This document shows, piece by piece, positions 1 to 64,000 of a stretch of 64,000 bases of DNA. Position 1 is the stretch's first letter; each line of letters starts with the position of its first letter. The position numbers were made by a program, and so were the translations under genes. A model generated the notes under the pieces. The model was not told the origin of the DNA. It made no database searches and worked only from the letters and a program-made list of their open reading frames with translations. The DNA comes from Emticicia agri. Lineage in GTDB: Bacteria; Bacteroidota; Bacteroidia; Cytophagales; Spirosomataceae. The stretch lies in assembly GCF_004168285.1 (NCBI RefSeq), contig NZ_SEWF01000015.1:62001-126000 (forward strand), written 5' to 3'.

Positions 1-1246
1 ACCACGTTGTACCGATAAAACCTCCGGTAAGAATGACCATCGAAAGAATAATTTGCCACGCCGGCACACCAAACGGAATACGAACCATCATGATGATAGG
101 GGACGTAAACGGAATCATTGATGTCCAGAACGCCAGATTACCATCAGGTTCACGAATCACAAACTGAGCAATGGCAATAGCAAAAATAATGGGGAGTGTA
201 ATGGGCAACATAAATTGCTGCACATCGGTTTCGCTATCTACAGCCGAACCAACGGCTCCGAATAAGGCACTGTATAACAGATAGCCACCTAAGAAATAGA
301 AGATAAAGCAAACCAGAATGGTAACCCAGGGTAAAGTCTGCACGGCTTTCATGGCTCTGCCATATAATCCTACTCCCTTAGATGATTCTTTTTTTACTTG
401 TTTTTCTATTTCCTGTGCCTGAGGCATATTTTTTACTTGCTCCATACGTTGTTGCGGAGAGCCTGCAAACTTCTCGCCGAACATAGCGGTTGCCGCAGTT
501 GTTACGGCAAAAGACAAAATAATCCAGAGTGTAAACTGGGTTAATCCTACCAAGGCTACCCCAATGATTTTACCCATCATCAGTTCAAAAGGCTTGATAG
601 AAGAGATAATTACCTCTACAATACGACTGGTTTTTTCCTCCATCACGCTTCTCATTACCTGCACACCGAAAATAAATACAGTAATATAAATCAGGAATGC
701 GCAGATATAACCAATGATAGTGGCTGCCACAGCACTATTGCTTTTTTCACCTTCTGCACTCAGACTAATGGTTTCGGTGCTTACATTCATTTTGGCATCT
801 TCTAATACTTTCTGTGTAATGCCTGCTTCAGTCAATTTAATATTTTCTATCTCATTTTCAATGGTTTTTTCAATTCCATTCTGTAATTCAATTGAAAGGC
901 TTTTTTCAGAAAAAATCTTTACACCTTTGGGGTTTTCCATAATATCTTTTGGAATATACACCAGGGCATCCTGCTTGCTTTTTGAAAAGTATTTTTTGGC
1001 AGCATCTAAAGATTGTGACGAATAGGTATAAGACAGTTCTTCGGTGTTTTTAAACTTGCCTTTGAACAAATTGCTTTCATCGATTACTTCTACTTTTTTC
1101 AGGCTGATAGACGACATGGCCGTCCAGCCGATGAAACCGTAAAAGGCACCAATCAGGAGCGGGCCGAGAATAGTCATTACAATAAATGACTTTTTGCGCA
1201 CTCTGGTGAGGTATTCTCTTTTTAAAACGAGGAATATGTTTTTCAT
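1..1246 (-). CDS. ABC-2 type transporter permease, NatB-like (C-terminus beyond left edge)
   Basis: Membrane subunit of an ABC exporter. About 415 codons are visible, starting at an ATG at 1244-1246 that opens with MKNIFLVLKREYLTRVRKKS. That start is a typical cytoplasmic N-terminus before the first membrane helix (about residues 20-45). A soluble extracytoplasmic part of about 120 residues follows, then a block of hydrophobic helices containing MRSVMEEKTSRIVEVI, which is characteristic of ABC-2/NatB permeases. The reading frame is still open at base 1, so the end of the gene is missing. It starts 33 bp after the ATPase gene at 1280-2194 and must form an operon and a transporter with it. NatB families export sodium or act in stress resistance; the substrate here cannot be told. 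Confidence 0.88.
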   Translation of the reverse strand, partial: MKNIFLVLKREYLTRVRKKSFIVMTILGPLLIGAFYGFIGWTAMSSISLKKVEVIDESNLFKGKFKNTEELSYTYSSQSLDAAKKYFSKSKQDALVYIPKDIMENPKGVKIFSEKSLSIELQNGIEKTIENEIENIKLTEAGITQKVLEDAKMNVSTETISLSAEGEKSNSAVAATIIGYICAFLIYITVFIFGVQVMRSVMEEKTSRIVEVIISSIKPFELMMGKIIGVALVGLTQFTLWIILSFAVTTAATAMFGEKFAGSPQQRMEQVKNMPQAQEIEKQVKKESSKGVGLYGRAMKAVQTLPWVTILVCFIFYFLGGYLLYSALFGAVGSAVDSETDVQQFMLPITLPIIFAIAIAQFVIREPDGNLAFWTSMIPFTSPIIMMVRIPFGVPAWQIILSMVILTGGFIGTTW

Positions 1247-1279
1247 GATAATTTTAGGCTTGTTTTGAAGAATAGAAAC

Positions 1280-2194
1280 TTATTGAGGTATTTCATTAAC
1301 TGCCGCAATGAAAATATCATTCATACTCGGAATATTCTCTCCGAAAGTACGAATCTCAACTTTGTCAATCAGTTGTCTGACCAGGCCGTTTACAGGTACT
1401 TCAGGTTTAAGTTTAATGGTAGATTTCTTGTAGTTATCTTCTACGGTTTCGGTCTTGATTATATCAAAATCGGCATATTCATCACTTAAATCGCCTAAGT
1501 ACTCTACGCTATAGGTATGTGTTTTAAACTGTTCTTTGATTTGTTTCTTAGGTCCGTCTAATACCTTGTGCGATTTGTTGATAAGCGCTACGTGGTCGCA
1601 TAATTCTTCGACAGATTCCATGCGGTGGGTTGAGAAAATAATGGTTGTTCCTTTTTTCTTCAGTTCCAGAATCTCATCTTTTATCAGATTGGCGTTGATA
1701 GGGTCAAAGCCGGAGAAAGGCTCATCTAAAATAATCAGTTGTGGCTCGTGAAGAACAGTAGCTACAAACTGAATTTTCTGCTGCATACCTTTCGATAGGT
1801 CTTCCACGTTTTTGGTCCACCAGGTTTTAATATCAAACTTGATAAACCACTCTTTCAGCTTTTCCATCGCCTGCTTTTCCGACAATCCTTTTAATTGTGC
1901 CAGATACAGTAATTGCTCACCGACTTTCATTTTTTTATAAAGTCCGCGCTCTTCCGGCAAATAACCAATTTCTTTGATGTGTTCAGGTTGCAGTTTTTGC
2001 CCGTTGAATAAGATATGGCCTTCGTCGGGGCCGGTAATCTGGTTAATGATACGGATAAGGGAGGTTTTTCCTGCGCCATTCGGACCCAATAGCCCGAAAA
2101 TCAGGCCTTTCGGAACATTGATACTTACATTGTTGAGAGCCGTATGCTGCGCATAGCGTTTCACAACATTGTGTACTTCGAGTATGTTATTCAC
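1280..2194 (-). CDS. ABC transporter ATP-binding protein, NatA-like
   Basis: Cytoplasmic ATPase subunit of 304 aa that powers the permease encoded directly downstream. The Walker A motif GPNGAGKTS is at residues 37-45. The signature LSKGMQQK (about 135), Walker B LIILDEP with FSGFDP, and the switch histidine in FSTHR follow in order. The last 80 residues beyond the ATPase core match the C-terminal extension (DUF4162 type) common in NatA-like ATPases. An in-frame ATG at 2194 gives the full N-terminal beta-strand of the family. A TAAATTTG promoter element lies about 27 bp upstream. The family is clear; the transported substrate is unknown. Confidence 0.93.
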   Translation of the reverse strand: MNNILEVHNVVKRYAQHTALNNVSINVPKGLIFGLLGPNGAGKTSLIRIINQITGPDEGHILFNGQKLQPEHIKEIGYLPEERGLYKKMKVGEQLLYLAQLKGLSEKQAMEKLKEWFIKFDIKTWWTKNVEDLSKGMQQKIQFVATVLHEPQLIILDEPFSGFDPINANLIKDEILELKKKGTTIIFSTHRMESVEELCDHVALINKSHKVLDGPKKQIKEQFKTHTYSVEYLGDLSDEYADFDIIKTETVEDNYKKSTIKLKPEVPVNGLVRQLIDKVEIRTFGENIPSMNDIFIAAVNEIPQ

Positions 2195-2220
2195 AGTAGT
2201 TTTTATTTGGTTTAGTGGCT

Positions 2221-2228
2221 CAAATTTA
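2221..2228 (-). promoter_or_regulatory. Candidate -7 promoter element of the ABC operon
   Basis: On the minus strand the sequence reads TAAATTTG, matching the Bacteroidota -7 consensus TAnnTTTG. It lies 27 bp upstream of the ATPase start codon. It is placed by consensus only; no clear -33 element was identified. Confidence 0.4.
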
Positions 2229-2364
2229 AAGGTCTTCTCAAAAGTAATAAAGAAATATATATAAAAGGATTTATTCTTTCATGAAAGGCTTAAAAAATCA
2301 AAAATCCATCATAAGATAGGCAGAAGATGATTTTTAAATGGAGAGATTGCCATATTTTCAGGAG

Positions 2365-2400
2365 ATTTTAAAAAGAAAGAGACGGCCAGCGACCGTCTCT
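2365..2400 (-). terminator. Rho-independent terminator after susCD
   Basis: Arms of 8 bp (AGAGACGG at 2378-2385 and CCGTCTCT at 2393-2400) enclose a 7-nt loop. On the minus strand the stem is followed by a T-rich tract (TTTCTTTTT) running to about 2368. It lies 62 bp beyond the SusD stop codon and should end the susC-susD transcript. Confidence 0.75.
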
Positions 2401-2461
2401 CTTAGCTTACTTATGAAACAAAACGTACGTTATTAGTATTGACTTAGTATTTCAGCTTAAA

Positions 2462-4180
2462 TCAATAGCCGGGATTTTGTTTTAAACCTTGTTTACCATC
2501 AGAAGTCTTACTTTGATTAATAGCAAACTCAGGGATGGGCAGGTATTCGTCTTTCCCTTTTTTGAATACCACCCCTGCAATACTGGTTCTTGCCACAGAT
2601 TCTCTTTTGATAAACTCATTGATAACCACATCGGCAACACCCCATCTTACGAGGTCATAGAAACGATGACCTTCCATCGCTAACTCAAGGAAACGCTCAA
2701 ATCTTACGGCATCTCTGGCAACAGTCTTGTCTGTCCACGGAGCAGTATAGGTAGCTACCTGATAGTCGGCGGCAGGCTGGTTACCATCCATTACTTTGGT
2801 CGATTTCACGGCACGGTCACGAACCATGTTTACATATTCCTGTGCTTTGGTCAGGCTTCCTACTTCTACCTCACATTCAGCAGCCATTAGCAATAAATCG
2901 GCGTACCGAAGTAGTAAAAGGGTTTTGCCTAATTGTGACTGACCCCATGAACCTGGTATCTGATATTTGCCTACTTCATCTTTCCATTGAATATGTTTAT
3001 TAGGCAACCACGGGCCACCATTGGCCAACTGGCGAATCCAGGTGGCTTTGGCAGGACCAAAATCTTTGTAAGGAATGCCAATACGACCAACCGTGTAATC
3101 AAGACGTGTATCTAACTGGCCTCTGTCAGGGTAGTCGTTCGGATTTGACTCCTGACTTTTTACATTTACGGCATTAGAAGTATATAATAAAGGCAAACCT
3201 GCTTGTGTCCGGAAACCGTTTACCAATGTTTGTGATGGCTGATGGAAACCACAGCAGCCGCCGGGGCCGTCGTTATGCGGATTAGTCAATTCACCTTCTT
3301 TGTTGCTGTTAGCACCACCTGTGCCATCACCAACGGTATATTGAATACCAAACATTACTTCTTTTCCATTTTCAAAATCACCTCTGAATACATCTTTGAA
3401 ATCGCCTTGCAGCCCATATTTCTCACCTTTAGAAGTTACACCATTGGCAATAATGGCGTCAAACACTGCTTTGGCTTCTGCGTATTTATTCTGATAAAGC
3501 AATGCTTTGGCATAATAAGCTCCGGCAGCCCATTTATTTACACGACCAATCTGCGCCTGGGTAGGAGGAAGGTTATCATAAGCAAATTTTAAATCAGCTT
3601 CAATCTGAGGCCAGATACTTGCCTCATTTGTCAAGGCTTTGTACTGGTCGGTAGAAGTAACTTTTTCATCTACATAAGGTACATTATTAAAATTTCTTTT
3701 CGCTTCAAAATGGTTGAATCCACGTAGAAAGCGAGCTTCGGCAATAATGTTTTTCTTGTTGGTTTCGGTAAGGCCGGGTACTTTTTCAACAATCCGCAAT
3801 ACAATATTTGCCATGCCGATAGCATCATAGACGGCTTTCCATTTGTTAGTTACAGAAGGGTTACTTGGCAATACTTCGAAACGCTCGGTAGGATTGATTT
3901 CTGTAGCCTGGTCAAGAGATTCAGAACCTTTATAGGCATCGTCAGAACGGATACTTCCCCATAACCAGTTGCTGGCACTTGTGTACCATGCCGCAATCTG
4001 ATTGCCTGTTAAGGCGCGGTAGGCCACAATCAGGGCACCGTTTACACCATTTTCGTTGGTAATCGCTTCTTCAGAGATAGCTCCAAGCGGTGGGCGGTCA
4101 AGAAACTCGTCTTTACACGAGACCACCACCATCAGCGAGAGTATAATTGAGGTTGAGAAAATTAAAATATATTTTTTCAT
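2462..4180 (-). CDS. SusD/RagB-family nutrient-binding outer membrane lipoprotein
   Basis: Surface lipoprotein that binds the ligand and caps the SusC channel encoded 31 bp upstream. The 572-aa product begins with a lipoprotein signal peptide ending VVVSC, so Cys22 is the likely lipidated residue. The next residues (KDEFLDRPPLGAISEE) are typical of SusD proteins. TPR-like helices (e.g. AEARFLRGFNHFEAKRN) and the C-terminal signature (FERFLELAMEGHRFYDLVRWG near residue 495, ending NPGY) are also family hallmarks. No glycan-cleaving enzyme lies in the same transcription unit, so the ligand cannot be inferred. A terminator follows at 2365-2400. Confidence 0.95.
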   Translation of the reverse strand: MKKYILIFSTSIILSLMVVVSCKDEFLDRPPLGAISEEAITNENGVNGALIVAYRALTGNQIAAWYTSASNWLWGSIRSDDAYKGSESLDQATEINPTERFEVLPSNPSVTNKWKAVYDAIGMANIVLRIVEKVPGLTETNKKNIIAEARFLRGFNHFEAKRNFNNVPYVDEKVTSTDQYKALTNEASIWPQIEADLKFAYDNLPPTQAQIGRVNKWAAGAYYAKALLYQNKYAEAKAVFDAIIANGVTSKGEKYGLQGDFKDVFRGDFENGKEVMFGIQYTVGDGTGGANSNKEGELTNPHNDGPGGCCGFHQPSQTLVNGFRTQAGLPLLYTSNAVNVKSQESNPNDYPDRGQLDTRLDYTVGRIGIPYKDFGPAKATWIRQLANGGPWLPNKHIQWKDEVGKYQIPGSWGQSQLGKTLLLLRYADLLLMAAECEVEVGSLTKAQEYVNMVRDRAVKSTKVMDGNQPAADYQVATYTAPWTDKTVARDAVRFERFLELAMEGHRFYDLVRWGVADVVINEFIKRESVARTSIAGVVFKKGKDEYLPIPEFAINQSKTSDGKQGLKQNPGY

Positions 4181-4211
4181 CTTTTTAAAGAGTTTTAATG
4201 AATGTCAAGAA

Positions 4212-7200
4212 TTATAGTCCGATGTTCACACCCAAAAGCACAGTTCTTGGTGCAGGAGTTCTGAACTGGTCAACTCCCATTTGTAATTCGCTATTACCCA
4301 AGATTCCGATATCAGGATCTGAACCAGAGTATTTGGTAATGGTGAATAAATTCTGAACCTGTACATATATTCTTGCTCTGCCTATACCCGCTTTGCCAAT
4401 CCATTTGCTTGGCAGCGTATAGCCTAATTGTGCCTGACGGGCACGTAAGAATGAACCGCTTTCTACATAATAAGAGGTCGAGATTGACCCTGAATAAGTA
4501 TCGTTGGCATTCAATATTGGTAGGCGGCCACTTGTATTCTGTGGTGTCCATGAGTCAGTCAGTACTTCTGTATTATAACCACCCACAAAGCCTCTCAGGT
4601 GAGTAGCCCATTTGGTATAATTATAAATATCATTGCCGTAGTTCCAGAAAAGGAATGTCTGGAAATCGAAGCCTTTATAAGTAAGCGAGATGTCGGTACC
4701 AATCTGGAATTTAGGAATCGGATTGCCTATATAGGTCTGGTCGTTACCATCAATTACTTTGTCGCCGTTAATATCTTTGATTTTCCAAGAGCCTACTCTT
4801 TTATAAGGCATAGCTGCGTGTGCATCAACCTCTGCCTGATTCTGGAAGTTACCTTCTACTACCCAACCCCAGAACGAAGCTAACGGACGGCCTCCTTCTA
4901 CACGTTGGATATTGCCTAAACGACCTGCGCCAAATAAAAGAGCTGAACTACCCTCGGCATCAATTTTCACTGCTTCGTTTTTGTAGTGTGTAAAGGTAGC
5001 ACCAATGCTATAACCTAAATCAGTAGTGATTTTACCTTTCGTACCAAGCGCAATATCTATCCCTTTATTCACCATCGTTCCTACGTTGATTCTGGGCTGT
5101 CCAACAGTCGGTTCCAGGCCGTTAGGTTGTCTGTCAACCAATAGGTCTTTGGTAGTATTGTTGAAATACTCAATACTGAAATCTAATTTGCCATTCCAGA
5201 GTGTACCGTCTAAACCAATGTTAGTCATTTCGGCTGCTTCCCATTTGGTAGCAGGGTTACCTACTACGCTCGGGCGATAACCGATAACCGGTAAGCCATT
5301 ACCTCCGGTAATATCATAAGCGGTATTTGCCAGGCCTGCCGAGTAGAACGAGTAGGCATTGGCCGAACCTACGTTACGTTGGCTACCCATTTGTCCCCAA
5401 CCGGCTCTTAGTTTCAAGTCTGTAACAAACGGAATAGATTTCATGAATGCTTCTTCTGAAAGTCTCCAACCAACACCAAAGGCAGGGAAAACACCCACAC
5501 GGCTTTCAGGGCCGAATACTGAAGCCGCATCACGACGAACAGTGGCACTGAATAAATATCTGTCCATTAACTGATATTCAGCTTTCCCCATCAATGAATA
5601 AAGGGTACGAGGTGTTCCGGGTGAGCCGCCGTTTTGTGGCAGGTTTTTACCTGTATTCAACGACCAGAAATTAGGGTCATTGAAGTCGTAATCAGTTCTG
5701 CTACCAGATATGCCTCTACCCTGGCTGAAGATAGACTCGGTAGCGGCAAATAGTTTCAACGAATGGTCTTTGTTGAAGTCCTTTTTATATTGGATACTAT
5801 TGGTCCATGTCCATGAGAACCCTCTGCCAAAATACTCATTGAAAGCATTGTTACGGGTTGGCTCTGCTTTTTCAGGCGTAATGAACACAAAGTTGTAACC
5901 ATTAGTCATATTCTGGTCGATACCGAACGAAGTGGAAAGAACAATATCTTTGTACACTTCAATCTGGGCATAGAGGTTTCCGAATAAATTGAAGCCGGTA
6001 AACTTGTTGTCTTTGTTGCGGAATAATGAAACAGTAGGTACCCCTGTACTACCTGCTTCACCTAAGGATGTACCGGCAAAATTACCTTTTACGTCATAAA
6101 CCGGTAAGAAAGGGACTGTACGTAATCCGGCATACCACGGGCTGGCCTCATTATTAAAGTCAAGACCATCGCCCGAGTTGAATGGGTTTCCACTGGCACC
6201 ACTCTGATTAGTAAAAGCCACCTGCATATTTTCGCCGATTGTCAACCATTTGGTTGGTTTAAAACGGGTATTGGCACGAACAGTTACCCGATTCAGGGAG
6301 GTATGTTTAAAGATTCCATCTGTACCAAAATAGTTTACCCCTAATGAGTAAGCACCTTTATCAGTACCTCCGGTAGCTGTAATCTGATGGCTTTGTACAG
6401 GGGCGCTTTGTGTAGCTTCTCTCAGCCAGTCAGTACCCATACTGGTTTCGGCAATCTGATAGGTGCGGTCATAGCTATAGGGGTCATAGTTATATCTGCT
6501 CATATCTGGATTAGTCGCATCACCCGGGTTTGCCACTACGTTTGTGTTTGTAACCAGATATTTTGGAATACCATTCTGGAATACGTTGCTTTTGAACGGA
6601 ATACCCGCTCCGGCTGCGGCAGCCTGCAAATACTCATAATATTGCTGGGTATTCATCATACTTGGGAAAACTCTGTCTGGCAATGATTGAACACCATAGT
6701 AGCCATCGTACGATATAGTAGTTTTGCCCGATGTACCTTGTTTGGTTGTAACTACTATTACCCCATTAGCCGCACGAGAACCATAGATAGAAGCAGAAAC
6801 AGGGTCTTTTAGTACCTGCACCGACTCAATATCCTGCGGATTAAGGGCGTTGGCGTTGTCGGTTGGTACACCATCAATAATGTAGAGAGGGTCGTTATTA
6901 CCAAACGAAGTAAAACCCCTGATACGTACTTTGGCAGGAGCACCCGGTGCACCTGTACCACTTACGGTTACACCGGGGGCTCTGCCTTGTAGCATATTAC
7001 CCAGGTTTGATGAAGGCTGTTGTAAGGTAGATTTGGTATTTACCACAGCTACCGAACCGATAATGTCTTTCTTTCTTTCAGAGGTATAGCCCGTTACAAC
7101 GATTTCGTCAAGCGAGTTTACATCTTCTTCAAGGGTTACGTCAATGACTGTTTTAGACCCGATTTCTACGGTTTTCAGGGTGTAACCAATAGAAGAGAAG

Positions 7201-7430
7201 GTCAGGCTTTTAGCACCTGCTTTGGCAGCAATCTGGTAACTGCCATTGGCATCTGTAACAGCACCGGTGGTAGTTCCCTGCACAACAACGCTCACACCCG
7301 GAATACCCGCACCGTCTTTATCAGTTACTTTTCCGCTGATGTTGGTTTGTGCATAGGTAAGGATTGTGGAACAACAGAGCAACAGGCAGAGTTTGATACC
7401 CCGCATGTAAGTAGAATAAAAGTGTTTCAT
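4212..7430 (-). CDS. SusC/RagA-family TonB-dependent outer membrane receptor
   Basis: Outer membrane channel of 1072 aa that imports the ligand captured by the SusD partner. In order it has a signal peptide ending about residue 28 (LTYAQ), a carboxypeptidase-regulatory-like domain (ISGKVTDKDGAGIPGVSV, about 31-110), the SusC signature DEIVVTGYTS (about 108-118), a plug domain (VRIRGFTSFGNNDPLYIIDG, about 165-190) and a long beta-barrel. The length is normal for the family. A -7 element lies 85-92 bp upstream, and the palindrome at 7543-7560 lies just behind it. With the two-component genes immediately upstream, this suggests control by that response regulator. Confidence 0.96.
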   Translation of the reverse strand: MKHFYSTYMRGIKLCLLLCCSTILTYAQTNISGKVTDKDGAGIPGVSVVVQGTTTGAVTDANGSYQIAAKAGAKSLTFSSIGYTLKTVEIGSKTVIDVTLEEDVNSLDEIVVTGYTSERKKDIIGSVAVVNTKSTLQQPSSNLGNMLQGRAPGVTVSGTGAPGAPAKVRIRGFTSFGNNDPLYIIDGVPTDNANALNPQDIESVQVLKDPVSASIYGSRAANGVIVVTTKQGTSGKTTISYDGYYGVQSLPDRVFPSMMNTQQYYEYLQAAAAGAGIPFKSNVFQNGIPKYLVTNTNVVANPGDATNPDMSRYNYDPYSYDRTYQIAETSMGTDWLREATQSAPVQSHQITATGGTDKGAYSLGVNYFGTDGIFKHTSLNRVTVRANTRFKPTKWLTIGENMQVAFTNQSGASGNPFNSGDGLDFNNEASPWYAGLRTVPFLPVYDVKGNFAGTSLGEAGSTGVPTVSLFRNKDNKFTGFNLFGNLYAQIEVYKDIVLSTSFGIDQNMTNGYNFVFITPEKAEPTRNNAFNEYFGRGFSWTWTNSIQYKKDFNKDHSLKLFAATESIFSQGRGISGSRTDYDFNDPNFWSLNTGKNLPQNGGSPGTPRTLYSLMGKAEYQLMDRYLFSATVRRDAASVFGPESRVGVFPAFGVGWRLSEEAFMKSIPFVTDLKLRAGWGQMGSQRNVGSANAYSFYSAGLANTAYDITGGNGLPVIGYRPSVVGNPATKWEAAEMTNIGLDGTLWNGKLDFSIEYFNNTTKDLLVDRQPNGLEPTVGQPRINVGTMVNKGIDIALGTKGKITTDLGYSIGATFTHYKNEAVKIDAEGSSALLFGAGRLGNIQRVEGGRPLASFWGWVVEGNFQNQAEVDAHAAMPYKRVGSWKIKDINGDKVIDGNDQTYIGNPIPKFQIGTDISLTYKGFDFQTFLFWNYGNDIYNYTKWATHLRGFVGGYNTEVLTDSWTPQNTSGRLPILNANDTYSGSISTSYYVESGSFLRARQAQLGYTLPSKWIGKAGIGRARIYVQVQNLFTITKYSGSDPDIGILGNSELQMGVDQFRTPAPRTVLLGVNIGL

Positions 7431-7514
7431 TAAGTTAAATGATTGTTTTGTTTTTTAGTTATCACCTTTCATCAGAAAGTGTTATAGCACTATTCCAATA
7501 AAAAATGTTACTTA

Positions 7515-7522
7515 CAAAAGTA
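7515..7522 (-). promoter_or_regulatory. -7 element of the susC promoter
   Basis: The minus strand reads TACTTTTG, an exact match to TAnnTTTG. The predicted transcription start is near 7508, giving a leader of about 78 nt before susC. The TAGGG palindrome begins 23 bp further upstream, the same spacing as at the promoter at 8517-8524. Confidence 0.65.
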
Positions 7523-7542
7523 GGAGGTATGCTATTACATTT

Positions 7543-7560
7543 TATTAGGGAAAACCCTAT
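7543..7560. promoter_or_regulatory. Palindromic operator TAGGG-N4-CCCTA upstream of susC
   Basis: The 18 bases TATTAGGGAAAACCCTAT form an inverted repeat (TAGGG 7546-7550, CCCTA 7555-7559). The identical 18-mer occurs at 8545-8562. The centre lies about 44 bp before the predicted start of susC transcription, the usual place for an activator that touches RNA polymerase. The likely binder is the NarL-type regulator encoded at 7647-8291. This is inferred from position and duplication. Confidence 0.65.
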
Positions 7561-7646
7561 ATTTATAGCGTAAAAGAAGATTTTAATGAGATAGTATTTA
7601 AGCGGCTTTAAGAGTAAAATATATCACTCGGAACTTTCGTGCCGAT

Positions 7647-8291
7647 TTATAAATAATTCATTTCTAATGCTGTTTTAATCAATAAAGCTGTATTGGGTAC
7701 ATCAAACTTGACCAATAAACTGCTGCGATGAAATTCTATGGCTTTGAGTGTTACAAACAGCTTGGTAGCCATTTGCTGGGTAGTATAACCTTCCGAAATC
7801 AGAAAGAGTACTTCTTTCTCACGAGGCGATAAGCGTATTTCGCTGGTAGGTATGAAAGTAGATTTTCTGGATTTTTTATCGTGTGTATCCATCAATTCTT
7901 TAATAAAGGGATTGATGTATTTTTTGCCCTCATAAACAAACTGAATAGCTTGTATCAATTCGGCTTTTGAGGTATTTTTCAATAAATAGCCTTGCCCTCC
8001 TTTTCGCATGACCCGTTTTACTATACTTATCTCGTCGTGCATGGTCAGAAAAATTACTTTCATCGATTTATAGTGTTGTAGCAGGTATTCATACAACATC
8101 AGCCCATCTTCTACTCTTGGAAATGAAATATCAAGCAGGATAATATCAATGGAGAGTTGTTGTAATGCGTCTTTGACAGACTCAACATTGTAGCATCTTC
8201 CGGCTACTTTTAAATCTTCATTATCGGCTAATAAAGACTCTATTCCTTCTACAAATACATTATGGTCGTCGGCAATCAATAAATTAATCAT
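7647..8291 (-). CDS. NarL/FixJ-family response regulator
   Basis: DNA-binding response regulator of 214 aa. The receiver domain (about 1-120) has the acidic pair DD at 8-9, the phospho-acceptor Asp54 in ILLDISFP and the conserved Lys in YLLKN. The C-terminal LuxR-type helix-turn-helix starts at LSPREKEVLFLISEGYTTQQ (about 153-172). The partner kinase is encoded upstream at 8587-10335. The 295-bp gap between them has its own promoter-like elements, so the pair need not be one transcript. It probably controls the SusCD genes and itself through the repeated palindrome. Confidence 0.93.
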   Translation of the reverse strand: MINLLIADDHNVFVEGIESLLADNEDLKVAGRCYNVESVKDALQQLSIDIILLDISFPRVEDGLMLYEYLLQHYKSMKVIFLTMHDEISIVKRVMRKGGQGYLLKNTSKAELIQAIQFVYEGKKYINPFIKELMDTHDKKSRKSTFIPTSEIRLSPREKEVLFLISEGYTTQQMATKLFVTLKAIEFHRSSLLVKFDVPNTALLIKTALEMNYL

Positions 8292-8364
8292 GGCAGAACA
8301 GTAGATAGAAACCCAGCATAAGTTAACAGATAAAAGCAGGTAGATGAGGCAATAATAAATTTTT

Positions 8365-8401
8365 CAAAGATATAAAAGATGAGATGGTTAAAAACCATCT
8401 C
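8365..8401 (-). promoter_or_regulatory. Hairpin and -7-like element in the leader of the regulator gene
   Basis: A perfect inverted repeat (GAGATGGTT 8381-8389, AACCATCTC 8393-8401) has a 3-nt loop. On the minus strand it is followed by ATCTTTTATATCTTTG, whose last 8 bases (8372 down to 8365) match TAnnTTTG. It may be an attenuator or terminator for transcripts coming from 8510, an operator inside a second promoter for the regulator gene, or both. Sequence alone does not decide. Confidence 0.4.
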
Positions 8402-8502
8402 TCTTACAATTTAATTTTTACTTTTTTTAAGAAAATCTTTGTTGGCGCTTTAGTTTGGGATAATGTTTCAATAAGAGGTATCATTCGTTCTAAGTATCAT
8501 CG

Positions 8503-8524
8503 GGGTAATTACCCTGCAAAATTA
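8503..8524 (-). promoter_or_regulatory. -7 element (8517-8524) with palindrome at the predicted start site
   Basis: The minus strand reads TAATTTTG at 8524-8517, an exact TAnnTTTG match. The predicted start near 8510 falls inside a perfect 12-bp palindrome GGGTAATTACCC at 8503-8514. Transcription would run toward the response regulator, with a leader of about 220 nt. Confidence 0.55.
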
Positions 8525-8544
8525 GACCGATTGGCCTTTGTATC

Positions 8545-8562
8545 TATTAGGGAAAACCCTAT
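8545..8562. promoter_or_regulatory. Palindromic operator TAGGG-N4-CCCTA upstream of the regulator gene
   Basis: Identical over 18 bp to the site at 7543-7560 (TAGGG 8548-8552, CCCTA 8557-8561). Exactly 23 bp separate the palindrome core from the -7 element at 8517-8524, as at susC. This points to autoregulation of the response regulator. Confidence 0.65.
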
Positions 8563-8586
8563 TTTTTTGAGAGGAGGATAGAGCTA

Positions 8587-10335
8587 TTAACAGGCAATTT
8601 TAGCCATAGGTACCGAAATCATGACTGATGTGCCGCTACTTGCCGGAGAATGGTTTTGCCATAGTACCTGCCCATTGAGGTACTCGATGCGTGAAGTAAC
8701 ATTGAGTATGCCACTGCCTTGTGAAGGGGCATCAACATTAAAACCAACACCATCGTCTTCTACGCTTATCAGCAGATTTTCCTGATTGGCCATTAACTGA
8801 ATGTTTATTCTGTGGGCACAGGCGTGTTTCATGGCATTGTTAATTAACTCCTGAATAACCCGATACAACAAAGCAATGGCTTCCTGATTCAGAGGAGCCA
8901 GCGAACCATATTTTTCGAGACTTATTTTGGTTTTTTTTGTACCCGGAAATTTGTTTACCAAATCTTCTAATGCTGTTTCAAGCCCGTATTTAGAAAGTGC
9001 AGTAGGGTGTAAATTGTGTGAGATAAGTCTGATTTCCTGGCAAGCATCATCAATTATCTGGTTCAGCATAGCTCGTTCTTTAGCTGTAAACGGTTTATGT
9101 CTTGATTCAACAAAAAACTTGATTTGTGTGAGTTGAATGCCCAGACTATCGTGCAAATCACGGGCAATGCGTCCCCGCTCGTTTTCCTGCCCTTGTATCA
9201 GCGCTTCTAATGATTTCAGTTCAAGATTCCTGATTTTCTGGCTATGAATAATATCTTTCTGTTGGGCAATGGTATTCAGTTGTTTTCGGCCTACAAAGAG
9301 GGCTACTACTGCTAAAATAAGAAATACAGTCAAAACAATAAGCAATATATTCTGTAGTCTTGCTTCACGGTTTTCCTGTTTAGTCAATTGATTCTGCAAC
9401 TGCAGATTTCTATACTGGCTGTTGAGTTCCTCCAGACGAATGGTCATGGTTTGTTCAGACTCATAATATTGGTTGGAGTACAGCAATGTTTGCTGATAAA
9501 ATTCATTGGCTTTCTGAAACTCACCGATTTTGGTGTAGGCTATAGAAAGGTGGTAAGAAATGTCTTTGGCATAAGCCACGTCTTTGGCTTTTCCACTATT
9601 TTCATACGCTTTCAGATAGTACTCAATGGCTGATTCATAATTACCTGAAAGTGCTTCTATTCTACCCATATAAAAATTATTAACAGAAATCATCCAGTTA
9701 ACATTTGCCTGCCAGGCATACTTCTGACTTAGCAGAAGATACTTCCGGGCCAGAATCAGATGCTTATGGTTAATATAACTGATAGCCAGTAAATTGTGGG
9801 TATAACCCAGATCCAAAAAAAGATTATTGGCAATACATTTTTTTTCGATAATCAATAATTGCCTGATAAGTGAATAGTCAAAAGGAGGCTGATGTTTTTT
9901 GGCATCAATAATAGATAATTCAGTATGAATTTCCTTTTGTAGCTGGTTTGTTCTTTTATAATAGCCTAAAGCTGATTCATAGTTTTCAATGGCATATTTT
10001 CTGGTATAATTATCAAAGTAATACATCCAGCCCACATCCATTTTAGTATCATAATACCTGGCTGAGTCGCCTGTTCGTTTAAAATAGGTCAGGCTGGTCT
10101 GATAAGCCTCCAGACTATAGATATTGAAACCATACAGACTCTGGTAAGTATCTCCCAGACGCTTATACAAAGGTCCTAATTTGTTCGGATTTCCTTTATT
10201 TTCTTCAATCGCATTTTTTAAATCAACGATATTGGCAGGGTCTTTTTTATTATCAGCCTGAGCATACCCATTCAGATAAAAACAAACGGTAAGCAAACCG
10301 ATAGTAGCTACTTTCAGGTAACAAAAGGTTTTCAT
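8587..10335 (-). CDS. TPR-containing sensor histidine kinase (HisKA_3 type)
   Basis: Membrane sensor kinase of 582 aa, partner of the NarL-type regulator encoded next. A signal peptide (about 1-25, ending NGYAQ) precedes a periplasmic region of TPR-like helices (about 50-290). A coiled segment, one membrane helix (about 330-348) and the kinase follow. Phospho-accepting His395 lies in RIARDLHDSLGIQ, the signature of NarX/DesK-like kinases. The ATPase part has INNAMKHA and the glycine box DDGVGFN. The fold predicts sensing of a periplasmic signal or protein, plausibly linked to the SusC/D substrate. The regulator gene lies 295 bp downstream. Confidence 0.93.
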   Translation of the reverse strand: MKTFCYLKVATIGLLTVCFYLNGYAQADNKKDPANIVDLKNAIEENKGNPNKLGPLYKRLGDTYQSLYGFNIYSLEAYQTSLTYFKRTGDSARYYDTKMDVGWMYYFDNYTRKYAIENYESALGYYKRTNQLQKEIHTELSIIDAKKHQPPFDYSLIRQLLIIEKKCIANNLFLDLGYTHNLLAISYINHKHLILARKYLLLSQKYAWQANVNWMISVNNFYMGRIEALSGNYESAIEYYLKAYENSGKAKDVAYAKDISYHLSIAYTKIGEFQKANEFYQQTLLYSNQYYESEQTMTIRLEELNSQYRNLQLQNQLTKQENREARLQNILLIVLTVFLILAVVALFVGRKQLNTIAQQKDIIHSQKIRNLELKSLEALIQGQENERGRIARDLHDSLGIQLTQIKFFVESRHKPFTAKERAMLNQIIDDACQEIRLISHNLHPTALSKYGLETALEDLVNKFPGTKKTKISLEKYGSLAPLNQEAIALLYRVIQELINNAMKHACAHRINIQLMANQENLLISVEDDGVGFNVDAPSQGSGILNVTSRIEYLNGQVLWQNHSPASSGTSVMISVPMAKIAC

Positions 10336-10530
10336 AGATGAGGCAAGACGTAAAGGTAGAATAGGGCTTTCTGTAACTTGATGTAAGTTATCAAAAATCT
10401 GATAAAAGTAAAAGCCTTAAAGCTCCAATCCCTTTTAGAGTAGTCATTCTTGAAAATGCCAGGATTCTATTGATTGTGCTATTGGTAGTAAAACATATAA
10501 GGACAAGGCAGGATAGGAAGAAAAGAATCT

Positions 10531-10562
10531 TTGCAGAGGTTCAGCATGCTGAACCTCTGCAA
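10531..10562 (-). terminator. Perfect 32-bp palindrome, probable terminator
   Basis: Two 16-bp arms (10531-10546 and 10547-10562, left arm TTGCAGAGGTTCAGCA) are exact reverse complements with no spacer. The palindrome lies 25 bp past the stop codon of the membrane-protein gene at 10588. On the minus strand it is followed by a pyrimidine-rich tract (AGATTCTTTTCTTCC). It fits an intrinsic terminator, although perfect symmetry of this length is unusual. Confidence 0.55.
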
Positions 10563-10587
10563 GGGCAATCGCTATCTATGTTTTTGG

Positions 10588-11016
10588 TTACTTGTAATAT
10601 TCACGTATCTGAAAAAGAAAATAACCCGAAATAAGAAAAGTAATAATGGCATCAATAAATCTCAGATACACAAGGTCGGCCAATAAAAAAAGCAGAAAAG
10701 CATAATAAGCCCATACCCAACCCTCACGTTTACGGTCGAACAAACCTTTGATTGAAAGCAGACTACAAACCAGCCCTGCGGTAGAAATAAGCATACTAAC
10801 CGACCAGAGCGGATGGTCAAAAAAGGCTGTAAAAAGAGTAGTAAATGCGGTAATACCTATGACAAGAATATACAGGGGTACCAGAAGGAGCATAATCCAG
10901 GGTATGATTTTTACGATAAATTCTTTCCATTCAGCAGGTAACTGAAAAGGGATAGTTTTGGTAAAAAGCGGGAGTATTTCTTTTTCTAACGGCTTGTCGG
11001 CAGGTATAAAGTTCAT
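10588..11016 (-). CDS. Small integral membrane protein of unknown function
   Basis: A 142-aa protein that I do not assign to a characterised family. After a polar N-terminus of about 35 residues it has four hydrophobic segments, roughly 36-58, 70-92, 100-116 and 120-137. A charged loop (DRKREGWVW) lies in the middle, and the protein ends with a short basic tail. There is no signal peptide or catalytic motif. It is divergent from the penicillin-binding protein gene at 11215 with a 198-bp gap, and it ends before the palindrome at 10531-10562. Confidence 0.75.
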   Translation of the reverse strand: MNFIPADKPLEKEILPLFTKTIPFQLPAEWKEFIVKIIPWIMLLLVPLYILVIGITAFTTLFTAFFDHPLWSVSMLISTAGLVCSLLSIKGLFDRKREGWVWAYYAFLLFLLADLVYLRFIDAIITFLISGYFLFQIREYYK

Positions 11017-11214
11017 GACTGAAAATGGGTTTGGAAAGATGAATGATAGGTTTAGAACATGAATATACCAATTAGAAGCAAATTACTGAGGTTTTGTTTA
11101 AGAATTGAGCCAAGTTTTTTAGTAAATGGTTATTTGCCTAAAAAACCTGTCAACTTTTTTGATTATTTGGCTTAGAATCAAGTTATTTGTTGGGTTTTCG
11201 GCGAAATCTTATAT

Positions 11215-13794
11215 ATGGAAGAAAATAATAACACAGGTACTAAAGGACAATTTTTTAAAAACGCTGCAACAAAGATTGGCGGAGCATGGGGTTGGTTTTT
11301 AGACCAGATATACCTTATTTTAGCTAAGATATTCGGGGCAAAAAGAGTAGAACTGGTGTTTATCTCTTTTTATAAAGTCATTGATAAAATAACCGGTACT
11401 TTTCGCAATCAATTCGATACAGAAGGACCTTATTTCCCGTTTATCAGAGGTCTTTACAGGGTATTCGTCAGGGTTTTTATTTTTCTTTTCTTCTACTGGT
11501 TCTGTATTGAAACCAATTTCTTGTGGCTTTGTGGCAAAATGCCAAGCATTGAGCAATTAACCAACCCTAAAATTGCGCAATCATCTACCATTTACTCAAG
11601 CGATGGCATTGAATTAGGTAAATTCTTTACCGAAAACAGACAAACCATTGATAGTGCCCAGATGTCGCCCTGGTTATTCAAGGCACTTATTTCTACCGAA
11701 GACAAACGTTTCTTTGAGCATTCGGGTATTGATATTCAGTCTATGGCAGGGGTAGCTGTGGGTATTTTAAAAGGTGGCGAACGTGGCGGAGGAAGCACCA
11801 TTTCTCAGCAGTTAGCCAAAAACCTGTATAATACCCGTCGTACTGAAATGAGAGGGTTATTATATTATGTACCCGTTATAAGTACAATAGTTTATAAAAC
11901 CAAAGAATGGCTTACGGCTATTAGTCTGGAGGAACGCTTTACTAAAGGAGAAATTCTGACCATGTACCTCAATACCGTTGATTATGGCAACAATGCCTAC
12001 GGTATCAGAACGGCTTCTCAGACCTATTTCAGTAAAGAACCTGACAAACTGAACCCGGAAGAAGCGGCAGTATTGGTTGGTCTGCAAAAAGGGACAACGC
12101 TTTATAACCCCATCAGAAATCCTAAAAATGCGCTTAAACGCCGGAATACGGTTTTACAGTTAATGGCTAACAATGGCGATTTGACACAAAAACAGGCAGA
12201 CGAATTGAGTAAGACCGAAATAAAATTAGATATAAATACAGAGGTTGACGAAGACAATAAGGGAACTTACTTTAAGACCACATTGGCTCGTTTTATTGAA
12301 AAATGGGCAGAAACCAATGAAGTTGATATAAATCTGTATAAAGATGGACTGAAAATCTATACGACCATTGATTACAAAATGCAGGATTATGCCGATAAAG
12401 CTGTATCGAGCCATATGCGACGCTTACAAAAGATTTTTGATCAGGAATGGAAAGGCAGAAACCCGTGGATATATGAAAACGGACAGGAGATACTGGGTTA
12501 TATTGATACGGTAGCCAAGCGTACGCCCGTTTATAAGAAATTAGCCCAGAAATTTAAAAACAGCCCTGACTCCATCCACTATTATATGTATGAGAAAAAG
12601 AAAATGACAAGGGTTTTTGTGTGGGGAAAAGACGGGGCTTCGTCGCAGGAAATGCTCATGAGTCCCATTGACTCAATCATTCATTATAAAAAAATTCTGC
12701 AAACAGGTATGATGGCGATGGACCCTTTCACGGGGTACATCAAAGCGTGGGTAGGGGGTATAGACCATGAGTTTTTCAAATACGACCATGTGCGTCAGGG
12801 GCGTCGTCAGCCGGGGTCAACCTTTAAGCCGATTTTATACACCGCAGCCATTGATGGCCCGCTGAATCTTTCGCCTTGCGACAGACGGACTGATGAACCT
12901 TTTAAAAAGGAATGGGTTGAAAATGGCGAAAATAAGGTATGGGAACCCAAAAATGCCGATGGGGTATTTACTTATGCCAGCATGACCCTGCGCAGGGCTA
13001 TGGCACGCTCTATCAACTCGGTTGCTGCGCAGTTATCTGATGAAGTAACCCCTCGGGTTACGGTAGAATATGCCCGTAAATTAGGTATTACTACCCCACT
13101 TGACCCTGTTTTATCGATAGGTCTGGGTTCGTCTGATGTATCATTGTATGAACTCATAGGGGCTTATGCGGTATTTGCCAATGGTGGCGAACACGTGGAC
13201 CCTGTGCTGGTTTCGAGAATTGAAGATGCTCAGGGTAAGGTTATCTATGAGGCCGAGATAAAAAAACAGCAGGTTATCAGTCCTGAATCTGCGTTTCTGA
13301 TGCAATATATGTTACGGGGTGGGGTTGAAGAATCCGGTGGTACATCGCAGGGGTTGTGGGAATATGCCAGTGCTCTGTTTGGCAATGGCGGACAGGCCGG
13401 AGGAAAAACAGGAACAACCTCTAATTATTCAGATGCCTGGTATATGGGCTTTACCAAAGACCTGGTGTGTGGGGTATGGGTAGGCGGCGACGACCGCAGT
13501 ATTCACTTCCGTACACGTATGGGAGAAGGTTCCCGTTCCGCCTTGCCTATTTTCGGCAAGTTTATGCAAAGTGTCTATACCGATAAAACGTTAGGCTATA
13601 AACCCGGACCATTTCCGAAACCCGGTATCCCTATCAAGAAAACCTATCAGGGTTGTGGCGGCGACATCGGCGGAATCAGTCCTGCTGATACAAGCGGTGT
13701 GTCTTTAGATTCTTCAAATACGGTTCAGCAAGAGGTAATTACCTTCCCGCCAAGAGACCAGCCGGCTAAAGATACTACAAAAAATAACCGTTAG
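11215..13794 (+). CDS. Penicillin-binding protein 1A, bifunctional peptidoglycan synthase
   Basis: Inner-membrane enzyme of 859 aa that polymerises glycan strands and cross-links peptides. A cytoplasmic N-terminus of about 80 residues and one membrane helix (about 80-102) precede the GT51 glycosyltransferase. That domain contains STEDKRFFEHSG, with catalytic Glu162, and GGSTISQQLAKNL. The transpeptidase has the nucleophile Ser535 in QPGSTFKP, the SxN motif in ARSINS, and KTG in AGGKTGTTSN. All three penicillin-binding motifs are intact. The acidic, proline-rich tail is not conserved. A weak hairpin follows at 13800-13839. The product is equivalent to mrcA/ponA. Confidence 0.96.
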   Translation: MEENNNTGTKGQFFKNAATKIGGAWGWFLDQIYLILAKIFGAKRVELVFISFYKVIDKITGTFRNQFDTEGPYFPFIRGLYRVFVRVFIFLFFYWFCIETNFLWLCGKMPSIEQLTNPKIAQSSTIYSSDGIELGKFFTENRQTIDSAQMSPWLFKALISTEDKRFFEHSGIDIQSMAGVAVGILKGGERGGGSTISQQLAKNLYNTRRTEMRGLLYYVPVISTIVYKTKEWLTAISLEERFTKGEILTMYLNTVDYGNNAYGIRTASQTYFSKEPDKLNPEEAAVLVGLQKGTTLYNPIRNPKNALKRRNTVLQLMANNGDLTQKQADELSKTEIKLDINTEVDEDNKGTYFKTTLARFIEKWAETNEVDINLYKDGLKIYTTIDYKMQDYADKAVSSHMRRLQKIFDQEWKGRNPWIYENGQEILGYIDTVAKRTPVYKKLAQKFKNSPDSIHYYMYEKKKMTRVFVWGKDGASSQEMLMSPIDSIIHYKKILQTGMMAMDPFTGYIKAWVGGIDHEFFKYDHVRQGRRQPGSTFKPILYTAAIDGPLNLSPCDRRTDEPFKKEWVENGENKVWEPKNADGVFTYASMTLRRAMARSINSVAAQLSDEVTPRVTVEYARKLGITTPLDPVLSIGLGSSDVSLYELIGAYAVFANGGEHVDPVLVSRIEDAQGKVIYEAEIKKQQVISPESAFLMQYMLRGGVEESGGTSQGLWEYASALFGNGGQAGGKTGTTSNYSDAWYMGFTKDLVCGVWVGGDDRSIHFRTRMGEGSRSALPIFGKFMQSVYTDKTLGYKPGPFPKPGIPIKKTYQGCGGDIGGISPADTSGVSLDSSNTVQQEVITFPPRDQPAKDTTKNNR

Positions 13795-13799
13795 ATAAA

Positions 13800-13839
13800 G
13801 TTGTAAAGAATCTCAAAAAAAATATTTATTCTTTACAAC
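13800..13839. terminator. Hairpin between the PBP1A and LytTR genes
   Basis: Arms of 12 bp (GTTGTAAAGAAT 13800-13811 and ATTCTTTACAAC 13828-13839) surround a 16-nt A/T-rich loop. It starts 6 bp after the PBP1A stop codon. There is no long T tract, so termination is likely but not certain. Confidence 0.5.
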
Positions 13840-13892
13840 TATTACCTGCAAATGGGAGTCAATGCTTTTGAACAAGGTAAACTCCCATACAA

Positions 13893-14243
13893 ATGGACGC
13901 AAAACTATACATAGCCGGAACAATTAAATTAGCAGGAAAAAAGAAAGTAAACCCTGCAGAAGTGCTTTTCCTGAAAGCAGACGTAAACTACACCGAGATT
14001 TTTTTACAGGATGGTGAAAGATTTATTGTCTCAAAAACCCTGAAAGAGTTAGAGAAAAGATTTGAAAGCTTCAATTTCTTTCGCACGCATAAATCATACA
14101 TGGTTAACCTGAAATACGTAACGGGATACCAGATACACGAAGGTTTGTTAGTAAAAGTACAGGACGAACATCAGGTGAGCCTTTCCCGCCGCAGAAAAGA
14201 GGTTTTTTTAGATACGGTAACAAAGTATCAGAAAGCAAGCTAA
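13893..14243 (+). CDS. Stand-alone LytTR-type DNA-binding protein
   Basis: A 116-aa protein that consists almost entirely of a LytTR DNA-binding domain. VLFLKADVNYTEIFL, RTHKSYMVNLKYV and QVSLSRRRKEVF lie in the usual order. The receiver domain usually found before LytTR is absent, so it cannot be a classical phospho-regulator; its activity may be set by expression or by a partner. The stop codon (14241-14243) directly abuts the end of the convergent gene at 14244. No neighbouring kinase is present. Confidence 0.88.
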   Translation: MDAKLYIAGTIKLAGKKKVNPAEVLFLKADVNYTEIFLQDGERFIVSKTLKELEKRFESFNFFRTHKSYMVNLKYVTGYQIHEGLLVKVQDEHQVSLSRRRKEVFLDTVTKYQKAS

Positions 14244-14675
14244 TCAGCTTGTATGGTCTGATACGATGAGCCATTTGCCATCAATCTTCTTTAATACAAG
14301 CGTAAAAAATCCACCAGCATCACCTTTTTCGGGGCGTGTCAAGTGCCATTTTCCTAATACCCAGCAAGTGGTAGGCGAATGAAAATCTGTTTGCTGAATA
14401 TCAAATTTGAGTTTGCCCATCGTGGCAAGGTCAGGGTAGGTTTTCAGGTATCTTTCTAATGTGGCTTTCCATCCGTAAATCACACCGTTTTTGCCAATAA
14501 ACATCAAAGAATCAGATTTTACATAATCCTCCATAAATGCTTTGATATCGCCTTTATTCCAGTTTTCATTCTGGCGGCTCAATACTTTCAGTACTTCCTG
14601 ACGGTCGTTGGTATTCTGTGCGTAAGTCTGTATCGCAAATACAAGGCATAGAATTACTGTGATGGCTGTTTTCAT
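14244..14675 (-). CDS. Exported NTF2-like/SnoaL-type protein
   Basis: A 143-aa protein with a signal peptide cleaved near residue 19 (IQTYAQ). The rest has the cone-shaped NTF2-like pattern: an N-terminal helix (EVLKVLSRQNENWNKGDIKA), then DSLMFIGKNGVIYGWKA, a Trp-rich strand (CWVLGKWHLTR) and KIDGKWLIVSDHTS at the end. This matches DUF4440/SnoaL-like proteins, whose members range from enzymes to binding proteins. No catalytic role can be stated. Its 3' end touches the LytTR gene tail to tail. Confidence 0.82.
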   Translation of the reverse strand: MKTAITVILCLVFAIQTYAQNTNDRQEVLKVLSRQNENWNKGDIKAFMEDYVKSDSLMFIGKNGVIYGWKATLERYLKTYPDLATMGKLKFDIQQTDFHSPTTCWVLGKWHLTRPEKGDAGGFFTLVLKKIDGKWLIVSDHTS

Positions 14676-14750
14676 TAGAGTAGTTTAGCTTGTTTAATAA
14701 AGTTTTACTGAGTTTTAACAGGATAGGAGACAATTTCTTGACCCCTTTGC

Positions 14751-14758
14751 TATATTTG
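14751..14758 (+). promoter_or_regulatory. -7 element of the lipid-kinase operon
   Basis: TATATTTG matches TAnnTTTG exactly and lies 30 bp upstream of the GTG start at 14788, giving a short leader. It supports the GTG start, because any earlier codon would lie upstream of the predicted transcript. Confidence 0.5.
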
Positions 14759-14787
14759 TACGAAAGTATAAATTTTTTTCAATATTT

Positions 14788-15657
14788 GTGAGCAAGCAAG
14801 AAATCTGGTTTGTAGTTAATCCCTTTTCAGGCAGAAAGAAAAATCATCAGGCAATCATCAGTCTGATTGAGAATCAATTAGACAAGAAAAAATATCAGGC
14901 TACCATTATTCCTACCAAAGCGGCAGGCCATGCCACCGAACTAGCACATGAAGCGGCTGAAAAACAAGTACCCTATATAGTAGCTATGGGCGGCGATGGC
15001 ACAGTAAACGAAACTGCCAAAGCCTTAATAGGCCGTAAAACGGCTTTAGGTATTATGCCGTTAGGCTCAGGCAACGGATTAGCAAGAGAATTAGGCGTGC
15101 CGATGAAACCGGAAAAAGTAATAGAAAAGCTGAACAAGGCAACCATCAAGCAGATTGATGCCTGTTTTGTGAATGATATTCCGTTTTTTTGCACCGCAGG
15201 CGTAGGTTTCGATGCCCATTGTGCCGATGTTTTTTCGAGACTGAAAGGACGTGGACTGCTTAATTATGTCAGGGTAGGTTTTCAGGAGTTCTGGGCATAT
15301 AAACCTTTGTCTTGTGATTTCGGTGGCAATAAGTATGAGGTGTTTAGTATTACCTTTGGTAATGCCCGACAGTTTGGGAATAATGCGTATATTACCCCTA
15401 TTGCACAGATAGATGATGGTTTTATTGATTGTACTTTACTGAATCCGTTGCCACTCTGGAAAGTGCCTTCGATTATTACGAGGTTATTCAATAAAACTAT
15501 CCACGAATCTGCTTATGCAGAGGTATATCGTGGGGCTAAATTTAAACTAAAAGGCCAGGAAAATCTGTTGATTCATTATGACGGTGAGCCGTTAAGATTA
15601 GATACAGATGAATTAACGATAAGTATCAGAGAAAAAAGCCTGCATGTAATGGTATGA
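14788..15657 (+). CDS. Diacylglycerol/lipid kinase family protein (YegS/DgkB-like)
   Basis: A 289-aa cytoplasmic kinase that phosphorylates a lipid alcohol with ATP. VNPFSGRKKNHQ is at about residues 10-21, the nucleotide loop GGDGTVNETAK at about 67-77, and GSGNGLARELG at about 92-102. These three blocks define the DAGK catalytic domain; a C-terminal beta-sandwich ends the protein. The start is GTG (VSKQEIWF), since no ATG lies suitably upstream. The stop codon overlaps the next start (ATGA), so it is co-transcribed with the YciH-like gene. The lipid substrate is unknown. Confidence 0.92.
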   Translation: MSKQEIWFVVNPFSGRKKNHQAIISLIENQLDKKKYQATIIPTKAAGHATELAHEAAEKQVPYIVAMGGDGTVNETAKALIGRKTALGIMPLGSGNGLARELGVPMKPEKVIEKLNKATIKQIDACFVNDIPFFCTAGVGFDAHCADVFSRLKGRGLLNYVRVGFQEFWAYKPLSCDFGGNKYEVFSITFGNARQFGNNAYITPIAQIDDGFIDCTLLNPLPLWKVPSIITRLFNKTIHESAYAEVYRGAKFKLKGQENLLIHYDGEPLRLDTDELTISIREKSLHVMV

Positions 15658-15992
15658 AAAATAAAAAACACCGGGAAGGAGTTGTGTACTCGACCGACCC
15701 TGATTTTGCATTTAATTTTGGTGAGCAGGAAGAAACAGAAACCTTAGCTCCTCAACAACAGAACCTGAAAATTTGGCTCGACAGAAAAGGAGGTAATAAG
15801 GTAGTAAGCAGAATAGACGGCCTGATAGCCAAAGACGAAGATTTGCAGAATCTGAGAAAGAAATTGCAGAATCTATGCGGCAGCGGTGGTACTGCCAAAG
15901 ATGGAGAAATACTGTTACAAGGCGACCACCGGGATAAAATTTTAGCCTTTTTGCTGAAAGAAGGCTATAAAGCTAAGAAGGCTGGGGGATAG
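15654..15992 (+). CDS. SUI1/eIF1-like translation factor, YciH family
   Basis: A 112-aa protein whose C-terminal 75 residues form a SUI1 domain (eIF1 fold). NKVVSRIDGL, LQNLCGSGGTAKDGEI and the closing LLKEGYKAKKAGG match bacterial YciH. YciH proteins influence start-codon fidelity and act at the ribosome. It overlaps the lipid-kinase gene by 4 bp (ATGA). At its 3' end it overlaps the convergent MOSC gene by 20 bp. Confidence 0.93.
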   Translation: MKNKKHREGVVYSTDPDFAFNFGEQEETETLAPQQQNLKIWLDRKGGNKVVSRIDGLIAKDEDLQNLRKKLQNLCGSGGTAKDGEILLQGDHRDKILAFLLKEGYKAKKAGG

Positions 15993-16491
15993 GTTCTTGC
16001 ACAGGCGATACTTCATCGCCAATTTTAATTTTACCGCCTTTCATTACCGTGCAGGTAATACCTCCGTGTCCACGCATGGCATTGTATCCACCCAAACCCA
16101 GATTTTCTTCCATTTGGCTACATGGATGGCAATAGCCGGTTCCTTTCAACACTACTTCACCAATCTGGAAAGTAGAATCGTGAAAAGCTAATAGGTTTAT
16201 GCCTGAAACTACAATATTACGTCTGAGTAAAGCCGGGTCAATACTTTCTTTATGAAGCATTTTAGCAAAAGCTTCTATATGCTCAGCCTGAATAAGCGTT
16301 ACTTGTCGGTTGCGTGAAGTCCCTTTGTATCGGTCGCCCACGATACCTTTTTGCTCTGTTACGTCTATGGTATCCACTATTTTTAGTGGCCCTCTCGAAG
16401 TAGGACCCGGGCGATAACTCAACCATTCTACCTTGCCATTAAAGGCAAAGTTTTTCAATAATTGTTTCATTTCCATCTGTTCAGCTTTCAT
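15973..16491 (-). CDS. MOSC domain-containing protein (YiiM-like)
   Basis: A 172-aa protein covered by a MOSC domain, the sulfur-carrier fold of molybdenum-cofactor sulfurases. KGIVGDRYKGTSRNRQVTLI, LLRRNIVVSGINLL and GYCHPCSQME (conserved Cys near 120) appear in order. YiiM-type members act on N-hydroxylated compounds or transfer sulfur. No cofactor genes lie nearby, so the substrate is open. The alternative Met at residue 8 would shorten it slightly. It converges with the YciH-like gene. Confidence 0.88.
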   Translation of the reverse strand: MKAEQMEMKQLLKNFAFNGKVEWLSYRPGPTSRGPLKIVDTIDVTEQKGIVGDRYKGTSRNRQVTLIQAEHIEAFAKMLHKESIDPALLRRNIVVSGINLLAFHDSTFQIGEVVLKGTGYCHPCSQMEENLGLGGYNAMRGHGGITCTVMKGGKIKIGDEVSPVQEPIPQPS

Positions 16492-16519
16492 TTAAACCTG
16501 TTCTTAAACAATAACTATT

Positions 16520-17203
16520 TCAGAGCGAAGGTGTTTTGAAATCTTTGGTTTCGTAGGCAAGACAAAAACCTTTCAGCTCACATTCGGGGCATTTGGGGGT
16601 GCGGGCAATACAGATGTAGCGACCATGCAGAATGAGCCAGTGATGCGCTACTGAAATTTTATCTTTGGGCAGATATTTTATCAATTCTTTCTCTACTAAA
16701 AAGGGATTTTTGGCAGTTTTAGGTACTAAACCCAGGCGATGAGATACACGGAATACGTGCGTATCAACTGCCATAGCAGGCTGGTTATAGATAACCGATA
16801 CAATTACATTGGCGGTTTTACGGCCTACACCGGGCATTTTTTGCAGGTCTTCGATGGTATTGGGTACTTCCGACTGGAAATCGTTGACCAGAATACGAGC
16901 CATGCCTATCAGGTTTTTACTCTTGTTGTTAGGGTAACTTACTGTTCTGATGTATTCATATACTTCTTCAGCAGTAGAGGCCGCCAGACTTTCGGGAGTA
17001 GGATAACGCTCAAACAACCGGGGCGTTACCATATTTATTCGCTTATCGGTACACTGGGCTGAGAGTATCACAGCCACTAATAATTCATAAGGATTGGTAT
17101 AATGTAATTCGGTTTCGGCTTGGGGATAGTGTTCGGTAAAATAAGTAACTAAAGCTCTATAGCGTTCTTTTTTGTTCATGGTTTGTGGTAATTTTTTAAA
17201 CAT
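16520..17203 (-). CDS. nth: Endonuclease III (DNA glycosylase/AP lyase)
   Basis: Base-excision repair enzyme that removes oxidised pyrimidines and nicks abasic sites. The helix-hairpin-helix MPGVGRKTANV carries catalytic Lys129, and catalytic Asp147 is in AVDTHVFRVSHRLG. A [4Fe-4S] loop is complete: Cys198, 205, 208 and 214 (C-x6-C-x2-C-x5-C). By alignment with E. coli Nth the true start may be the internal Met9 (MNKKERY, 17179), which removes eight residues. It is divergent from nothing nearby and is followed 28 bp later by the end of the MOSC gene's transcript. Confidence 0.96.
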   Translation of the reverse strand: MFKKLPQTMNKKERYRALVTYFTEHYPQAETELHYTNPYELLVAVILSAQCTDKRINMVTPRLFERYPTPESLAASTAEEVYEYIRTVSYPNNKSKNLIGMARILVNDFQSEVPNTIEDLQKMPGVGRKTANVIVSVIYNQPAMAVDTHVFRVSHRLGLVPKTAKNPFLVEKELIKYLPKDKISVAHHWLILHGRYICIARTPKCPECELKGFCLAYETKDFKTPSL

Positions 17204-17247
17204 CTCCCCAAATTAGCAAAAACTAAATGGTGAAAGCAAAAGGCGGA

Positions 17248-18351
17248 TTACTTCACATTTTTCCGGCGATTGCGTTGGAAATCTTCTAAAACAAATCCGC
17301 CCAGACCATTCAGATTGCTGTAATAGGCACGCCCATTATTTACCTGTGTAAACTGCTGTACAAACTGTTTCAGGTAAGGGTCTGAGGCAATCATAAAGGT
17401 AGTAATAGGAATTTCTAACCGACGAGCCTGTGCGGCAATTGTCAGGGTTTTATTCACAATCTTGCGGTCGAGGCCGAAACTGTTTTTGTAGTATTTAATT
17501 CCTTCTTTCAGACAGGTAGGCTTACCATCAGTGATCATAAACACCTGTTTGTTTTTGGTTTTCCGGCGGCGCAGTAAATCCATAGCTAATTCTAATCCGG
17601 CAACGGTATTGGTATGATAGGGGCCAACCTCCAGATAAGGAATGTCTTTCAGTTGTATCTGCCACGCATCATTGCCAAATACCAGTATATCAAGCGTATC
17701 TTTCGGATATTTGGTACGAATCAATTCTGCCAAAGCTAATGCTACTTTTTTGGCAGGTGTAATGCGGTCTTCGCCATAGAGAATCATGGAGTGCGAAATG
17801 TCAATCATCAATACCGTTGAAGTCTGAATCTTCGATTCCCTGTCAACTACTTCCAGATCACTTTCCAGTAGCATAAAATCATCAATACCGCTATTTATCT
17901 GGGCATTTTTCAATGATTCAGTCATGGAAATCTGTTCCAACGAATCACCAAACTGAAAAGCACGTACATCGCTGCTGAGTTCATCACCAACTCCTGTATA
18001 AGGCGTATGATGGCTACCACTCGATTTGGTTCGTTTCAACTTACCAAATATTTCGTCTAATGATTGTTTTCTGATACTCTGTTCACTTTTGGCGGTAATG
18101 CGGTACTGCTGCCCTTCCTGATTCTCTTCGGTTATGTAGCCTTGTCTTTTCAAATCTTCAATAAAATCAGCCATACCGTAGTTATCATTGGTGAGCTGAT
18201 ACTGGCGGTCAAGGTCGCTCATATAGCTGAGTGCCTGGCCTACATCTCCGGCCGTAATTAATAGCAGTTGCTGGAAAATATTGAGCAATTGCTCAAATGG
18301 GGTGTTGCCCTTCATTTCGGGCTTAAATTCTGAAAAACGAAAACCAAGCAT
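17248..18351 (-). CDS. VWA domain protein with an intact MIDAS motif
   Basis: A cytoplasmic protein of 367 aa with no signal peptide. The N-terminal half is helical and winged-helix-like (FIEDLKRQGYITEEN and the following strand). A von Willebrand A domain spans about 170-350, with the metal-ion-dependent adhesion motif DISHS, VAGLELAMDLL and MITDGKPT. Proteins of this layout work with MoxR-type AAA ATPases as metal-insertion or assembly chaperones. No such ATPase lies in this window, so the partner would be elsewhere. The function is inferred only from family. Confidence 0.85.
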   Translation of the reverse strand: MLGFRFSEFKPEMKGNTPFEQLLNIFQQLLLITAGDVGQALSYMSDLDRQYQLTNDNYGMADFIEDLKRQGYITEENQEGQQYRITAKSEQSIRKQSLDEIFGKLKRTKSSGSHHTPYTGVGDELSSDVRAFQFGDSLEQISMTESLKNAQINSGIDDFMLLESDLEVVDRESKIQTSTVLMIDISHSMILYGEDRITPAKKVALALAELIRTKYPKDTLDILVFGNDAWQIQLKDIPYLEVGPYHTNTVAGLELAMDLLRRRKTKNKQVFMITDGKPTCLKEGIKYYKNSFGLDRKIVNKTLTIAAQARRLEIPITTFMIASDPYLKQFVQQFTQVNNGRAYYSNLNGLGGFVLEDFQRNRRKNVK

Positions 18352-18520
18352 GACAATCAGTGATTTAGTATTCTGTTACCTCTTTCTATTAACGCTTTTT
18401 ATCAGCTTAAAGTTTGGCTATGTAAACAATCCATACTTTTTAAGAACTATTAAGAGTTGGCTTGTCTAAAATCCGAAGATTTGCCGTAAATTGCAACGTT
18501 TTTCATAGTAATGGCGGAAC

Positions 18521-20452
18521 ATGAGCATTAAAAAATTATTCTTCACTATTTTATTGAGCTATTTTTACGGCCTGTGCCACGCCCAAATCCTTGATGATTC
18601 TACCAAACAAGTTTACGGACTAAAAACTACCCGTTATATTCTTGAAGACGATATTCTGAATAACCGTAAAACCTACTATAATCCAGATTCTACCTTAGAT
18701 GGCTTTCACTTGTTCGACAGGAATCTCAAAAGCGGCTGGCTGTATCAGGATTTAGGATTGATTGGCACGGCTGTGAAACCTCTGTATTTTCAGCCCAATG
18801 AAGACGTAAGCAAGCAATTAGGATTTACTACCTATGGCTTCTATGCCTTCGATGCCAGAAAATCGAAGTATTACAATACAAAGTCGCCTTATACCAATAT
18901 GTATTATGCCCAGTCGGGTGGGGGAATGTTGAACCTTGATTTTACACATTCACAGAATATAAAACCGCAATGGAATATTACTTTTGATGTCCATCGGCTG
19001 ACTTCGGCCAAACAATATGGTGCGCCACAGACTCGTGAAGAAAGACTGGTGGATAGCTGGGCTGTGCTAACCACTACCAATTACGAATCTAAAGACGGGA
19101 AATATGCCATTTTAGGAACTTATAACCATTTTAACCATGCCCCGGTTGACCAGGGAGGTATCAGACCGCTGGAAGATAGTCTTAAATTTGTAGAAGCAAA
19201 CGAACTTGGTAACTACAAAAACTTTCTGGCAAGATTAGGCAATGCCGCTTCGCGCGACTGGCGCAATGAGTTTCATATTTATCAGCAATATCAGTTATCA
19301 AATGGTTTTCAGGTATATCATATTTTAGATTACCAGAGACGTATTGATTATTATCAGGATAACACTTTTAAAGCTGACACTACAGCCGAAGGGGTAAATT
19401 TCTATGGTATGCAAATGCCGAAGAACCCAGTTCTTTTAAAAGGTATTAGGGATACATTGTCATTGGCATTGAGGTATCGGTTGATTGAAAATAAATTCGG
19501 TATAAAGGGTATTTACAGAGGATTTGCTTATAGACTTAATTTGCGTTATCGTTTGTATAACCTCAATTCTGATTTTAACCTAGATAGTACGACTCACAGA
19601 AGAACAGGATTTAAACATGAGGTGCTGGCAAATGCATGGGCAAATTATTTTTTTCCTGATAGCTTGAAACGAGCTTATGCCGAATTTGAAATAGGCACTA
19701 AAGGTAGTTTTAGATTAAAAGTAGAATACATAAGCCCCAAATTAAGAGCTGAGTTTTATCAGGCCTCAACTCCACCAACTTTGTTAGATGAGCGTTTGGG
19801 AAGCAATAATACATTTAATTGGTCTATGCTATATGATAAAGATTTGCGAAATCAGTTATCTACTAATTTGTATGCTTCTACCTCTCTGAACTATAAAAGA
19901 TTTAAGTTTACACCAAGTGGGTTTTATTCACTGGTAAGTAGCTATACTTATTATGATAGCAGTGCCCACATTCAGCAAACGCCAGATATCTCGGCTATTT
20001 TTAAATCGGTAAGTATTTTCAGGGCAGGATTAGCAATTGAGTATAATTGGAAAAAATTTTTAGTAAGAAATCAGACATATTTTGCCGGAACTTCACGCAC
20101 AGATATTATCCGGATGCCCACTATTACTAATAATACGACTATCGCCTACGAATTTGTATATGCCAAACGATTGCATATCAATGCCGGAGCTGAAATCTAT
20201 TACCGCTCGGCCTATTATGCCGACAATTATATGCCGCTTACCCGCCAGTTTTATTTACAGAATGATAAAAAAGCATGGGGGTATCCGGTGGTAGATGTAT
20301 TTGCCAATCTGAAAGTAAGCAAAGTGAGAGTCTTCCTTAAATTTGCCCATGTCAACCAAGGATTCCCCGACAGAGGGTATTTTGTAGGCTCTGTTTATCC
20401 TGGCATGCGACGCACCTTTTTCTTAGGTGCCAACTGGCCGTTGTTTGATTAA
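18521..20452 (+). CDS. Putative outer membrane porin (Porin_10-like)
   Basis: A 643-aa outer membrane beta-barrel protein. It has a signal peptide (about 1-22, ending GLCHAQ), an N-terminal domain with a long run of Tyr/Asn-rich amphipathic strands, and a C-terminal strand ending in LGANWPLFD. Alternating hydrophobic and aromatic residues throughout and the absence of plug or carboxypeptidase domains fit the Bacteroidota putative porin family (PF14121 type). Transport specificity is unknown. It stands alone, transcribed away from the VWA gene. Confidence 0.82.
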   Translation: MSIKKLFFTILLSYFYGLCHAQILDDSTKQVYGLKTTRYILEDDILNNRKTYYNPDSTLDGFHLFDRNLKSGWLYQDLGLIGTAVKPLYFQPNEDVSKQLGFTTYGFYAFDARKSKYYNTKSPYTNMYYAQSGGGMLNLDFTHSQNIKPQWNITFDVHRLTSAKQYGAPQTREERLVDSWAVLTTTNYESKDGKYAILGTYNHFNHAPVDQGGIRPLEDSLKFVEANELGNYKNFLARLGNAASRDWRNEFHIYQQYQLSNGFQVYHILDYQRRIDYYQDNTFKADTTAEGVNFYGMQMPKNPVLLKGIRDTLSLALRYRLIENKFGIKGIYRGFAYRLNLRYRLYNLNSDFNLDSTTHRRTGFKHEVLANAWANYFFPDSLKRAYAEFEIGTKGSFRLKVEYISPKLRAEFYQASTPPTLLDERLGSNNTFNWSMLYDKDLRNQLSTNLYASTSLNYKRFKFTPSGFYSLVSSYTYYDSSAHIQQTPDISAIFKSVSIFRAGLAIEYNWKKFLVRNQTYFAGTSRTDIIRMPTITNNTTIAYEFVYAKRLHINAGAEIYYRSAYYADNYMPLTRQFYLQNDKKAWGYPVVDVFANLKVSKVRVFLKFAHVNQGFPDRGYFVGSVYPGMRRTFFLGANWPLFD

Positions 20453-20535
20453 GAAAAGATAAAATTTTCATTAAAACTCTGACAAAGTGCCTATAAACGT
20501 AATTTTTTTGATTTAATTATTTAGGTTTGTAGAAA

Positions 20536-20563
20536 TTGTTCAATTAAAGAATTTGTATCTTTG
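20536..20563 (+). promoter_or_regulatory. Promoter of the glycosyltransferase-rsmG genes
   Basis: TTG at 20536-20538 and TATCTTTG at 20556-20563 are separated by 17 bp and match the Bacteroidota -33/-7 pattern. The predicted start near 20570 gives a 22-nt leader. A second TAGGTTTG lies at 20522-20529. Confidence 0.6.
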
Positions 20564-20591
20564 CACACTTTTAAACCTAAACTCTTGATAC

Positions 20592-21806
20592 ATGGTGTTT
20601 TGGCACTATTTACTACCGATTCTTTTTTTCACTGCTGTCTTTGTTCAACTCATTTTCATTTTGGGTATTTTTCCGGGCTTATTGTCGCATCAGGATACAG
20701 AGCGTGATACAATTTCGAGTCAGAAACCAGGAGTTTCGGTTGTAGTAGCAGCCTGGAACGAGCTGGAGAATCTGAAAGAACTGCTGCCGATTTTAGAGGC
20801 ACAACAATATCCCGATTTTGAGATAGTGGTAGCAGACGACCGCTCACACGACGGCACTTACGATTATCTCTTGTTCAACGAGGGAGGTTATTCTAAAGTT
20901 AATTTTGTCAGAATTGAGTCATTACCTGCCCATTTTACAGCCAAGAAATTTGCGGTAACCATGGGAATTAAAAAAGCCACTAAAGACATTATTTTGTTGA
21001 CAGATGCTGATTGTCGGCCAACGAGCGATTACTGGATTGATACAATGGTGGCGCAATTGAGCAAAGAAAAAGACATTGTTCTGGGTTTTTCGCCGTATAG
21101 TTTCGAAGATTCACGGCTTAATTCGCTCATTCGTTACGAAACTTTCCAGACAGCCCTGCAATATTTTTCTTTTGCCAAAGCCAATATGCCCTACATGGGT
21201 GTTGGCCGAAATCTGATGTATCGTCGTGATTTGTTCTGGACAAGCAATGGTTTTTCGAGCCATCACGGGCTGTTAGGAGGAGACGATGATTTGTTTGTGA
21301 ACGAAGTATCAAACAAAACCAACGTGGCTATTTGTATCGGCGAAGAAGCAAACATGGTGTCGGAACCTAAAAGAACCTGGAGCGACTGGATTACACAGAA
21401 GCGTCGCCATTTATCGGTAGGAAAACGCTATAAATTCAGAGATAAGTTTTTATTGGGAAGCCTTGCCACAAGCCAGTTATTGTGCTGGTTTATTTTGTTG
21501 CCGACTTTCTTTATTAAACCTGACTGGTTTGAAGCCCCCGAATGGTCGAGGATTCCGACTGAATGGCTTGATGATAATCATTTACAGGATTTTTATCCTT
21601 ATAACGACTGGATGCGCCTGATTACCCTGGTGTTTTTTGTGTGGTTGCTTATCAGATGGCTGATATTGGCAAAAGCCAATAAAAAACTGAACAGCACACT
21701 AAGTTCATTCCGGATTCCGTATTATGATTTTCTGTATGCTTGTTATTATTTAGTGTTTGGTTTGATTACCATTTTCTCGAACCCTAAAAAAATTAAGTGG
21801 AGATAG
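20592..21806 (+). CDS. Membrane glycosyltransferase, GT2 family
   Basis: A 404-aa processive-type glycosyltransferase with an N-terminal membrane helix (about 5-27) and two or three helices after residue 285. The GT-A catalytic block between them has VVVAAWNE, VVADDRSHDGT, the metal-binding LLTDADCRP (DxD-like) and GGDDDLFVNE as the acceptor-side acidic motif. QKRRHLSVGKRYK replaces the QxxRW motif of cellulose-synthase-like enzymes. It probably transfers a sugar from a nucleotide donor to a cell-envelope acceptor. The next gene, rsmG, starts 25 bp later. Confidence 0.9.
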   Translation: MVFWHYLLPILFFTAVFVQLIFILGIFPGLLSHQDTERDTISSQKPGVSVVVAAWNELENLKELLPILEAQQYPDFEIVVADDRSHDGTYDYLLFNEGGYSKVNFVRIESLPAHFTAKKFAVTMGIKKATKDIILLTDADCRPTSDYWIDTMVAQLSKEKDIVLGFSPYSFEDSRLNSLIRYETFQTALQYFSFAKANMPYMGVGRNLMYRRDLFWTSNGFSSHHGLLGGDDDLFVNEVSNKTNVAICIGEEANMVSEPKRTWSDWITQKRRHLSVGKRYKFRDKFLLGSLATSQLLCWFILLPTFFIKPDWFEAPEWSRIPTEWLDDNHLQDFYPYNDWMRLITLVFFVWLLIRWLILAKANKKLNSTLSSFRIPYYDFLYACYYLVFGLITIFSNPKKIKWR

Positions 21807-21831
21807 GTTTTACCTTTTTTGCGTACCAGAT

Positions 21832-22464
21832 ATGCCTGCCAATATAGCTATACTGACCAAATATTTTCCGAAACTCACCGAAAAACAGCGTGGGCAATTT
21901 GAACAATTGCAGGAACTATACAGTTTTTGGAATAACCAGATTAATGTAATTTCAAGACAGGATATTGAGAATCTGTACGAAAAACACGTTTTACATTCGT
22001 TAGGTATCGCCAAAGTGCTTGATTTTAAGCATGGCACAGAAATTTTAGATGTAGGTACAGGCGGAGGTTTTCCGGGTATTCCGTTAGCTATTCTGTTTCC
22101 TGAGTGTCAGTTTCATTTAGTTGACTCGATAGGCAAGAAAATAAAGGTAGTAACCGAAGTAGCGCAGGCGGTAGGCTTGAAGAACCTGACTGCTCAACAC
22201 GAAAGGGCAGAGAATGTGGCAAGCGATTTTGATTTTATTATAAGCCGGGCCGTAACAAGGCTTAAACCCTTTTATGGCTGGGTACAACACAAAGTTACCC
22301 GAAACCAGTTTAACGATTTAAAGAATGGTATTCTGTACCTGAAAGGAGGCGATTTAACCGAAGAATTGGAGGAATTTGGTAAAAAATACAAACTCTATAA
22401 CTTATCTGATTACTTTGAGGAAGAGTTTTTTGAAACCAAAAAAGTAGTATATGTGCCGTTTTGA
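21832..22464 (+). CDS. rsmG: 16S rRNA (guanine527-N7)-methyltransferase
   Basis: A 210-aa SAM-dependent enzyme that methylates N7 of G527 in 16S rRNA. The SAM-binding signature ILDVGTGGGFPGIPLAI spans 71-87. The N-terminal FWNNQINVISRQDIENLYEKHVLHSL is the RsmG-specific block, and FIISRAVTRLKPF is the second conserved region. Length is normal. It is co-directional with the glycosyltransferase (25-bp gap) and with the small gene at 22504. Confidence 0.96.
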   Translation: MPANIAILTKYFPKLTEKQRGQFEQLQELYSFWNNQINVISRQDIENLYEKHVLHSLGIAKVLDFKHGTEILDVGTGGGFPGIPLAILFPECQFHLVDSIGKKIKVVTEVAQAVGLKNLTAQHERAENVASDFDFIISRAVTRLKPFYGWVQHKVTRNQFNDLKNGILYLKGGDLTEELEEFGKKYKLYNLSDYFEEEFFETKKVVYVPF

Positions 22465-22503
22465 GGCGCATAAGATTTTGACAACCCATAAATAAGCAAT
22501 ACC

Positions 22504-22788
22504 ATGAACGAACGATTTGCAGCCAGTACACTTAAAAATCCACTAATGCCTGATGAAGTTATTTTCAGCGAAAAAGGCGTTACCTTCAAGGCCAGAAAGG
22601 TTTTTAGTAGCTCTGAAAATTTTGTTTTTTATAGCGATATAGCGGGTGTAGAAATAGAATCAGGTGTGTTTTTTTCAACAATCCGTATCAAGGCAAGAGC
22701 CAGAGAAGAAGAGATTGTGATTGAGAATTTTACCAAAGGCGATGCCCGCAAGGTAAAAGAATTGATACTCGAACGTGCCTTTCGTTAA
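22504..22788 (+). CDS. Small protein with a possible PH-like fold, unknown function
   Basis: A 94-aa protein with no signal peptide or membrane segment. Alternating strands (VIFSEKGVTFKARKVF, FVFYSDIAGVEIE, TIRIKARAREEEIVIENF) end in a charged helix (KGDARKVKELILERAF). This pattern resembles small bacterial PH-like domains, but I cannot name a family. It starts 40 bp after rsmG and ends 6 bp before the metzincin-like gene, so it is probably translationally coupled to it. Confidence 0.7.
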   Translation: MNERFAASTLKNPLMPDEVIFSEKGVTFKARKVFSSSENFVFYSDIAGVEIESGVFFSTIRIKARAREEEIVIENFTKGDARKVKELILERAFR

Positions 22789-22794
22789 GCAGGT

Positions 22795-23490
22795 ATGTCA
22801 GCTATAGCCGCTATCGATGAGGAGACAGGAGAGGTTGTTGTTGCGGCCAAACTCTGGTTTTATGGCAACTTTGCCACCGCCGAACTGGCTGATAAAATTG
22901 TAGAGGAGATACAGAGCCAATACAACGGGGCACACGGTAAAATACAACTAAGAAAAGCTGACAGAAGTGTAGTAACCTATCCCGTCAGATTTGAAATAGA
23001 ATCAGCGATTGTAACAGAAGAAGCAGTTTTCGGTCTGGTACAAACCAATACCGATTTCCGTAATAACTTTATCAGAATAGAGCAGAATAATATCCTGAAA
23101 CGCTCTTTTATGGGCAATGAATTAGGAGGGAATATCGGGCACTGGCTGATAAGCGATAATTTAGGAGAATCCACCACTGCTGCACACGAATTTGGTCATT
23201 CTTTAGGGCTTGACCACCCCGACGATGTTGATTTAAGAAACAGAGAACTGCCACCACCTATGATGGCTCCGAGAGGAACTTTAGTGAAAGCTAAGTTTCA
23301 ATGGAACCCGACAGTAAATGCCGGAGAATTTGGTGGAACCATGAAACCCATTTACAGAAAAGTAGGTGCCGAGGAAGTTGAAATGATTTTTACAGGCAAA
23401 ACTTTTGAAAAAGATGGAACACTCAATCTGGGAATACTTTCTAATTTAGTTTATGATGAGGTGGGGAATCCTTATTATTTTTTGGATTGA
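22795..23490 (+). CDS. Metzincin-like zinc metalloprotease, apparently cytoplasmic
   Basis: A 231-aa protein with the extended metzincin zinc site HEFGHSLGLDH at residues 131-141 (HExxHxxGxxH). A nearby Met pair (PPPMMAPRG, 153-161) could be the Met-turn. The N-terminal half has mixed strands and helices (LADKIVEEIQSQYN) like the upper lobe of matrixin proteases. There is no signal peptide, propeptide cysteine switch or sorting tail. It lies 6 bp after the small gene at 22504, so the two may form a protease and partner pair. The substrate is unknown. Confidence 0.82.
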   Translation: MSAIAAIDEETGEVVVAAKLWFYGNFATAELADKIVEEIQSQYNGAHGKIQLRKADRSVVTYPVRFEIESAIVTEEAVFGLVQTNTDFRNNFIRIEQNNILKRSFMGNELGGNIGHWLISDNLGESTTAAHEFGHSLGLDHPDDVDLRNRELPPPMMAPRGTLVKAKFQWNPTVNAGEFGGTMKPIYRKVGAEEVEMIFTGKTFEKDGTLNLGILSNLVYDEVGNPYYFLD

Positions 23491-23756
23491 GTGGTTAATT
23501 GCGAATTAGCGAATGGTGAATTAGCGAATACTTGGAAATAATTAACCTTTATGCCACGAAATAGGTATATTAATGTGAGTTCGATACAATTTAGTCCCTA
23601 TGGGGCTGTAAATGCCTTGTAATGAGTGGTTTATTCACCGAACTCACATCATATTAAGAAAAGCTATGGTTTATAATTACTTGCTACCTAATAATTCAGC
23701 ATTAAATTATTCACTAATTCGCTATTCACAATTCACGATTAAAATAATCACTCCAT
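23491..23756. repeat. Imperfect inverted-repeat element with arms of 7-8 bp units
   Basis: No gene lies in this 266-bp stretch. The left part (about 23501-23530) repeats GCGAATTA/GTGAATTA-like units; the right part (about 23715-23746) repeats the same units in reverse complement. An inner pair, AATGTGAGTTCG near 23573 and CGAACTCACAT near 23639, is also inverted. The element starts directly after a stop codon and resembles the one at 43283-43407. It may be a non-autonomous mobile element or a stabilising hairpin. Confidence 0.6.
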
Positions 23757-24584
23757 ATGAATCTTGGCGTTAAAAATACTTTAAGAGTGCTTCGGGGTAC
23801 AAGTGTGGGGATGTATCTGGGCGATACCCACGGCAATGATGTATTGTTGCCTAAAAAATATATACCCGATGATTTGATCGTTGGCGACGACATAGAGGTA
23901 TTTATCTATAAAGACTCCGAAGACCGGATTATTGCTACTACGCTCGAACCCAAGGTTCAGTTAAATCAGTTTGCGTATTTACAGGTAATGGCTGTTACGG
24001 GCATTGGTGCTTTTTTAGACTGGGGACTTGAAAAAGACCTCTTTGTGCCGTTTAAAGAACAGAATAAAAAACTAAACACAGGCGACTGGTGCGCAGTGTA
24101 TGTGTATCTTGACGAAGAAACCGACCGCCTGGTAGGGTCTTGCAAAGTGAATAAGTTTTTTGAAAAAGAAAAAATCGATTTAAGCGAAGGTGAGGAGGTA
24201 GATTTATTGGTTTTTGAAGAAACAAACTTAGGGCTTAATGTAGTTATCAATAATACGTATAAAGGGCTGATTTACGAAAATGAGATTTTTCAGCGTGTAA
24301 AGTTAGGGAGTCGCACTAAAGGATATATCAAGCTGATCAGAGAAGATAACCGCATTGATGTGAGCCTGCAAAAGCAGGGATATGCCAATATAGAACCCAA
24401 TGCAGAGAAAATCCTGGAAAAACTCAAAGCCAACAATGGTTTTTTAGACATTACCGATAAAAGCGATGCCAATTATGTAATGTATCAGTTGGAAATGAGT
24501 AAAAAGACCTTTAAAAAGGCTATTGGAGGTTTGTACAAGCAACGTTTAATCAGAATAGAAGACGACGGAATTTATTTAGTCTGA
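23757..24584 (+). CDS. S1-domain RNA-binding protein, CvfB-like
   Basis: A 275-aa cytoplasmic protein built from S1-like RNA-binding barrels followed by a winged helix. The first barrel has GTSVGMYLGD and GNDVLLPKKYIP. The second has VMAVTGIGAFLDWGLEKDLFVPF, and a third covers KGLIYENEIF through RIDVSLQKQGY. The winged helix is at about 215-275 (YVMYQLEMSKKTFKKAIGGLYKQ). CvfB-family proteins influence expression post-transcriptionally. It precedes ridA by 34 bp and may share its transcript. Confidence 0.9.
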   Translation: MNLGVKNTLRVLRGTSVGMYLGDTHGNDVLLPKKYIPDDLIVGDDIEVFIYKDSEDRIIATTLEPKVQLNQFAYLQVMAVTGIGAFLDWGLEKDLFVPFKEQNKKLNTGDWCAVYVYLDEETDRLVGSCKVNKFFEKEKIDLSEGEEVDLLVFEETNLGLNVVINNTYKGLIYENEIFQRVKLGSRTKGYIKLIREDNRIDVSLQKQGYANIEPNAEKILEKLKANNGFLDITDKSDANYVMYQLEMSKKTFKKAIGGLYKQRLIRIEDDGIYLV

Positions 24585-24618
24585 CAACAAGAAAGAAAAG
24601 GCAACAAAAAAAGAAAAT

Positions 24619-24984
24619 ATGAAACAGATTATTTTTACTGAAAAAGCCCCCGCAGCTATTGGTCCGTATAGTCAGGCTGTACTGGCAGGCAATACTTTAT
24701 ACGTATCAGGGCAGATAGCTTTAGAGCTGGCTACCTCCGGCGATATAAAGGCAGAGGCTAAAAAGATTATGGAAAACATCGGGCATATTTTAGCCGCCGC
24801 CGGAATGGATTATACAAACATTGTGAAATCAAGTATATTCCTGAAAAGTATGGACGACTTTGTGGCCATCAACGAAGTATATGGGGCTTATTTCCCATCA
24901 GACCCGCCTGCGAGAGAAACCGTTCAGGTAGCCCGTCTGCCAAAAGATGTCAATGTTGAAATTTCTGTCATTGCGGTTAATTAA
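24619..24984 (+). CDS. ridA: RidA-family reactive imine/enamine deaminase
   Basis: A 121-aa trimeric enzyme that hydrolyses 2-aminoacrylate and related enamines released by PLP enzymes. Family landmarks are intact: KAPAAIGPYSQAV at the N-terminus, LYVSGQIAL, and the PPARETVQVARLPKDVNVEI block carrying the catalytic Arg. Length is exactly that of the family. It follows the S1 protein gene by 34 bp. Confidence 0.95.
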   Translation: MKQIIFTEKAPAAIGPYSQAVLAGNTLYVSGQIALELATSGDIKAEAKKIMENIGHILAAAGMDYTNIVKSSIFLKSMDDFVAINEVYGAYFPSDPPARETVQVARLPKDVNVEISVIAVN

Positions 24985-25193
24985 AATTTAATGTTGGAAG
25001 CGTTTTTTTTAATGTCAAATGCTTGAACTTGATTATCAGGTACTTGTCATAAAGAAATATTCTTCCAAATAAATAAATCCTTACCGTAAAATAATTTTCA
25101 TTGTTAAGAATACATCTTTAATAAAGAAAATCTTATATATTTACAAAAAAAGAAATTCCTCCCATTTGTAACTAAAACTAAAATAGTTTAGCT

Positions 25194-27410
25194 ATGAGAA
25201 AAAATTATTTTCTATCTCTATTATTGTTGATGATTGCTTTTTGGAATGTTGAGGCGAAAGAGAGAGAAATCTCAAAAGAATCCGCGCCTACTTCCATCAC
25301 AATGGCTCCTGTATTACCAAAACCAACCGAACTTGCCGGAAATTCAGTTTCCGGAGTAGGTACTCAGATTAACCTCGTTTGGCGCGATAATACTTCTGGT
25401 GGCTCACAAGAAACTTCTTTCCAGATTGCTATTTCAAGCAACAATGGTACAAGTTATAGCTTCAATTCTGCCCCTCAGTCATTAGGTTCATTTGCTACCG
25501 GAATCCTACCCGGTTTATCACCTGGTATGACCTACAAAATTGCAGTAAGAGCCGTGAAAGCCGGTGCTGGTCCAACTGTGTTTTCAGGCTGTACTGTAAC
25601 TATTCCTGGTACAGTTAATGCTCCTGCTGACCAGTATTCTTGCTGGAGCGATATTATTACTGTATCAACCAATCCTTCTATCCCAAATGCTCCTTCAAAT
25701 GTGCTGGTTCTTGATCATGAAACAACACAGACTGAAGCAAAATTGTATTTTAATGATAACTCAACCAACGAGCAAGGATTCTACATTTCGCGTTCTACCA
25801 ATGGTGGCCCTTACGTAGGTATAGCAACACTTCCGGCTTATGCAGGTACAGGTCAGCGTGTATATGTTGATAAAACTTTGCCGGATGCTGCCTATCATAC
25901 CTATCAGATAGCGGCTTATAACGTAAGTGGTCTTTCAACTGTGGTAACCTCAAGACAATTTGAAACATTGCCTTACCCTCCACAGGCGCCGTCAGAGTTA
26001 ATTTTTGTATGGTCAAACCTGAATACAATTCGTTTAGAATGGACATTTAACGGTTCTAACCAAACGGCTACTATTATTCAACGTTCATCTGATGGAGCTA
26101 ACTTCTATGACCTGAACGATAGCTATTTTCCGTTTATTAACTGGTATGAAGATGCAGGATTAGGCGAAGGACAAACGTTTTATTACAGAATTCTGACAGT
26201 AAACAAAGGAGGTCGCAGTGGTCCGTCAAATATAGTGATGGCTTCTACCAAGAAGAGAGTACCACCACCACCACCATACGATTTGGCAGCAAAAACATTA
26301 TCGCCATATAGAATTGACCTGAACTGGTCGTATCATTTAGCCGGTGAGTATGATATCCCATTATCTACCGAAGTTTATCGTTCAGACGTAAGTGCAACTG
26401 ACGGATTCAAACAAATTGCCATTCTTGCTCCTGAGCAATTTACTTACAGCGATACAACAGCCAAGCCTAAAACCAGATACTGGTACAAAGTATTATCAGC
26501 TAATACTTTCGGTCAATCACCGTATTCAAATGTAGCTACTGAAATTACTTTAGGGCCTCCGTCTATGCCTACTGACCTGCAAGCTATTTCAACAAAAGAC
26601 AGCCTTGGCAATGATATTTTAATGGTACGCTGGACCGATGCTTCTAATGATGAAGATTACTTTGTATTAGAGAGAGCAACCGATGTAAACTTTACACAGA
26701 ATTTATTAACGGCCAATCTGATGAAAAACTATACATCAGCTACAAGTATTCCGTTTGATGAAGGTGCTACTTATTATTTCCGTATCAGAGCAGTAAACGA
26801 GCACGGTTCTTCTGAGTTTACAGACTGGACAAGTATTACGTCGTTCTACACAGCTATTCCGAACAAACCTTATGCTTTGAAAGCAACTGCCGCTGCCCGT
26901 TCTGTAACTTTGAAATGGGGCGATGATTCAAACAAAGAAGAAGGATTTGAAATTGAACGTTCGACAGACGGAACCAACTGGGGTAGAGTAACCACTACTG
27001 CTATGAACGTAACATCTTATGTTGATAACACCGTAGCGGCTAATACTAAATACTGGTACCAGGTAAGAGCTGTCAATCCAAAAGGTGCTTCTGCCTATAC
27101 AGATACCGTATCTGTTATGACGCCTGCAGCTACCAGCGGATTGGTAAAAGGTACTATCAGCAACGAATCTTGGCAGGTATATCCAAACCCGACTGCTGAT
27201 GCCGTACAGGTTACTTTACCTGAAAGCATGCAGAATCAGGTGGGTGTAGTAACTATTGTTGATAAATCTAACAGAGAAGTAATGAAATCTAAATTGAACT
27301 CGAATCAGAAAGAATATCGTTTCGATTTAAGTAATTTCTCAGAAGGTACTTATATCATCAATATCACTACAGGTTCGCAACATATCTCAAGAAGAGTATA
27401 TAAGTTTTAA
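25194..27410 (+). CDS. Secreted fibronectin type III multidomain protein with Por (type IX) sorting tail
   Basis: A 738-aa exported protein. A signal peptide (about 1-22, ending WNVEAK) is followed by about six fibronectin-III-like repeats, e.g. NLVWRDNTSGGSQETSFQI and LKWGDDSNKEEGFEIERSTDG. A C-terminal type A sorting domain of about 75 residues has WQVYPNPTADAVQVTLPE and GTYIINITTG...RRVYKF. That tail directs passage through the type IX secretion system and cell-surface attachment. No enzyme domain is visible, so an adhesive or structural role is likely. A strong terminator follows. Confidence 0.9.
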   Translation: MRKNYFLSLLLLMIAFWNVEAKEREISKESAPTSITMAPVLPKPTELAGNSVSGVGTQINLVWRDNTSGGSQETSFQIAISSNNGTSYSFNSAPQSLGSFATGILPGLSPGMTYKIAVRAVKAGAGPTVFSGCTVTIPGTVNAPADQYSCWSDIITVSTNPSIPNAPSNVLVLDHETTQTEAKLYFNDNSTNEQGFYISRSTNGGPYVGIATLPAYAGTGQRVYVDKTLPDAAYHTYQIAAYNVSGLSTVVTSRQFETLPYPPQAPSELIFVWSNLNTIRLEWTFNGSNQTATIIQRSSDGANFYDLNDSYFPFINWYEDAGLGEGQTFYYRILTVNKGGRSGPSNIVMASTKKRVPPPPPYDLAAKTLSPYRIDLNWSYHLAGEYDIPLSTEVYRSDVSATDGFKQIAILAPEQFTYSDTTAKPKTRYWYKVLSANTFGQSPYSNVATEITLGPPSMPTDLQAISTKDSLGNDILMVRWTDASNDEDYFVLERATDVNFTQNLLTANLMKNYTSATSIPFDEGATYYFRIRAVNEHGSSEFTDWTSITSFYTAIPNKPYALKATAAARSVTLKWGDDSNKEEGFEIERSTDGTNWGRVTTTAMNVTSYVDNTVAANTKYWYQVRAVNPKGASAYTDTVSVMTPAATSGLVKGTISNESWQVYPNPTADAVQVTLPESMQNQVGVVTIVDKSNREVMKSKLNSNQKEYRFDLSNFSEGTYIINITTGSQHISRRVYKF

Positions 27411-27436
27411 TTAGCACCTCAAGATTGTTATAAAAT

Positions 27437-27465
27437 AAAGAAGCGTCTCAAAGAGACGCTTCTTT
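27437..27465. terminator. Bidirectional rho-independent terminator
   Basis: A 13-bp stem (27437-27449 paired with 27453-27465, core AAGCGTCTC/GAGACGCTT) has an AAA loop and is flanked by A-rich and T-rich tracts. It lies between the convergent fibronectin-repeat gene and hemN and can end both transcripts. Confidence 0.85.
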
Positions 27466-27500
27466 TATTATAACAACTTTTGCTAAAATTAAAATACTTA

Positions 27501-28850
27501 TCAAATAGCCTTTGAAAAAGTATTTTGTATTACATTGCCTGTCGGGCGAATGTACTTGTCGAAAACAATACACACATTTCTGATAAATGCTCTTCCCTCT
27601 GCTGTAACGCTTACCTTATTATCTTTCAATACAATGATACCATCTTCCTGCAAGGCCAATAACTGTCTTACCTGCTCCTGATTGAGGTCGTTCGATGAGA
27701 AGTCGGTCTCGAATCTACACATCAGGTTCTGAATGTAGCTTCTCCATAGCATATCCTGCGCTGACTGAATATGCCCGCGCAACAACGGAAAGATGTTGTT
27801 TTTGGTCAAATGTATGTATTCGTCTAAACTTTTGGTATTCTGTGATAAAGCCGTCCAGGAATCGCTGATGGCAGATACGCCCAGCCCAAGCATACATTTA
27901 GATTGGGTAGTGGTATAGCCCATAAAATTGCGGTTGAGCGAACCATTTTTGCTTGCCTTAAACAATGCGTCAGTAGGGCGTGCGAAATGGTCCATGCCTA
28001 TTTCGGTATAGTTATTTTCTTCAAAAATCATTCGGCCTAACTCATACAATTCTCTTTTGGCTGTGGCACTCGGTAAGTTGTTTTCGTCAAATCCCCGTTG
28101 GCCGTTTCCTTTCAGCCACGGTACATGGGCATACGAGTACAAAGACAATCGGTCAGGGGCAAGCTCTATGGTTTTTCTGATGGTTTTTTCAAACTGCTCG
28201 ATATTCTGAAAAGGTAATCCATAAACCAGGTCATGGCTGATTGAAGTATAGCCAATTTGGCGGGCTAACTCGGTAACTTTTTTTACGTTTTCAAAAGGTT
28301 GAAGACGGTTGATAGCTACCTGTACCTGATGGTCATAATCCTGCACGCCAAAACTTACCCTGCGAAATCCGAGGTTATACAATGTTCTCAGATGTGTTTC
28401 GGTAGTATTGTTGGGGTGTCCTTCAAAACTGAACTCATGCGTGGGGCTTACTTTTGAGCCGGATAAAATGCCTTCAATTAATTCTTTCAGGTTTTCGGGA
28501 GAGAAAAAACTGGGTGTTCCGCCACCTAAATGTATTTCTTCAATGACCGGAGCCTCTCTTAACAAACTGCGGTAGAGATGCCATTCTTTCAGCACTGCTT
28601 CAATATAAGGAACTTCAAACTGATGGTTGACAGTAATGCGTTTATGACAGGCACAGAAAGTACATAGACTTTCGCAAAAGGGGAGATGTATATAAAGACT
28701 TAGTTTTTTTTGATTCTTGTAGGTCTGAATAAACCTTTCTTTCCATTGCCCCTCTGTAAAGCTATCGTTATTCCAGAAAGGAACAGTAGGATAACTGGTG
28801 TATCTTGGCGCAGAAGTATTATACTTGTCAATAAGTGCTGATTGTGTCAT
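27501..28850 (-). CDS. hemN: Oxygen-independent coproporphyrinogen III oxidase
   Basis: A 449-aa radical-SAM enzyme that makes protoporphyrinogen IX without oxygen and so supplies haem when oxygen is scarce. The cluster motif C-x3-C-x2-C is Cys59, Cys63 and Cys66 in FCESLCTFCACHK, preceded by LYIHLPF. GGGTPSF, SFEGHPNNTT and GLPFQN follow, as in true HemN, and the length is full. The start is supported by a -7 element at 28867-28874 only 17 bp upstream. The TATGA-N6-TCATA dyad at 28893-28914 places it in the low-oxygen regulon with the cbb3 oxidase. Confidence 0.96.
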   Translation of the reverse strand: MTQSALIDKYNTSAPRYTSYPTVPFWNNDSFTEGQWKERFIQTYKNQKKLSLYIHLPFCESLCTFCACHKRITVNHQFEVPYIEAVLKEWHLYRSLLREAPVIEEIHLGGGTPSFFSPENLKELIEGILSGSKVSPTHEFSFEGHPNNTTETHLRTLYNLGFRRVSFGVQDYDHQVQVAINRLQPFENVKKVTELARQIGYTSISHDLVYGLPFQNIEQFEKTIRKTIELAPDRLSLYSYAHVPWLKGNGQRGFDENNLPSATAKRELYELGRMIFEENNYTEIGMDHFARPTDALFKASKNGSLNRNFMGYTTTQSKCMLGLGVSAISDSWTALSQNTKSLDEYIHLTKNNIFPLLRGHIQSAQDMLWRSYIQNLMCRFETDFSSNDLNQEQVRQLLALQEDGIIVLKDNKVSVTAEGRAFIRNVCIVFDKYIRPTGNVIQNTFSKAI

Positions 28851-28866
28851 CTCCTCTTTTTTTATT

Positions 28867-28874
28867 CAAAAGTA
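28867..28874 (-). promoter_or_regulatory. -7 element of hemN
   Basis: The minus strand reads TACTTTTG, matching TAnnTTTG. The predicted start near 28860 leaves a leader of about 10 nt. The dyad centre is 29.5 bp upstream of the element. Confidence 0.6.
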
Positions 28875-28892
28875 GTATTGAGCTAAAAAAAG

Positions 28893-28914
28893 AAATATGA
28901 TGACGGTCATATTT
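28893..28914. promoter_or_regulatory. CRP/FNR-type dyad upstream of hemN
   Basis: Perfect 8-bp arms AAATATGA (28893-28900) and TCATATTT (28907-28914) are separated by 6 bp, i.e. TATGA-N6-TCATA. The layout equals that of CRP sites (TGTGA-N6-TCACA). The centre is about 43 bp before the predicted start of hemN transcription, a typical activator position. Confidence 0.7.
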
Positions 28915-28915
28915 G

Positions 28916-29956
28916 CTAATTTCTTAGCTTTTTTAACTTGTCTATATTCAGAATAGTGATTCTGCCCGACTCAATTTCTACTAATTTTTCTTCTTTAAAA
29001 TCAGATAAGGTACGAATAGCCGTTTCGAGCGAAGTCCCTGCGGCACTGGCCAGGTCTTCCCGGCTTATTTTCATGGAAGTATGGTTTTGCTGATGGAAAC
29101 GTAGTAAGGCTTCTGACACCCTTTTTCTGACTGAATTATAGGCTAATTTCAACAGGCTTTCTTCGTTATCCTTGATGTTTTTAGAAAGTAACTGAATAAA
29201 CTTCTGCGCCACTTGCGGATTCTGATGCAGTAGGTTGTTGAAATCTTTTTTAGGAATCAGACAGATTTCGGCATCTTCGAGGGTTTCGGTAGTATCAGTA
29301 AAATTGGTTTCCTGTATCAGGTCAACATAGCCTACAAAATCTCCCTGATTGTACAGATTCACAATAAATTCTTTGCCATCATCATTGGTTTTAAAAGCTT
29401 TTATTTTCCCTTTTAATACATAGTAGAGATATAAAGGAAAATCGCCCTCACGGTAAATCTCGGCCTTTTTCTTAAAATACCTTATTTCTCTGTTTTCAGT
29501 CAGTTTCTTTAGTTCCTGCTCGCCATTGGCATCGGCAATCAGTTGGTCAAGTCCGGTTATGTCCTGTGCATATTGTTTTTTCGAGACTTCTTTTTTACGT
29601 AAGCGGCTTTCAATGGCACTCAGTAACTCTACATCGTCAAAAGGCTTGGTAATATAATCATCGGCACCCATATCCATCCCTTTTCTGAAATCTGTACGTT
29701 CGGCTTTGGCAGTAAGGAAAATGAATGGGATAGAAGCGGTTTTTTCCTGTTTTGAGAGCAGATGTAGCACCCCGTAGCCATCTAAAACAGGCATCATAAT
29801 GTCGCAGATAATCAGGTCGGGCAGTTCTCTGATAGCTACATCAACACCCACTTTTCCGTTTTCAGCGGTGATAACTTCGTAGCCATCTAATTCTAAAATT
29901 TCAGAAGTATTTTCTCTGATTTCAACGTTATCTTCAATTAAGAGAATTTTTTTCAT
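28916..29956 (-). CDS. Response regulator: receiver fused to CRP/FNR-family DNA-binding module
   Basis: A 346-aa regulator with three parts. The receiver domain (1-122) has phospho-acceptor Asp52 in ICDIMMP and Lys in YITKPFDD. The cyclic-nucleotide-binding-like barrel (about 150-260) has IYREGDFPLYLYYVLKGKIKAF. The CRP-type helix-turn-helix (about 285-346) has ISREDLASAAGTSLETAIRTLSDFKEE. There is no N-terminal cysteine cluster, so it is not an iron-sulfur FNR; the signal should arrive as phosphate from the kinase 13 bp upstream. I chose the MKKILLIEDN start at 29956, because upstream codons overlap the kinase gene. It probably binds the dyads in this region. Confidence 0.9.
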   Translation of the reverse strand: MKKILLIEDNVEIRENTSEILELDGYEVITAENGKVGVDVAIRELPDLIICDIMMPVLDGYGVLHLLSKQEKTASIPFIFLTAKAERTDFRKGMDMGADDYITKPFDDVELLSAIESRLRKKEVSKKQYAQDITGLDQLIADANGEQELKKLTENREIRYFKKKAEIYREGDFPLYLYYVLKGKIKAFKTNDDGKEFIVNLYNQGDFVGYVDLIQETNFTDTTETLEDAEICLIPKKDFNNLLHQNPQVAQKFIQLLSKNIKDNEESLLKLAYNSVRKRVSEALLRFHQQNHTSMKISREDLASAAGTSLETAIRTLSDFKEEKLVEIESGRITILNIDKLKKLRN

Positions 29957-29969
29957 GGTATGGTTGTGC

Positions 29970-31211
29970 TTATAAATATCTTGGCAGGGTAATGATAAAT
30001 TCGGTACCCTGTTTTTCTTCACTGGTAAATTCAATTTTCCCTTTCAGTAATAAAACATACTGGTTGACAATACTTAACCCCAGACCCGTTCCTTGTATTT
30101 CTCCGGCATTGCTCATGCGGTAGAATCGTTCAAAAACGTGCCTTTTTTCGGCTTCGGGTATGCCTATGCCTTCATCTTTTATTTTAATAATCAACAGCTT
30201 GTCTGACAACTGGCTTTTTATGACAATACTTGAATTTTCGGGCGAGAATTTAATGGCATTGGAAATAAGATTAATAACGATATTCTTGACCAATTTCGAG
30301 TCGAGCCTTACAGCATGTGAGTCCTGCGTAGTTTCGCATATATACTCAATTTTCTGTCCTTTTTTGGCAATTCCCTGCATTTGCTGAGATATTTCGTCTA
30401 ATAAATCATTCACAACAAATGTTTCGGGCGTTACTACTACTTTTCCTTCTTCGAGCTTATTGAGCGATAGAAAATCGTTGAGTATCTCTGTCAGGTTACG
30501 AACCGACGATTTAATGCGGTTGATGTGTTTATCCCGTTTTTCGTTTTCGGCTAAGTCGCCATATTTTTCTACCAACGACAAAGAAGAAAGAACAGTAGCT
30601 AAAGGTGTGCGGAATTCGTGTGAAGCAATGCTGATGAACCTTGATTTCATCAGATTTACCTCCTGTTCACGTTTCAGCGCCCTGTCTAATTCGTCTTTGG
30701 TCTTTTCAAGTTTCTGAATCGCTTCTTTCAATACCAGTGTGCGCTCTTCAACTTCTATCTCCAGTTCATTTTTATAACTTACCAGTCGGTCTTCTGATTT
30801 TTTGCGTACCGTAATATCAATCACAAAAGCAATGACATACGCCCCTTTGCTATTGCGGTATGGGCTCAGGCTGATTTCTACCGGAAACTCTGAACCATCT
30901 TTGCGTTTGGCGTATAAATCCATGCCTCCGCCCATCGACCTTGCATGTGGGTGTTCATTGAAACCTTTCCGATGTTCCACATGCACCTTTCGGAAACGTG
31001 CAGGCACGAGGTCTTCTATCATCAGATCTTCTAATTCTTCCGGTTCATACCCAAACATAGCTGCACCACTCGGGTTGACCCGGATAATTTTTCCTTGTGT
31101 ATCTGCAATGAGAATTCCTTCAGTGGCAAAGAGGAAAAGTGCCTCTGATTGATGTAATATATCCATTTCCTCTATAGTGGACAGTGCCCCTGTTTTCTTT
31201 TTCATCAGCAA
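29970..31211 (-). CDS. PAS-domain sensor histidine kinase
   Basis: A soluble kinase of 413 aa with no membrane helix. One PAS domain (about 20-138, EGILIADTQGKIIRVNPSG to RKDGSEFPVEISLSP) is followed by a coiled coil (about 140-190). HisKA has His198 in SIASHEFRTP, and HATPase has NLISNAIKFSP, DEGIGIP and GTGLGLS. In the PAS domain His77 (ARFRKVH) aligns by eye with the haem-ligating His of FixL, but many PAS domains with this motif have no proven haem. It forms an operon with the receiver-CRP gene, and its own promoter contains the regulon dyad. Confidence 0.93.
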   Translation of the reverse strand: MLMKKKTGALSTIEEMDILHQSEALFLFATEGILIADTQGKIIRVNPSGAAMFGYEPEELEDLMIEDLVPARFRKVHVEHRKGFNEHPHARSMGGGMDLYAKRKDGSEFPVEISLSPYRNSKGAYVIAFVIDITVRKKSEDRLVSYKNELEIEVEERTLVLKEAIQKLEKTKDELDRALKREQEVNLMKSRFISIASHEFRTPLATVLSSLSLVEKYGDLAENEKRDKHINRIKSSVRNLTEILNDFLSLNKLEEGKVVVTPETFVVNDLLDEISQQMQGIAKKGQKIEYICETTQDSHAVRLDSKLVKNIVINLISNAIKFSPENSSIVIKSQLSDKLLIIKIKDEGIGIPEAEKRHVFERFYRMSNAGEIQGTGLGLSIVNQYVLLLKGKIEFTSEEKQGTEFIITLPRYL

Positions 31212-31271
31212 AGGAGAGAAGTTTTAGGAGTTAAAAATATGACAAAAATCAGTTTTCCCGGTTAAGGTTAG

Positions 31272-31279
31272 CAAAATTA
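31272..31279 (-). promoter_or_regulatory. -7 element of the kinase-regulator operon
   Basis: The minus strand reads TAATTTTG, an exact consensus match. The centre of the TATGA-N6-TCATA dyad at 31300-31315 lies 28.5 bp upstream, so the operon probably autoregulates. Confidence 0.55.
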
Positions 31280-31284
31280 ATTGA

Positions 31285-31315
31285 ATTATCATATTCTCTT
31301 ATGATAATACTCATA
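31285..31315. promoter_or_regulatory. Shared CRP/FNR-type operator between divergent promoters
   Basis: Three alternating half-sites, TCATA (31289-31293), TATGA (31300-31304) and TCATA (31311-31315), are spaced 11 bp apart. The right pair forms TATGA-N6-TCATA. The left pair is part of a longer dyad with 9-bp arms (ATTATCATA 31285-31293, TATGATAAT 31300-31308). The site serves both the kinase operon and the universal stress protein gene. Confidence 0.65.
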
Positions 31316-31336
31316 TTCATTGCCTGACAAAATGCT

Positions 31337-31344
31337 GAATTTTG
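31337..31344 (+). promoter_or_regulatory. -7-like element of the first universal stress protein gene
   Basis: GAATTTTG differs from TAnnTTTG at the first base. It lies 29.5 bp from the dyad centre, the same distance as at hemN, and 21 bp upstream of the start codon. Confidence 0.45.
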
Positions 31345-31364
31345 TTGCATAGAAAACTACTCAG

Positions 31365-32183
31365 ATGAAAACCGTTTTATTAGCAACAGATTTTTCAAAA
31401 GCCGCCAACAAGGCTGCCCACATAGCTGCCCAGATTGCCATCAAGCAAAATGCCCGGTTGCTCTTGTTTCATTCATACCGGTTCATGAATACCTACGACG
31501 GTAACTATGGGTATCCGATTGATGAAGCAGAAAAGATAAGTGCAAGAAAACTAAACTATTTAAAAAGACGCATTTCAGGCAGACTTGAACAACCGCTTGA
31601 GATTATACAATGCAACAGGCATGGATTTGTGATGGATACAGTGAAAGAAGTAATAGACGAATTCGGGGTTGATTTGATTGTGATGAGTAGCGTGGGGGAT
31701 ACTCCATTGGGTGCGAATTATTTTGGGAGCATTGCTACCGACATGATAGACAATCTGAAAATACCGATGCTGATACTGCCGCCTAAATACAGACTAAGCT
31801 ATATTGAAAATACCGTGATGGCTATTGATTTGAAAAAGCCGCTTGAGGTTGAAATGCTGGATACGGCAGCTTATTTTCTGAGAGACCTGAATGCGATGGT
31901 TGATGTAGTATATATAGCCAGAACGACTGAAGAAGCAAATACTAAAGAGGTAAAAGAGGCAGGTTTAAGGGTAAGAGATTTGCTTAAAAATGTTCCTCAT
32001 ACTTTTCAGATACTGGTAGGAACCAATCAGGTTGCTGAAATAAATGGTTTTGTAAAGAAGCGTAAAGCACAATTGCTGATTACATTTCCGAAACATCATA
32101 CTTTTTTTGAGAGGGTGTTTTTGCAGGCGAATACCCGACGGTTGGTGTTTGATGCAGAAGTGCCAGTATTAGCTATTCAATAA
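31365..32183 (+). CDS. Universal stress protein, tandem UspA domains
   Basis: A 272-aa cytoplasmic protein. The first UspA domain (about 1-140) starts KTVLLATDFSKAANKAAHIAAQIA and ends with DNLKIPMLILP. The second, degenerate domain (about 145-272) ends EVPVLAIQ. The nucleotide loop of domain one is only partly kept (SSVGDTPLGANYFGSIA). Such proteins are typically induced by energy or oxygen limitation, consistent with the dyad 50 bp upstream. It is followed 15 bp later by a small gene. Confidence 0.92.
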   Translation: MKTVLLATDFSKAANKAAHIAAQIAIKQNARLLLFHSYRFMNTYDGNYGYPIDEAEKISARKLNYLKRRISGRLEQPLEIIQCNRHGFVMDTVKEVIDEFGVDLIVMSSVGDTPLGANYFGSIATDMIDNLKIPMLILPPKYRLSYIENTVMAIDLKKPLEVEMLDTAAYFLRDLNAMVDVVYIARTTEEANTKEVKEAGLRVRDLLKNVPHTFQILVGTNQVAEINGFVKKRKAQLLITFPKHHTFFERVFLQANTRRLVFDAEVPVLAIQ

Positions 32184-32198
32184 ATTAAAAAACTACGA

Positions 32199-32552
32199 TT
32201 GCGTATGAAAATTATTGTTGATAAAGATATGATTGTCAATCAGTTGGCAAGAATCTTTAATGAGCATTATCCATATCTTAGAATTGAGATTTATCATAAC
32301 GGGAACGAGATAAGTACGGATTGTTTTCATACGCTGGAAGAGATTTCGAGTATGAAAAAACCTTCTGAATTTACCATTATTCCTACCATGACTATTGACC
32401 AGATTGAAGCCTTTTTCTGGGAAGAATTAGGGTTGCAGGTGGCAGTTTTCAGAAAAGTGGGTAATTCGTGGATACATACCTCATTTACCAACGACTGGAC
32501 ACTTGAACGGCAGAACCGCACAGGCAGGAATATTTTTGGGGCTATTGCGTGA
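32199..32552 (+). CDS. Conserved-looking hypothetical protein in the stress-protein operon
   Basis: A 117-aa protein of unknown family with no signal peptide or membrane helix. It starts MRMKIIVDKDMIVNQLARIFNEHYPYLRIEIY and ends with a Trp-rich segment (WIHTSFTNDWTLERQNRTG). Met3 (32205) is an equally good start. It sits 15 bp after the Usp gene and before a hairpin at 32619-32642, so it shares the Usp promoter and presumably the low-oxygen response. Confidence 0.75.
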   Translation: MRMKIIVDKDMIVNQLARIFNEHYPYLRIEIYHNGNEISTDCFHTLEEISSMKKPSEFTIIPTMTIDQIEAFFWEELGLQVAVFRKVGNSWIHTSFTNDWTLERQNRTGRNIFGAIA

Positions 32553-32618
32553 GTGTTAAGGCGTTCATAGGGAGTTCAGTATTCCCATATATTAGCTTAC
32601 CCTCTTACTGATTAATAA

Positions 32619-32642
32619 AAATCCGGGAGTGATTCCGGATTT
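32619..32642 (+). terminator. Hairpin ending the Usp operon
   Basis: Arms AAATCCGG (32619-32626) and CCGGATTT (32635-32642) enclose an 8-nt loop, 66 bp after the small gene. The tract behind it is only weakly T-rich. Confidence 0.55.
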
Positions 32643-32695
32643 AATGGTTTTGTTAGGGATGATTTGTGCTTCAGACTTTACAATCTATTTCAAAA

Positions 32696-32711
32696 TATGA
32701 TAAATATCAGT
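32696..32711. promoter_or_regulatory. CRP/FNR-type dyad upstream of the desaturase-ccoI operon
   Basis: TATGA-TAAATA-TCAGT matches TATGA-N6-TCATA in 8 of 10 fixed positions and contains the symmetric core TGATA-AA-TATCA. The centre lies 52.5 bp before the -7 element at 32756. Confidence 0.5.
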
Positions 32712-32755
32712 TTTTCAACTGGGGTTTAGTCATACTTGCGCCATTGATTCAACTC

Positions 32756-32763
32756 TAATTTTG
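32756..32763 (+). promoter_or_regulatory. -7 element of the desaturase-ccoI operon
   Basis: TAATTTTG matches the consensus exactly and lies 24 bp upstream of the desaturase start codon. Confidence 0.6.
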
Positions 32764-32787
32764 TGATTCAAATAACACACGTTCTGA

Positions 32788-33534
32788 ATGGCAATTCTGA
32801 TTTTTTTTCTGGCTCACTGGTATTTATCCTTATTCTCACAAACATTCTTTTTGCACCGCTATGCCGCTCATCATATGTTTTCGATGTCAAAAGACTGGGA
32901 AAAGTTTTTTTACATACTTACTTATATCACGCAGGGTTCTTCTTTTTTAAGTCCTAAAGCCTACGGCATTATGCACCGTTTGCACCATGCCTATGCTGAT
33001 ACCGAAAAAGACTCTCATTCACCAAGTTATTCTGATAACCTGTTTCAGATGATGTGGAAAACCAAAGCATATTACAACGATATTCTGAACGATAAAGCTG
33101 ATATAGAACCTAAATTCAAGAAAAATGTACCCAACTGGATGTTTATTGAACGCCTGGGCGATGCGTGGGTTTCGAGAATTGGCTGGGGAGTGCTTTACAC
33201 CCTGTTTTATATCTATTTTGCTACCAATCCTTGGGTATATCTGCTATTGCCCATTCATTACCTGATGGGCCCAGTGCATGGCGTAATCATCAACTGGTTT
33301 GCGCATAAATACGGGTACACCAACTTTAAGGTAAACGACACCGCCAAAAACCTGCTTCCATTCGATTTTCTGATGATGGGAGAATCTTATCACAACAATC
33401 ACCACAAATTGGGCGGTAGGGCAAATTTCGGCATTAAGTGGCACGAGTTTGACCCTACGTACCCAATTATTTTATTGCTCAATAAACTACACGTGATTAA
33501 ACTCAAATTGAATAACGATTTGAATTACATGTAA
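32788..33534 (+). CDS. Membrane fatty acid (acyl-CoA) desaturase
   Basis: A 248-aa integral membrane di-iron enzyme that inserts a double bond into acyl chains using O2. The three histidine boxes are complete: HRYAAH (23-28), HRLHH (63-67) and HNNHH near residue 207. Hydrophobic segments separate them. It is compact, but the start at 32788 is the first ATG downstream of the promoter. Its stop is 20 bp before the CcoI gene, so an oxygen-consuming lipid enzyme is co-transcribed with cbb3 assembly genes. Confidence 0.92.
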   Translation: MAILIFFLAHWYLSLFSQTFFLHRYAAHHMFSMSKDWEKFFYILTYITQGSSFLSPKAYGIMHRLHHAYADTEKDSHSPSYSDNLFQMMWKTKAYYNDILNDKADIEPKFKKNVPNWMFIERLGDAWVSRIGWGVLYTLFYIYFATNPWVYLLLPIHYLMGPVHGVIINWFAHKYGYTNFKVNDTAKNLLPFDFLMMGESYHNNHHKLGGRANFGIKWHEFDPTYPIILLLNKLHVIKLKLNNDLNYM

Positions 33535-33553
33535 TCTGCTAAACCTTACAGTT

Positions 33554-35962
33554 ATGACACTGAATGAAACCAAAATAGCGTGTTACCATTGCGGTGATGA
33601 TTGTACAGGCAACCCGATTGTGCTGGAAGACAAACACTTCTGTTGTCATGGCTGTAAGACTGTTTACGAGATTCTGCAGGATAACAATCTTTGTTCGTAT
33701 TACGACCTGAATCAACACGCAGGTGTCAGCCTGAAATCGGCTAATTTTAATGGCAAGTTTGATTACCTGACTGATGAAAAAATACAGGCGCAATTATTAG
33801 ATTTTCAGAGTAAGACCATTCATAAAGTTACGCTGTTTATTCCGGCTATTCATTGTAGTTCGTGCGTATGGTTGCTCGAAAACTTTCATAAGATTCAGGT
33901 AGGCATCTTTACTGCAAGGCTTAATTTTCTGAGAAAAGAATTATCGTTAAGCTACGACCCATCGAAAGTAAACTTGCAAACCATTGTAGAGCTATTAGCT
34001 ACGCTGGGTTATGAGCCATTAATCAATCTGCAAAGTGCCGAGCATGCGCCTAAGCAGAATAAAGTGCAAAGACGCCTGATTTTGCAGATTGGGGTAGTAG
34101 GGTTTTGTATGGGTAATGTAATGCTGCTGAGTTTCCCTGAGTACTTTAAATTAGACCTGAATACGATAACAGACGCTACGTATCAAGGCTTTTTCTTGTA
34201 TCTCAATTTTTTGCTATCGCTGCCTGTTTTCTTTTTCGGGGCTTCCGATTATCTGAAAGGTGCCATCATATCAATTAAAGAGAATGTACGCAAGAAAACA
34301 AATGTACTAAGTGTGGATATTCCGATTGCTTTAGGCATTTCTGCTTTATTTGTCAGGAGTACTTTTGAAACCTTTGTGAATCATTCGGCGGGCTATTGGG
34401 ATAGTCTGGCAGGATTGGTGTTTTTTTTACTAACCGGAAAATGGGTACAACAGGTTACTTACAATTACCTGTCGTTTGAGCGAAATTATAAATCTTATTT
34501 CCCGCTGGCAGTAAAAGTAAACGACGGCTACAAAAATGTATCAGCCTTACAAAAGGGAGATATAATAGCTATTCACCACCAGGAATTAATTCCGGCTGAT
34601 TCGCTTTTGTTATCAGAGAGAGCCTATATTGATTATAGCTTCGTAACGGGAGAGTCGGAGCCGATTAAGAAAGAAAAAGGAGAATTAATTTATGCAGGTG
34701 GCAGACTGATTGGCGAAAAAGTGAATTTAGCTGTGCAGAAAAAAGTCTCACAAAGCTACCTGACTGAATTATGGAACAATGATGCCTTTAAGAAAGAAAA
34801 GAAAACCCCGGCCATAGACCTTGCCAATGCTTTCAGCAAATATTTTACTTATATCACATTAGCCATTGCGCTGGTAACAGGTATTTACTGGCATTTTGTT
34901 GAACCCGCTTTGGTCTGGACAAGCGTAACGGCTGTGCTGATGGTGGCCTGCCCTTGTGCGCTTACCCTTTCGTTGCCTTTTACGATGAATACGACGATGG
35001 GATTTTTTGGCAGAAATAAATTTTTTGTGAAAAATCAGAATGTGATTCAGTCAATGACTGAAATAAATGCCATTGTATTTGATAAAACAGGCACACTTAC
35101 TGAAAACAAAAACGGGTACCTGCATTTTGAAAACGGGAAACTAAGCGAACAGGAAAAACAGCAAATCAGTGCTTTAGCAGCCCAATCAGTGCACCCGTTA
35201 AGCAAAATGATTCATCAGTATCTGGTGGGGGTTGGTAAGGCGACTGTCAGTTATTTTAATGAGATAAAAGGCATGGGTATTGAAGGAATAGTAGAGGGCG
35301 GCCTTATCAGGCTTGGGAATACTGAATTTATCGGATTGACAAACGGAAGGGTAGAGGCAAGTCAGGTACATGTTGAGATTAACCATGAATACAGAGGCTA
35401 TTTTACTATAAAATCAGCCTACAGAAAAAACTGGAAAGAGGTATTGAAACAATTACAGGCCAATTTCAGAATGGCTTTGGTTTCAGGAGATAATGCAGAA
35501 GAAAAAGAAAACCTGAACCCCTATTTTGACAAGAACCGATTATTGTTTAACCAAAAACCACAGGATAAACTGGATTTTATCAGGAAAGAACAGCAAGCAG
35601 GTTATCGGGTATTGATGATAGGTGATGGATTGAACGATGCCGGAGCATTGCGGCAAAGTAATGTAGGCATTGCCCTAAGCGAAGACGTACAGGCATTTTC
35701 TCCGGCTTGTGATGCCATCTTAGATGCCTCAAACTTTGCCCGGTTGACTGATTTTCTACAATTCAGTAAAACGGCATTGGGCATCGTAAAAGCCAGTTTC
35801 TTGCTATCGTTAGTATATAATTTCATAGGCATTGGGTGGGCTGTATCCGGGCAGTTATCTCCGGTAATGGCCGCTATTTTTATGCCTTTAAGTTCGTTGT
35901 CAGTCGTGTTATTTGCAGTAGGTATGACCTACCTTTTTGCCAGACTCAAAAAATTGATATAG
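33554..35962 (+). CDS. ccoI: Copper-exporting P-type ATPase for cbb3 oxidase assembly
   Basis: An 802-aa P1B-type ATPase (FixI/CcoI) that supplies copper for CcoN maturation. An N-terminal cysteine-rich metal domain (CYHCGDDC, then CCHGC) precedes a heavy-metal-associated domain with CSSC at 101-104. Membrane helices, the CPC transport motif (Cys466-Pro-Cys468), phosphorylated Asp510 in DKTGT, and GDGLNDAGAL follow. The Cys-rich N-terminus is typical of CcoI rather than CopA. CcoS begins 2 bp after its stop codon, confirming the assembly role. Confidence 0.95.
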   Translation: MTLNETKIACYHCGDDCTGNPIVLEDKHFCCHGCKTVYEILQDNNLCSYYDLNQHAGVSLKSANFNGKFDYLTDEKIQAQLLDFQSKTIHKVTLFIPAIHCSSCVWLLENFHKIQVGIFTARLNFLRKELSLSYDPSKVNLQTIVELLATLGYEPLINLQSAEHAPKQNKVQRRLILQIGVVGFCMGNVMLLSFPEYFKLDLNTITDATYQGFFLYLNFLLSLPVFFFGASDYLKGAIISIKENVRKKTNVLSVDIPIALGISALFVRSTFETFVNHSAGYWDSLAGLVFFLLTGKWVQQVTYNYLSFERNYKSYFPLAVKVNDGYKNVSALQKGDIIAIHHQELIPADSLLLSERAYIDYSFVTGESEPIKKEKGELIYAGGRLIGEKVNLAVQKKVSQSYLTELWNNDAFKKEKKTPAIDLANAFSKYFTYITLAIALVTGIYWHFVEPALVWTSVTAVLMVACPCALTLSLPFTMNTTMGFFGRNKFFVKNQNVIQSMTEINAIVFDKTGTLTENKNGYLHFENGKLSEQEKQQISALAAQSVHPLSKMIHQYLVGVGKATVSYFNEIKGMGIEGIVEGGLIRLGNTEFIGLTNGRVEASQVHVEINHEYRGYFTIKSAYRKNWKEVLKQLQANFRMALVSGDNAEEKENLNPYFDKNRLLFNQKPQDKLDFIRKEQQAGYRVLMIGDGLNDAGALRQSNVGIALSEDVQAFSPACDAILDASNFARLTDFLQFSKTALGIVKASFLLSLVYNFIGIGWAVSGQLSPVMAAIFMPLSSLSVVLFAVGMTYLFARLKKLI

Positions 35963-35964
35963 CT

Positions 35965-36132
35965 ATGGCAGTCATTATATTTTTGGTAATAGCCGCATTA
36001 CTGGTAGCCGGAGGTTTTCTGATGTCTTTTTTCTGGGCTACCAACGATGGACAGTTTGATGATACCTATACACCATCAGTCAGAATTTTGTTTGACGATG
36101 AAAAACCTGCTGAAAATCATAAGCCTTTATGA
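35965..36132 (+). CDS. ccoS: cbb3-type cytochrome oxidase assembly protein CcoS
   Basis: A 55-aa single-span membrane protein needed to load haem and copper into the cbb3 oxidase. The membrane helix covers about residues 3-24, followed by the family signature WATNDGQFDDTYTPSVRIL. An ATG at 35965 just after the ccoI stop gives the exact family length, whereas an upstream in-frame start would run into ccoI. It is coupled to ccoI. Confidence 0.95.
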   Translation: MAVIIFLVIAALLVAGGFLMSFFWATNDGQFDDTYTPSVRILFDDEKPAENHKPL

Positions 36133-36193
36133 GTTGAGACAGGTTTTAGAAGAGCTGTGTGATTTAGCTTTGTTCATTCAATCAATCTTTTGT

Positions 36194-37021
36194 ATGAAAC
36201 CGAAATTACACAAGAACCTCTATAACTATGTTCAGAAATCTATCTTGTTTGTACTCGAATCGGGGGCAGTAGCAGGTGTTATTCTGTTAATTATCTTTTT
36301 GCTTATTGCCAGAAACTGTGGTGCACAGGTAGATTTTTCAAAAATTCCGGCGAATGAAAAGTTTATCAATAACAGAACCCTGATTACGGTCAGGAATGTA
36401 ACGCTGGTGCAGCGAGATGAAGAATTAGACTGTACCTGGAAAACGGCTCATGCACAAATAAGTGGCATGTTGGATACGAAAACACAGGATTTTCTGAATG
36501 ATTGGCTGTCGGGCATGACCTATTTTGGTAACTGTGAAGGAGACAAAGAATGTTACGATTTTCAATTCTATCATTATTACTACAAAGCCACCAGAGTAAC
36601 ACATCTGCAAAACGATTTATTAGGTTTTTATTTGCATGAGGGCAATTGTAAAGATGAAAAGACTTACTGTCTGGAAAATCAGGACTGGGAAATATATGAT
36701 TTAAGAGAGAAACGATTTTTGCAGGAGGGTGATATTATTCGGCAGGATGAAAAAGCCCTGGCAAACTTCTTTTCCATGATTGAAAAGAAAGTAACCAGAC
36801 AAAAACTGAATCTGGTGAACGACTGGAAAGCCTATACACGTCAGTTTGGTTTAACTAACAATCATCTGATAGTATATCTGAACAACGATATACTCAACAG
36901 TAGTAAAGGTATGGTATTAAGATTTAGCATAGATGAAGTAGAAAACCTGCTTGCCCCTTGTTTTGCTAACAGACTAAAGAACAGGAAATGTGAAGCGTTT
37001 CCTGTTATAGGGCATCATTGA
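36194..37021 (+). CDS. Membrane-anchored protein of unknown function, possibly DUF3298-like
   Basis: About 275 aa with one N-terminal membrane helix (about 14-40, SILFVLESGAVAGVILLIIF) and an extracytoplasmic domain. Four Cys lie in pairs (GNCEGDKEC, GNCKDEKTYC). The end (WKAYTRQFGLTNNHLIVYLNND, then GMVLRFSIDEVENLL) resembles the DUF3298 fold seen in RsiV and PdaC, but only faintly. I chose the start at 36194 (MKPKLHK) to avoid overlap with ccoS; an in-frame Met at 36098 is an alternative. It is last in the desaturase-ccoI-ccoS operon, before the terminator at 37065. Confidence 0.7.
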   Translation: MKPKLHKNLYNYVQKSILFVLESGAVAGVILLIIFLLIARNCGAQVDFSKIPANEKFINNRTLITVRNVTLVQRDEELDCTWKTAHAQISGMLDTKTQDFLNDWLSGMTYFGNCEGDKECYDFQFYHYYYKATRVTHLQNDLLGFYLHEGNCKDEKTYCLENQDWEIYDLREKRFLQEGDIIRQDEKALANFFSMIEKKVTRQKLNLVNDWKAYTRQFGLTNNHLIVYLNNDILNSSKGMVLRFSIDEVENLLAPCFANRLKNRKCEAFPVIGHH

Positions 37022-37064
37022 AAAAATAGCGTTTCTCAGGTACAATTTTTAGGTTCGTAAAATG

Positions 37065-37096
37065 AAAAAAGACGGGTATTACCTGTCTTTTTTTTT
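37065..37096 (+). terminator. Rho-independent terminator of the ccoI-ccoS operon
   Basis: An A tract (37065-37070) and stem around GACGGGTATTACCTGTC (37071-37087) are followed by a run of T to 37096. The next operon's regulatory dyad begins right where the T run ends. Confidence 0.8.
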
Positions 37097-37111
37097 CTGA
37101 TATATATCATA
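37096..37111. promoter_or_regulatory. CRP/FNR-type dyad upstream of the second Usp gene
   Basis: TCTGA-TATATA-TCATA matches TATGA-N6-TCATA except for one base and contains TGAT-N4-ATCA. The centre is 51.5 bp before the -7 element at 37155, identical to the spacing at ccoNO. Confidence 0.55.
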
Positions 37112-37154
37112 TCTACAGGTATTTCTGCTCATAAATTGCTTTTAGTACCTGTTT

Positions 37155-37162
37155 TAGATTTG
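37155..37162 (+). promoter_or_regulatory. -7 element of the second Usp gene
   Basis: TAGATTTG fits TAnnTTTG and lies 27 bp before the ATG at 37190. It also shows that longer in-frame starts (37136) would lie upstream of the transcript. Confidence 0.6.
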
Positions 37163-37189
37163 TTCTATCAAATTAAACGAAATGCTCTC

Positions 37190-38053
37190 ATGAAAAAGAT
37201 ACTTCTTACAACCGACTTTTCAAAGGCTTCAGACAATGCTATTCAATATGCACTCAGTTTATTCGGCGATACCCCTTGCGAATTTACTCTGATGCACGCT
37301 TATGATACTTTTCCGGCAGGTGGTTCTCCTGAAATTGCTTATGCCCTGATAGATGAAATGTTTAAAGCTGCTAAAAAAGAGATAGCTGTATATCTTGAAG
37401 CAATAAAAGAACTGGATACCCGAAAGATTCATACTTTCAAAACAGAACTGGTGTCGGGTTCTCCGGCAAGTGCGATTCAGATTCTCAATCAAAGTCATAA
37501 TTATGATTTTGTCATTGTTGGAGCCACAGGCAAAGGCAATGATATATATTTTGGTAGTACAGCTACTGATGTGGTAAGAAACGTAGCGGTTAATTCGCTC
37601 ATTGTGCCGGTTAAAGCAGAAGTACAACCCATTAAAAACGTAGTGCTTGCGGTTGATTACCAGCCTGTAAGCTCTTTTGATGAATTTGCGTCATTAAAGG
37701 CACTGATAGCAGAAAAGAACGCCACGCTTACTTTATTAACCGTATTAAAAGAAGGGCAGTCTTCTACCGAATTAGATGGCTTGATGAAGTTTGAATACCA
37801 CGATTATTTTAAAGAAGTCAGTATCATTGATTATCAGACTCACGCCGATAGCGTTGAAGAAGGAATTGTGAACTATTTAATTGCTCATGAAGCTGATATG
37901 CTGGTAATGATTACACGCCATCATTCATTTTTCGATGTACTTTTTAACCGCTCAGTTACACGCAGGTTTGCCTTCAATCCTGTTATTCCTTTACTGAGTA
38001 TTTATGAAGATGTGCATGCAGCAGTGCCTGACAACGAATTGGTTACTTTTTAA
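37190..38053 (+). CDS. Universal stress protein, tandem UspA domains
   Basis: A 287-aa cytoplasmic protein. Domain one (about 1-145) begins MKKILLTTDFSKASDNAIQYA and keeps a nucleotide-binding-like loop, VGATGKGNDIYFGSTATDV. Domain two (about 150-287) is degenerate and ends with NPVIPLLSIYED. The start at 37190 follows from the promoter at 37155-37162 and from the conserved MKKIL opening. It is similar in layout to the Usp gene at 31365 and shares its regulatory dyad. A small coiled-coil gene follows. Confidence 0.92.
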   Translation: MKKILLTTDFSKASDNAIQYALSLFGDTPCEFTLMHAYDTFPAGGSPEIAYALIDEMFKAAKKEIAVYLEAIKELDTRKIHTFKTELVSGSPASAIQILNQSHNYDFVIVGATGKGNDIYFGSTATDVVRNVAVNSLIVPVKAEVQPIKNVVLAVDYQPVSSFDEFASLKALIAEKNATLTLLTVLKEGQSSTELDGLMKFEYHDYFKEVSIIDYQTHADSVEEGIVNYLIAHEADMLVMITRHHSFFDVLFNRSVTRRFAFNPVIPLLSIYEDVHAAVPDNELVTF

Positions 38054-38090
38054 TGAATTAAAGACATTTATCATCTATTATTTAACAGTC

Positions 38091-38483
38091 ATGAATAAGT
38101 ATTTTCAATTGAATCATACCCATTTTCAGTATCGGATATGGCGTAATGAATTGGAGTTAATGAAATTAGAGACTGATTTTTTCCTGAGTATAACTGAGGA
38201 AATCAGCAGGCTTGAAGGTACTGATAGAGAAGTAAAGCAAAACTGGTTTATCAATCAGTTTCATCACTTTCAACGCCTGATTAAACAGATACAGGGCGAA
38301 TTAGGCAGGGTTGAGCAAGAACTGGCCGAGGGTGTAAAAGAGGAAAAAATTTTGAATAAAGAGCAAAAACTTGACTACCAGTACCTGAAAGATGAAATGG
38401 ACTATTTTGAGCAGGATTACCGGATTGTAAAAGCTAAGTTCAGGGACTTTATTGCCAACTCTGAAACTATAAGTACAGAATAG
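38091..38483 (+). CDS. Small coiled-coil protein of unknown function
   Basis: About 130 aa starting at MNKYFQLNHTHFQYRIW. It is highly charged and almost wholly helical with heptad-like patterns (FHHFQRLIKQIQGELGRVEQELAEG, DEMDYFEQDYRIVKAKF). No signal peptide or membrane helix is present and no family is recognised. It lies 37 bp after the second Usp gene and directly before the ccoNO promoter, so it is probably expressed with the low-oxygen genes. An earlier in-frame Met at 38004 would overlap the Usp gene. Confidence 0.75.
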   Translation: MNKYFQLNHTHFQYRIWRNELELMKLETDFFLSITEEISRLEGTDREVKQNWFINQFHHFQRLIKQIQGELGRVEQELAEGVKEEKILNKEQKLDYQYLKDEMDYFEQDYRIVKAKFRDFIANSETISTE

Positions 38484-38510
38484 AGAAAACCCAATATCCG
38501 AATCAGAAAT

Positions 38511-38526
38511 TATGATGAATCTCATA
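38511..38526. promoter_or_regulatory. CRP/FNR-type dyad upstream of ccoNO
   Basis: TATGA-TGAATC-TCATA is an exact match to the dyad at hemN and 31300-31315. The centre lies 51.5 bp before the -7 element at 38570, about two helical turns further than at hemN. Confidence 0.7.
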
Positions 38527-38569
38527 TTTCCATCAAATGATAGTCATGTTTTGTGCATCTGACCGACCC

Positions 38570-38577
38570 TAATTTTG
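38570..38577 (+). promoter_or_regulatory. -7 element of the ccoNOQP operon
   Basis: TAATTTTG matches TAnnTTTG, and a TTTG at 38550-38553 lies 16 bp upstream as a possible -33 element. The start codon follows 30 bp downstream. Confidence 0.6.
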
Positions 38578-38607
38578 CTCCATCAAAGTTTTTAAACAGA
38601 TTTATCT

Positions 38608-40749
38608 ATGCAGTATATGACGCAACCTGAACCAGTTGAAACATTGGAACGATTTGAATACGATAATAAAATCGTCAAAGCCTTTCTAATCGCAACGGTG
38701 ATTTTTGGTTTAGTGGGTATGTTGGCCGGGCTAACGCTGGCTATACAACTTTTCTGGCCCGGAGCCAATTTTGAAAATCCTCATGTAACCTTCGGACGAT
38801 TAAGACCTTTACACACCAATGCCATTATCTTTGCCTTTGTGGGCAATGCCATGTTTGCAGGTATTTACTACTCTTTGCCAAGGTTACTTAAAACTGCCAT
38901 GTATAGCAAAGCCCTGTCCTGGACTCATTTCTGGGGTTGGCAACTGATTATTCTGGCGGCGGCCATTACGCTGCCTTTAGGAATGACCACCAGTAAAGAG
39001 TACGCCGAACTGGAATGGCCCATAGATATTGCTATCACGTTGGTTTGGGTAGTATTTGCGATTAATATGTTTGGCACGATTATTAAACGCCGTGAACGCC
39101 ACATGTATGTAGCGGTCTGGTTTTATATCGGAACAGTAGTAACGGTCGCACTTCTGCATATTGTCAATTCGTTAGAATTACCTGTATCGCTCACCAAAAG
39201 TTATTCGCTATATGCCGGGGTTCAGGATGCGCTGGTACAATGGTGGTATGGGCATAATGCAGTAGCTTTCTTCCTGACAACGCCTTATCTGGGGTTGATG
39301 TATTACTTTCTGCCAAAGGCTGCCAACAGACCCGTATATTCCTATAAGTTATCAATTATACACTTCTGGTCTTTGATATTTATCTATATCTGGGCAGGGC
39401 CTCACCACTTGCTTTATACCTCATTGCCTGACTGGGCGCAAAGTTTAGGTACGGTATTTTCTATTATGCTGATTGCCCCTTCTTGGGGAGGGATGCTGAA
39501 TGGATTACTGACTTTACGTGGTGCCTGGGATAAAGTACGTGAAGACCCCGTGCTGAAGTTTTTTGTAGTAGCTGTAACCGCCTATGGTATGGCCACTTTT
39601 GAAGGACCTATGCTGTCTTTAAAAAATGTAAATGCCATTTCTCACTTTACCGACTGGACCATTGCACACGTACACGTAGGTGCTTTAGGCTGGAATGGAT
39701 TCATGATTTTCGGTATCCTGTATTACCTGATACCACGTATGTACCAGACAAAACTTTACTCAAAAACACTTACAAACACCCACTTCTGGTTAGGTACTTT
39801 AGGTATTATTTTTTATGCCTTGCCTATGTATTGGGCAGGGTTTGTACAAAGTCTGATGTGGAAAGAGTTTACAAAAGACGGCTTTTTAGCCTATCCGAAC
39901 TTTCTGGAAACTGTAACACAGATTGTGCCTTTGTATATGCTCAGAGCCGTGGGTGGAACGATGTATCTGATTGGTTCGCTGGTAATGATATATAACCTGA
40001 TTAAAACTGCTAAACAAGGCACTTTTGTAGCTGCCGAATACGCCGAGGCACCTGCCCTTGAAAAACGGGTAAGAGTAACCGGTGGTACCTGGCACTCGGT
40101 GCTTGAGCGTAAGCCTTTCATATTTACCGGTTTAGCTTTGATTGCTGTCATTATAGGCGGTGTCATAGAGTTTGTACCTACTGCCCTGATTGACTCTAAT
40201 ATACCAACGATTGATGCTGTAAAACCTTACACCCCTCTGGAGCTGACCGGACGTGATATTTATATAAAAGAGGGATGTGTAGGGTGCCACTCGCAAATGG
40301 TTAGGCCATTCCGTTCAGAAACCGAGCGTTATGGCGAATACTCAAAAGCCGGAGAATTTGTGTATGACCATCCGTTCTTGTGGGGGTCAAAACGTACGGG
40401 GCCTGATTTGCATCGGTTAGGTAAGAAGTATCCTGACAGTTGGCACTACAACCACATGATGGACCCAACCACTATGTCGCCGGGTTCAATTATGCCACCT
40501 TACCCCTGGCTTTTAGAGAATGATTACGATAAAGAATTGCTGCCTGCCAAAATAAAAGCCATGCGTACACTGGGTGTGCCATACCCTGAAGGATATGAAA
40601 ACATAGCAGTAGCAGAAGCAGAGAAACAAGCCGCAGACATTGCTAAAAGTCTGGCTGATGCAAAAATCAAAACCAGCAGCGATAAGGAAATCATAGCCCT
40701 GATTGCTTATTTACAAAGATTAGGGACAGACATAAAAACAACAAAGTAG
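38608..40749 (+). CDS. ccoNO: cbb3-type cytochrome c oxidase, fused subunits I and II (CcoN-CcoO)
   Basis: A 713-aa fusion of the catalytic subunit and the monohaem cytochrome c subunit of the high-affinity terminal oxidase. The CcoN part (1 to about 480) has about 12 membrane helices and the haem/copper ligands in RPLHTNAI, WWYGHNAVAF, GPHHLLYTSLP and HVHVGALGWNGF. The CcoO part starts near 500 with one anchor helix and has CVGCH at 557-561 with a distal Met (SPGSIMPPYPWL). Such a fusion is typical of Bacteroidota. It leads the operon with ccoQ, ccoP and probably ccoG. Confidence 0.97.
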   Translation: MQYMTQPEPVETLERFEYDNKIVKAFLIATVIFGLVGMLAGLTLAIQLFWPGANFENPHVTFGRLRPLHTNAIIFAFVGNAMFAGIYYSLPRLLKTAMYSKALSWTHFWGWQLIILAAAITLPLGMTTSKEYAELEWPIDIAITLVWVVFAINMFGTIIKRRERHMYVAVWFYIGTVVTVALLHIVNSLELPVSLTKSYSLYAGVQDALVQWWYGHNAVAFFLTTPYLGLMYYFLPKAANRPVYSYKLSIIHFWSLIFIYIWAGPHHLLYTSLPDWAQSLGTVFSIMLIAPSWGGMLNGLLTLRGAWDKVREDPVLKFFVVAVTAYGMATFEGPMLSLKNVNAISHFTDWTIAHVHVGALGWNGFMIFGILYYLIPRMYQTKLYSKTLTNTHFWLGTLGIIFYALPMYWAGFVQSLMWKEFTKDGFLAYPNFLETVTQIVPLYMLRAVGGTMYLIGSLVMIYNLIKTAKQGTFVAAEYAEAPALEKRVRVTGGTWHSVLERKPFIFTGLALIAVIIGGVIEFVPTALIDSNIPTIDAVKPYTPLELTGRDIYIKEGCVGCHSQMVRPFRSETERYGEYSKAGEFVYDHPFLWGSKRTGPDLHRLGKKYPDSWHYNHMMDPTTMSPGSIMPPYPWLLENDYDKELLPAKIKAMRTLGVPYPEGYENIAVAEAEKQAADIAKSLADAKIKTSSDKEIIALIAYLQRLGTDIKTTK

Positions 40750-40780
40750 GTAACCGCTATTTTACTTAAAATTTACGACC

Positions 40781-40960
40781 ATGTTTAAACATTATTTCGA
40801 GCAGATAGACGGGGTAAGTATCTACCCGATTTTCTCACTATTAGTTTTCTTTTTCTTCTTTTTAGGTTTGGGCTGGCACGTGTTCAGGTTTGATAAAAAG
40901 AAACAGCAATACATAGAAAACCTGCCATTAGATGAGAAAGAACTGTCGGGTTTGCATTGA
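40781..40960 (+). CDS. ccoQ: CcoQ-like small subunit of the cbb3 oxidase
   Basis: A 59-aa protein, too short for many gene finders. It starts with ATG at 40781 (MFKHYFEQIDGVSIYP), has one phenylalanine-rich membrane helix (about 15-33) and ends in a charged tail (FDKKKQQYIENLPLDEKE). Position between ccoNO (31-bp gap) and ccoP (31-bp gap), size and topology identify it as the CcoQ/FixQ component that stabilises the complex. Confidence 0.88.
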   Translation: MFKHYFEQIDGVSIYPIFSLLVFFFFFLGLGWHVFRFDKKKQQYIENLPLDEKELSGLH

Positions 40961-40991
40961 GTTATAAAGAAATTTTAAACACTATCTGTTT

Positions 40992-41804
40992 ATGGGAACA
41001 TTTATCAAATCAGGCGATGAACTTATTCAGTTTCTGATACTTATTATTTTGATTCTGACGGCCATTGTACTTTTGTTTATTGTACTGAATATGTACAATG
41101 TTATTTACAGAATCATTGGCGAAAAAGAAGGAAAAACCATAGAGCGATTCAGCTTTAAAAAATGGTGGGAGAGAGAATCAGGAACAGATGTTCCGGTAGA
41201 GAAAGAAGAAACCATTTTATTGCACCATAATTATGATGGTATTCAGGAACTCGACAACCATCTGCCGCCGTGGTGGGTAAAAATGTTTTATGCTACCATT
41301 GCTTTTTCAGTGATATATCTGGGTCTTTATCATGTCTGGAATATTACACCTTTGCAAGATGAAGAATACCAAATAGCAATGGACGAAGCCAAAAAAGAGG
41401 TAGAGCTATACCAATCAAAAATGGCCAATACTATTGACGAAAAAACAGTAAAACTCTTAGTTGATGATAGTAAGACTGTTAGTAGCGGAAAAGATATTTA
41501 TATAGCCAAATGTGTAGCCTGCCACGGACAAGCCGGAGAGGGTGGCGTAGGCCCTAACCTGACTGATGAGTACTGGCTACACGGCGGGAGCATCAACGAT
41601 ATTTTCAAAACTATCAAATATGGTGTACCTGAAAAGGGCATGATTGCCTGGCAGGCTACCATGAAGCCTAATGAAATTCAGAGTGTAAGTAATTATATTC
41701 TGTCAATTAAAGGCACAAATCCTGCCAATGCCAAAGCACCGCAGGGAGAAAAATTTACTGAGGGTACAGACTCTACCGCTGCCAAGCCGGTAGAAAACTT
41801 ATAA
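40992..41804 (+). CDS. ccoP: cbb3-type cytochrome c oxidase subunit III
   Basis: A 270-aa membrane-bound cytochrome c that passes electrons to CcoNO. Two membrane helices (about 10-40 and 97-118) and the N-terminal CcoP block LDNHLPPWWVKMFYAT are followed by a single cytochrome c domain with CVACH at 174-178 and a Met ligand in KGMIAWQATM. Proteobacterial CcoP has two haem c sites; only one exists here, as is usual in Bacteroidota. The acidic tail is low complexity. Confidence 0.95.
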   Translation: MGTFIKSGDELIQFLILIILILTAIVLLFIVLNMYNVIYRIIGEKEGKTIERFSFKKWWERESGTDVPVEKEETILLHHNYDGIQELDNHLPPWWVKMFYATIAFSVIYLGLYHVWNITPLQDEEYQIAMDEAKKEVELYQSKMANTIDEKTVKLLVDDSKTVSSGKDIYIAKCVACHGQAGEGGVGPNLTDEYWLHGGSINDIFKTIKYGVPEKGMIAWQATMKPNEIQSVSNYILSIKGTNPANAKAPQGEKFTEGTDSTAAKPVENL

Positions 41805-41871
41805 ACCATCTCGTTGACTGCTGACATGAGTATATCAGATAGAAATAAGAGGAATTAAATTAAAGCATCAG

Positions 41872-43290
41872 GTGAGCAATTTAGATTTTATAGATGAAGC
41901 CTATCGGGACAGTATAGCCACGGTAGACAGTGAAGGGAAGAGGGTATGGGTGTATCCGAAAAAACCTAATGGACACTATCATAATTACCGTGTGATAGCT
42001 ACCATCGTTTTTCTGAGCCTGTTCTTTTTGGGGCCATTCGTTAAAATCAACGGTCAACCCTTATTAATGCTTAATGTTTTTGAACGCAGGTTTGTCTTAT
42101 TCGGGCAATTGTTTCTGCCTCAGGACTCCGTCATTTTTAGTGTTGGTCTGCTTACTTTCTTTGTTTTTATTATCGTTTTTACGGTGGTTTATGGGCGTTT
42201 CTGGTGTGGCTGGGCTTGTCCGCAGACAGTGTTTATGGAAATGGTTTTCCGCAAAATAGAATACTGGATTGAGGGCGACCGCAAACAACAGATAGCACTC
42301 AGCAAAGCTCCCTGGAATACCGAAAAAATACTGAAAAAAGGAGGCAAAAGGCTGATATTTCTGCTTATTTCTATTCTGATTGCCCATACTACGATGGCCT
42401 ATCTGATAGGCCTGGAGGCTACCAGAGATATTATTACACAGTCGCCTATGGCGCATCTGACAGGTTTTATAGGGTTGGTGGTATTTACAGGTATTTTCTA
42501 TTATGTTTTTGCGGTACTGCGTGAGCAGGTTTGTATTTCTATTTGCCCTTATGGTCGTTTGCAGGGCGTATCAATGGGACGCAACACCGTTAATATTATT
42601 TATGACTGGATTCGTGGCGAGCCAAGAGGGAAACTCAATAAGCATGAGCCTGCTGCCCCCGTTTCAACCCCGAAAGGCGATTGTATCGACTGCAAACTCT
42701 GTGTGCAGGTTTGCCCGATGGGTATTGATATACGCAATGGTGCACAATTGGAATGTACCAACTGTACCGCCTGTATAGATGCCTGCGACGATGTAATGAT
42801 TAAAATCAACAAGCCCACAGGCTTGATAAAATTTGGCTCGGTAGAAAGTATTGAGAAACGGGTGCCTTTTAAACTTTCGGCAAGAGCCTATGCCTATTCG
42901 GGAGTATTGTTGTTATTGGTGGGCATTGAAGCATTCTTGTTGTTGAGCCGCTCGGCCATAGAAACTACGGTGATGCGGGTACCCGGACAAATGTATCAGG
43001 AGCAAGCCAATAACAAAATCAGTAACCTCTACAATGCCCAAATTGTGAATAAAAGCAATGAAGATAGGGAGGTTTTGCTGAAAGTTAAAGATAACGAGGG
43101 TACTATCAGGCTGATTGATGGGAAACAGCGTATAAAAATACAGAAACAGGGAAAAGCCGAAGTAGTTTTCTTTTTAGAAATGGATAAAGCGGCTATCAGC
43201 AAAATCAAAACCAATCTGGCAATTGAAGTGTGGCAAGGCGATGAGAAATTGGAGACGATTAAGACGACATTCTTAGGATTTAGTGAATGA
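41872..43290 (+). CDS. ccoG: Cytochrome oxidase accessory protein CcoG (ferredoxin-type)
   Basis: A 472-aa membrane iron-sulfur protein that reduces copper(II) for cbb3 assembly. It has four or five membrane helices in the first 230 residues, the conserved CGWACPQTVF, and two [4Fe-4S] motifs: CIDCKLCVQVCPMG (about 270) and CTNCTACIDAC (about 288). A soluble Ig-like C-terminal domain follows. The start is GTG (VSNLDFIDEAYRDS) preceded by an AGAGG-like site. The last codons and stop lie inside the repeat element at 43283-43407. Confidence 0.95.
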   Translation: MSNLDFIDEAYRDSIATVDSEGKRVWVYPKKPNGHYHNYRVIATIVFLSLFFLGPFVKINGQPLLMLNVFERRFVLFGQLFLPQDSVIFSVGLLTFFVFIIVFTVVYGRFWCGWACPQTVFMEMVFRKIEYWIEGDRKQQIALSKAPWNTEKILKKGGKRLIFLLISILIAHTTMAYLIGLEATRDIITQSPMAHLTGFIGLVVFTGIFYYVFAVLREQVCISICPYGRLQGVSMGRNTVNIIYDWIRGEPRGKLNKHEPAAPVSTPKGDCIDCKLCVQVCPMGIDIRNGAQLECTNCTACIDACDDVMIKINKPTGLIKFGSVESIEKRVPFKLSARAYAYSGVLLLLVGIEAFLLLSRSAIETTVMRVPGQMYQEQANNKISNLYNAQIVNKSNEDREVLLKVKDNEGTIRLIDGKQRIKIQKQGKAEVVFFLEMDKAAISKIKTNLAIEVWQGDEKLETIKTTFLGFSE

Positions 43291-43407
43291 GTGATTGTGT
43301 GAATGAGTGATTAATTTTTTATAATCTGCTAAGTCTTTCAATCAGTTAAAATATAGTTCAAGATAACAATAATAATCACTAAATCACTAACTCACTCAAT
43401 CACTAAA
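43283..43407. repeat. Inverted-repeat element with arms of 8-bp units
   Basis: The left arm is a tandem 16-mer (GTGAATGAGTGATTGT then GTGAATGAGTGATTAA, 43283-43314). The right arm (43374-43407) holds the same 8-bp units (AATCACTA-like) in reverse complement. Between them lie about 60 bp of A/T-rich sequence. The first bases encode the last residue and stop codon of ccoG. It separates ccoG from ccoH and is similar in design to 23491-23756. Confidence 0.6.
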
Positions 43408-43418
43408 TATCAAAAAAC

Positions 43419-43856
43419 ATGAACTTCGGGCATAAAATCGGGATTTTTTACGGGTTGTTTGTCATTTTTATGATTACACTCGTAACACTATGTATCAGAC
43501 AAAAAGACATATCGCTGGTAAGTAACGACTATTACAAACAGGAAATAGCATACCAGGCTGAAATAGACAAACAACGCAACGCCGGGCAGTTAACCAACCC
43601 TGTGCAAATAACTTATGCAGGAGCGGAACAACAGCTAACCGTGAGTTTTCCGCAAGAGCAAATCGGGGCAAGAGGTAAGGTAAAATTCTACCGTCCGTCT
43701 GATGCTAAAAAAGACTTTGCAGTAGATTTACAGTTAAACGAAACAGCAGTACAGCATATTCCGGTCAATCACCTGACAAAAGGGCTTTGGGTAGTAAAAA
43801 TAGAATGGGAAAACGCAGGGAAGGCGTATCTGAAAGAAGAAAAAATCGTACTCTGA
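43419..43856 (+). CDS. ccoH: FixH/CcoH-family cbb3 oxidase maturation protein
   Basis: A 145-aa protein with one N-terminal membrane helix (about 6-27, IGIFYGLFVIFMITLVTLCI) and an extracytoplasmic domain with the FixH features SNDYYKQEIAYQAEIDKQRNA and HLTKGLWVVKIEWENAGKAY. FixH proteins act with CcoG and CcoI during oxidase assembly. Its stop is 1 bp before the next gene, so both are translated together. Confidence 0.92.
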   Translation: MNFGHKIGIFYGLFVIFMITLVTLCIRQKDISLVSNDYYKQEIAYQAEIDKQRNAGQLTNPVQITYAGAEQQLTVSFPQEQIGARGKVKFYRPSDAKKDFAVDLQLNETAVQHIPVNHLTKGLWVVKIEWENAGKAYLKEEKIVL

Positions 43857-43857
43857 A

Positions 43858-44553
43858 ATGTTATATCCGGCTTTTATACTTGGTTTAGCGGGGAGCTTGC
43901 ACTGCATGGGTATGTGTGGGCCTATTTCTATGCTCCTGCCGGGTGATAAAAGTAAAAGAGGCAGATACATTATAGGTAGGGTAGTTTATAATCTGGGTCG
44001 GATTTTTACTTACAGTCTCCTGGGGTTACTGGTTGGGTTAGTTGGCGAGCAGATTGCTTTGTTTACTTCTCAGAAAGTCCTTTTTATCATTGTTGGTAGC
44101 TTGATCCTTTTGGCCTTTATTTTACCTGCCCGATGGCTAAAATCTTTAGATGTTTTGCCCTACGTAAACCGATTTAACAATTTCATCAAAGCCTCATTAT
44201 CGGTTTTCTACAAAAAACATACGCTCTTTGCTCAATTGGTTTTTGGCGTGCTGAACGGACTATTGCCCTGCGGATTGGTTTATGCAGCTCTGAGCGGTGC
44301 CTTTCTGATGAGTGAACCTTGGGAAAGCGTTTTATTTATGGCCTTATTCGGGTTAGGAACCTTGCCTATGATGTTAGGCTTTGCCTTTTTAGGTAATACC
44401 CTCCGTAAATGGTTTAGCTTTAAACCTAAAGTTATTTATACCTGTTCTTACATTGTTTTAGCCATCTGGTTGATTTTTAAAGGCGTTAATTTGCCTGCAA
44501 ACAATTTTGCTCATCATGAGGCAAATGGTATTACTGTTTGTCATGGGAAGTGA
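43858..44553 (+). CDS. TauE/SafE-like membrane protein of the cbb3 cluster
   Basis: A 231-aa polytopic membrane protein with six helices. The N-terminal LGLAGSLHCMGMCGPISMLLP carries the H-C-x2-M-C-G-P motif typical of the short sulfite-exporter (TauE/SafE) family linked to cbb3 clusters. GVLNGLLPCGLVYAAL is the second conserved block. The Cys/Met pairs suggest metal, possibly copper, handling rather than sulfite export. It directly follows ccoH and ends the cluster. Confidence 0.88.
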   Translation: MLYPAFILGLAGSLHCMGMCGPISMLLPGDKSKRGRYIIGRVVYNLGRIFTYSLLGLLVGLVGEQIALFTSQKVLFIIVGSLILLAFILPARWLKSLDVLPYVNRFNNFIKASLSVFYKKHTLFAQLVFGVLNGLLPCGLVYAALSGAFLMSEPWESVLFMALFGLGTLPMMLGFAFLGNTLRKWFSFKPKVIYTCSYIVLAIWLIFKGVNLPANNFAHHEANGITVCHGK

Positions 44554-44657
44554 GATGGCTATATTTGTTTGTAGGTATTAAATTCTAAAGAGTCTTATTT
44601 TAAGAATCTACGAAGCACAAGCATTATATTTGAAGCAAGGGTTTTAAAATACCATTT

Positions 44658-44700
44658 TAAGTCCCCCTTTAGGGACGGTCCGCCGTGCGGTTAGGGGTTG
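44658..44700. repeat. Interspersed palindromic repeat at the end of the AraC gene
   Basis: A cluster of short hairpins: GTCCC (44661-44665) pairs with GGGAC (44672-44676), and ACGG-TCCG-CCGT lies at 44675-44686. The unit runs into the AraC gene and provides its last codons and stop (44691-44693). The 12-mer at 44675-44686 recurs inverted at 45853-45864 on the other side of the gene. Confidence 0.5.
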
Positions 44701-45569
44701 GTTTCCTTTAGGTATTGCTTCTTATACTCCAACGGTGTAATGCCTTTTACATTTTTGAAATGCCTGTAAAAATTAGAGAGATTATTAAAGCCGCTTTCAA
44801 AGCAGATAAACTCTATGCTCAATCGGTTTTCAATCAATGCCCTGCACGCATGACTTACCCTGATTTCGGTCAGAAAATCGTTATAGGTTTTGTGAGTCAT
44901 TAATTTGAAATAACGGCAGAAAGAAGTAGTACTTAAATGGGCAATGGCGGCAATGTCTTCTAATTTGATGTCTTTAGCATAGTTGGCCAGCGTATAACTA
45001 CAAACATTATTCAGCCTGACGGTTTCCATTTCGTTAGACTGATAAAATGTATTGGCAGCCGTAATCATTTCCATTTCGTCCGATTCGGTCAATAGTTCAA
45101 GAATCGATAACAAAACAATCAGGCGTTGCAGCGGGCTTGCCAGCAGGGCACTGTGCAGCAGATTTTTAATTTGTTGCGCAGTTCCTCCCTGAATAATCAG
45201 GCCTTTTTTTGCCTTTTCATACAATTTCCTGATAGCATAGGCTTCGCTCAGTCCCAGAAAATCATTACCCAGGCAATCGGGTCTGAATTGCATCACAATG
45301 GCTTCTATCTGTAAATCGGCATTACCCTGAAAATACTCCTGATTACAACGCCAGGTATGAGGCAGGTTCTCTCCTAATAACAGCACTTCTCCCGACGAAA
45401 AATTACTGACATTGTCTCCTATAAACCGTACGCCCTCACCTCTGATAACGTAATGCAATTCGAGTTCAGGGTGGTAGTGCCATATCGTACCAAAATTAGG
45501 TTTAATATCATGTCTGATGCTAAACGATTGCTCTGTATTACTGGGTACTTTATGGAAATGGGGTTTCAT
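44691..45569 (-). CDS. AraC-family transcriptional regulator
   Basis: A 292-aa one-component regulator. The N-terminal cupin-like sensing domain (about 10-120) has IWHYHPELELHYVIRGEG and VLLLGENLPHTW. The C-terminal pair of helix-turn-helices (about 190-285) has DIAAIAHLSTTSFCRYFKLMT and ICFESGFNNLSNFYRHFKNVKGITPLEYKK. It is divergent from the symporter-lyase genes at 45953, which it probably controls in response to a sugar. The last three residues (TNP) and the stop are contributed by the repeat at 44658-44700. Confidence 0.93.
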   Translation of the reverse strand: MKPHFHKVPSNTEQSFSIRHDIKPNFGTIWHYHPELELHYVIRGEGVRFIGDNVSNFSSGEVLLLGENLPHTWRCNQEYFQGNADLQIEAIVMQFRPDCLGNDFLGLSEAYAIRKLYEKAKKGLIIQGGTAQQIKNLLHSALLASPLQRLIVLLSILELLTESDEMEMITAANTFYQSNEMETVRLNNVCSYTLANYAKDIKLEDIAAIAHLSTTSFCRYFKLMTHKTYNDFLTEIRVSHACRALIENRLSIEFICFESGFNNLSNFYRHFKNVKGITPLEYKKQYLKETNP

Positions 45570-45952
45570 GCCTGAAAATTATTTATGATAATATCGTACA
45601 ATGATTGGGAAATTGTCTATAAAAAGCTTGTATTTTTATCTGTTATCTTTGTAAAGTTAAATAAAATATTTGCCTTATTATAGAAAATACGCATCGTGCT
45701 GAAAAGCAATGTATATTTTTAGCATTGTGCTTGGCGTTTCACCGACTAAAGTCGGTGGCTAAGAAAACAAAGGTCTTTTCATCTTACAAAGGCCGACTTA
45801 AGTCGGCCTACATATATAAAAAAGACCTTTGTTTTCTTAGACGGCGACCGCGACGGCGGACCGTTTCTATTCGCTGTCACTCTCAGCACAGAATCACCTA
45901 TAATACGGCCAAGCATCTTATTTGTCCTATTGAATCTTTTGAAACCTGACGC
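45570..45952. repeat. 383-bp divergent intergenic region with nested palindromes
   Basis: No gene was found. Between the AraC and symporter genes lies a stem with perfect 21-bp arms (45759-45779 and 45820-45840). It encloses a 20-bp palindrome (45790-45809, core GGCCGACTTAAGTCGGCC). Just outside is a related hairpin ACCGACT-AA-AGTCGGT (45741-45756). Next come GC-rich repeats and ACGGCGGACCGT (45853-45864). The flanks 45570-45720 are A/T-rich and must hold both promoters, but no clear -7 element stood out. Confidence 0.7.
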
Positions 45953-47512
45953 ATGAACTTAAAAACACTCCCTGTTATTGACTTAGCTATCATTTTTGCC
46001 TATCTGGCCGGAATGGTAATAATAGGAGTTTATTTCTCAAGAAAGAACAAAAATGCCGACCAGTTTACCACTGCTTCGGGTAAGATTCCCGGCTGGGCTA
46101 TCGGGTTGTCTATTTATGCTACTTTTTTGAGCAGTAATACTTTTTTAGGGGTACCGGGTAAAGCATTCGGCAGTAACTGGAACTCGTTTGTGTTCAGTTT
46201 ATCTATGCCGCTGGCAGCCTGGGTGGCGTCTCGTTATTTTGTGCCTTTTTACCGGAATACCGGAGAAGTATCGGCCTATACGCATCTCGAACACCGTTTT
46301 GGTGCCTGGGCAAGAACTTATGCAGTAGTCTGTTTTCTGCTTACCCAGTTGGCACGTATGGGGTCTATTTTCTTCGGAATTGCCCTGAGCTTACAGGCGC
46401 TTACAGGCTACTCAATGGAAAGTATCATGATTGTGGTAGGTATATGTATTATTATATATACTGTGATGGGAGGCATGGAGGCCGTCATCTGGACGGAAGT
46501 AGTACAAGGGGTCATAAAAACCCTCGGTGCTTTAATTATTCTGGTGCTGGTCATTCAGGGAATGCCCGGCGGCATCAGTCGTATTGTAGAAATAGGCCAG
46601 GCAAATGATAAATTCAGTCTGGGCAGCCTTGTTCCCGACTTTACTCAATCCACATTCTGGGTAGTATTATTATATGGGTTCTTTATGAACCTGAATAATT
46701 TCGGCATGGACCAGAATTACGTGCAGAGGTACCATACTACTACTTCTGTCAAAGAAGCCACCCGTTCAATCTGGCTTTGTGTGTATCTGTACTTACCTGT
46801 TTCACTGATATTCTTTGTGATAGGTTCGTGTTTATTTGCCTATTATCAAAGCAATCCAGACTTACTGAATCAGGTAAGAATGCAGGTGGCAACCGAACGT
46901 CTGCCCGGTGGCAGTACTGATGCCATCAGTCAGTTAGCCAGTACCTTATCTGCCGCTGATATAGGCGATAAAGTCATGCCGCACTTCATGGTCAATAAGA
47001 TTCCGGCAGGGCTGGTAGGGCTGATTGTAGCCGCTATTATGTCGGCGGCCATGAGTACCATCAGCTCAGGTATGAACGCTTCTGCTACGGTTTTCTCGGT
47101 TGATATTTACCAGCGTTACATCAAATCAGATTTAACGTCATCACAAACCTTGCGGTTACTCTACATTGCTACGGCCGTGTTTGGGCTGTTAGGGATGTTG
47201 ACAGGGGTGGCTATGATTGGCGTCAAAAGCGTCTTAGACATCTGGTGGATGCTCTCAGGTATATTTGCAGGGGGTATGTTAGGCTTGTTCCTGTTGGGTA
47301 TGATTGCCAAAAAAGCCAAAAATACCGAAGCCGTAATAGCTACTGTGATAGGCATACTCGTGATTTGCTGGATGACTTTCTCAAAACAGATACCAGATGA
47401 ATATGCCGCTTTGCGCAGCCCGTTCCATCAGAATATGATTATGGTTATTGGCACACTCAGCATTTTTCTGACAGGCGTACTGATAAGTAAAATAAAACTC
47501 AAAAAAGCATAG
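45953..47512 (+). CDS. Sodium:solute symporter family transporter
   Basis: A 519-aa inner-membrane transporter of the SSS family with about 13 helices. It starts near the membrane (LPVIDLAIIFAYLAGMVIIG) and contains the sodium-site region FLSSNTFLGVPGKAFG, GGMEAVIWTEVVQG and the family signature near AAIMSAAMSTISSGMNASATVFSVD. Members carry sugars, sialic acid, vitamins or carboxylates. The adjacent aldolase of the N-acetylneuraminate lyase family makes a sugar acid plausible. A hairpin follows at 47570-47616. Confidence 0.92.
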   Translation: MNLKTLPVIDLAIIFAYLAGMVIIGVYFSRKNKNADQFTTASGKIPGWAIGLSIYATFLSSNTFLGVPGKAFGSNWNSFVFSLSMPLAAWVASRYFVPFYRNTGEVSAYTHLEHRFGAWARTYAVVCFLLTQLARMGSIFFGIALSLQALTGYSMESIMIVVGICIIIYTVMGGMEAVIWTEVVQGVIKTLGALIILVLVIQGMPGGISRIVEIGQANDKFSLGSLVPDFTQSTFWVVLLYGFFMNLNNFGMDQNYVQRYHTTTSVKEATRSIWLCVYLYLPVSLIFFVIGSCLFAYYQSNPDLLNQVRMQVATERLPGGSTDAISQLASTLSAADIGDKVMPHFMVNKIPAGLVGLIVAAIMSAAMSTISSGMNASATVFSVDIYQRYIKSDLTSSQTLRLLYIATAVFGLLGMLTGVAMIGVKSVLDIWWMLSGIFAGGMLGLFLLGMIAKKAKNTEAVIATVIGILVICWMTFSKQIPDEYAALRSPFHQNMIMVIGTLSIFLTGVLISKIKLKKA

Positions 47513-47569
47513 AGTATGTTTAAATTTTGTTATTCTGACCGAAAAGCACAGATTTTCTGGATATACAAG

Positions 47570-47616
47570 GCGTATTTTGCAGATGTAGCCGGCAGCTACA
47601 TCGAAAAAATACAACG
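47570..47616. repeat. Long interrupted hairpin after the symporter gene
   Basis: Inner arms GATGTAGC (47582-47589) and GCTACATC (47595-47602) are extended by outer arms GTATTTT (47572-47578) and AAAATAC (47606-47612), with a small internal bulge. Flanks GCG and CGC continue the symmetry. It may terminate the symporter transcript or be a repeated extragenic element. Confidence 0.5.
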
Positions 47617-47710
47617 CGGTATAGACAGAAAAGATGGCTTTGTAGGTCGAATCATAAATTTTAAAAATACTCTCAACTCAACAGTTTTTAACTGATTAAT
47701 ATAAAAGATT

Positions 47711-48670
47711 ATGGCTTCCACCAATTCACTACCACAAGGCTTTATTCCTGTTATGCTCACGCCTTTTACAGATTCAGGTGCTATTGACCATGCAGGACTT
47801 TCTGTTTTGACTGATTATTATATGCAGGCAGGTTCGGCAGGGTTATTTGCCAATTGTTTGTCGAGTGAAATGTATGAATTGACCAATGATGAGCGTCTAA
47901 CTATTACTAAACAGGTAGTTGACCAGGCTGCCGGGCATATTCCGGTAGTATCAACAGGTACGTTGGGCGGAACCATAGCCGCACAGGCAGATTTTGTGAA
48001 AAGAATTTATGATACTGGTGTGCAGGCTGTCATTGTGATTTCGGGTCAGATAGCTGCGGCTGATGAGTCTGACGAAGTATTTATAGAGCGGATGGAGGAA
48101 TTAATGCACCTGACACCGGGTGTACCTTTAGGGTTTTATGAATGTCCTGTGCCTTATAAACGCCTGATTAATGCCGATGTGCTGGCAAAACTTCTCCCTT
48201 CCAAACGCCTGATTTATCATAAAGATACTTGCCTCGATGCAGCTGAGGTAGAACGTAGATTGGCTGTTGCACAAGGATATAATTTTGGTTTATACGATGC
48301 CTATATGGTAAACGCTACTTCGTCGTTGAAGGCAGGAGCGGCGGGACTTTCTTGCATACAGGGGAATATTTACCCCGAATTGATTGTGTGGATTTGCGAA
48401 CATTATGCCGACGCCTCACCGGAAGCACAGAAAGTACAGCAATTTTTTAATGATTCAATGGAGATTGTACACTCGGCTTACCCGACTATAGCCAAATATA
48501 GTCTGATGAAAAGAGGTTTCCCGATTTCTACTTATACCCGCAGAAAAGTTGACCCTTTGACGGAAGCCCTGAAAGAAGGTATGGACGACTTATTGATTAC
48601 AATAGATAATTTGCATGATGAACTCGGCATTAAACCTGTTTACCAACATTCATCAGCTTTAGTTTCTTAA
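47711..48670 (+). CDS. Dihydrodipicolinate synthase/N-acetylneuraminate lyase family aldolase
   Basis: A 319-aa class I aldolase. Schiff-base Lys171 is in LIYHKDTCLD and catalytic Tyr143 in GFYECPVPYKR. The usual GxxGE motif is replaced by LSSEMYEL. The first strand FIPVMLTPFTDSGAID is typical. Members split or make 2-keto-3-deoxy acids or sialic acid with pyruvate. Next to an SSS transporter it probably cleaves an imported sugar acid; lysine biosynthesis is unlikely because the DapA substrate motif is absent. A strong terminator follows. Confidence 0.88.
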   Translation: MASTNSLPQGFIPVMLTPFTDSGAIDHAGLSVLTDYYMQAGSAGLFANCLSSEMYELTNDERLTITKQVVDQAAGHIPVVSTGTLGGTIAAQADFVKRIYDTGVQAVIVISGQIAAADESDEVFIERMEELMHLTPGVPLGFYECPVPYKRLINADVLAKLLPSKRLIYHKDTCLDAAEVERRLAVAQGYNFGLYDAYMVNATSSLKAGAAGLSCIQGNIYPELIVWICEHYADASPEAQKVQQFFNDSMEIVHSAYPTIAKYSLMKRGFPISTYTRRKVDPLTEALKEGMDDLLITIDNLHDELGIKPVYQHSSALVS

Positions 48671-48986
48671 TTTTTGTATCACCTTCCTCTTTATAATAGT
48701 TTTGTTTCTTAGCTTCAATCTCCGGTAGGTACCTGCCGGAGATTTTTTGTTTAACCTTTGAGTTAAATAAACTGAAAGACTTTTAATATATCGTCCCTAC
48801 CCAGAGGGACGATATATCGGTAGTAAACATAACTAAAATAGTTTCTAAGTCCCGTATGGATGATATATTAAAAAACTCTTGAATATATTCACCTTATGAG
48901 TTTCCTAATGCTATATTTTTGTATAGTAGCTCTTGGGTAACTAATTAATGCCGATTGATGTTACTAAACAAAAGACCGGATTTAAC
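48671..48986. repeat. 316-bp gap: terminator, second hairpin and promoter
   Basis: Besides the terminator at 48717, a hairpin with 13-bp arms (ATATATCGTCCCT 48786-48798 and AGGGACGATATAT 48805-48817) is present. A degenerate copy, GTCCCGTATGGATGATATAT, begins near 48849. A -7 element TATTTTTG is at 48914-48921 and serves the monooxygenase gene. Nothing that looks like a gene was seen. Confidence 0.6.
48717..48749 (+). terminator. Rho-independent terminator after the aldolase gene
   Basis: Arms AATCTCCGG (48717-48725) and CCGGAGATT (48736-48744), further paired as AGG/CCT inside, are followed by a T run. Confidence 0.85.
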
Positions 48987-49997
48987 ATGAGTAAATTAAA
49001 ATTAGGAGTACTTGACCAATCAATAGTAACACAAGGCAAAACTGCTATAGACGCCGTAGAAGAAACTATTGCTACCGTAAAACTGGCCGAAAAATTAGGG
49101 TATAGCCGTTTCTGGGTATCTGAGCACCATAATTCTTCTTTTATTGCAGGCTCTACACCGGAGGTGCTGATGGTGAAACTGGCCGATGAGACCAGACGCA
49201 TCAGAATAGGTTCAGGTGGCATTATGTTGCCCAACCATAGTGCTTTAAAAGTAGCCGAGAATTTCAGAATGTTGGAAACGCTGTTTCCAGGACGTATTGA
49301 TTTAGGAATAGGCAGAGCACCGGGAGGCGATAGAATTACAGCCGCTTTATTAAATCCATCGAACGATTTTAGTGAGGAGAGTTATTTACAACAATTAGCG
49401 TATCTGCAACAGTTTTTCAGAGATACGGCTGCTACCAGATACGGGCCGATTCTCGCAGTGCCACAGGCACCAACCATCCCTTCTCAATGGATATTGAGTT
49501 CGAGTGGCGGAAGCAGTAAAATTGCAGCACAGTTTGGCATGGGGCTGGCAGTTGCCCGATTCATCAATGGTTTTGCACAGCCCGATGTAGTAGAAACCTA
49601 CCGCCGGAATTTCGAACCTTCGTCTCAGTTCTCAAAACCGCATGCTTTGCTGTCAATCTCGGTATTATGTGCCGAAACAGAAGAAGAAGCCCAAAAAATG
49701 CGCAAATTTTTAGATTATGTACTGGTGCAGTTTGAGCAAGGCAAGTTTGACAACTTCGGCGACGAAGCCTATATACAGAAATACCAGTTTTCATTGGCCG
49801 AACAGGAGCGTATTCACCGTAACAGAGGCAGGGTTATATCGGGTACAAAAGAGGAAGTAAAAGAAAAATTACTGGCGCTTGCCAACGATTTTGGCGTAGA
49901 TGAAGTCATAGTATCAACAATGGCCAATCATTCGTTGAACCGTATGCGTTCGTTTGAATTATTAGCCGAAGCCTTTGAACTAAAGGCACTGGCATAG
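48987..49997 (+). CDS. LLM-class flavin-dependent oxidoreductase (luciferase-like)
   Basis: A 336-aa TIM-barrel flavoprotein related to bacterial luciferase alkanal monooxygenases. Family blocks are KLKLGVLDQS at the start, RFWVSEHHNSSFIAGSTPEVL, GGIMLPNHSALKVAENFRMLETLFPGRIDLGIGRAPGGD, and the C-terminal FGVDEVIVSTMANHSLNRMRSFELLAEAF. I set the start at MSKLKLG (48987), where homologues begin; an in-frame Met at 48948 would add 13 residues. The substrate is unknown. Confidence 0.9.
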   Translation: MSKLKLGVLDQSIVTQGKTAIDAVEETIATVKLAEKLGYSRFWVSEHHNSSFIAGSTPEVLMVKLADETRRIRIGSGGIMLPNHSALKVAENFRMLETLFPGRIDLGIGRAPGGDRITAALLNPSNDFSEESYLQQLAYLQQFFRDTAATRYGPILAVPQAPTIPSQWILSSSGGSSKIAAQFGMGLAVARFINGFAQPDVVETYRRNFEPSSQFSKPHALLSISVLCAETEEEAQKMRKFLDYVLVQFEQGKFDNFGDEAYIQKYQFSLAEQERIHRNRGRVISGTKEEVKEKLLALANDFGVDEVIVSTMANHSLNRMRSFELLAEAFELKALA

Positions 49998-50227
49998 TTT
50001 TTTGTTATATTATAATAGGGGAAAATATCAGTAGAACTGTCTTGAAATAAAGGCAGGTAAAAAGCGTTATTCATACTCATTTTAAAAATTACTTAACCAT
50101 ATATTAGTTTTTAATTAAAAATCATCATTGAATACTAATTGCATAAGTTTCTTGAGTAAATTCGAAATGCAAACGTGCTTTTACCTGTGAATCAGCTGAA
50201 TTCACACATTTGTTAAAAAATCCTGTT

Positions 50228-52690
50228 ATGATGGCTAAAATCCTGAGAGTAGCATTATTTATATTGGGCGGTTTTGTTTTGCTCTTTGCTGGAGTAGGGT
50301 TTTGGATATATTATAACCAGGATTCGCTTTTTACCCGATTGAAAGCATTGGTTAATGAAAAAATTGAAGGTACACTTGAAGTAAAAGATTTTAAGTTTAC
50401 GCCTTTTCAGAACGGGGTAGGCTTTACGTTTTCGCTGATGGGGGTAAAACTCAGTGATAAGTACTTTAATCAACATCAAACTTATCTGATAGACGCCGCT
50501 TCTATTAATGTTACACTCGAAACACAATCTTTATTCAGAGGTAAAGTATTGATTCATAGCCTGAAATTTACCAATGGTAAACTGAATGTTTACAAGCGTA
50601 AAGATGGTTTTTCTAACCTTTCTATTTTCTCTTCTTCTGGTAAAAAAGATTCTACCACCACCAAAAAAACAGATACAGGTGCTTTAAGAGATTTAGAAGA
50701 GGTATCGTTTAAAGACTTTCAGGTGCAGTATGCCGATTCGTTGCAGGAAAAATTCTTTGGCGCAGATTTCCACCAGTTTGTCAATAAAGTTGAATTTGAT
50801 GATGACCTTTGGAACATAGAGTCGAAAGGTAATGTATTTTTTAAAGGGCTGTTTTTTAATCCGGAGAAAGGAGGCTTTCTGACTAATCAGGAAGTAGATT
50901 TACGCTTATCTGCTGTTTTTCATGAAAAAGAGCAAAAACTGACCATCAATCCATCTGAAATTGAAGCGGCTACCAAAGATAAAATTCAACTTGCGGGTGA
51001 ATTTAACTTCAGTGAAAATGTACGTACTCTCCGGTTAGGTTTCACAACCAGAGAATTGCGGCTAAGTAATGCCAGAAAATTACTGACAGCGCATTTAAAT
51101 AATGTTTTAGAGCGTATCAAAATAGACCCGCTCGTAACGGCACAGGTGCAACTGAACGGGAAATTTGGCGAACGAATTCCTAAATTTGATATTAATTTCG
51201 ATGCCCGTTCTTTTGAGTACCGGCTTCCTGTCGGGTTGCTGAAAGAATTAAGTACTCAGGGTATCTTTACCAATCATGCAGATAATGCCCAACCCACAGG
51301 CGATGCCAATACACGTATCACAGGGAATAATATCAGAGGGTTGTTTGAGACCATTCCGATACAGGGCAAAATAGCAGTAAATGACCTTGAACAGGCTTTG
51401 GCCGATATAGAATGTACTTTAAATGCCGACCCAACCTCATTGAATGATTTGCTTGATCCTGAACGCTATAAGGTACAAAAGGGAAAAGCAGAAATGAAAC
51501 TTACCTACAAAGGCAATATTCAATCTTTTTTCAATAAGGAAACAAAGAAATTGAACGGACTCCTTTTCGGGAGTGTATCCTTGCAGGATTTAGCCGTTAC
51601 TTATCTACCGCAGAAAGTTACCATTGAGCAGATAAGGGGAGATATGGCTTTTACAGGTGAAGAAATAAGAATACCTAATATTCAGATATTTGACGGCCAG
51701 AATAACCTGTATGTGAATGGTCGTATAACCGGATTTTTCCCTTACCTCTATCTGGAAAATAGTCCGCTGAAAGCGTATGCCAATATTAAAATACCAGACT
51801 GGCAACTGAACTGGTTAAAGGTACTGTTGAACCTTGACCGTTCAAGACCTAAAAGAAGCGGTAATTCGAAGTTTACTTTGTCTGCTTTGTTAGATAAAGC
51901 CATTGATAACATTGAGATTGATGCTACACTTGAGGCCGGAAGATTCAGGTATAACCGACTATCAGCACGGAACCTTAAAGGAAGAATGACGTTGAGTACT
52001 GATAAAATTCATCTGCATAATTTCTCAATGAATGCCTTTGGTGGCACTTTTCAGATTGCCGGAAATGTGAATCAGTTACGTTCAGGTAGGCCTATTCAAC
52101 TAAAAGTCGATGCCAGGCTCACCAATACTGATGTGAAGTCGGTTTTTTCTTCTTTTAATAATTTTGGTCAATATACCATGACCGACAGAAATATTCAGGG
52201 AAAACTGAGCAGCACTTTTAAATTTACTGCCGAGTTGAAAAATGATGTATCGTTGGTGCAGAACTCAGTTGACGGAACTTTGACGGTTGATTTAAGAGAT
52301 GCTGAAATTATTGACTTTGACCCATTTCTGAAAATGAAAAAACTGGTTTTCAGAAAACGCCCTTTAGAGCATGTACAATTTGCGCCTATTGTGCATGAGT
52401 TTGTGATTAAGGGTAAGGAAGTAGAAGTGAAAAAAATGCAGATAGAAAGCAATGTGATGACTTTCTTTTTAGATGGTGTTTACAGTTTAGGGGATAAAAC
52501 CGACCTCAATATCCAGATTCCTTTGAGTAATCTGCGCAAAAGAGATTCTACCTATCAGTTCAAAGAATATGACCCTGATGCCATCGGCTCAAATATATTT
52601 TTGAAAGCCGTGGACGAAAACGGAAAAGTGAATATCAAGTATGTGATGAAAAAGAAAACCCGAAAGATACCTTTCAGAGCTTTCCGATAA
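50228..52690 (+). CDS. AsmA-like envelope protein
   Basis: An 820-aa protein with one N-terminal membrane helix (about 5-27) followed by a very long beta-rich periplasmic region. The N-terminal AsmA signature (KALVNEKIEGTLEVKDFKFTP) and a C-terminal AsmA_2-like segment (NFSMNAFGGTFQIAGNVNQL, through GTLTVDLRDAEIIDFDPF) are visible. AsmA-like proteins are proposed to carry lipids between membranes or affect outer-membrane assembly. The start is the ATG at 50228 (MMAKILRV); TTG at 50210 is a weaker alternative. Its end overlaps the convergent gene at 52674 by 17 bp. Confidence 0.88.
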   Translation: MMAKILRVALFILGGFVLLFAGVGFWIYYNQDSLFTRLKALVNEKIEGTLEVKDFKFTPFQNGVGFTFSLMGVKLSDKYFNQHQTYLIDAASINVTLETQSLFRGKVLIHSLKFTNGKLNVYKRKDGFSNLSIFSSSGKKDSTTTKKTDTGALRDLEEVSFKDFQVQYADSLQEKFFGADFHQFVNKVEFDDDLWNIESKGNVFFKGLFFNPEKGGFLTNQEVDLRLSAVFHEKEQKLTINPSEIEAATKDKIQLAGEFNFSENVRTLRLGFTTRELRLSNARKLLTAHLNNVLERIKIDPLVTAQVQLNGKFGERIPKFDINFDARSFEYRLPVGLLKELSTQGIFTNHADNAQPTGDANTRITGNNIRGLFETIPIQGKIAVNDLEQALADIECTLNADPTSLNDLLDPERYKVQKGKAEMKLTYKGNIQSFFNKETKKLNGLLFGSVSLQDLAVTYLPQKVTIEQIRGDMAFTGEEIRIPNIQIFDGQNNLYVNGRITGFFPYLYLENSPLKAYANIKIPDWQLNWLKVLLNLDRSRPKRSGNSKFTLSALLDKAIDNIEIDATLEAGRFRYNRLSARNLKGRMTLSTDKIHLHNFSMNAFGGTFQIAGNVNQLRSGRPIQLKVDARLTNTDVKSVFSSFNNFGQYTMTDRNIQGKLSSTFKFTAELKNDVSLVQNSVDGTLTVDLRDAEIIDFDPFLKMKKLVFRKRPLEHVQFAPIVHEFVIKGKEVEVKKMQIESNVMTFFLDGVYSLGDKTDLNIQIPLSNLRKRDSTYQFKEYDPDAIGSNIFLKAVDENGKVNIKYVMKKKTRKIPFRAFR

Positions 52691-54026
52691 AGACTTGTTT
52701 AGCTTTGCCAATCAACCGATTGAAAGCAATTGTTTTTCCATCGTGCGAAATCACAAGATTCGTAGGTGATGGAACAGTACGCTCGGTTAATAGATGGTGG
52801 CGTTTCTCAAATGCTTCATTCCCTGTCTCACAATTGACGATACTCCCGTTCCAAACGTAGTAAATACTTTTACCTGACGGATGCCAGCGGAAAAAACCTT
52901 CTACATTGCTTGTATGATAGGTAAGCTGTGTCAGATTTTTACCGTCAGGATTAATCGTAAATAGCTGTAAAACACCTTTTTCATCTTTCGCTAAAAAAGC
53001 TAATAACTCCCCGTCGGGCGAGCTGCGCACAATACCCACACAACCCGGCTGATTGCCATTGGCTGTAAAGGTAAGTCGGCGTTGAAGCGTACCTTTGGGC
53101 GGCATGGGCATGGTGGTTGCTGTACCCTCTAATGGTCCTGATTCTCCTGCTATATCAATTGCCTCGGGAATATCTACTATAAAAACCTCGTCAACACTTT
53201 TACCATTTCTATCTCTCACACTGCCAATAAAAGCCCTTGCCATTTGTCTGGTTCCGTCGGTTTTTTTATATCCGTTTGTCCCTACCCAGCTATCACCTGC
53301 CGCATGACTGATTTCGTCAGAGCCGGGTTGTGGGGTAGGGGTTACTTTTACCACCAGCACACTATACCATTCGCCCGATATATTTTCTCCGTTGGCATCT
53401 TTTTCTAAAACTACCGGATTGATTTTTTTGGATACGCCTATGGTACGTAGGTTATGTTTTTCGTGGGTCGAGTCTTCGAGGGCTTTCATCACCGCATCGT
53501 TATAGGTGTAGCCAATCCACTGGCCGTTGCCACTCCATTCGTGGCGGTGCGTACCGCCTCTTAAAGCACCTTTGGTATAAGGCGGGGTTATGTCCCGGGC
53601 ATCCATAAAGATGCGTTTTCCGGCAAGGGTTTCATCAATAATTACGCCTGTGCGTCGCCATTGCTGATAAGGATTGGCTTCGGTAACACTCGGTAAACCA
53701 TGAATAAAGACTACTGCATTTTCGACAGGAGAGTAGCTGACTGCACCTGCACCCGGCCCCCATGCCTGATTGCCGGGTAATTCGTAAACAATTTTCTTTT
53801 CACCCGTTGAAATATGTACTTTTTCAATGCGGGCAGAAGCCGCAATGCCTCCCTCATCTGTTCGGGTATCATACACCAGCCATTGGTTATCAGGCGAGAA
53901 ATTATCGTTATTATCTAAATCGTGATGGTAAGTGGCATCATCAGTAATTTGTTTCTCGGTCATATATTCCATAGTTGTGTTGCAGGCTGATAGTGAAAAG
54001 ATAAGGCTTAAAAATACATATTTCAT
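52674..54026 (-). CDS. Beta-propeller lipoprotein, DUF3748/TolB-like
   Basis: A 450-aa lipoprotein with signal peptide ending SLSAC (Cys15). The rest forms a TolB-like propeller with PD40-type repeats (NFSPDNQWLVYDTR, GIVRSSPDGELLAFLAKDEKGVLQLFTINPDGKNLTQLT, WHPSGKSIYYVW). The long central inserts and GGTHRHEWSGNG match the DUF3748 group that includes YidR. It is the last gene of the five-gene minus-strand set, starting 26 bp after the upstream gene. A binding or sugar-lactone-type enzymatic role is possible but unproven. Confidence 0.8.
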   Translation of the reverse strand: MKYVFLSLIFSLSACNTTMEYMTEKQITDDATYHHDLDNNDNFSPDNQWLVYDTRTDEGGIAASARIEKVHISTGEKKIVYELPGNQAWGPGAGAVSYSPVENAVVFIHGLPSVTEANPYQQWRRTGVIIDETLAGKRIFMDARDITPPYTKGALRGGTHRHEWSGNGQWIGYTYNDAVMKALEDSTHEKHNLRTIGVSKKINPVVLEKDANGENISGEWYSVLVVKVTPTPQPGSDEISHAAGDSWVGTNGYKKTDGTRQMARAFIGSVRDRNGKSVDEVFIVDIPEAIDIAGESGPLEGTATTMPMPPKGTLQRRLTFTANGNQPGCVGIVRSSPDGELLAFLAKDEKGVLQLFTINPDGKNLTQLTYHTSNVEGFFRWHPSGKSIYYVWNGSIVNCETGNEAFEKRHHLLTERTVPSPTNLVISHDGKTIAFNRLIGKAKQVFIGKL

Positions 54027-54052
54027 AGGGTTATGATTAAAGTTTTTTAAAC

Positions 54053-56275
54053 TTACTTTTCCGGTGCACTAATTACCCCTAAATAACGGCCTAACCAATA
54101 TGGTAAAGTCCATATATCTCCGGCACTGTGTTCTGATGTTCCGTTGCCGCCTTTACGGTCGAGGTTGAACGTATTGCCATTGTGGCGCTGAATCGGGCTT
54201 TCGTCAGGAGGTAACACTTCTTTAATAGTCTGGTTACGGAAATTAGGGGCTATTTTCTCAATGTCCTTACGGTTGCTGTTGATAATTACCCAGTCTATCA
54301 AATCTAATGGATATTCTCTTAAATACCAGGTTGCTTCGTTCAGGTCAAAATCTTTTGTGCCTGTCAATGCCGTAAATATATTCCATGCCCCTTCTTTTTC
54401 AGGACGTTCAGCTTGCCAGTGGTCTATAATAGCTCTTTTGTAGGCGGCTTTCAGCGTATCATTAAAGGCATAGCGGTACAAGCCCCAGTACCCCACAAAA
54501 TACATTTCGTCATCGGAGTGATTCCAACCATCTGACATATTTTTGGCGTGAGCGTCGGCATCTTCTGCGGCTCTGCCAATGATACTCATCGGGCGCATCA
54601 GGTTTTCGTAGTAACCATGTTTTTTCATCAGTTCAAAAGCCTTTTGTTTATATTTCTCCTTTTTGGTGAAATGGTAGGCTGTTTGGAGCATCGCCACAAT
54701 ATTCGATGAATTGAGTTTTCTGTCTCCTACATTGATAGGAAAAGAATTGACATACTCAGGATTCCAACGACCCCATTGCGTAGGTTGGCCGTTGTAGTCA
54801 ATCATATACATATTGTTTTTGATGATATGGCTCATCAGGGTATCAATCAGTGTAATCGCACGTTTTTTGAGGGTTGGCTCCTGTATCAGTTCAGCCATCG
54901 CACCATAGGCAAAAATATGCCCGATGGCTTCATCACTACTGGTAGTGGCTTTCCAGTCCCACTCAGGGTCGGCTGAATGTTGCCAACGCTCAGGGTCAGA
55001 AAGCTGATTGATATAGCCTTTCCTTTCAAAAGAGCGTGACGGGAAGCCCGGAATACCATTAATAGTAAATAAGCGTTCCATCGCATCTAACGATTCCACA
55101 CAGTTCTGAAGAGCTTCAGGGTCTTTAGTAACCGCATATCTGAATATTTCTCCACCCAGATACATCGATGTCCACAAACCATCATTGTCAGAATCAGACA
55201 AATAGCCTGTACTCAAATTCCCTTTTTCCATACGGCTGAGAGAGGCATTAAACCCATTGCGGATATGACGGCTACGTATTTGTTTATCGTAGAACATCGC
55301 CTTATCGTGCAGGGTCATTTGCTTGAAACATAGTTGTCCTAAGCCTTCAGTAGTCAGTATCAATACCGAGTTTTCTGGGCCTTCGGCAATATGGGTTACT
55401 GCATTGCCCGGTAGCCAACGCTCGCCATTGTAATAGTCAAACTTGCCATCAGTACGCAGAGCAAAAGCACCATTGCCTGACCCGAACCAGAATTTATCAC
55501 CTATGGCTTTTACGGCTGTTATTTCTGTGGCAGGTAATTTCTGATTTTTGCTGCCTGTCTGCTTTCCGGTAGCGGCATCAAGGGTAATGATACCGTCGGT
55601 TGTGCCAATGATGATTTTTTTGCCATTGGTATCAAAAGCAGTGAAGCCTGTACCATCAAACACTTTAGTCAGTTTTGAGCCTGATAGGGAAGATAAAGAT
55701 TTTTTGCCTAAAATCCAGAAAGTATCTGTACCCGCCTGGTAACGGATACTAACAATTTCGTCGCCATCTAAACTGCCTTTCCAAAGGGTAGTTGCACCTT
55801 TGATTAATTGCAAAGATTTACCATCTGATATTAGAAAAGCAAAGTCTTTGCCACCTGTAAACAGGTTGGCTTTGCTTAAATCGTGCTTGCTGAATAGTTT
55901 CCCTGCCCAGGCATTGCTTAATACGGTTTTGTCGTCAAGCAAGACAAACTGATGCTGATAGCTTCCCAAGCCTTGTATTTTTTTATCTCCGATAGTGCGG
56001 TAGGTTTTATCAGGCACAATAGAACCCGGATACAAGAATTGCCCATCGTGCGGTTGCAGAATTCCTTCGGAAGAAAAGATTTTAATCGTCCCATTTCTAT
56101 CACTGGCGGCTTCAATCAGTCTGGTATTATTTGATTTCAGATAATACTTGATGCTATATTCCTGCCAGAAGGGTTTGTCATGATACACGGGTTGTGTTTT
56201 AGTAGTGGGCTTTTGCGCATAAGAGGCCATGCCTATCAAAGCCAGGCAAATGAAAATGTAAGGAGATAATCTCAT
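54053..56275 (-). CDS. Exported propeller plus alpha/alpha-barrel-like protein, paralogue A
   Basis: A 740-aa exported protein with signal peptide (about 1-20, MRLSPYIF to SYAQ). A beta-propeller-like region (about 35-310) is followed by a helical region (about 330-735) resembling (alpha/alpha) toroid glycan enzymes. In that region WTSMYLGGEIFRYAVT, SSDEAIGHIFAYGAMAEL, PTQWGRWNPEYVNS and LPYWLGRYLG are strongly conserved with the paralogue at 58771. Both start the mature protein with PFWQEY. No characterised family name can be given. It sits 41 bp after the sialidase-like gene in a common operon. Glycan or uronate processing is an inference. Confidence 0.82.
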   Translation of the reverse strand: MRLSPYIFICLALIGMASYAQKPTTKTQPVYHDKPFWQEYSIKYYLKSNNTRLIEAASDRNGTIKIFSSEGILQPHDGQFLYPGSIVPDKTYRTIGDKKIQGLGSYQHQFVLLDDKTVLSNAWAGKLFSKHDLSKANLFTGGKDFAFLISDGKSLQLIKGATTLWKGSLDGDEIVSIRYQAGTDTFWILGKKSLSSLSGSKLTKVFDGTGFTAFDTNGKKIIIGTTDGIITLDAATGKQTGSKNQKLPATEITAVKAIGDKFWFGSGNGAFALRTDGKFDYYNGERWLPGNAVTHIAEGPENSVLILTTEGLGQLCFKQMTLHDKAMFYDKQIRSRHIRNGFNASLSRMEKGNLSTGYLSDSDNDGLWTSMYLGGEIFRYAVTKDPEALQNCVESLDAMERLFTINGIPGFPSRSFERKGYINQLSDPERWQHSADPEWDWKATTSSDEAIGHIFAYGAMAELIQEPTLKKRAITLIDTLMSHIIKNNMYMIDYNGQPTQWGRWNPEYVNSFPINVGDRKLNSSNIVAMLQTAYHFTKKEKYKQKAFELMKKHGYYENLMRPMSIIGRAAEDADAHAKNMSDGWNHSDDEMYFVGYWGLYRYAFNDTLKAAYKRAIIDHWQAERPEKEGAWNIFTALTGTKDFDLNEATWYLREYPLDLIDWVIINSNRKDIEKIAPNFRNQTIKEVLPPDESPIQRHNGNTFNLDRKGGNGTSEHSAGDIWTLPYWLGRYLGVISAPEK

Positions 56276-56316
56276 AAAATGTAAGGTAATTGATTAATAT
56301 TTTTGTGTGTTGGGTT

Positions 56317-57495
56317 TTACTTAATTTTCTGTGGGTCAACCACCACGTATTTAATTGATTTTTTGTCTTTATCCAGATGATACGAATAGGTCATGTGTAA
56401 CAACCCATCTTTTGTCTGAATGAGCGAGGGGTATGAAAACCCTCCTTTCTTTGGGTCATGGTCTTCCATGCGTGTCTTCCATTTCCAGGTTTTGCCCTCA
56501 TCGTCTGACAGGTATAAGCTCAACTGATAGCGACCATTATAAATATCGTTGCCTAAAAATGCCCATCTGCCGTCGTTCAATACCAGCAATTCAACACTGG
56601 CCGTATTCGGAATGTCCATTTTAACTGAAGCTGACCAAGTTTCCCCTTTATCGGTTGATTCGCTGTAATGTACCCGTGGAGGACTATCGCCACTATCACG
56701 CATATAGGCTATCAGATTACCGTTTTTCTTCTGCACTACCGCAGGTTGAATAGGGCCACGACCCACCAAAGGCAGGCTCGGTCGCCAGGTAGTACCGTTG
56801 TCTTCTGAAATCGCCATCATCGACAGGTTAAAACCATCAGAGTATAATGGAAGTACAATGCGCCCGTTTGGCATCAAAAGTGGTTTGATTCTTGTCATCC
56901 AGCCAATGCTTCGTTTAGTGGCATCTTTGCTGGCCTCCGTTATCATTTCATCGTATTCGGGGGCATATCCGGCCCAGCCATGATGTGTATCAGGCAAACT
57001 TTTGAGTTTGGCGGCTACTTCTCTGGCAAAATCATCGTTGGGTTTCAGCAGGATATTGTCCTGCCAGTTCCATACCGGCGCACCGCTTTGGTTATAATCG
57101 GTTGAGGTTTTAAAACGCAGAATTGATTGCTCCCATTTATTGGCTTGTACGGCAATCCAGACCAGAAAGAGTTTATTCTCCTGATTTAAGAACAGTACAG
57201 GGTTACAATCGGGAATATTGGGCGTATCGGCCATCAGAAAAGGTTCACTCCATGTTTTCTCCCCTTTCTTTAATCTTGCTCCCATAATTCTTACATCATC
57301 GGCTGTGCGCTCGCCACTTCCCTGAAACCATACTGTTAGAAAATCTCCGTTCGGCAAACTCACTATACTGCTTCCATGCACGTGTTTTTCCTGTGTCGGA
57401 AAAATCAGCATAGCATTAACAACCGCAGGGTTTTGTGCCCATAATTGATGGGCAGTTAGGCATATAAATAGAGTGAATAGGTATGGTTTTTTCAT
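56317..57495 (-). CDS. Sialidase-like Asp-box (BNR) protein
   Basis: A 392-aa exported protein with signal peptide (ending LWAQ, about 20). A six-bladed propeller is indicated by three Asp-boxes: SEDNGTTW, STDKGETW and SDDEGKTW. HGSSIVSLPNGDFLTVWFQG near the N-terminus is typical of the bacterial exo-alpha-sialidase-like family. The usual arginine triad could not be assigned with confidence, so true sialidase activity is uncertain. It lies between the repeat element at 57522-57684 and paralogue A. Confidence 0.85.
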   Translation of the reverse strand: MKKPYLFTLFICLTAHQLWAQNPAVVNAMLIFPTQEKHVHGSSIVSLPNGDFLTVWFQGSGERTADDVRIMGARLKKGEKTWSEPFLMADTPNIPDCNPVLFLNQENKLFLVWIAVQANKWEQSILRFKTSTDYNQSGAPVWNWQDNILLKPNDDFAREVAAKLKSLPDTHHGWAGYAPEYDEMITEASKDATKRSIGWMTRIKPLLMPNGRIVLPLYSDGFNLSMMAISEDNGTTWRPSLPLVGRGPIQPAVVQKKNGNLIAYMRDSGDSPPRVHYSESTDKGETWSASVKMDIPNTASVELLVLNDGRWAFLGNDIYNGRYQLSLYLSDDEGKTWKWKTRMEDHDPKKGGFSYPSLIQTKDGLLHMTYSYHLDKDKKSIKYVVVDPQKIK

Positions 57496-57521
57496 TAAAA
57501 TATCATACTATTAAAAATAAA

Positions 57522-57684
57522 CCATTTTTGTAGAGACGACATGCTGGCGTCTCCAAGGGGCAATAAATAGAAAAAATCCATATTCTATTTTCAAAAATCC
57601 CTTCTCGATTAAAATAAACTGATATTGATATATCATCGGAGCCGAGGTAGCGACCTACCGCAGCATGTCGGCTCTACAAAATGG
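57522..57684. mobile_element. MITE-like element inside the glycan operon
   Basis: Near-perfect terminal inverted repeats (57522-57546 and 57661-57684) differ by one base and one indel; their core is TTTTGTAGAG[A/C]CGACATGC. The element is 163 bp, has no ORF, and lies 27 bp upstream of the sialidase-like start codon and 13 bp after the deacetylase. A related 146-bp copy is at 62171-62316. Confidence 0.65.
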
Positions 57685-57696
57685 ATTGATATAATA

Positions 57697-58758
57697 TTAT
57701 CTCACCTTCTTCCTTCTCTCCATCAACTCCCGGAAGGTTGTCATAATAATTCCTTCTGATTCAATATATGCCTTTAATTCCGGACTCATCATTGATAGCA
57801 TATCGGCATACCTTGAACCTCCCGAACCACTGATGTATTTAAAGGCATCGGTTATATCGCTGCTATGCACAATCAGCATGGCTACACCCGGTTGCATATT
57901 TTTCAGGGTTTCAATAAACTTCTGCGCTTTGTATTTACCCCATTCTTCGGGTGTGGTAGTACCTTCAGGTTTCCAGTCGCCGCTGATGGTATGCAGGTCG
58001 TCTAAAACAGGTAAACCTGCTTTCCATATCATTTCGCCAACCGATTTGGTTTGTTTAAGCAGGGCAGGCACAGGCAGTTCCATGCCTTCTTTCCATTGCC
58101 CTTTGGCTTTCAGACTTTTGATTAATGGGGCATTCTGACATTCAATCAGTAATTTATTATTCCCTCCCGGAAACATCACCGGAATCCCATATTCTACACC
58201 TACTTTAATGTATCGCTCTAAAAAAGCCTGACTGGCAAAGAGCGTACCCATGTGTGAATCGAGATGCGTGGGTTTCAGCCCAATCTTCAAGGCTCTTTCA
58301 ACTTGTGCCCTGATTTCTTTTTCTACTTCATCGGCTGAGGCATTTTTTACTACCTGCTCTACAGTATGCCACATACAGGCTTCGTCATCTACCAGACCGG
58401 GTGCATGCTGAAACCCTGCCACCGGAGCCCATCGGTAATCTTTCCATTCAGACGTAAGTGTCAGGTGAAGTCCTGCATCGAGATTGGGGTTATTTTTCTG
58501 AATATAATTTTTGATAAAGCTGGGTGCCCAGGCACAAGGCATCATGATACTACAAGAAGTAGCTACTCCTTTTTCGATAGATTTGATGGCTCCCTGATTG
58601 GAGGAGTATGACATACCACAATCGTCAACATGGAAAATCACTACTTTTTTACCTTTCGGAAAACCCAATTTCTCGGCATAGGTTTCCTGTGCTTTCACAG
58701 AAATGACCGATGTCCACAGAAAACAGCATAATATAAGTAAGCCTGGTTTGTTCATCAT
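57697..58758 (-). CDS. Exported YdjC/ChbG-family carbohydrate deacetylase
   Basis: A 353-aa protein with signal peptide (ending VKAQ, about 24). The metal-binding blocks of the ChbG/YdjC fold are present: FHVDDCGMS (His43, Asp45, Asp46), LDAGLHLTLTSEW and KPTHLDSHMGT. ChbG removes acetyl groups from chitooligosaccharides; this version is exported, unlike E. coli ChbG. It follows paralogue B by 12 bp, so it is surely co-transcribed with it. The substrate is probably an acetylated glycan imported or bound by the neighbouring proteins. Confidence 0.9.
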   Translation of the reverse strand: MMNKPGLLILCCFLWTSVISVKAQETYAEKLGFPKGKKVVIFHVDDCGMSYSSNQGAIKSIEKGVATSCSIMMPCAWAPSFIKNYIQKNNPNLDAGLHLTLTSEWKDYRWAPVAGFQHAPGLVDDEACMWHTVEQVVKNASADEVEKEIRAQVERALKIGLKPTHLDSHMGTLFASQAFLERYIKVGVEYGIPVMFPGGNNKLLIECQNAPLIKSLKAKGQWKEGMELPVPALLKQTKSVGEMIWKAGLPVLDDLHTISGDWKPEGTTTPEEWGKYKAQKFIETLKNMQPGVAMLIVHSSDITDAFKYISGSGGSRYADMLSMMSPELKAYIESEGIIMTTFRELMERRKKVR

Positions 58759-58770
58759 TATAAGGTTTGT

Positions 58771-61068
58771 TTATTGAATCATATGTAAATATCTGCCCAT
58801 CCAGTAAGGCAAGAGCCAGAAAACAGGTTCTCTTTCAACCTGTGGGTCGCCGCCTCGGGCATCCCAAGGATTTTTGTCCCAACGGACAGTTTTTCTGATA
58901 CTGGCAGGCGGAAGTTTTGAAACCTGTAACTCGTCTAATACAATACTGCGTACCAGTTGAATGTCTTCCCGTCTGGTATGGTCAATATGCCAGTCAACCA
59001 TATCCAACGGTGTATCTTTCAGAAAATCAACTGAATTATTAATTTCGGCCTGTTTATTCCGTGCGTAACAATAGATAAAATTAATGAGTGGATTATGGTC
59101 GGCTTTACGTCTTTCAAACCATTCATCAAGGTGCTTTTTGTAAAAAGATAGACGTTCAGGGTCTGTTTCACATTTTAACAGAATAGGATACAGATAGGCT
59201 TGCAGAATGGTATCGAAATAAATAAACCACGCCCGGTTCTGGTTTGGCACTTCGGCCATGTTATCAAGGTAATGTTCGTCCTTAATCAATCTTAAATACT
59301 GTTGCTGATACTTTTCATCTTGGGTGATATAATGCGCAAATTTCAGAAAAGCTAACATTTCCATTGAGTTCTGAGCCTTATCGGGTGCCCATTCAGGGTC
59401 ACGATTCAACTGGTCAGGCGACCATACCGACCAACGGGTAGGTTTGCCATCAATATCAACAAAGTTGAAGTTATGTTTTATCAGATAGTCAACAATACGG
59501 CTTACGTGTTTTCTGATAATAGCTTTTTCGGTTTCATCGGCTACTAATTCATAATAAAAGAAATACCCAAACATGTGCCCGCACATTTCGTCACTGCTTG
59601 TATCTCCTTTCCAGAGCCATTTGCCATCTTTTGATTTTCTCCAACGCACTTCCACAGGTTTAAAACGAGGTTCTTTCACCAATTCATCAGCTAATTGATG
59701 TGGGGTAAAAGTACGGTTGCCATCATGTACAAAATTCCAAGACGACGGTACGATTGTACGGGCAAAAAAGCCCTCGGTATCGGTTACTTCCTGCAACAAT
59801 TTTAAGAATCCAAATGCTTTACGGGCATTTTCCTTAGCTTCGGGGCTTTTGGTGGCAGCATATCTGAATGCTTCCATTGCCAGATAGTTGCCTGTATATT
59901 CACCATCATTGTCGTCATCTTCGGGTTGCCAAGAGGTGGTGTCTCCGGGTATTCGTAAATGGCACTGTCCGGCAATCCAGGGTTCACGTATGTGCCGTTT
60001 CATCAGCAAGTCCATAAAAAAGTCATTTTTCTGTGCCAATGTCATGGGGCTTTTTTTAATGGCACTTACCCCTTTAGGCGTAGCTATCCAGGCATTGCCA
60101 GTAGCATCAAAAGCAATATCATTTACATGGTCGTCTAACAACCATCGGCGACTGAAAAGCATCGAATAAGTACTATCTGCCTTATCACTATGCGGTTTAT
60201 AGCGTACCACGCCCTGCTCTGTACCTACCCACAGGGTGCCATCAGGCGCATTATCTACACAGGTAACAAAAACAGTAGGCAAGCCTTGCTGTGGGGTAAT
60301 TTCTCTCAGCTTATTTCCGTTCTCAAGAATGCTTACACCTCCTAAGCCACCTGCCCACAGGTGCTGATTGCTATCGATTGCTACACCTTTAATATAGCCG
60401 CTGATAACTTTATCTTTATTGCGATAATAACTGGTTTCTTTGGCAGAGGTATGGTATAAGCCTACATCGCTGGCAATCCACAGCCCCCCCTGATTATCAG
60501 AAATTACGTCTCTGATAGAACGGGGTAATTGATAGCCCTCTTTATCTGATTTTGGTTTTGTAAAGGTTTTACCATCAAATAACCAGATACCATTTGGCCC
60601 TATGGCATATACTCCTTCTGGTGCAGTACAGATAGCCGATATAGGCGCAACAACTCCGGTTAGTTTTTCTAACTGATTGTTTTGATAACGGTAAACGCCA
60701 TTCCAAGTGCCTACCCATACATTTCCATTGGTATCAGTAGCCACTGAAAAAGCAGGACCTTTGTCTGCTCCGGTCTGGATAGATGTCCATTTTAGTTCGT
60801 CAGGCTTTTTCATGAATATACCCGAGGCAGTAGCTACCCAGATATTTTTTGCCTTATCAACTGCTATGCTTCTTACATCGTTTTCTTCTGCATGAGTGCT
60901 TATAGGATAGGCTTCATGGTATTCCTGCCAGAATGGTTCGTCTTTGTAGGTGGTTGCCACGCTTTGCTTCTCTGATGATTTACAGGCATACATAAAAAGA
61001 ACTGCTCCTATACTTAGTATAAAGTAAAAGATAGTTTTCTTGTAAGTATCGAGTCGGGAAACCAGCAT
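58771..61068 (-). CDS. Lipoprotein with propeller plus alpha/alpha-barrel-like region, paralogue B
   Basis: A 765-aa lipoprotein (lipobox MYAC, Cys29), first gene of the five-gene set. The N-terminal part (about 40-350) has Reg_prop-like blades such as NIWVATASGIFMKKP, NVWVGTWNGVYRY, GGLWIASDVGLYH and TLWVGTEQGVVRYKP. The C-terminal half has SSDEMCGHMFGYFFYYEL, PTRWSVWSPDQLN, NSMEMLAFLKFAHY and LPYWMGRYLHMIQ, matching paralogue A block for block. Reg_prop blades are common in hybrid sensors but here no kinase is attached. The fusion to a barrel-like domain is unusual. The role is probably glycan binding and cleavage. Confidence 0.85.
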   Translation of the reverse strand: MLVSRLDTYKKTIFYFILSIGAVLFMYACKSSEKQSVATTYKDEPFWQEYHEAYPISTHAEENDVRSIAVDKAKNIWVATASGIFMKKPDELKWTSIQTGADKGPAFSVATDTNGNVWVGTWNGVYRYQNNQLEKLTGVVAPISAICTAPEGVYAIGPNGIWLFDGKTFTKPKSDKEGYQLPRSIRDVISDNQGGLWIASDVGLYHTSAKETSYYRNKDKVISGYIKGVAIDSNQHLWAGGLGGVSILENGNKLREITPQQGLPTVFVTCVDNAPDGTLWVGTEQGVVRYKPHSDKADSTYSMLFSRRWLLDDHVNDIAFDATGNAWIATPKGVSAIKKSPMTLAQKNDFFMDLLMKRHIREPWIAGQCHLRIPGDTTSWQPEDDDNDGEYTGNYLAMEAFRYAATKSPEAKENARKAFGFLKLLQEVTDTEGFFARTIVPSSWNFVHDGNRTFTPHQLADELVKEPRFKPVEVRWRKSKDGKWLWKGDTSSDEMCGHMFGYFFYYELVADETEKAIIRKHVSRIVDYLIKHNFNFVDIDGKPTRWSVWSPDQLNRDPEWAPDKAQNSMEMLAFLKFAHYITQDEKYQQQYLRLIKDEHYLDNMAEVPNQNRAWFIYFDTILQAYLYPILLKCETDPERLSFYKKHLDEWFERRKADHNPLINFIYCYARNKQAEINNSVDFLKDTPLDMVDWHIDHTRREDIQLVRSIVLDELQVSKLPPASIRKTVRWDKNPWDARGGDPQVEREPVFWLLPYWMGRYLHMIQ

Positions 61069-61261
61069 GGTAGATATTTGTCTTTATACAAGTAATTACT
61101 TCAATACACCCATTCAAGACTATTGTTTAAAGAAAAAAAAACAATATTTCAGGCTTTTTTTAGTTTGTAAGAAGGTAATTGGGTGAGTGATTAGTAAACC
61201 TATTCTTTACTATTGCAGGGACTCAAAAGATATCGACTTTATAGATTTCAAAATTTCAGCT

Positions 61262-62140
61262 ATGATTATTAAACTGATGAATCAAACATTTTTAAGCCTT
61301 GCTGTGGCTTTTCTGGCTTCTACACAAGTATGGAGCAAAAACTTTGCGCAGCATTTCGGACAGGATTCCACGTATCAGCAACACCTTAACCTCCGATATG
61401 GTCCGGCGGAAGGGAATGGCAATTTATTAGACTTATATCTGCCCCTTACTCATTCAGCCAATACAAGGCTGATTATTTATGTGCATGGAGGTTCATGGAA
61501 ATGGGGGAGCAAGAACGATTTTCCGAAAATACTGATTAATAACCTTACTGCCAAAGGATATGGCGTAGCCGCTATCAATTATCGTTTATTGCGTGAGGGC
61601 AAAAATCGGTTTCCTGCGCAAATTGAGGATTTAAAAAATGTCATTGCTTTCCTTACAGCTCAGGCCAGTACTTATGGGTATAATGGTAATGAGTTTGCTT
61701 TATTAGGCGTAAGTGCCGGAGCGCACTTATCCTTATTATATACTTATAAGCACGATGCCAAAAAGCAGATAAAAACGGTAATAGATATAGTAGGGCCAAC
61801 AGATTTGACGGATAAGGTTTTCAGAGATAATCCTACGGCTAGTGGGATTATCAATCAGTTTTTAGGCGATGTGAGTCCGCAGGCACCTATTGCTCTTGAG
61901 GCCAGTCCTATTTACCACCTGAAAAAAGAAACCGGTGTGCCTACTATTATTTTTCATGGCGAAAGTGATGAATTAGTCCATGTGAGTCAGTCGAAAGAAT
62001 TGTATAAGAAATTACAGGCTTTGGGTATCCGATCACAATTAGAGTTATACCCCGGTGAAACCCATGAAATGAGAAAAAGCCTGTTTAGTATTTATACCAA
62101 ATTGGGTGTATGGTTACAGCAGGTGTATCCTGCGAAATAG
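61262..62140 (+). CDS. Exported alpha/beta hydrolase (carboxylesterase, Aes/BD-FAE-like)
   Basis: About 292 aa with a signal peptide (ending QVWS). The oxyanion motif HGGSWKWGS, nucleophile Ser in GVSAGAHLS, Asp in HGESDELVH and His in GETHEM form the complete catalytic set of an acyl or acetyl esterase of the BD-FAE type. I chose the start at 61262 (MIIKLMNQTF), because the upstream in-frame extension from 61187 would bury the signal peptide. It is divergent from the glycan operon and may deacylate the same substrate. Confidence 0.88.
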   Translation: MIIKLMNQTFLSLAVAFLASTQVWSKNFAQHFGQDSTYQQHLNLRYGPAEGNGNLLDLYLPLTHSANTRLIIYVHGGSWKWGSKNDFPKILINNLTAKGYGVAAINYRLLREGKNRFPAQIEDLKNVIAFLTAQASTYGYNGNEFALLGVSAGAHLSLLYTYKHDAKKQIKTVIDIVGPTDLTDKVFRDNPTASGIINQFLGDVSPQAPIALEASPIYHLKKETGVPTIIFHGESDELVHVSQSKELYKKLQALGIRSQLELYPGETHEMRKSLFSIYTKLGVWLQQVYPAK

Positions 62141-62170
62141 GATAGAAAGGTGCATATCGCAAATAATCGT

Positions 62171-62316
62171 TTTGTAGAGACGCAGTGCCTGCGTCTTCAC
62201 GGGTCTATGAATACCAGGATAGATATATGATTTTTATTGCTCAAATTACATTTATTGCATTGGAAACACCTTTGGAGGTGCATGCAATCGCGCGGCGAAC
62301 CGTGCGTCTCTACAAA
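62171..62316. mobile_element. Second MITE-like element
   Basis: Perfect 14-bp terminal repeats (TTTGTAGAGACGCA 62171-62184 and its complement 62303-62316) flank a 146-bp sequence without ORF. Subterminal short hairpins (GACGCAGTGCCTGCGTC) are present. It lies between convergent genes and shares the TTTGTAGAGAC end with the element at 57522. Confidence 0.65.
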
Positions 62317-62337
62317 TTGGGTGTTTATTCTTGATTT

Positions 62338-63492
62338 TTATTTCTTCTCCTCCAACCTGTTATACTTTTTCATAATAGTTTTCAGCCTGTCGTGGGGGAT
62401 GCTGAAATATTTGTTGCCGTTAATGCCTTCCATGTCTTCGGCGGCTACTAAAGCATTGATGATAGCTTCTTCTGTTGCTTGTACCGTGGCTTCAAAAACC
62501 GGGTCAAGTTGCCACTTGGGTAGTACTTTCCAGGTCTCTTCTGTATATTCCTTATTATATATAGGCGAAGCTGTAGAAAAAGCCAGAAAAATTTCGCCTG
62601 AACCATGATGCGAAAAAGTGCCTGTACGGGCAATGCCATGCGTTACTCTTTTGGCTATCAGTTTTAACTGATTTGATAACAGAGGCGCATTAGTGGCGAC
62701 AATGGCAATGATAGACCCATCTTTGCGTTTTTCACGATTAACAACAGGTGTTAAATCCTGAATCTCTTTGCCCACAGGTACACCTGCAATGGTTAATTCA
62801 TCTCGTCGGCCGAAATTAGCTTGTACGAATACCCCTAAAGTATAGGCTACCGAATCAATGGTAAATACCCTTGAAGCAGTACCACTACCGCCTTTGAAAC
62901 TATAGAGTGCCATGCCCGTACCGCCACCTACATTGCCTTCGGCTATTTTTCCGCCTTTAGATTGGTCTAAGGCTTCAAAAACGTGTTCTTTTTTTACATG
63001 AAACCCATTGATGTCGTTCAATACACCATCCCATGTTTCACCTACGGTCGGAAGCCCAAAAGAAAAATCGACGAAATCGCCTTTCGAGAATTTTTTATAA
63101 CTCCATTCGCCAATGGCATCTTTTACAATACCCACACTATTGGTATTGGTAATACCGATTGGCCCATAGCCTGTGCCAAAATCATCGATGTAGGGCAAGC
63201 CTGTCAGTTCGCCATCACCATTCAACGAAAACCAGGCGGCCGGATAGCTCGCATCTGTTTTGCCTTTGGGAAGAATAACCGTTACACCCGTTCTCACAGG
63301 CCCTTTGCCTACCTGCAATGCACCCGCACCACTGATAAGCGTTTTATAACCTACTTCAACACCCGGCACATCAGTAATGGCATTATTTATACCAGTTGTT
63401 CCATTGAACGGGATACCTAAACCCCTTGCACGTGGTTTTTGTGCCATAAGCTGTAAAGAAACCAAACAAAGCAGGAATAGGAGTTTTTTCAT
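62338..63492 (-). CDS. P1 family (DmpA-like) self-processing aminopeptidase
   Basis: A 384-aa Ntn-fold peptidase with signal peptide (ending LQLMAQ). GIPFNGTTGINNAITDVPGVEVGY is the typical start of the family. GNVGGGTGMALYSFKGGSGTASR contains the Gly-Ser site where the chain cleaves itself to expose the nucleophilic Ser. FAVLVQANFGRR-like sequence (FVQANFGRRDELTIAG) follows. It probably trims peptides in the periplasm. It converges with the hydrolase across the MITE-like element. Confidence 0.92.
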   Translation of the reverse strand: MKKLLFLLCLVSLQLMAQKPRARGLGIPFNGTTGINNAITDVPGVEVGYKTLISGAGALQVGKGPVRTGVTVILPKGKTDASYPAAWFSLNGDGELTGLPYIDDFGTGYGPIGITNTNSVGIVKDAIGEWSYKKFSKGDFVDFSFGLPTVGETWDGVLNDINGFHVKKEHVFEALDQSKGGKIAEGNVGGGTGMALYSFKGGSGTASRVFTIDSVAYTLGVFVQANFGRRDELTIAGVPVGKEIQDLTPVVNREKRKDGSIIAIVATNAPLLSNQLKLIAKRVTHGIARTGTFSHHGSGEIFLAFSTASPIYNKEYTEETWKVLPKWQLDPVFEATVQATEEAIINALVAAEDMEGINGNKYFSIPHDRLKTIMKKYNRLEEKK

Positions 63493-63603
63493 GGGTAAAA
63501 TGGCTTAGGTTACAAAAAGTATCAAAATAAGGCTTTGCCTTACGAATACCTAAATAATGATGGCTTTTTTGTTTTTCAAATCAAATTACCCTTTTCAAGA
63601 CAA

Positions 63604-64000
63604 CTAATAACAGGTCTTGATTTCTGCTGTAAAAGTAGTATGCCGCTCGGCTACAAATCCCGGTTTCAACAGAATTGATTTACCTGCTTCAAAGGTAACA
63701 TTAGGAGCCGGGGTAAAGTCGGGTTCACCTATTTTTCTGGACGATTGTAAGGTGAGAATGGCTTTAACATGCTCAACACCCGTAGAAACATTATTGGCTA
63801 CTACCACATTTGTATTGGCCACTACTACATCGGTGCCTGAACTGCCACCTGAGCTACATTGTGCCACATAAGGAGTAGTAACCGATGGACTTACTTTTAT
63901 AAATGTTCCGACATAGGTCGAATGTCCGTCTGACCATGTGATAGTGCCATTACAGCCGCTGGCAGTTAGTGTAACCGTAGTATTGGGGCAGATAGTAGGT
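63604..64000 (-). CDS. C-terminal end of a secreted Ig/coathanger-type protein (partial)
   Basis: An open frame that continues past the right edge, so only the last 131 residues are seen. The upstream part reads like a surface Ig-like repeat (CPNTTVTLTASGCNGTITWSDG). The end has NVTFEAGKSILLKPGFVAER and TTFTAEIKTC, the 3-coathanger-stack pattern found near the C-terminus of large Cytophagales secreted proteins. A shorter GTG start at 63867 is not believable, because the frame is open through it. Confidence 0.75.
   Translation of the reverse strand, partial: PTICPNTTVTLTASGCNGTITWSDGHSTYVGTFIKVSPSVTTPYVAQCSSGGSSGTDVVVANTNVVVANNVSTGVEHVKAILTLQSSRKIGEPDFTPAPNVTFEAGKSILLKPGFVAERHTTFTAEIKTCY

Follow-up and report, generated by a model that had tools for sequence, protein, structure and literature searches.

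The locus analysed here raises the question of why one 18-bp sequence, TATTAGGGAAAACCCTAT, stands in identical form ahead of both a susCD pair and a regulator gene, and which protein would act on it. The window, i.e. the whole stretch of 64,000 nucleotides that was analysed, originates from an Emticicia species (Spirosomataceae). On its minus strand the features follow one another in the order kinase gene, candidate operator 2, regulator gene, candidate operator 1, susC and susD (Table 1). The initial annotation had described a duplicated operator with identical spacing to two promoters, and both copies were recovered letter for letter; the distance of 23 bp between the core and the TAnnTTTG element was exact on the minus strand at both promoters (7523-7545 and 8525-8547). 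When up to three mismatches were allowed, four matches to the 18-mer were counted in the window against 0.05 expected, and besides the two exact copies there were just two weak matches with three mismatches each. The cores (TAGGGAAAACCCTA) have the form TAGGG-AAAA-CCCTA.

Table 1. Coordinates of the genes and predicted regulatory features of the module within the window.
Feature	Position	Strand	Remarks
susD (SusD/RagB lipoprotein)	2462-4180	-	
Terminator-like hairpin after susD	2376-2402	-	similar to hairpin 8381-8401
susC (SusC/RagA TonB-linked outer-membrane transporter)	4212-7430	-	
-7 box TACTTTTG, predicted susC promoter	7515-7522	-	predicted start ~7510
Candidate operator 1	7543-7560	-	core 7546-7559; centre ~-42.5 of predicted susC promoter
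NarL/FixJ-type response regulator (Response_reg + GerE/LuxR HTH)	7647-8291	-	
Terminator-like hairpin GAGATGGTTTTTAACCATCTC, leader between promoter 2 and regulator gene	8381-8401	-	conserved
-7 box TAATTTTG, predicted promoter 2	8517-8524	-	predicted start ~8512
Candidate operator 2	8545-8562	-	core 8548-8561; centre ~-42.5 of predicted promoter ahead of regulator
TPR sensor histidine kinase (HisKA_3 + HATPase_c)	8587-10335	-	

The regulator combines a receiver domain with a C-terminal GerE/LuxR HTH, both matched above the Pfam cut-offs (PF00072, 80.0 bits; PF00196, 43.7 bits), which is the architecture of the NarL/FixJ type. On the best reading, the TPR histidine kinase encoded beside it is its putative partner. 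The tandem susC-susD pair was confirmed by TIGR04056 (795 bits) and SusD_RagB (146.5 bits). No carbohydrate-active enzymes were seen among those genes adjoining susCD that were scanned, and an assignment of the SusC substrate from structure was rejected, the nearest solved relatives being labelled 'SusC homolog' and leaving the substrate unfixed. Additionally, a perfect 32-base, terminator-like inverted repeat, TTGCAGAGGTTCAGCATGCTGAACCTCTGCAA, was observed at 10531-10562 between an ORF of 142 aa and the kinase gene.

In Flavobacterium psychrophilum, the sigma-A -7 box TAnnTTTG occupies positions -12 to -5 (PMC9723704). When this position was transferred, the offset of 37 placed the centre of the proximal operator at -42.5 relative to the predicted starts, within the range of about -41.5 to -43 that defines class II activator sites, and the distal sites of other genera at about -70.5. 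As judged from the sequence, the operator geometry is that of a class II activator. No TTTG was seen in the spacer sequences at the position expected for the -33 element. The predicted leaders comprise 80 nt for susC and 221 nt from promoter 2 to the regulator gene.

The distribution of the motif was followed by genome-wide scans based on pattern matching, with no weight matrix. The whole genome of 6.65 Mb contains four TAGGGN4CCCTA sites, the AAAA/TTTT centre being found at the two window sites only; the remaining two, with other centres, lie within a gene and at a place with no clear promoter, respectively. The zero-mismatch core followed by 23 bp and TAnnTTTG was found at the two window promoters only. 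Such a scan had been proposed in the initial annotation, and its outcome is that the sites are not scattered and that the promoter arrangement, at zero mismatches, is confined to the window pair. Across 34 related genomes, AGGGN4CCCT followed by 24 bp and TAnnTTTG was detected in three, at the same two promoters each time (the genome of the window, Emticicia sp. C21 and BO119, all with close regulator orthologues), and the reversed-pattern control gave one match. TAGGGN4CCCTA is absent from seven of the eight congeners without a close regulator orthologue, and the eighth has a single site outside any promoter arrangement. This looser pattern gave one further match in the genome of the window, a third candidate target that consists of AAGGGTTTTCCCTC with equal spacing to TATTTTTG (C16:22536 to ~22580, L153), upstream of a gene for a putative lipoprotein of 372 aa.

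Within three Emticicia species the operators form islands: the flanks have diverged and the 23-bp spacers are identical between species at only 8-17 of 23 positions, and the offset of 37 is constant in all six promoters despite this drift. In Emticicia CRIBPO, with the order regulator-kinase-susC, a single site at offset 37 precedes susC, i.e. the site moves along with susC when the gene order is altered. The comparison was extended to 46 orthologue loci with regulators of 48-89% identity (Emticicia, Spirosoma, Larkinella, Fibrella, Dyadobacter, Siphonobacter and others). The strict motif was present in 38 of these 46 loci, and in promoter geometry in 37, the loci being not fully independent because many come from related species; all 53 loci with paralogous NarL-type regulators lacked the motif, and all 920 shuffled loci the promoter geometry.

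In more than ten genera the sites are found together with the orthologous regulator; their spacing is maintained while the spacer sequence has drifted. The motif lies at offset 63-66 ahead of the orthologous regulator in Spirosoma, Larkinella, Fibrella, Siphonobacter and Dyadobacter, usually joined by a degenerate copy at 37/38. Most other genera show the order regulator-kinase-susC-susD and a regulator promoter with two sites, the full palindrome at offset 64-66 and a copy, usually degenerate, at 37/38. In Dyadobacter, 63-64 bp separate the distal site from a TAnnTTCG box that precedes the regulator, and two loci of this genus (L068, L082) carry a second site after the kinase gene, 65 bp from TAnnTTTG, which in L068 precedes a GH26 beta-mannanase gene. 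Three more distant modules (regulator identity 37-43%) contain a CAGGG or AAGGG variant downstream of the kinase gene, at offset 63 in all three and with susC as the next gene in two. The upstream arrangement was not found with the Saprospiraceae orthologues (48-49%). Moreover, a perfect TAGGGTAAACCCTA was observed at the end of the kinase gene in a Saprospiraceae MAG (L104:9391), with no same-strand gene of at least 80 aa directly downstream, and in Fibrella forsythiae a second site (L101:5212, offset 65) stands before a LacI-family regulator gene adjoining the response regulator gene.

Both 18-mers are very probably operators through which the NarL-type regulator encoded between them activates susCD as well as the promoter preceding its own gene. 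The initial annotation had read them as activator sites for this regulator, a reading favoured by their lack of scatter, the class II position, the association with orthologues and the absence from all paralogue loci. We infer the following course of events: the TPR histidine kinase would sense a ligand and phosphorylate the regulator, a dimer of which would bind the inverted repeat TAGGG-N4-CCCTA centred at about -42.5, in place of a -33 element. The bound regulator would recruit RNA polymerase to the TAnnTTTG promoter by class II activation. Promoter 1 would then express susCD, and promoter 2 would start a long leader toward the regulator gene. The result would be a positive feedback, which a terminator-like hairpin probably modulates.

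This hairpin (Table 1) affects one part of the earlier description. Of the two promoters, the one leads to susC and the other does point at the regulator gene, as had been claimed, but the conserved hairpin intervenes and leaves the product of promoter 2 uncertain. It is stable by computation, is called terminator-like on the minus strand, and is found in all three Emticicia species inside the best-conserved intergenic block. Because the hairpin separates promoter 2 from the regulator gene, this promoter may produce an attenuated or terminated leader or a small RNA, and read-through or another source may supply the regulator. In Emticicia, simple positive autoregulation is likely, not secure. 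The stronger form, in which the main product under operator 2 is a small RNA or terminated leader, some 140 nt long, that ends at the hairpin and is co-induced with susCD, with the regulator expressed by read-through or from another promoter, is possible rather than probable. Consistent with it are the stability and conservation of the hairpin, its resemblance to the susD terminator, and the unusual length of the leader, 221 nt where the median of F. psychrophilum is 24 (PMC9723704). However, the T stretch is short and broken (ATCTTTTATAT), conservation is poor in the 5' portion of the leader, the Rfam search of the region gave no match above gathering scores, and other genera have the operator before the regulator, where this hairpin is not evident. 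A second TAnnTTTG past the hairpin was rejected as a conserved regulator promoter, as it is present in two of the three species only, and the A-rich section within the conserved leader was rejected as a dispersed element, its other matches being short A-rich stretches. At the predicted start of promoter 2, and overlapping it, lies a perfect 12-bp palindrome, GGGTAATTACCC (8503-8514), which is not conserved in the two congeners.

As the operator overlaps the -33 region, the bound regulator could instead block the polymerase there and the sites would be repressor operators. This is improbable, since the spacing of both the proximal and the distal site is fixed, a -33 consensus is absent, and NarL-type regulators located at about -42 act mostly as activators. 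Binding of a different regulator encoded elsewhere, for which the approximately 40 proteins related to this regulator in the genome would offer candidates, is very unlikely, given that the motif tracks the orthologues of this regulator and not the paralogue loci, and given its pattern in the eight congeners without a close orthologue. A functionless recent duplication or mobile-element relic, as the identity of the copies might suggest, can practically be dismissed: the flanks are unrelated, the identity ends at the 18-mer, three species keep both copies, and this conservation already contradicts it.

While the operator code is common to the genera, it serves a different SusCD pair outside Emticicia. 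The SusC of the Emticicia modules are 81-94% identical within the genus and about 32% identical to those of the modules of other genera, which reach approximately 79-93% identity with one another; between the two groups, regulator identity is 55-60%. Four further genomes, among them the congener G006 and also G013, which bears the regulator, contain SusCD pairs of the Emticicia type (60-75% identity), in each case with no adjacent match to the regulator or kinase and no operator. The divergence of SusC compared with the similarity of the regulators, together with these operator-free pairs, therefore indicates that the regulator-operator pair and the transporter have come together in new combinations. 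A GH26 gene is located 9-13 kb from the regulator in G012, G013 and G018, which suggests a beta-mannan system in these three genomes; GH26 also occurs near the module in Dyadobacter. As a substrate in the Emticicia studied here beta-mannan was rejected as unsupported, GH26 being absent from the genome. More speculatively, and with doubt, the regulator, the operator code and the promoter geometry might form a portable cassette, which in Emticicia would have captured a SusCD pair free of this control in other genomes, operator 2 also co-inducing a small RNA or attenuated leader with a tuning role. A Spirosomataceae-like module, with SusC 83-90% identical to those genera, was also observed in a record entitled Flavobacterium sp. 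SUN052 (L083), which would reflect either a mislabelled genome or horizontal transfer.

The literature searched, which included few subscription papers, yielded neither a description of this operator nor one of its cross-genus reuse, nothing direct on a NarL-SusC system and no defined operator for one. For SusCD control by a NarL-type regulator in Bacteroidota, the present analysis supplies a concrete candidate operator together with its -7 box and geometry, and the predicted regulon is easy to test because it is tiny (two or three promoters). In the cross-genus comparison the regulator appears to keep its DNA code while the controlled transporter differs, with a beta-mannanase gene close by in several relatives.

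Control of neighbouring genes by a NarL-type regulator through a palindrome is a mechanism of a known kind. VraR, RcsB and NarL share the receiver and LuxR-HTH architecture, and their solved structures match the regulator of the window along the chain, although it scores far below every NCBIfam equivalog cut-off; to our knowledge, TAGGG-N4-CCCTA is not a known operator of NarL/FixJ-family regulators such as these. In FimS/FimR of Porphyromonas gingivalis, likewise from Bacteroidota, a TPR-type kinase is paired with a regulator of the LuxR/NarL type, and FimR controls fimbriae, not SusCD. The NCBIfam FimS model matches the TPR part of the window kinase weakly, and at 20.1 bits against a cut-off of 600 this kinase falls outside the FimS family. 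That a SusCD locus can encode a pair of sensor kinase and response regulator is known from the chitin utilization locus of Flavobacterium johnsoniae, where deletion of CusS/CusR abolished growth on chitin (PMC5127042); a candidate operator was found for the window system, whereas none was met for CusS/CusR in the consulted part of that report. In contrast to the chitin locus, no glycoside hydrolase is evident beside the window susCD among the genes scanned. Local control of susCD in polysaccharide utilization loci is exerted by hybrid two-component systems, SusR and ECF-sigma/anti-sigma controllers. Unlike these, the system described here would consist of a separate kinase and a NarL-type regulator with its own palindromic operator.
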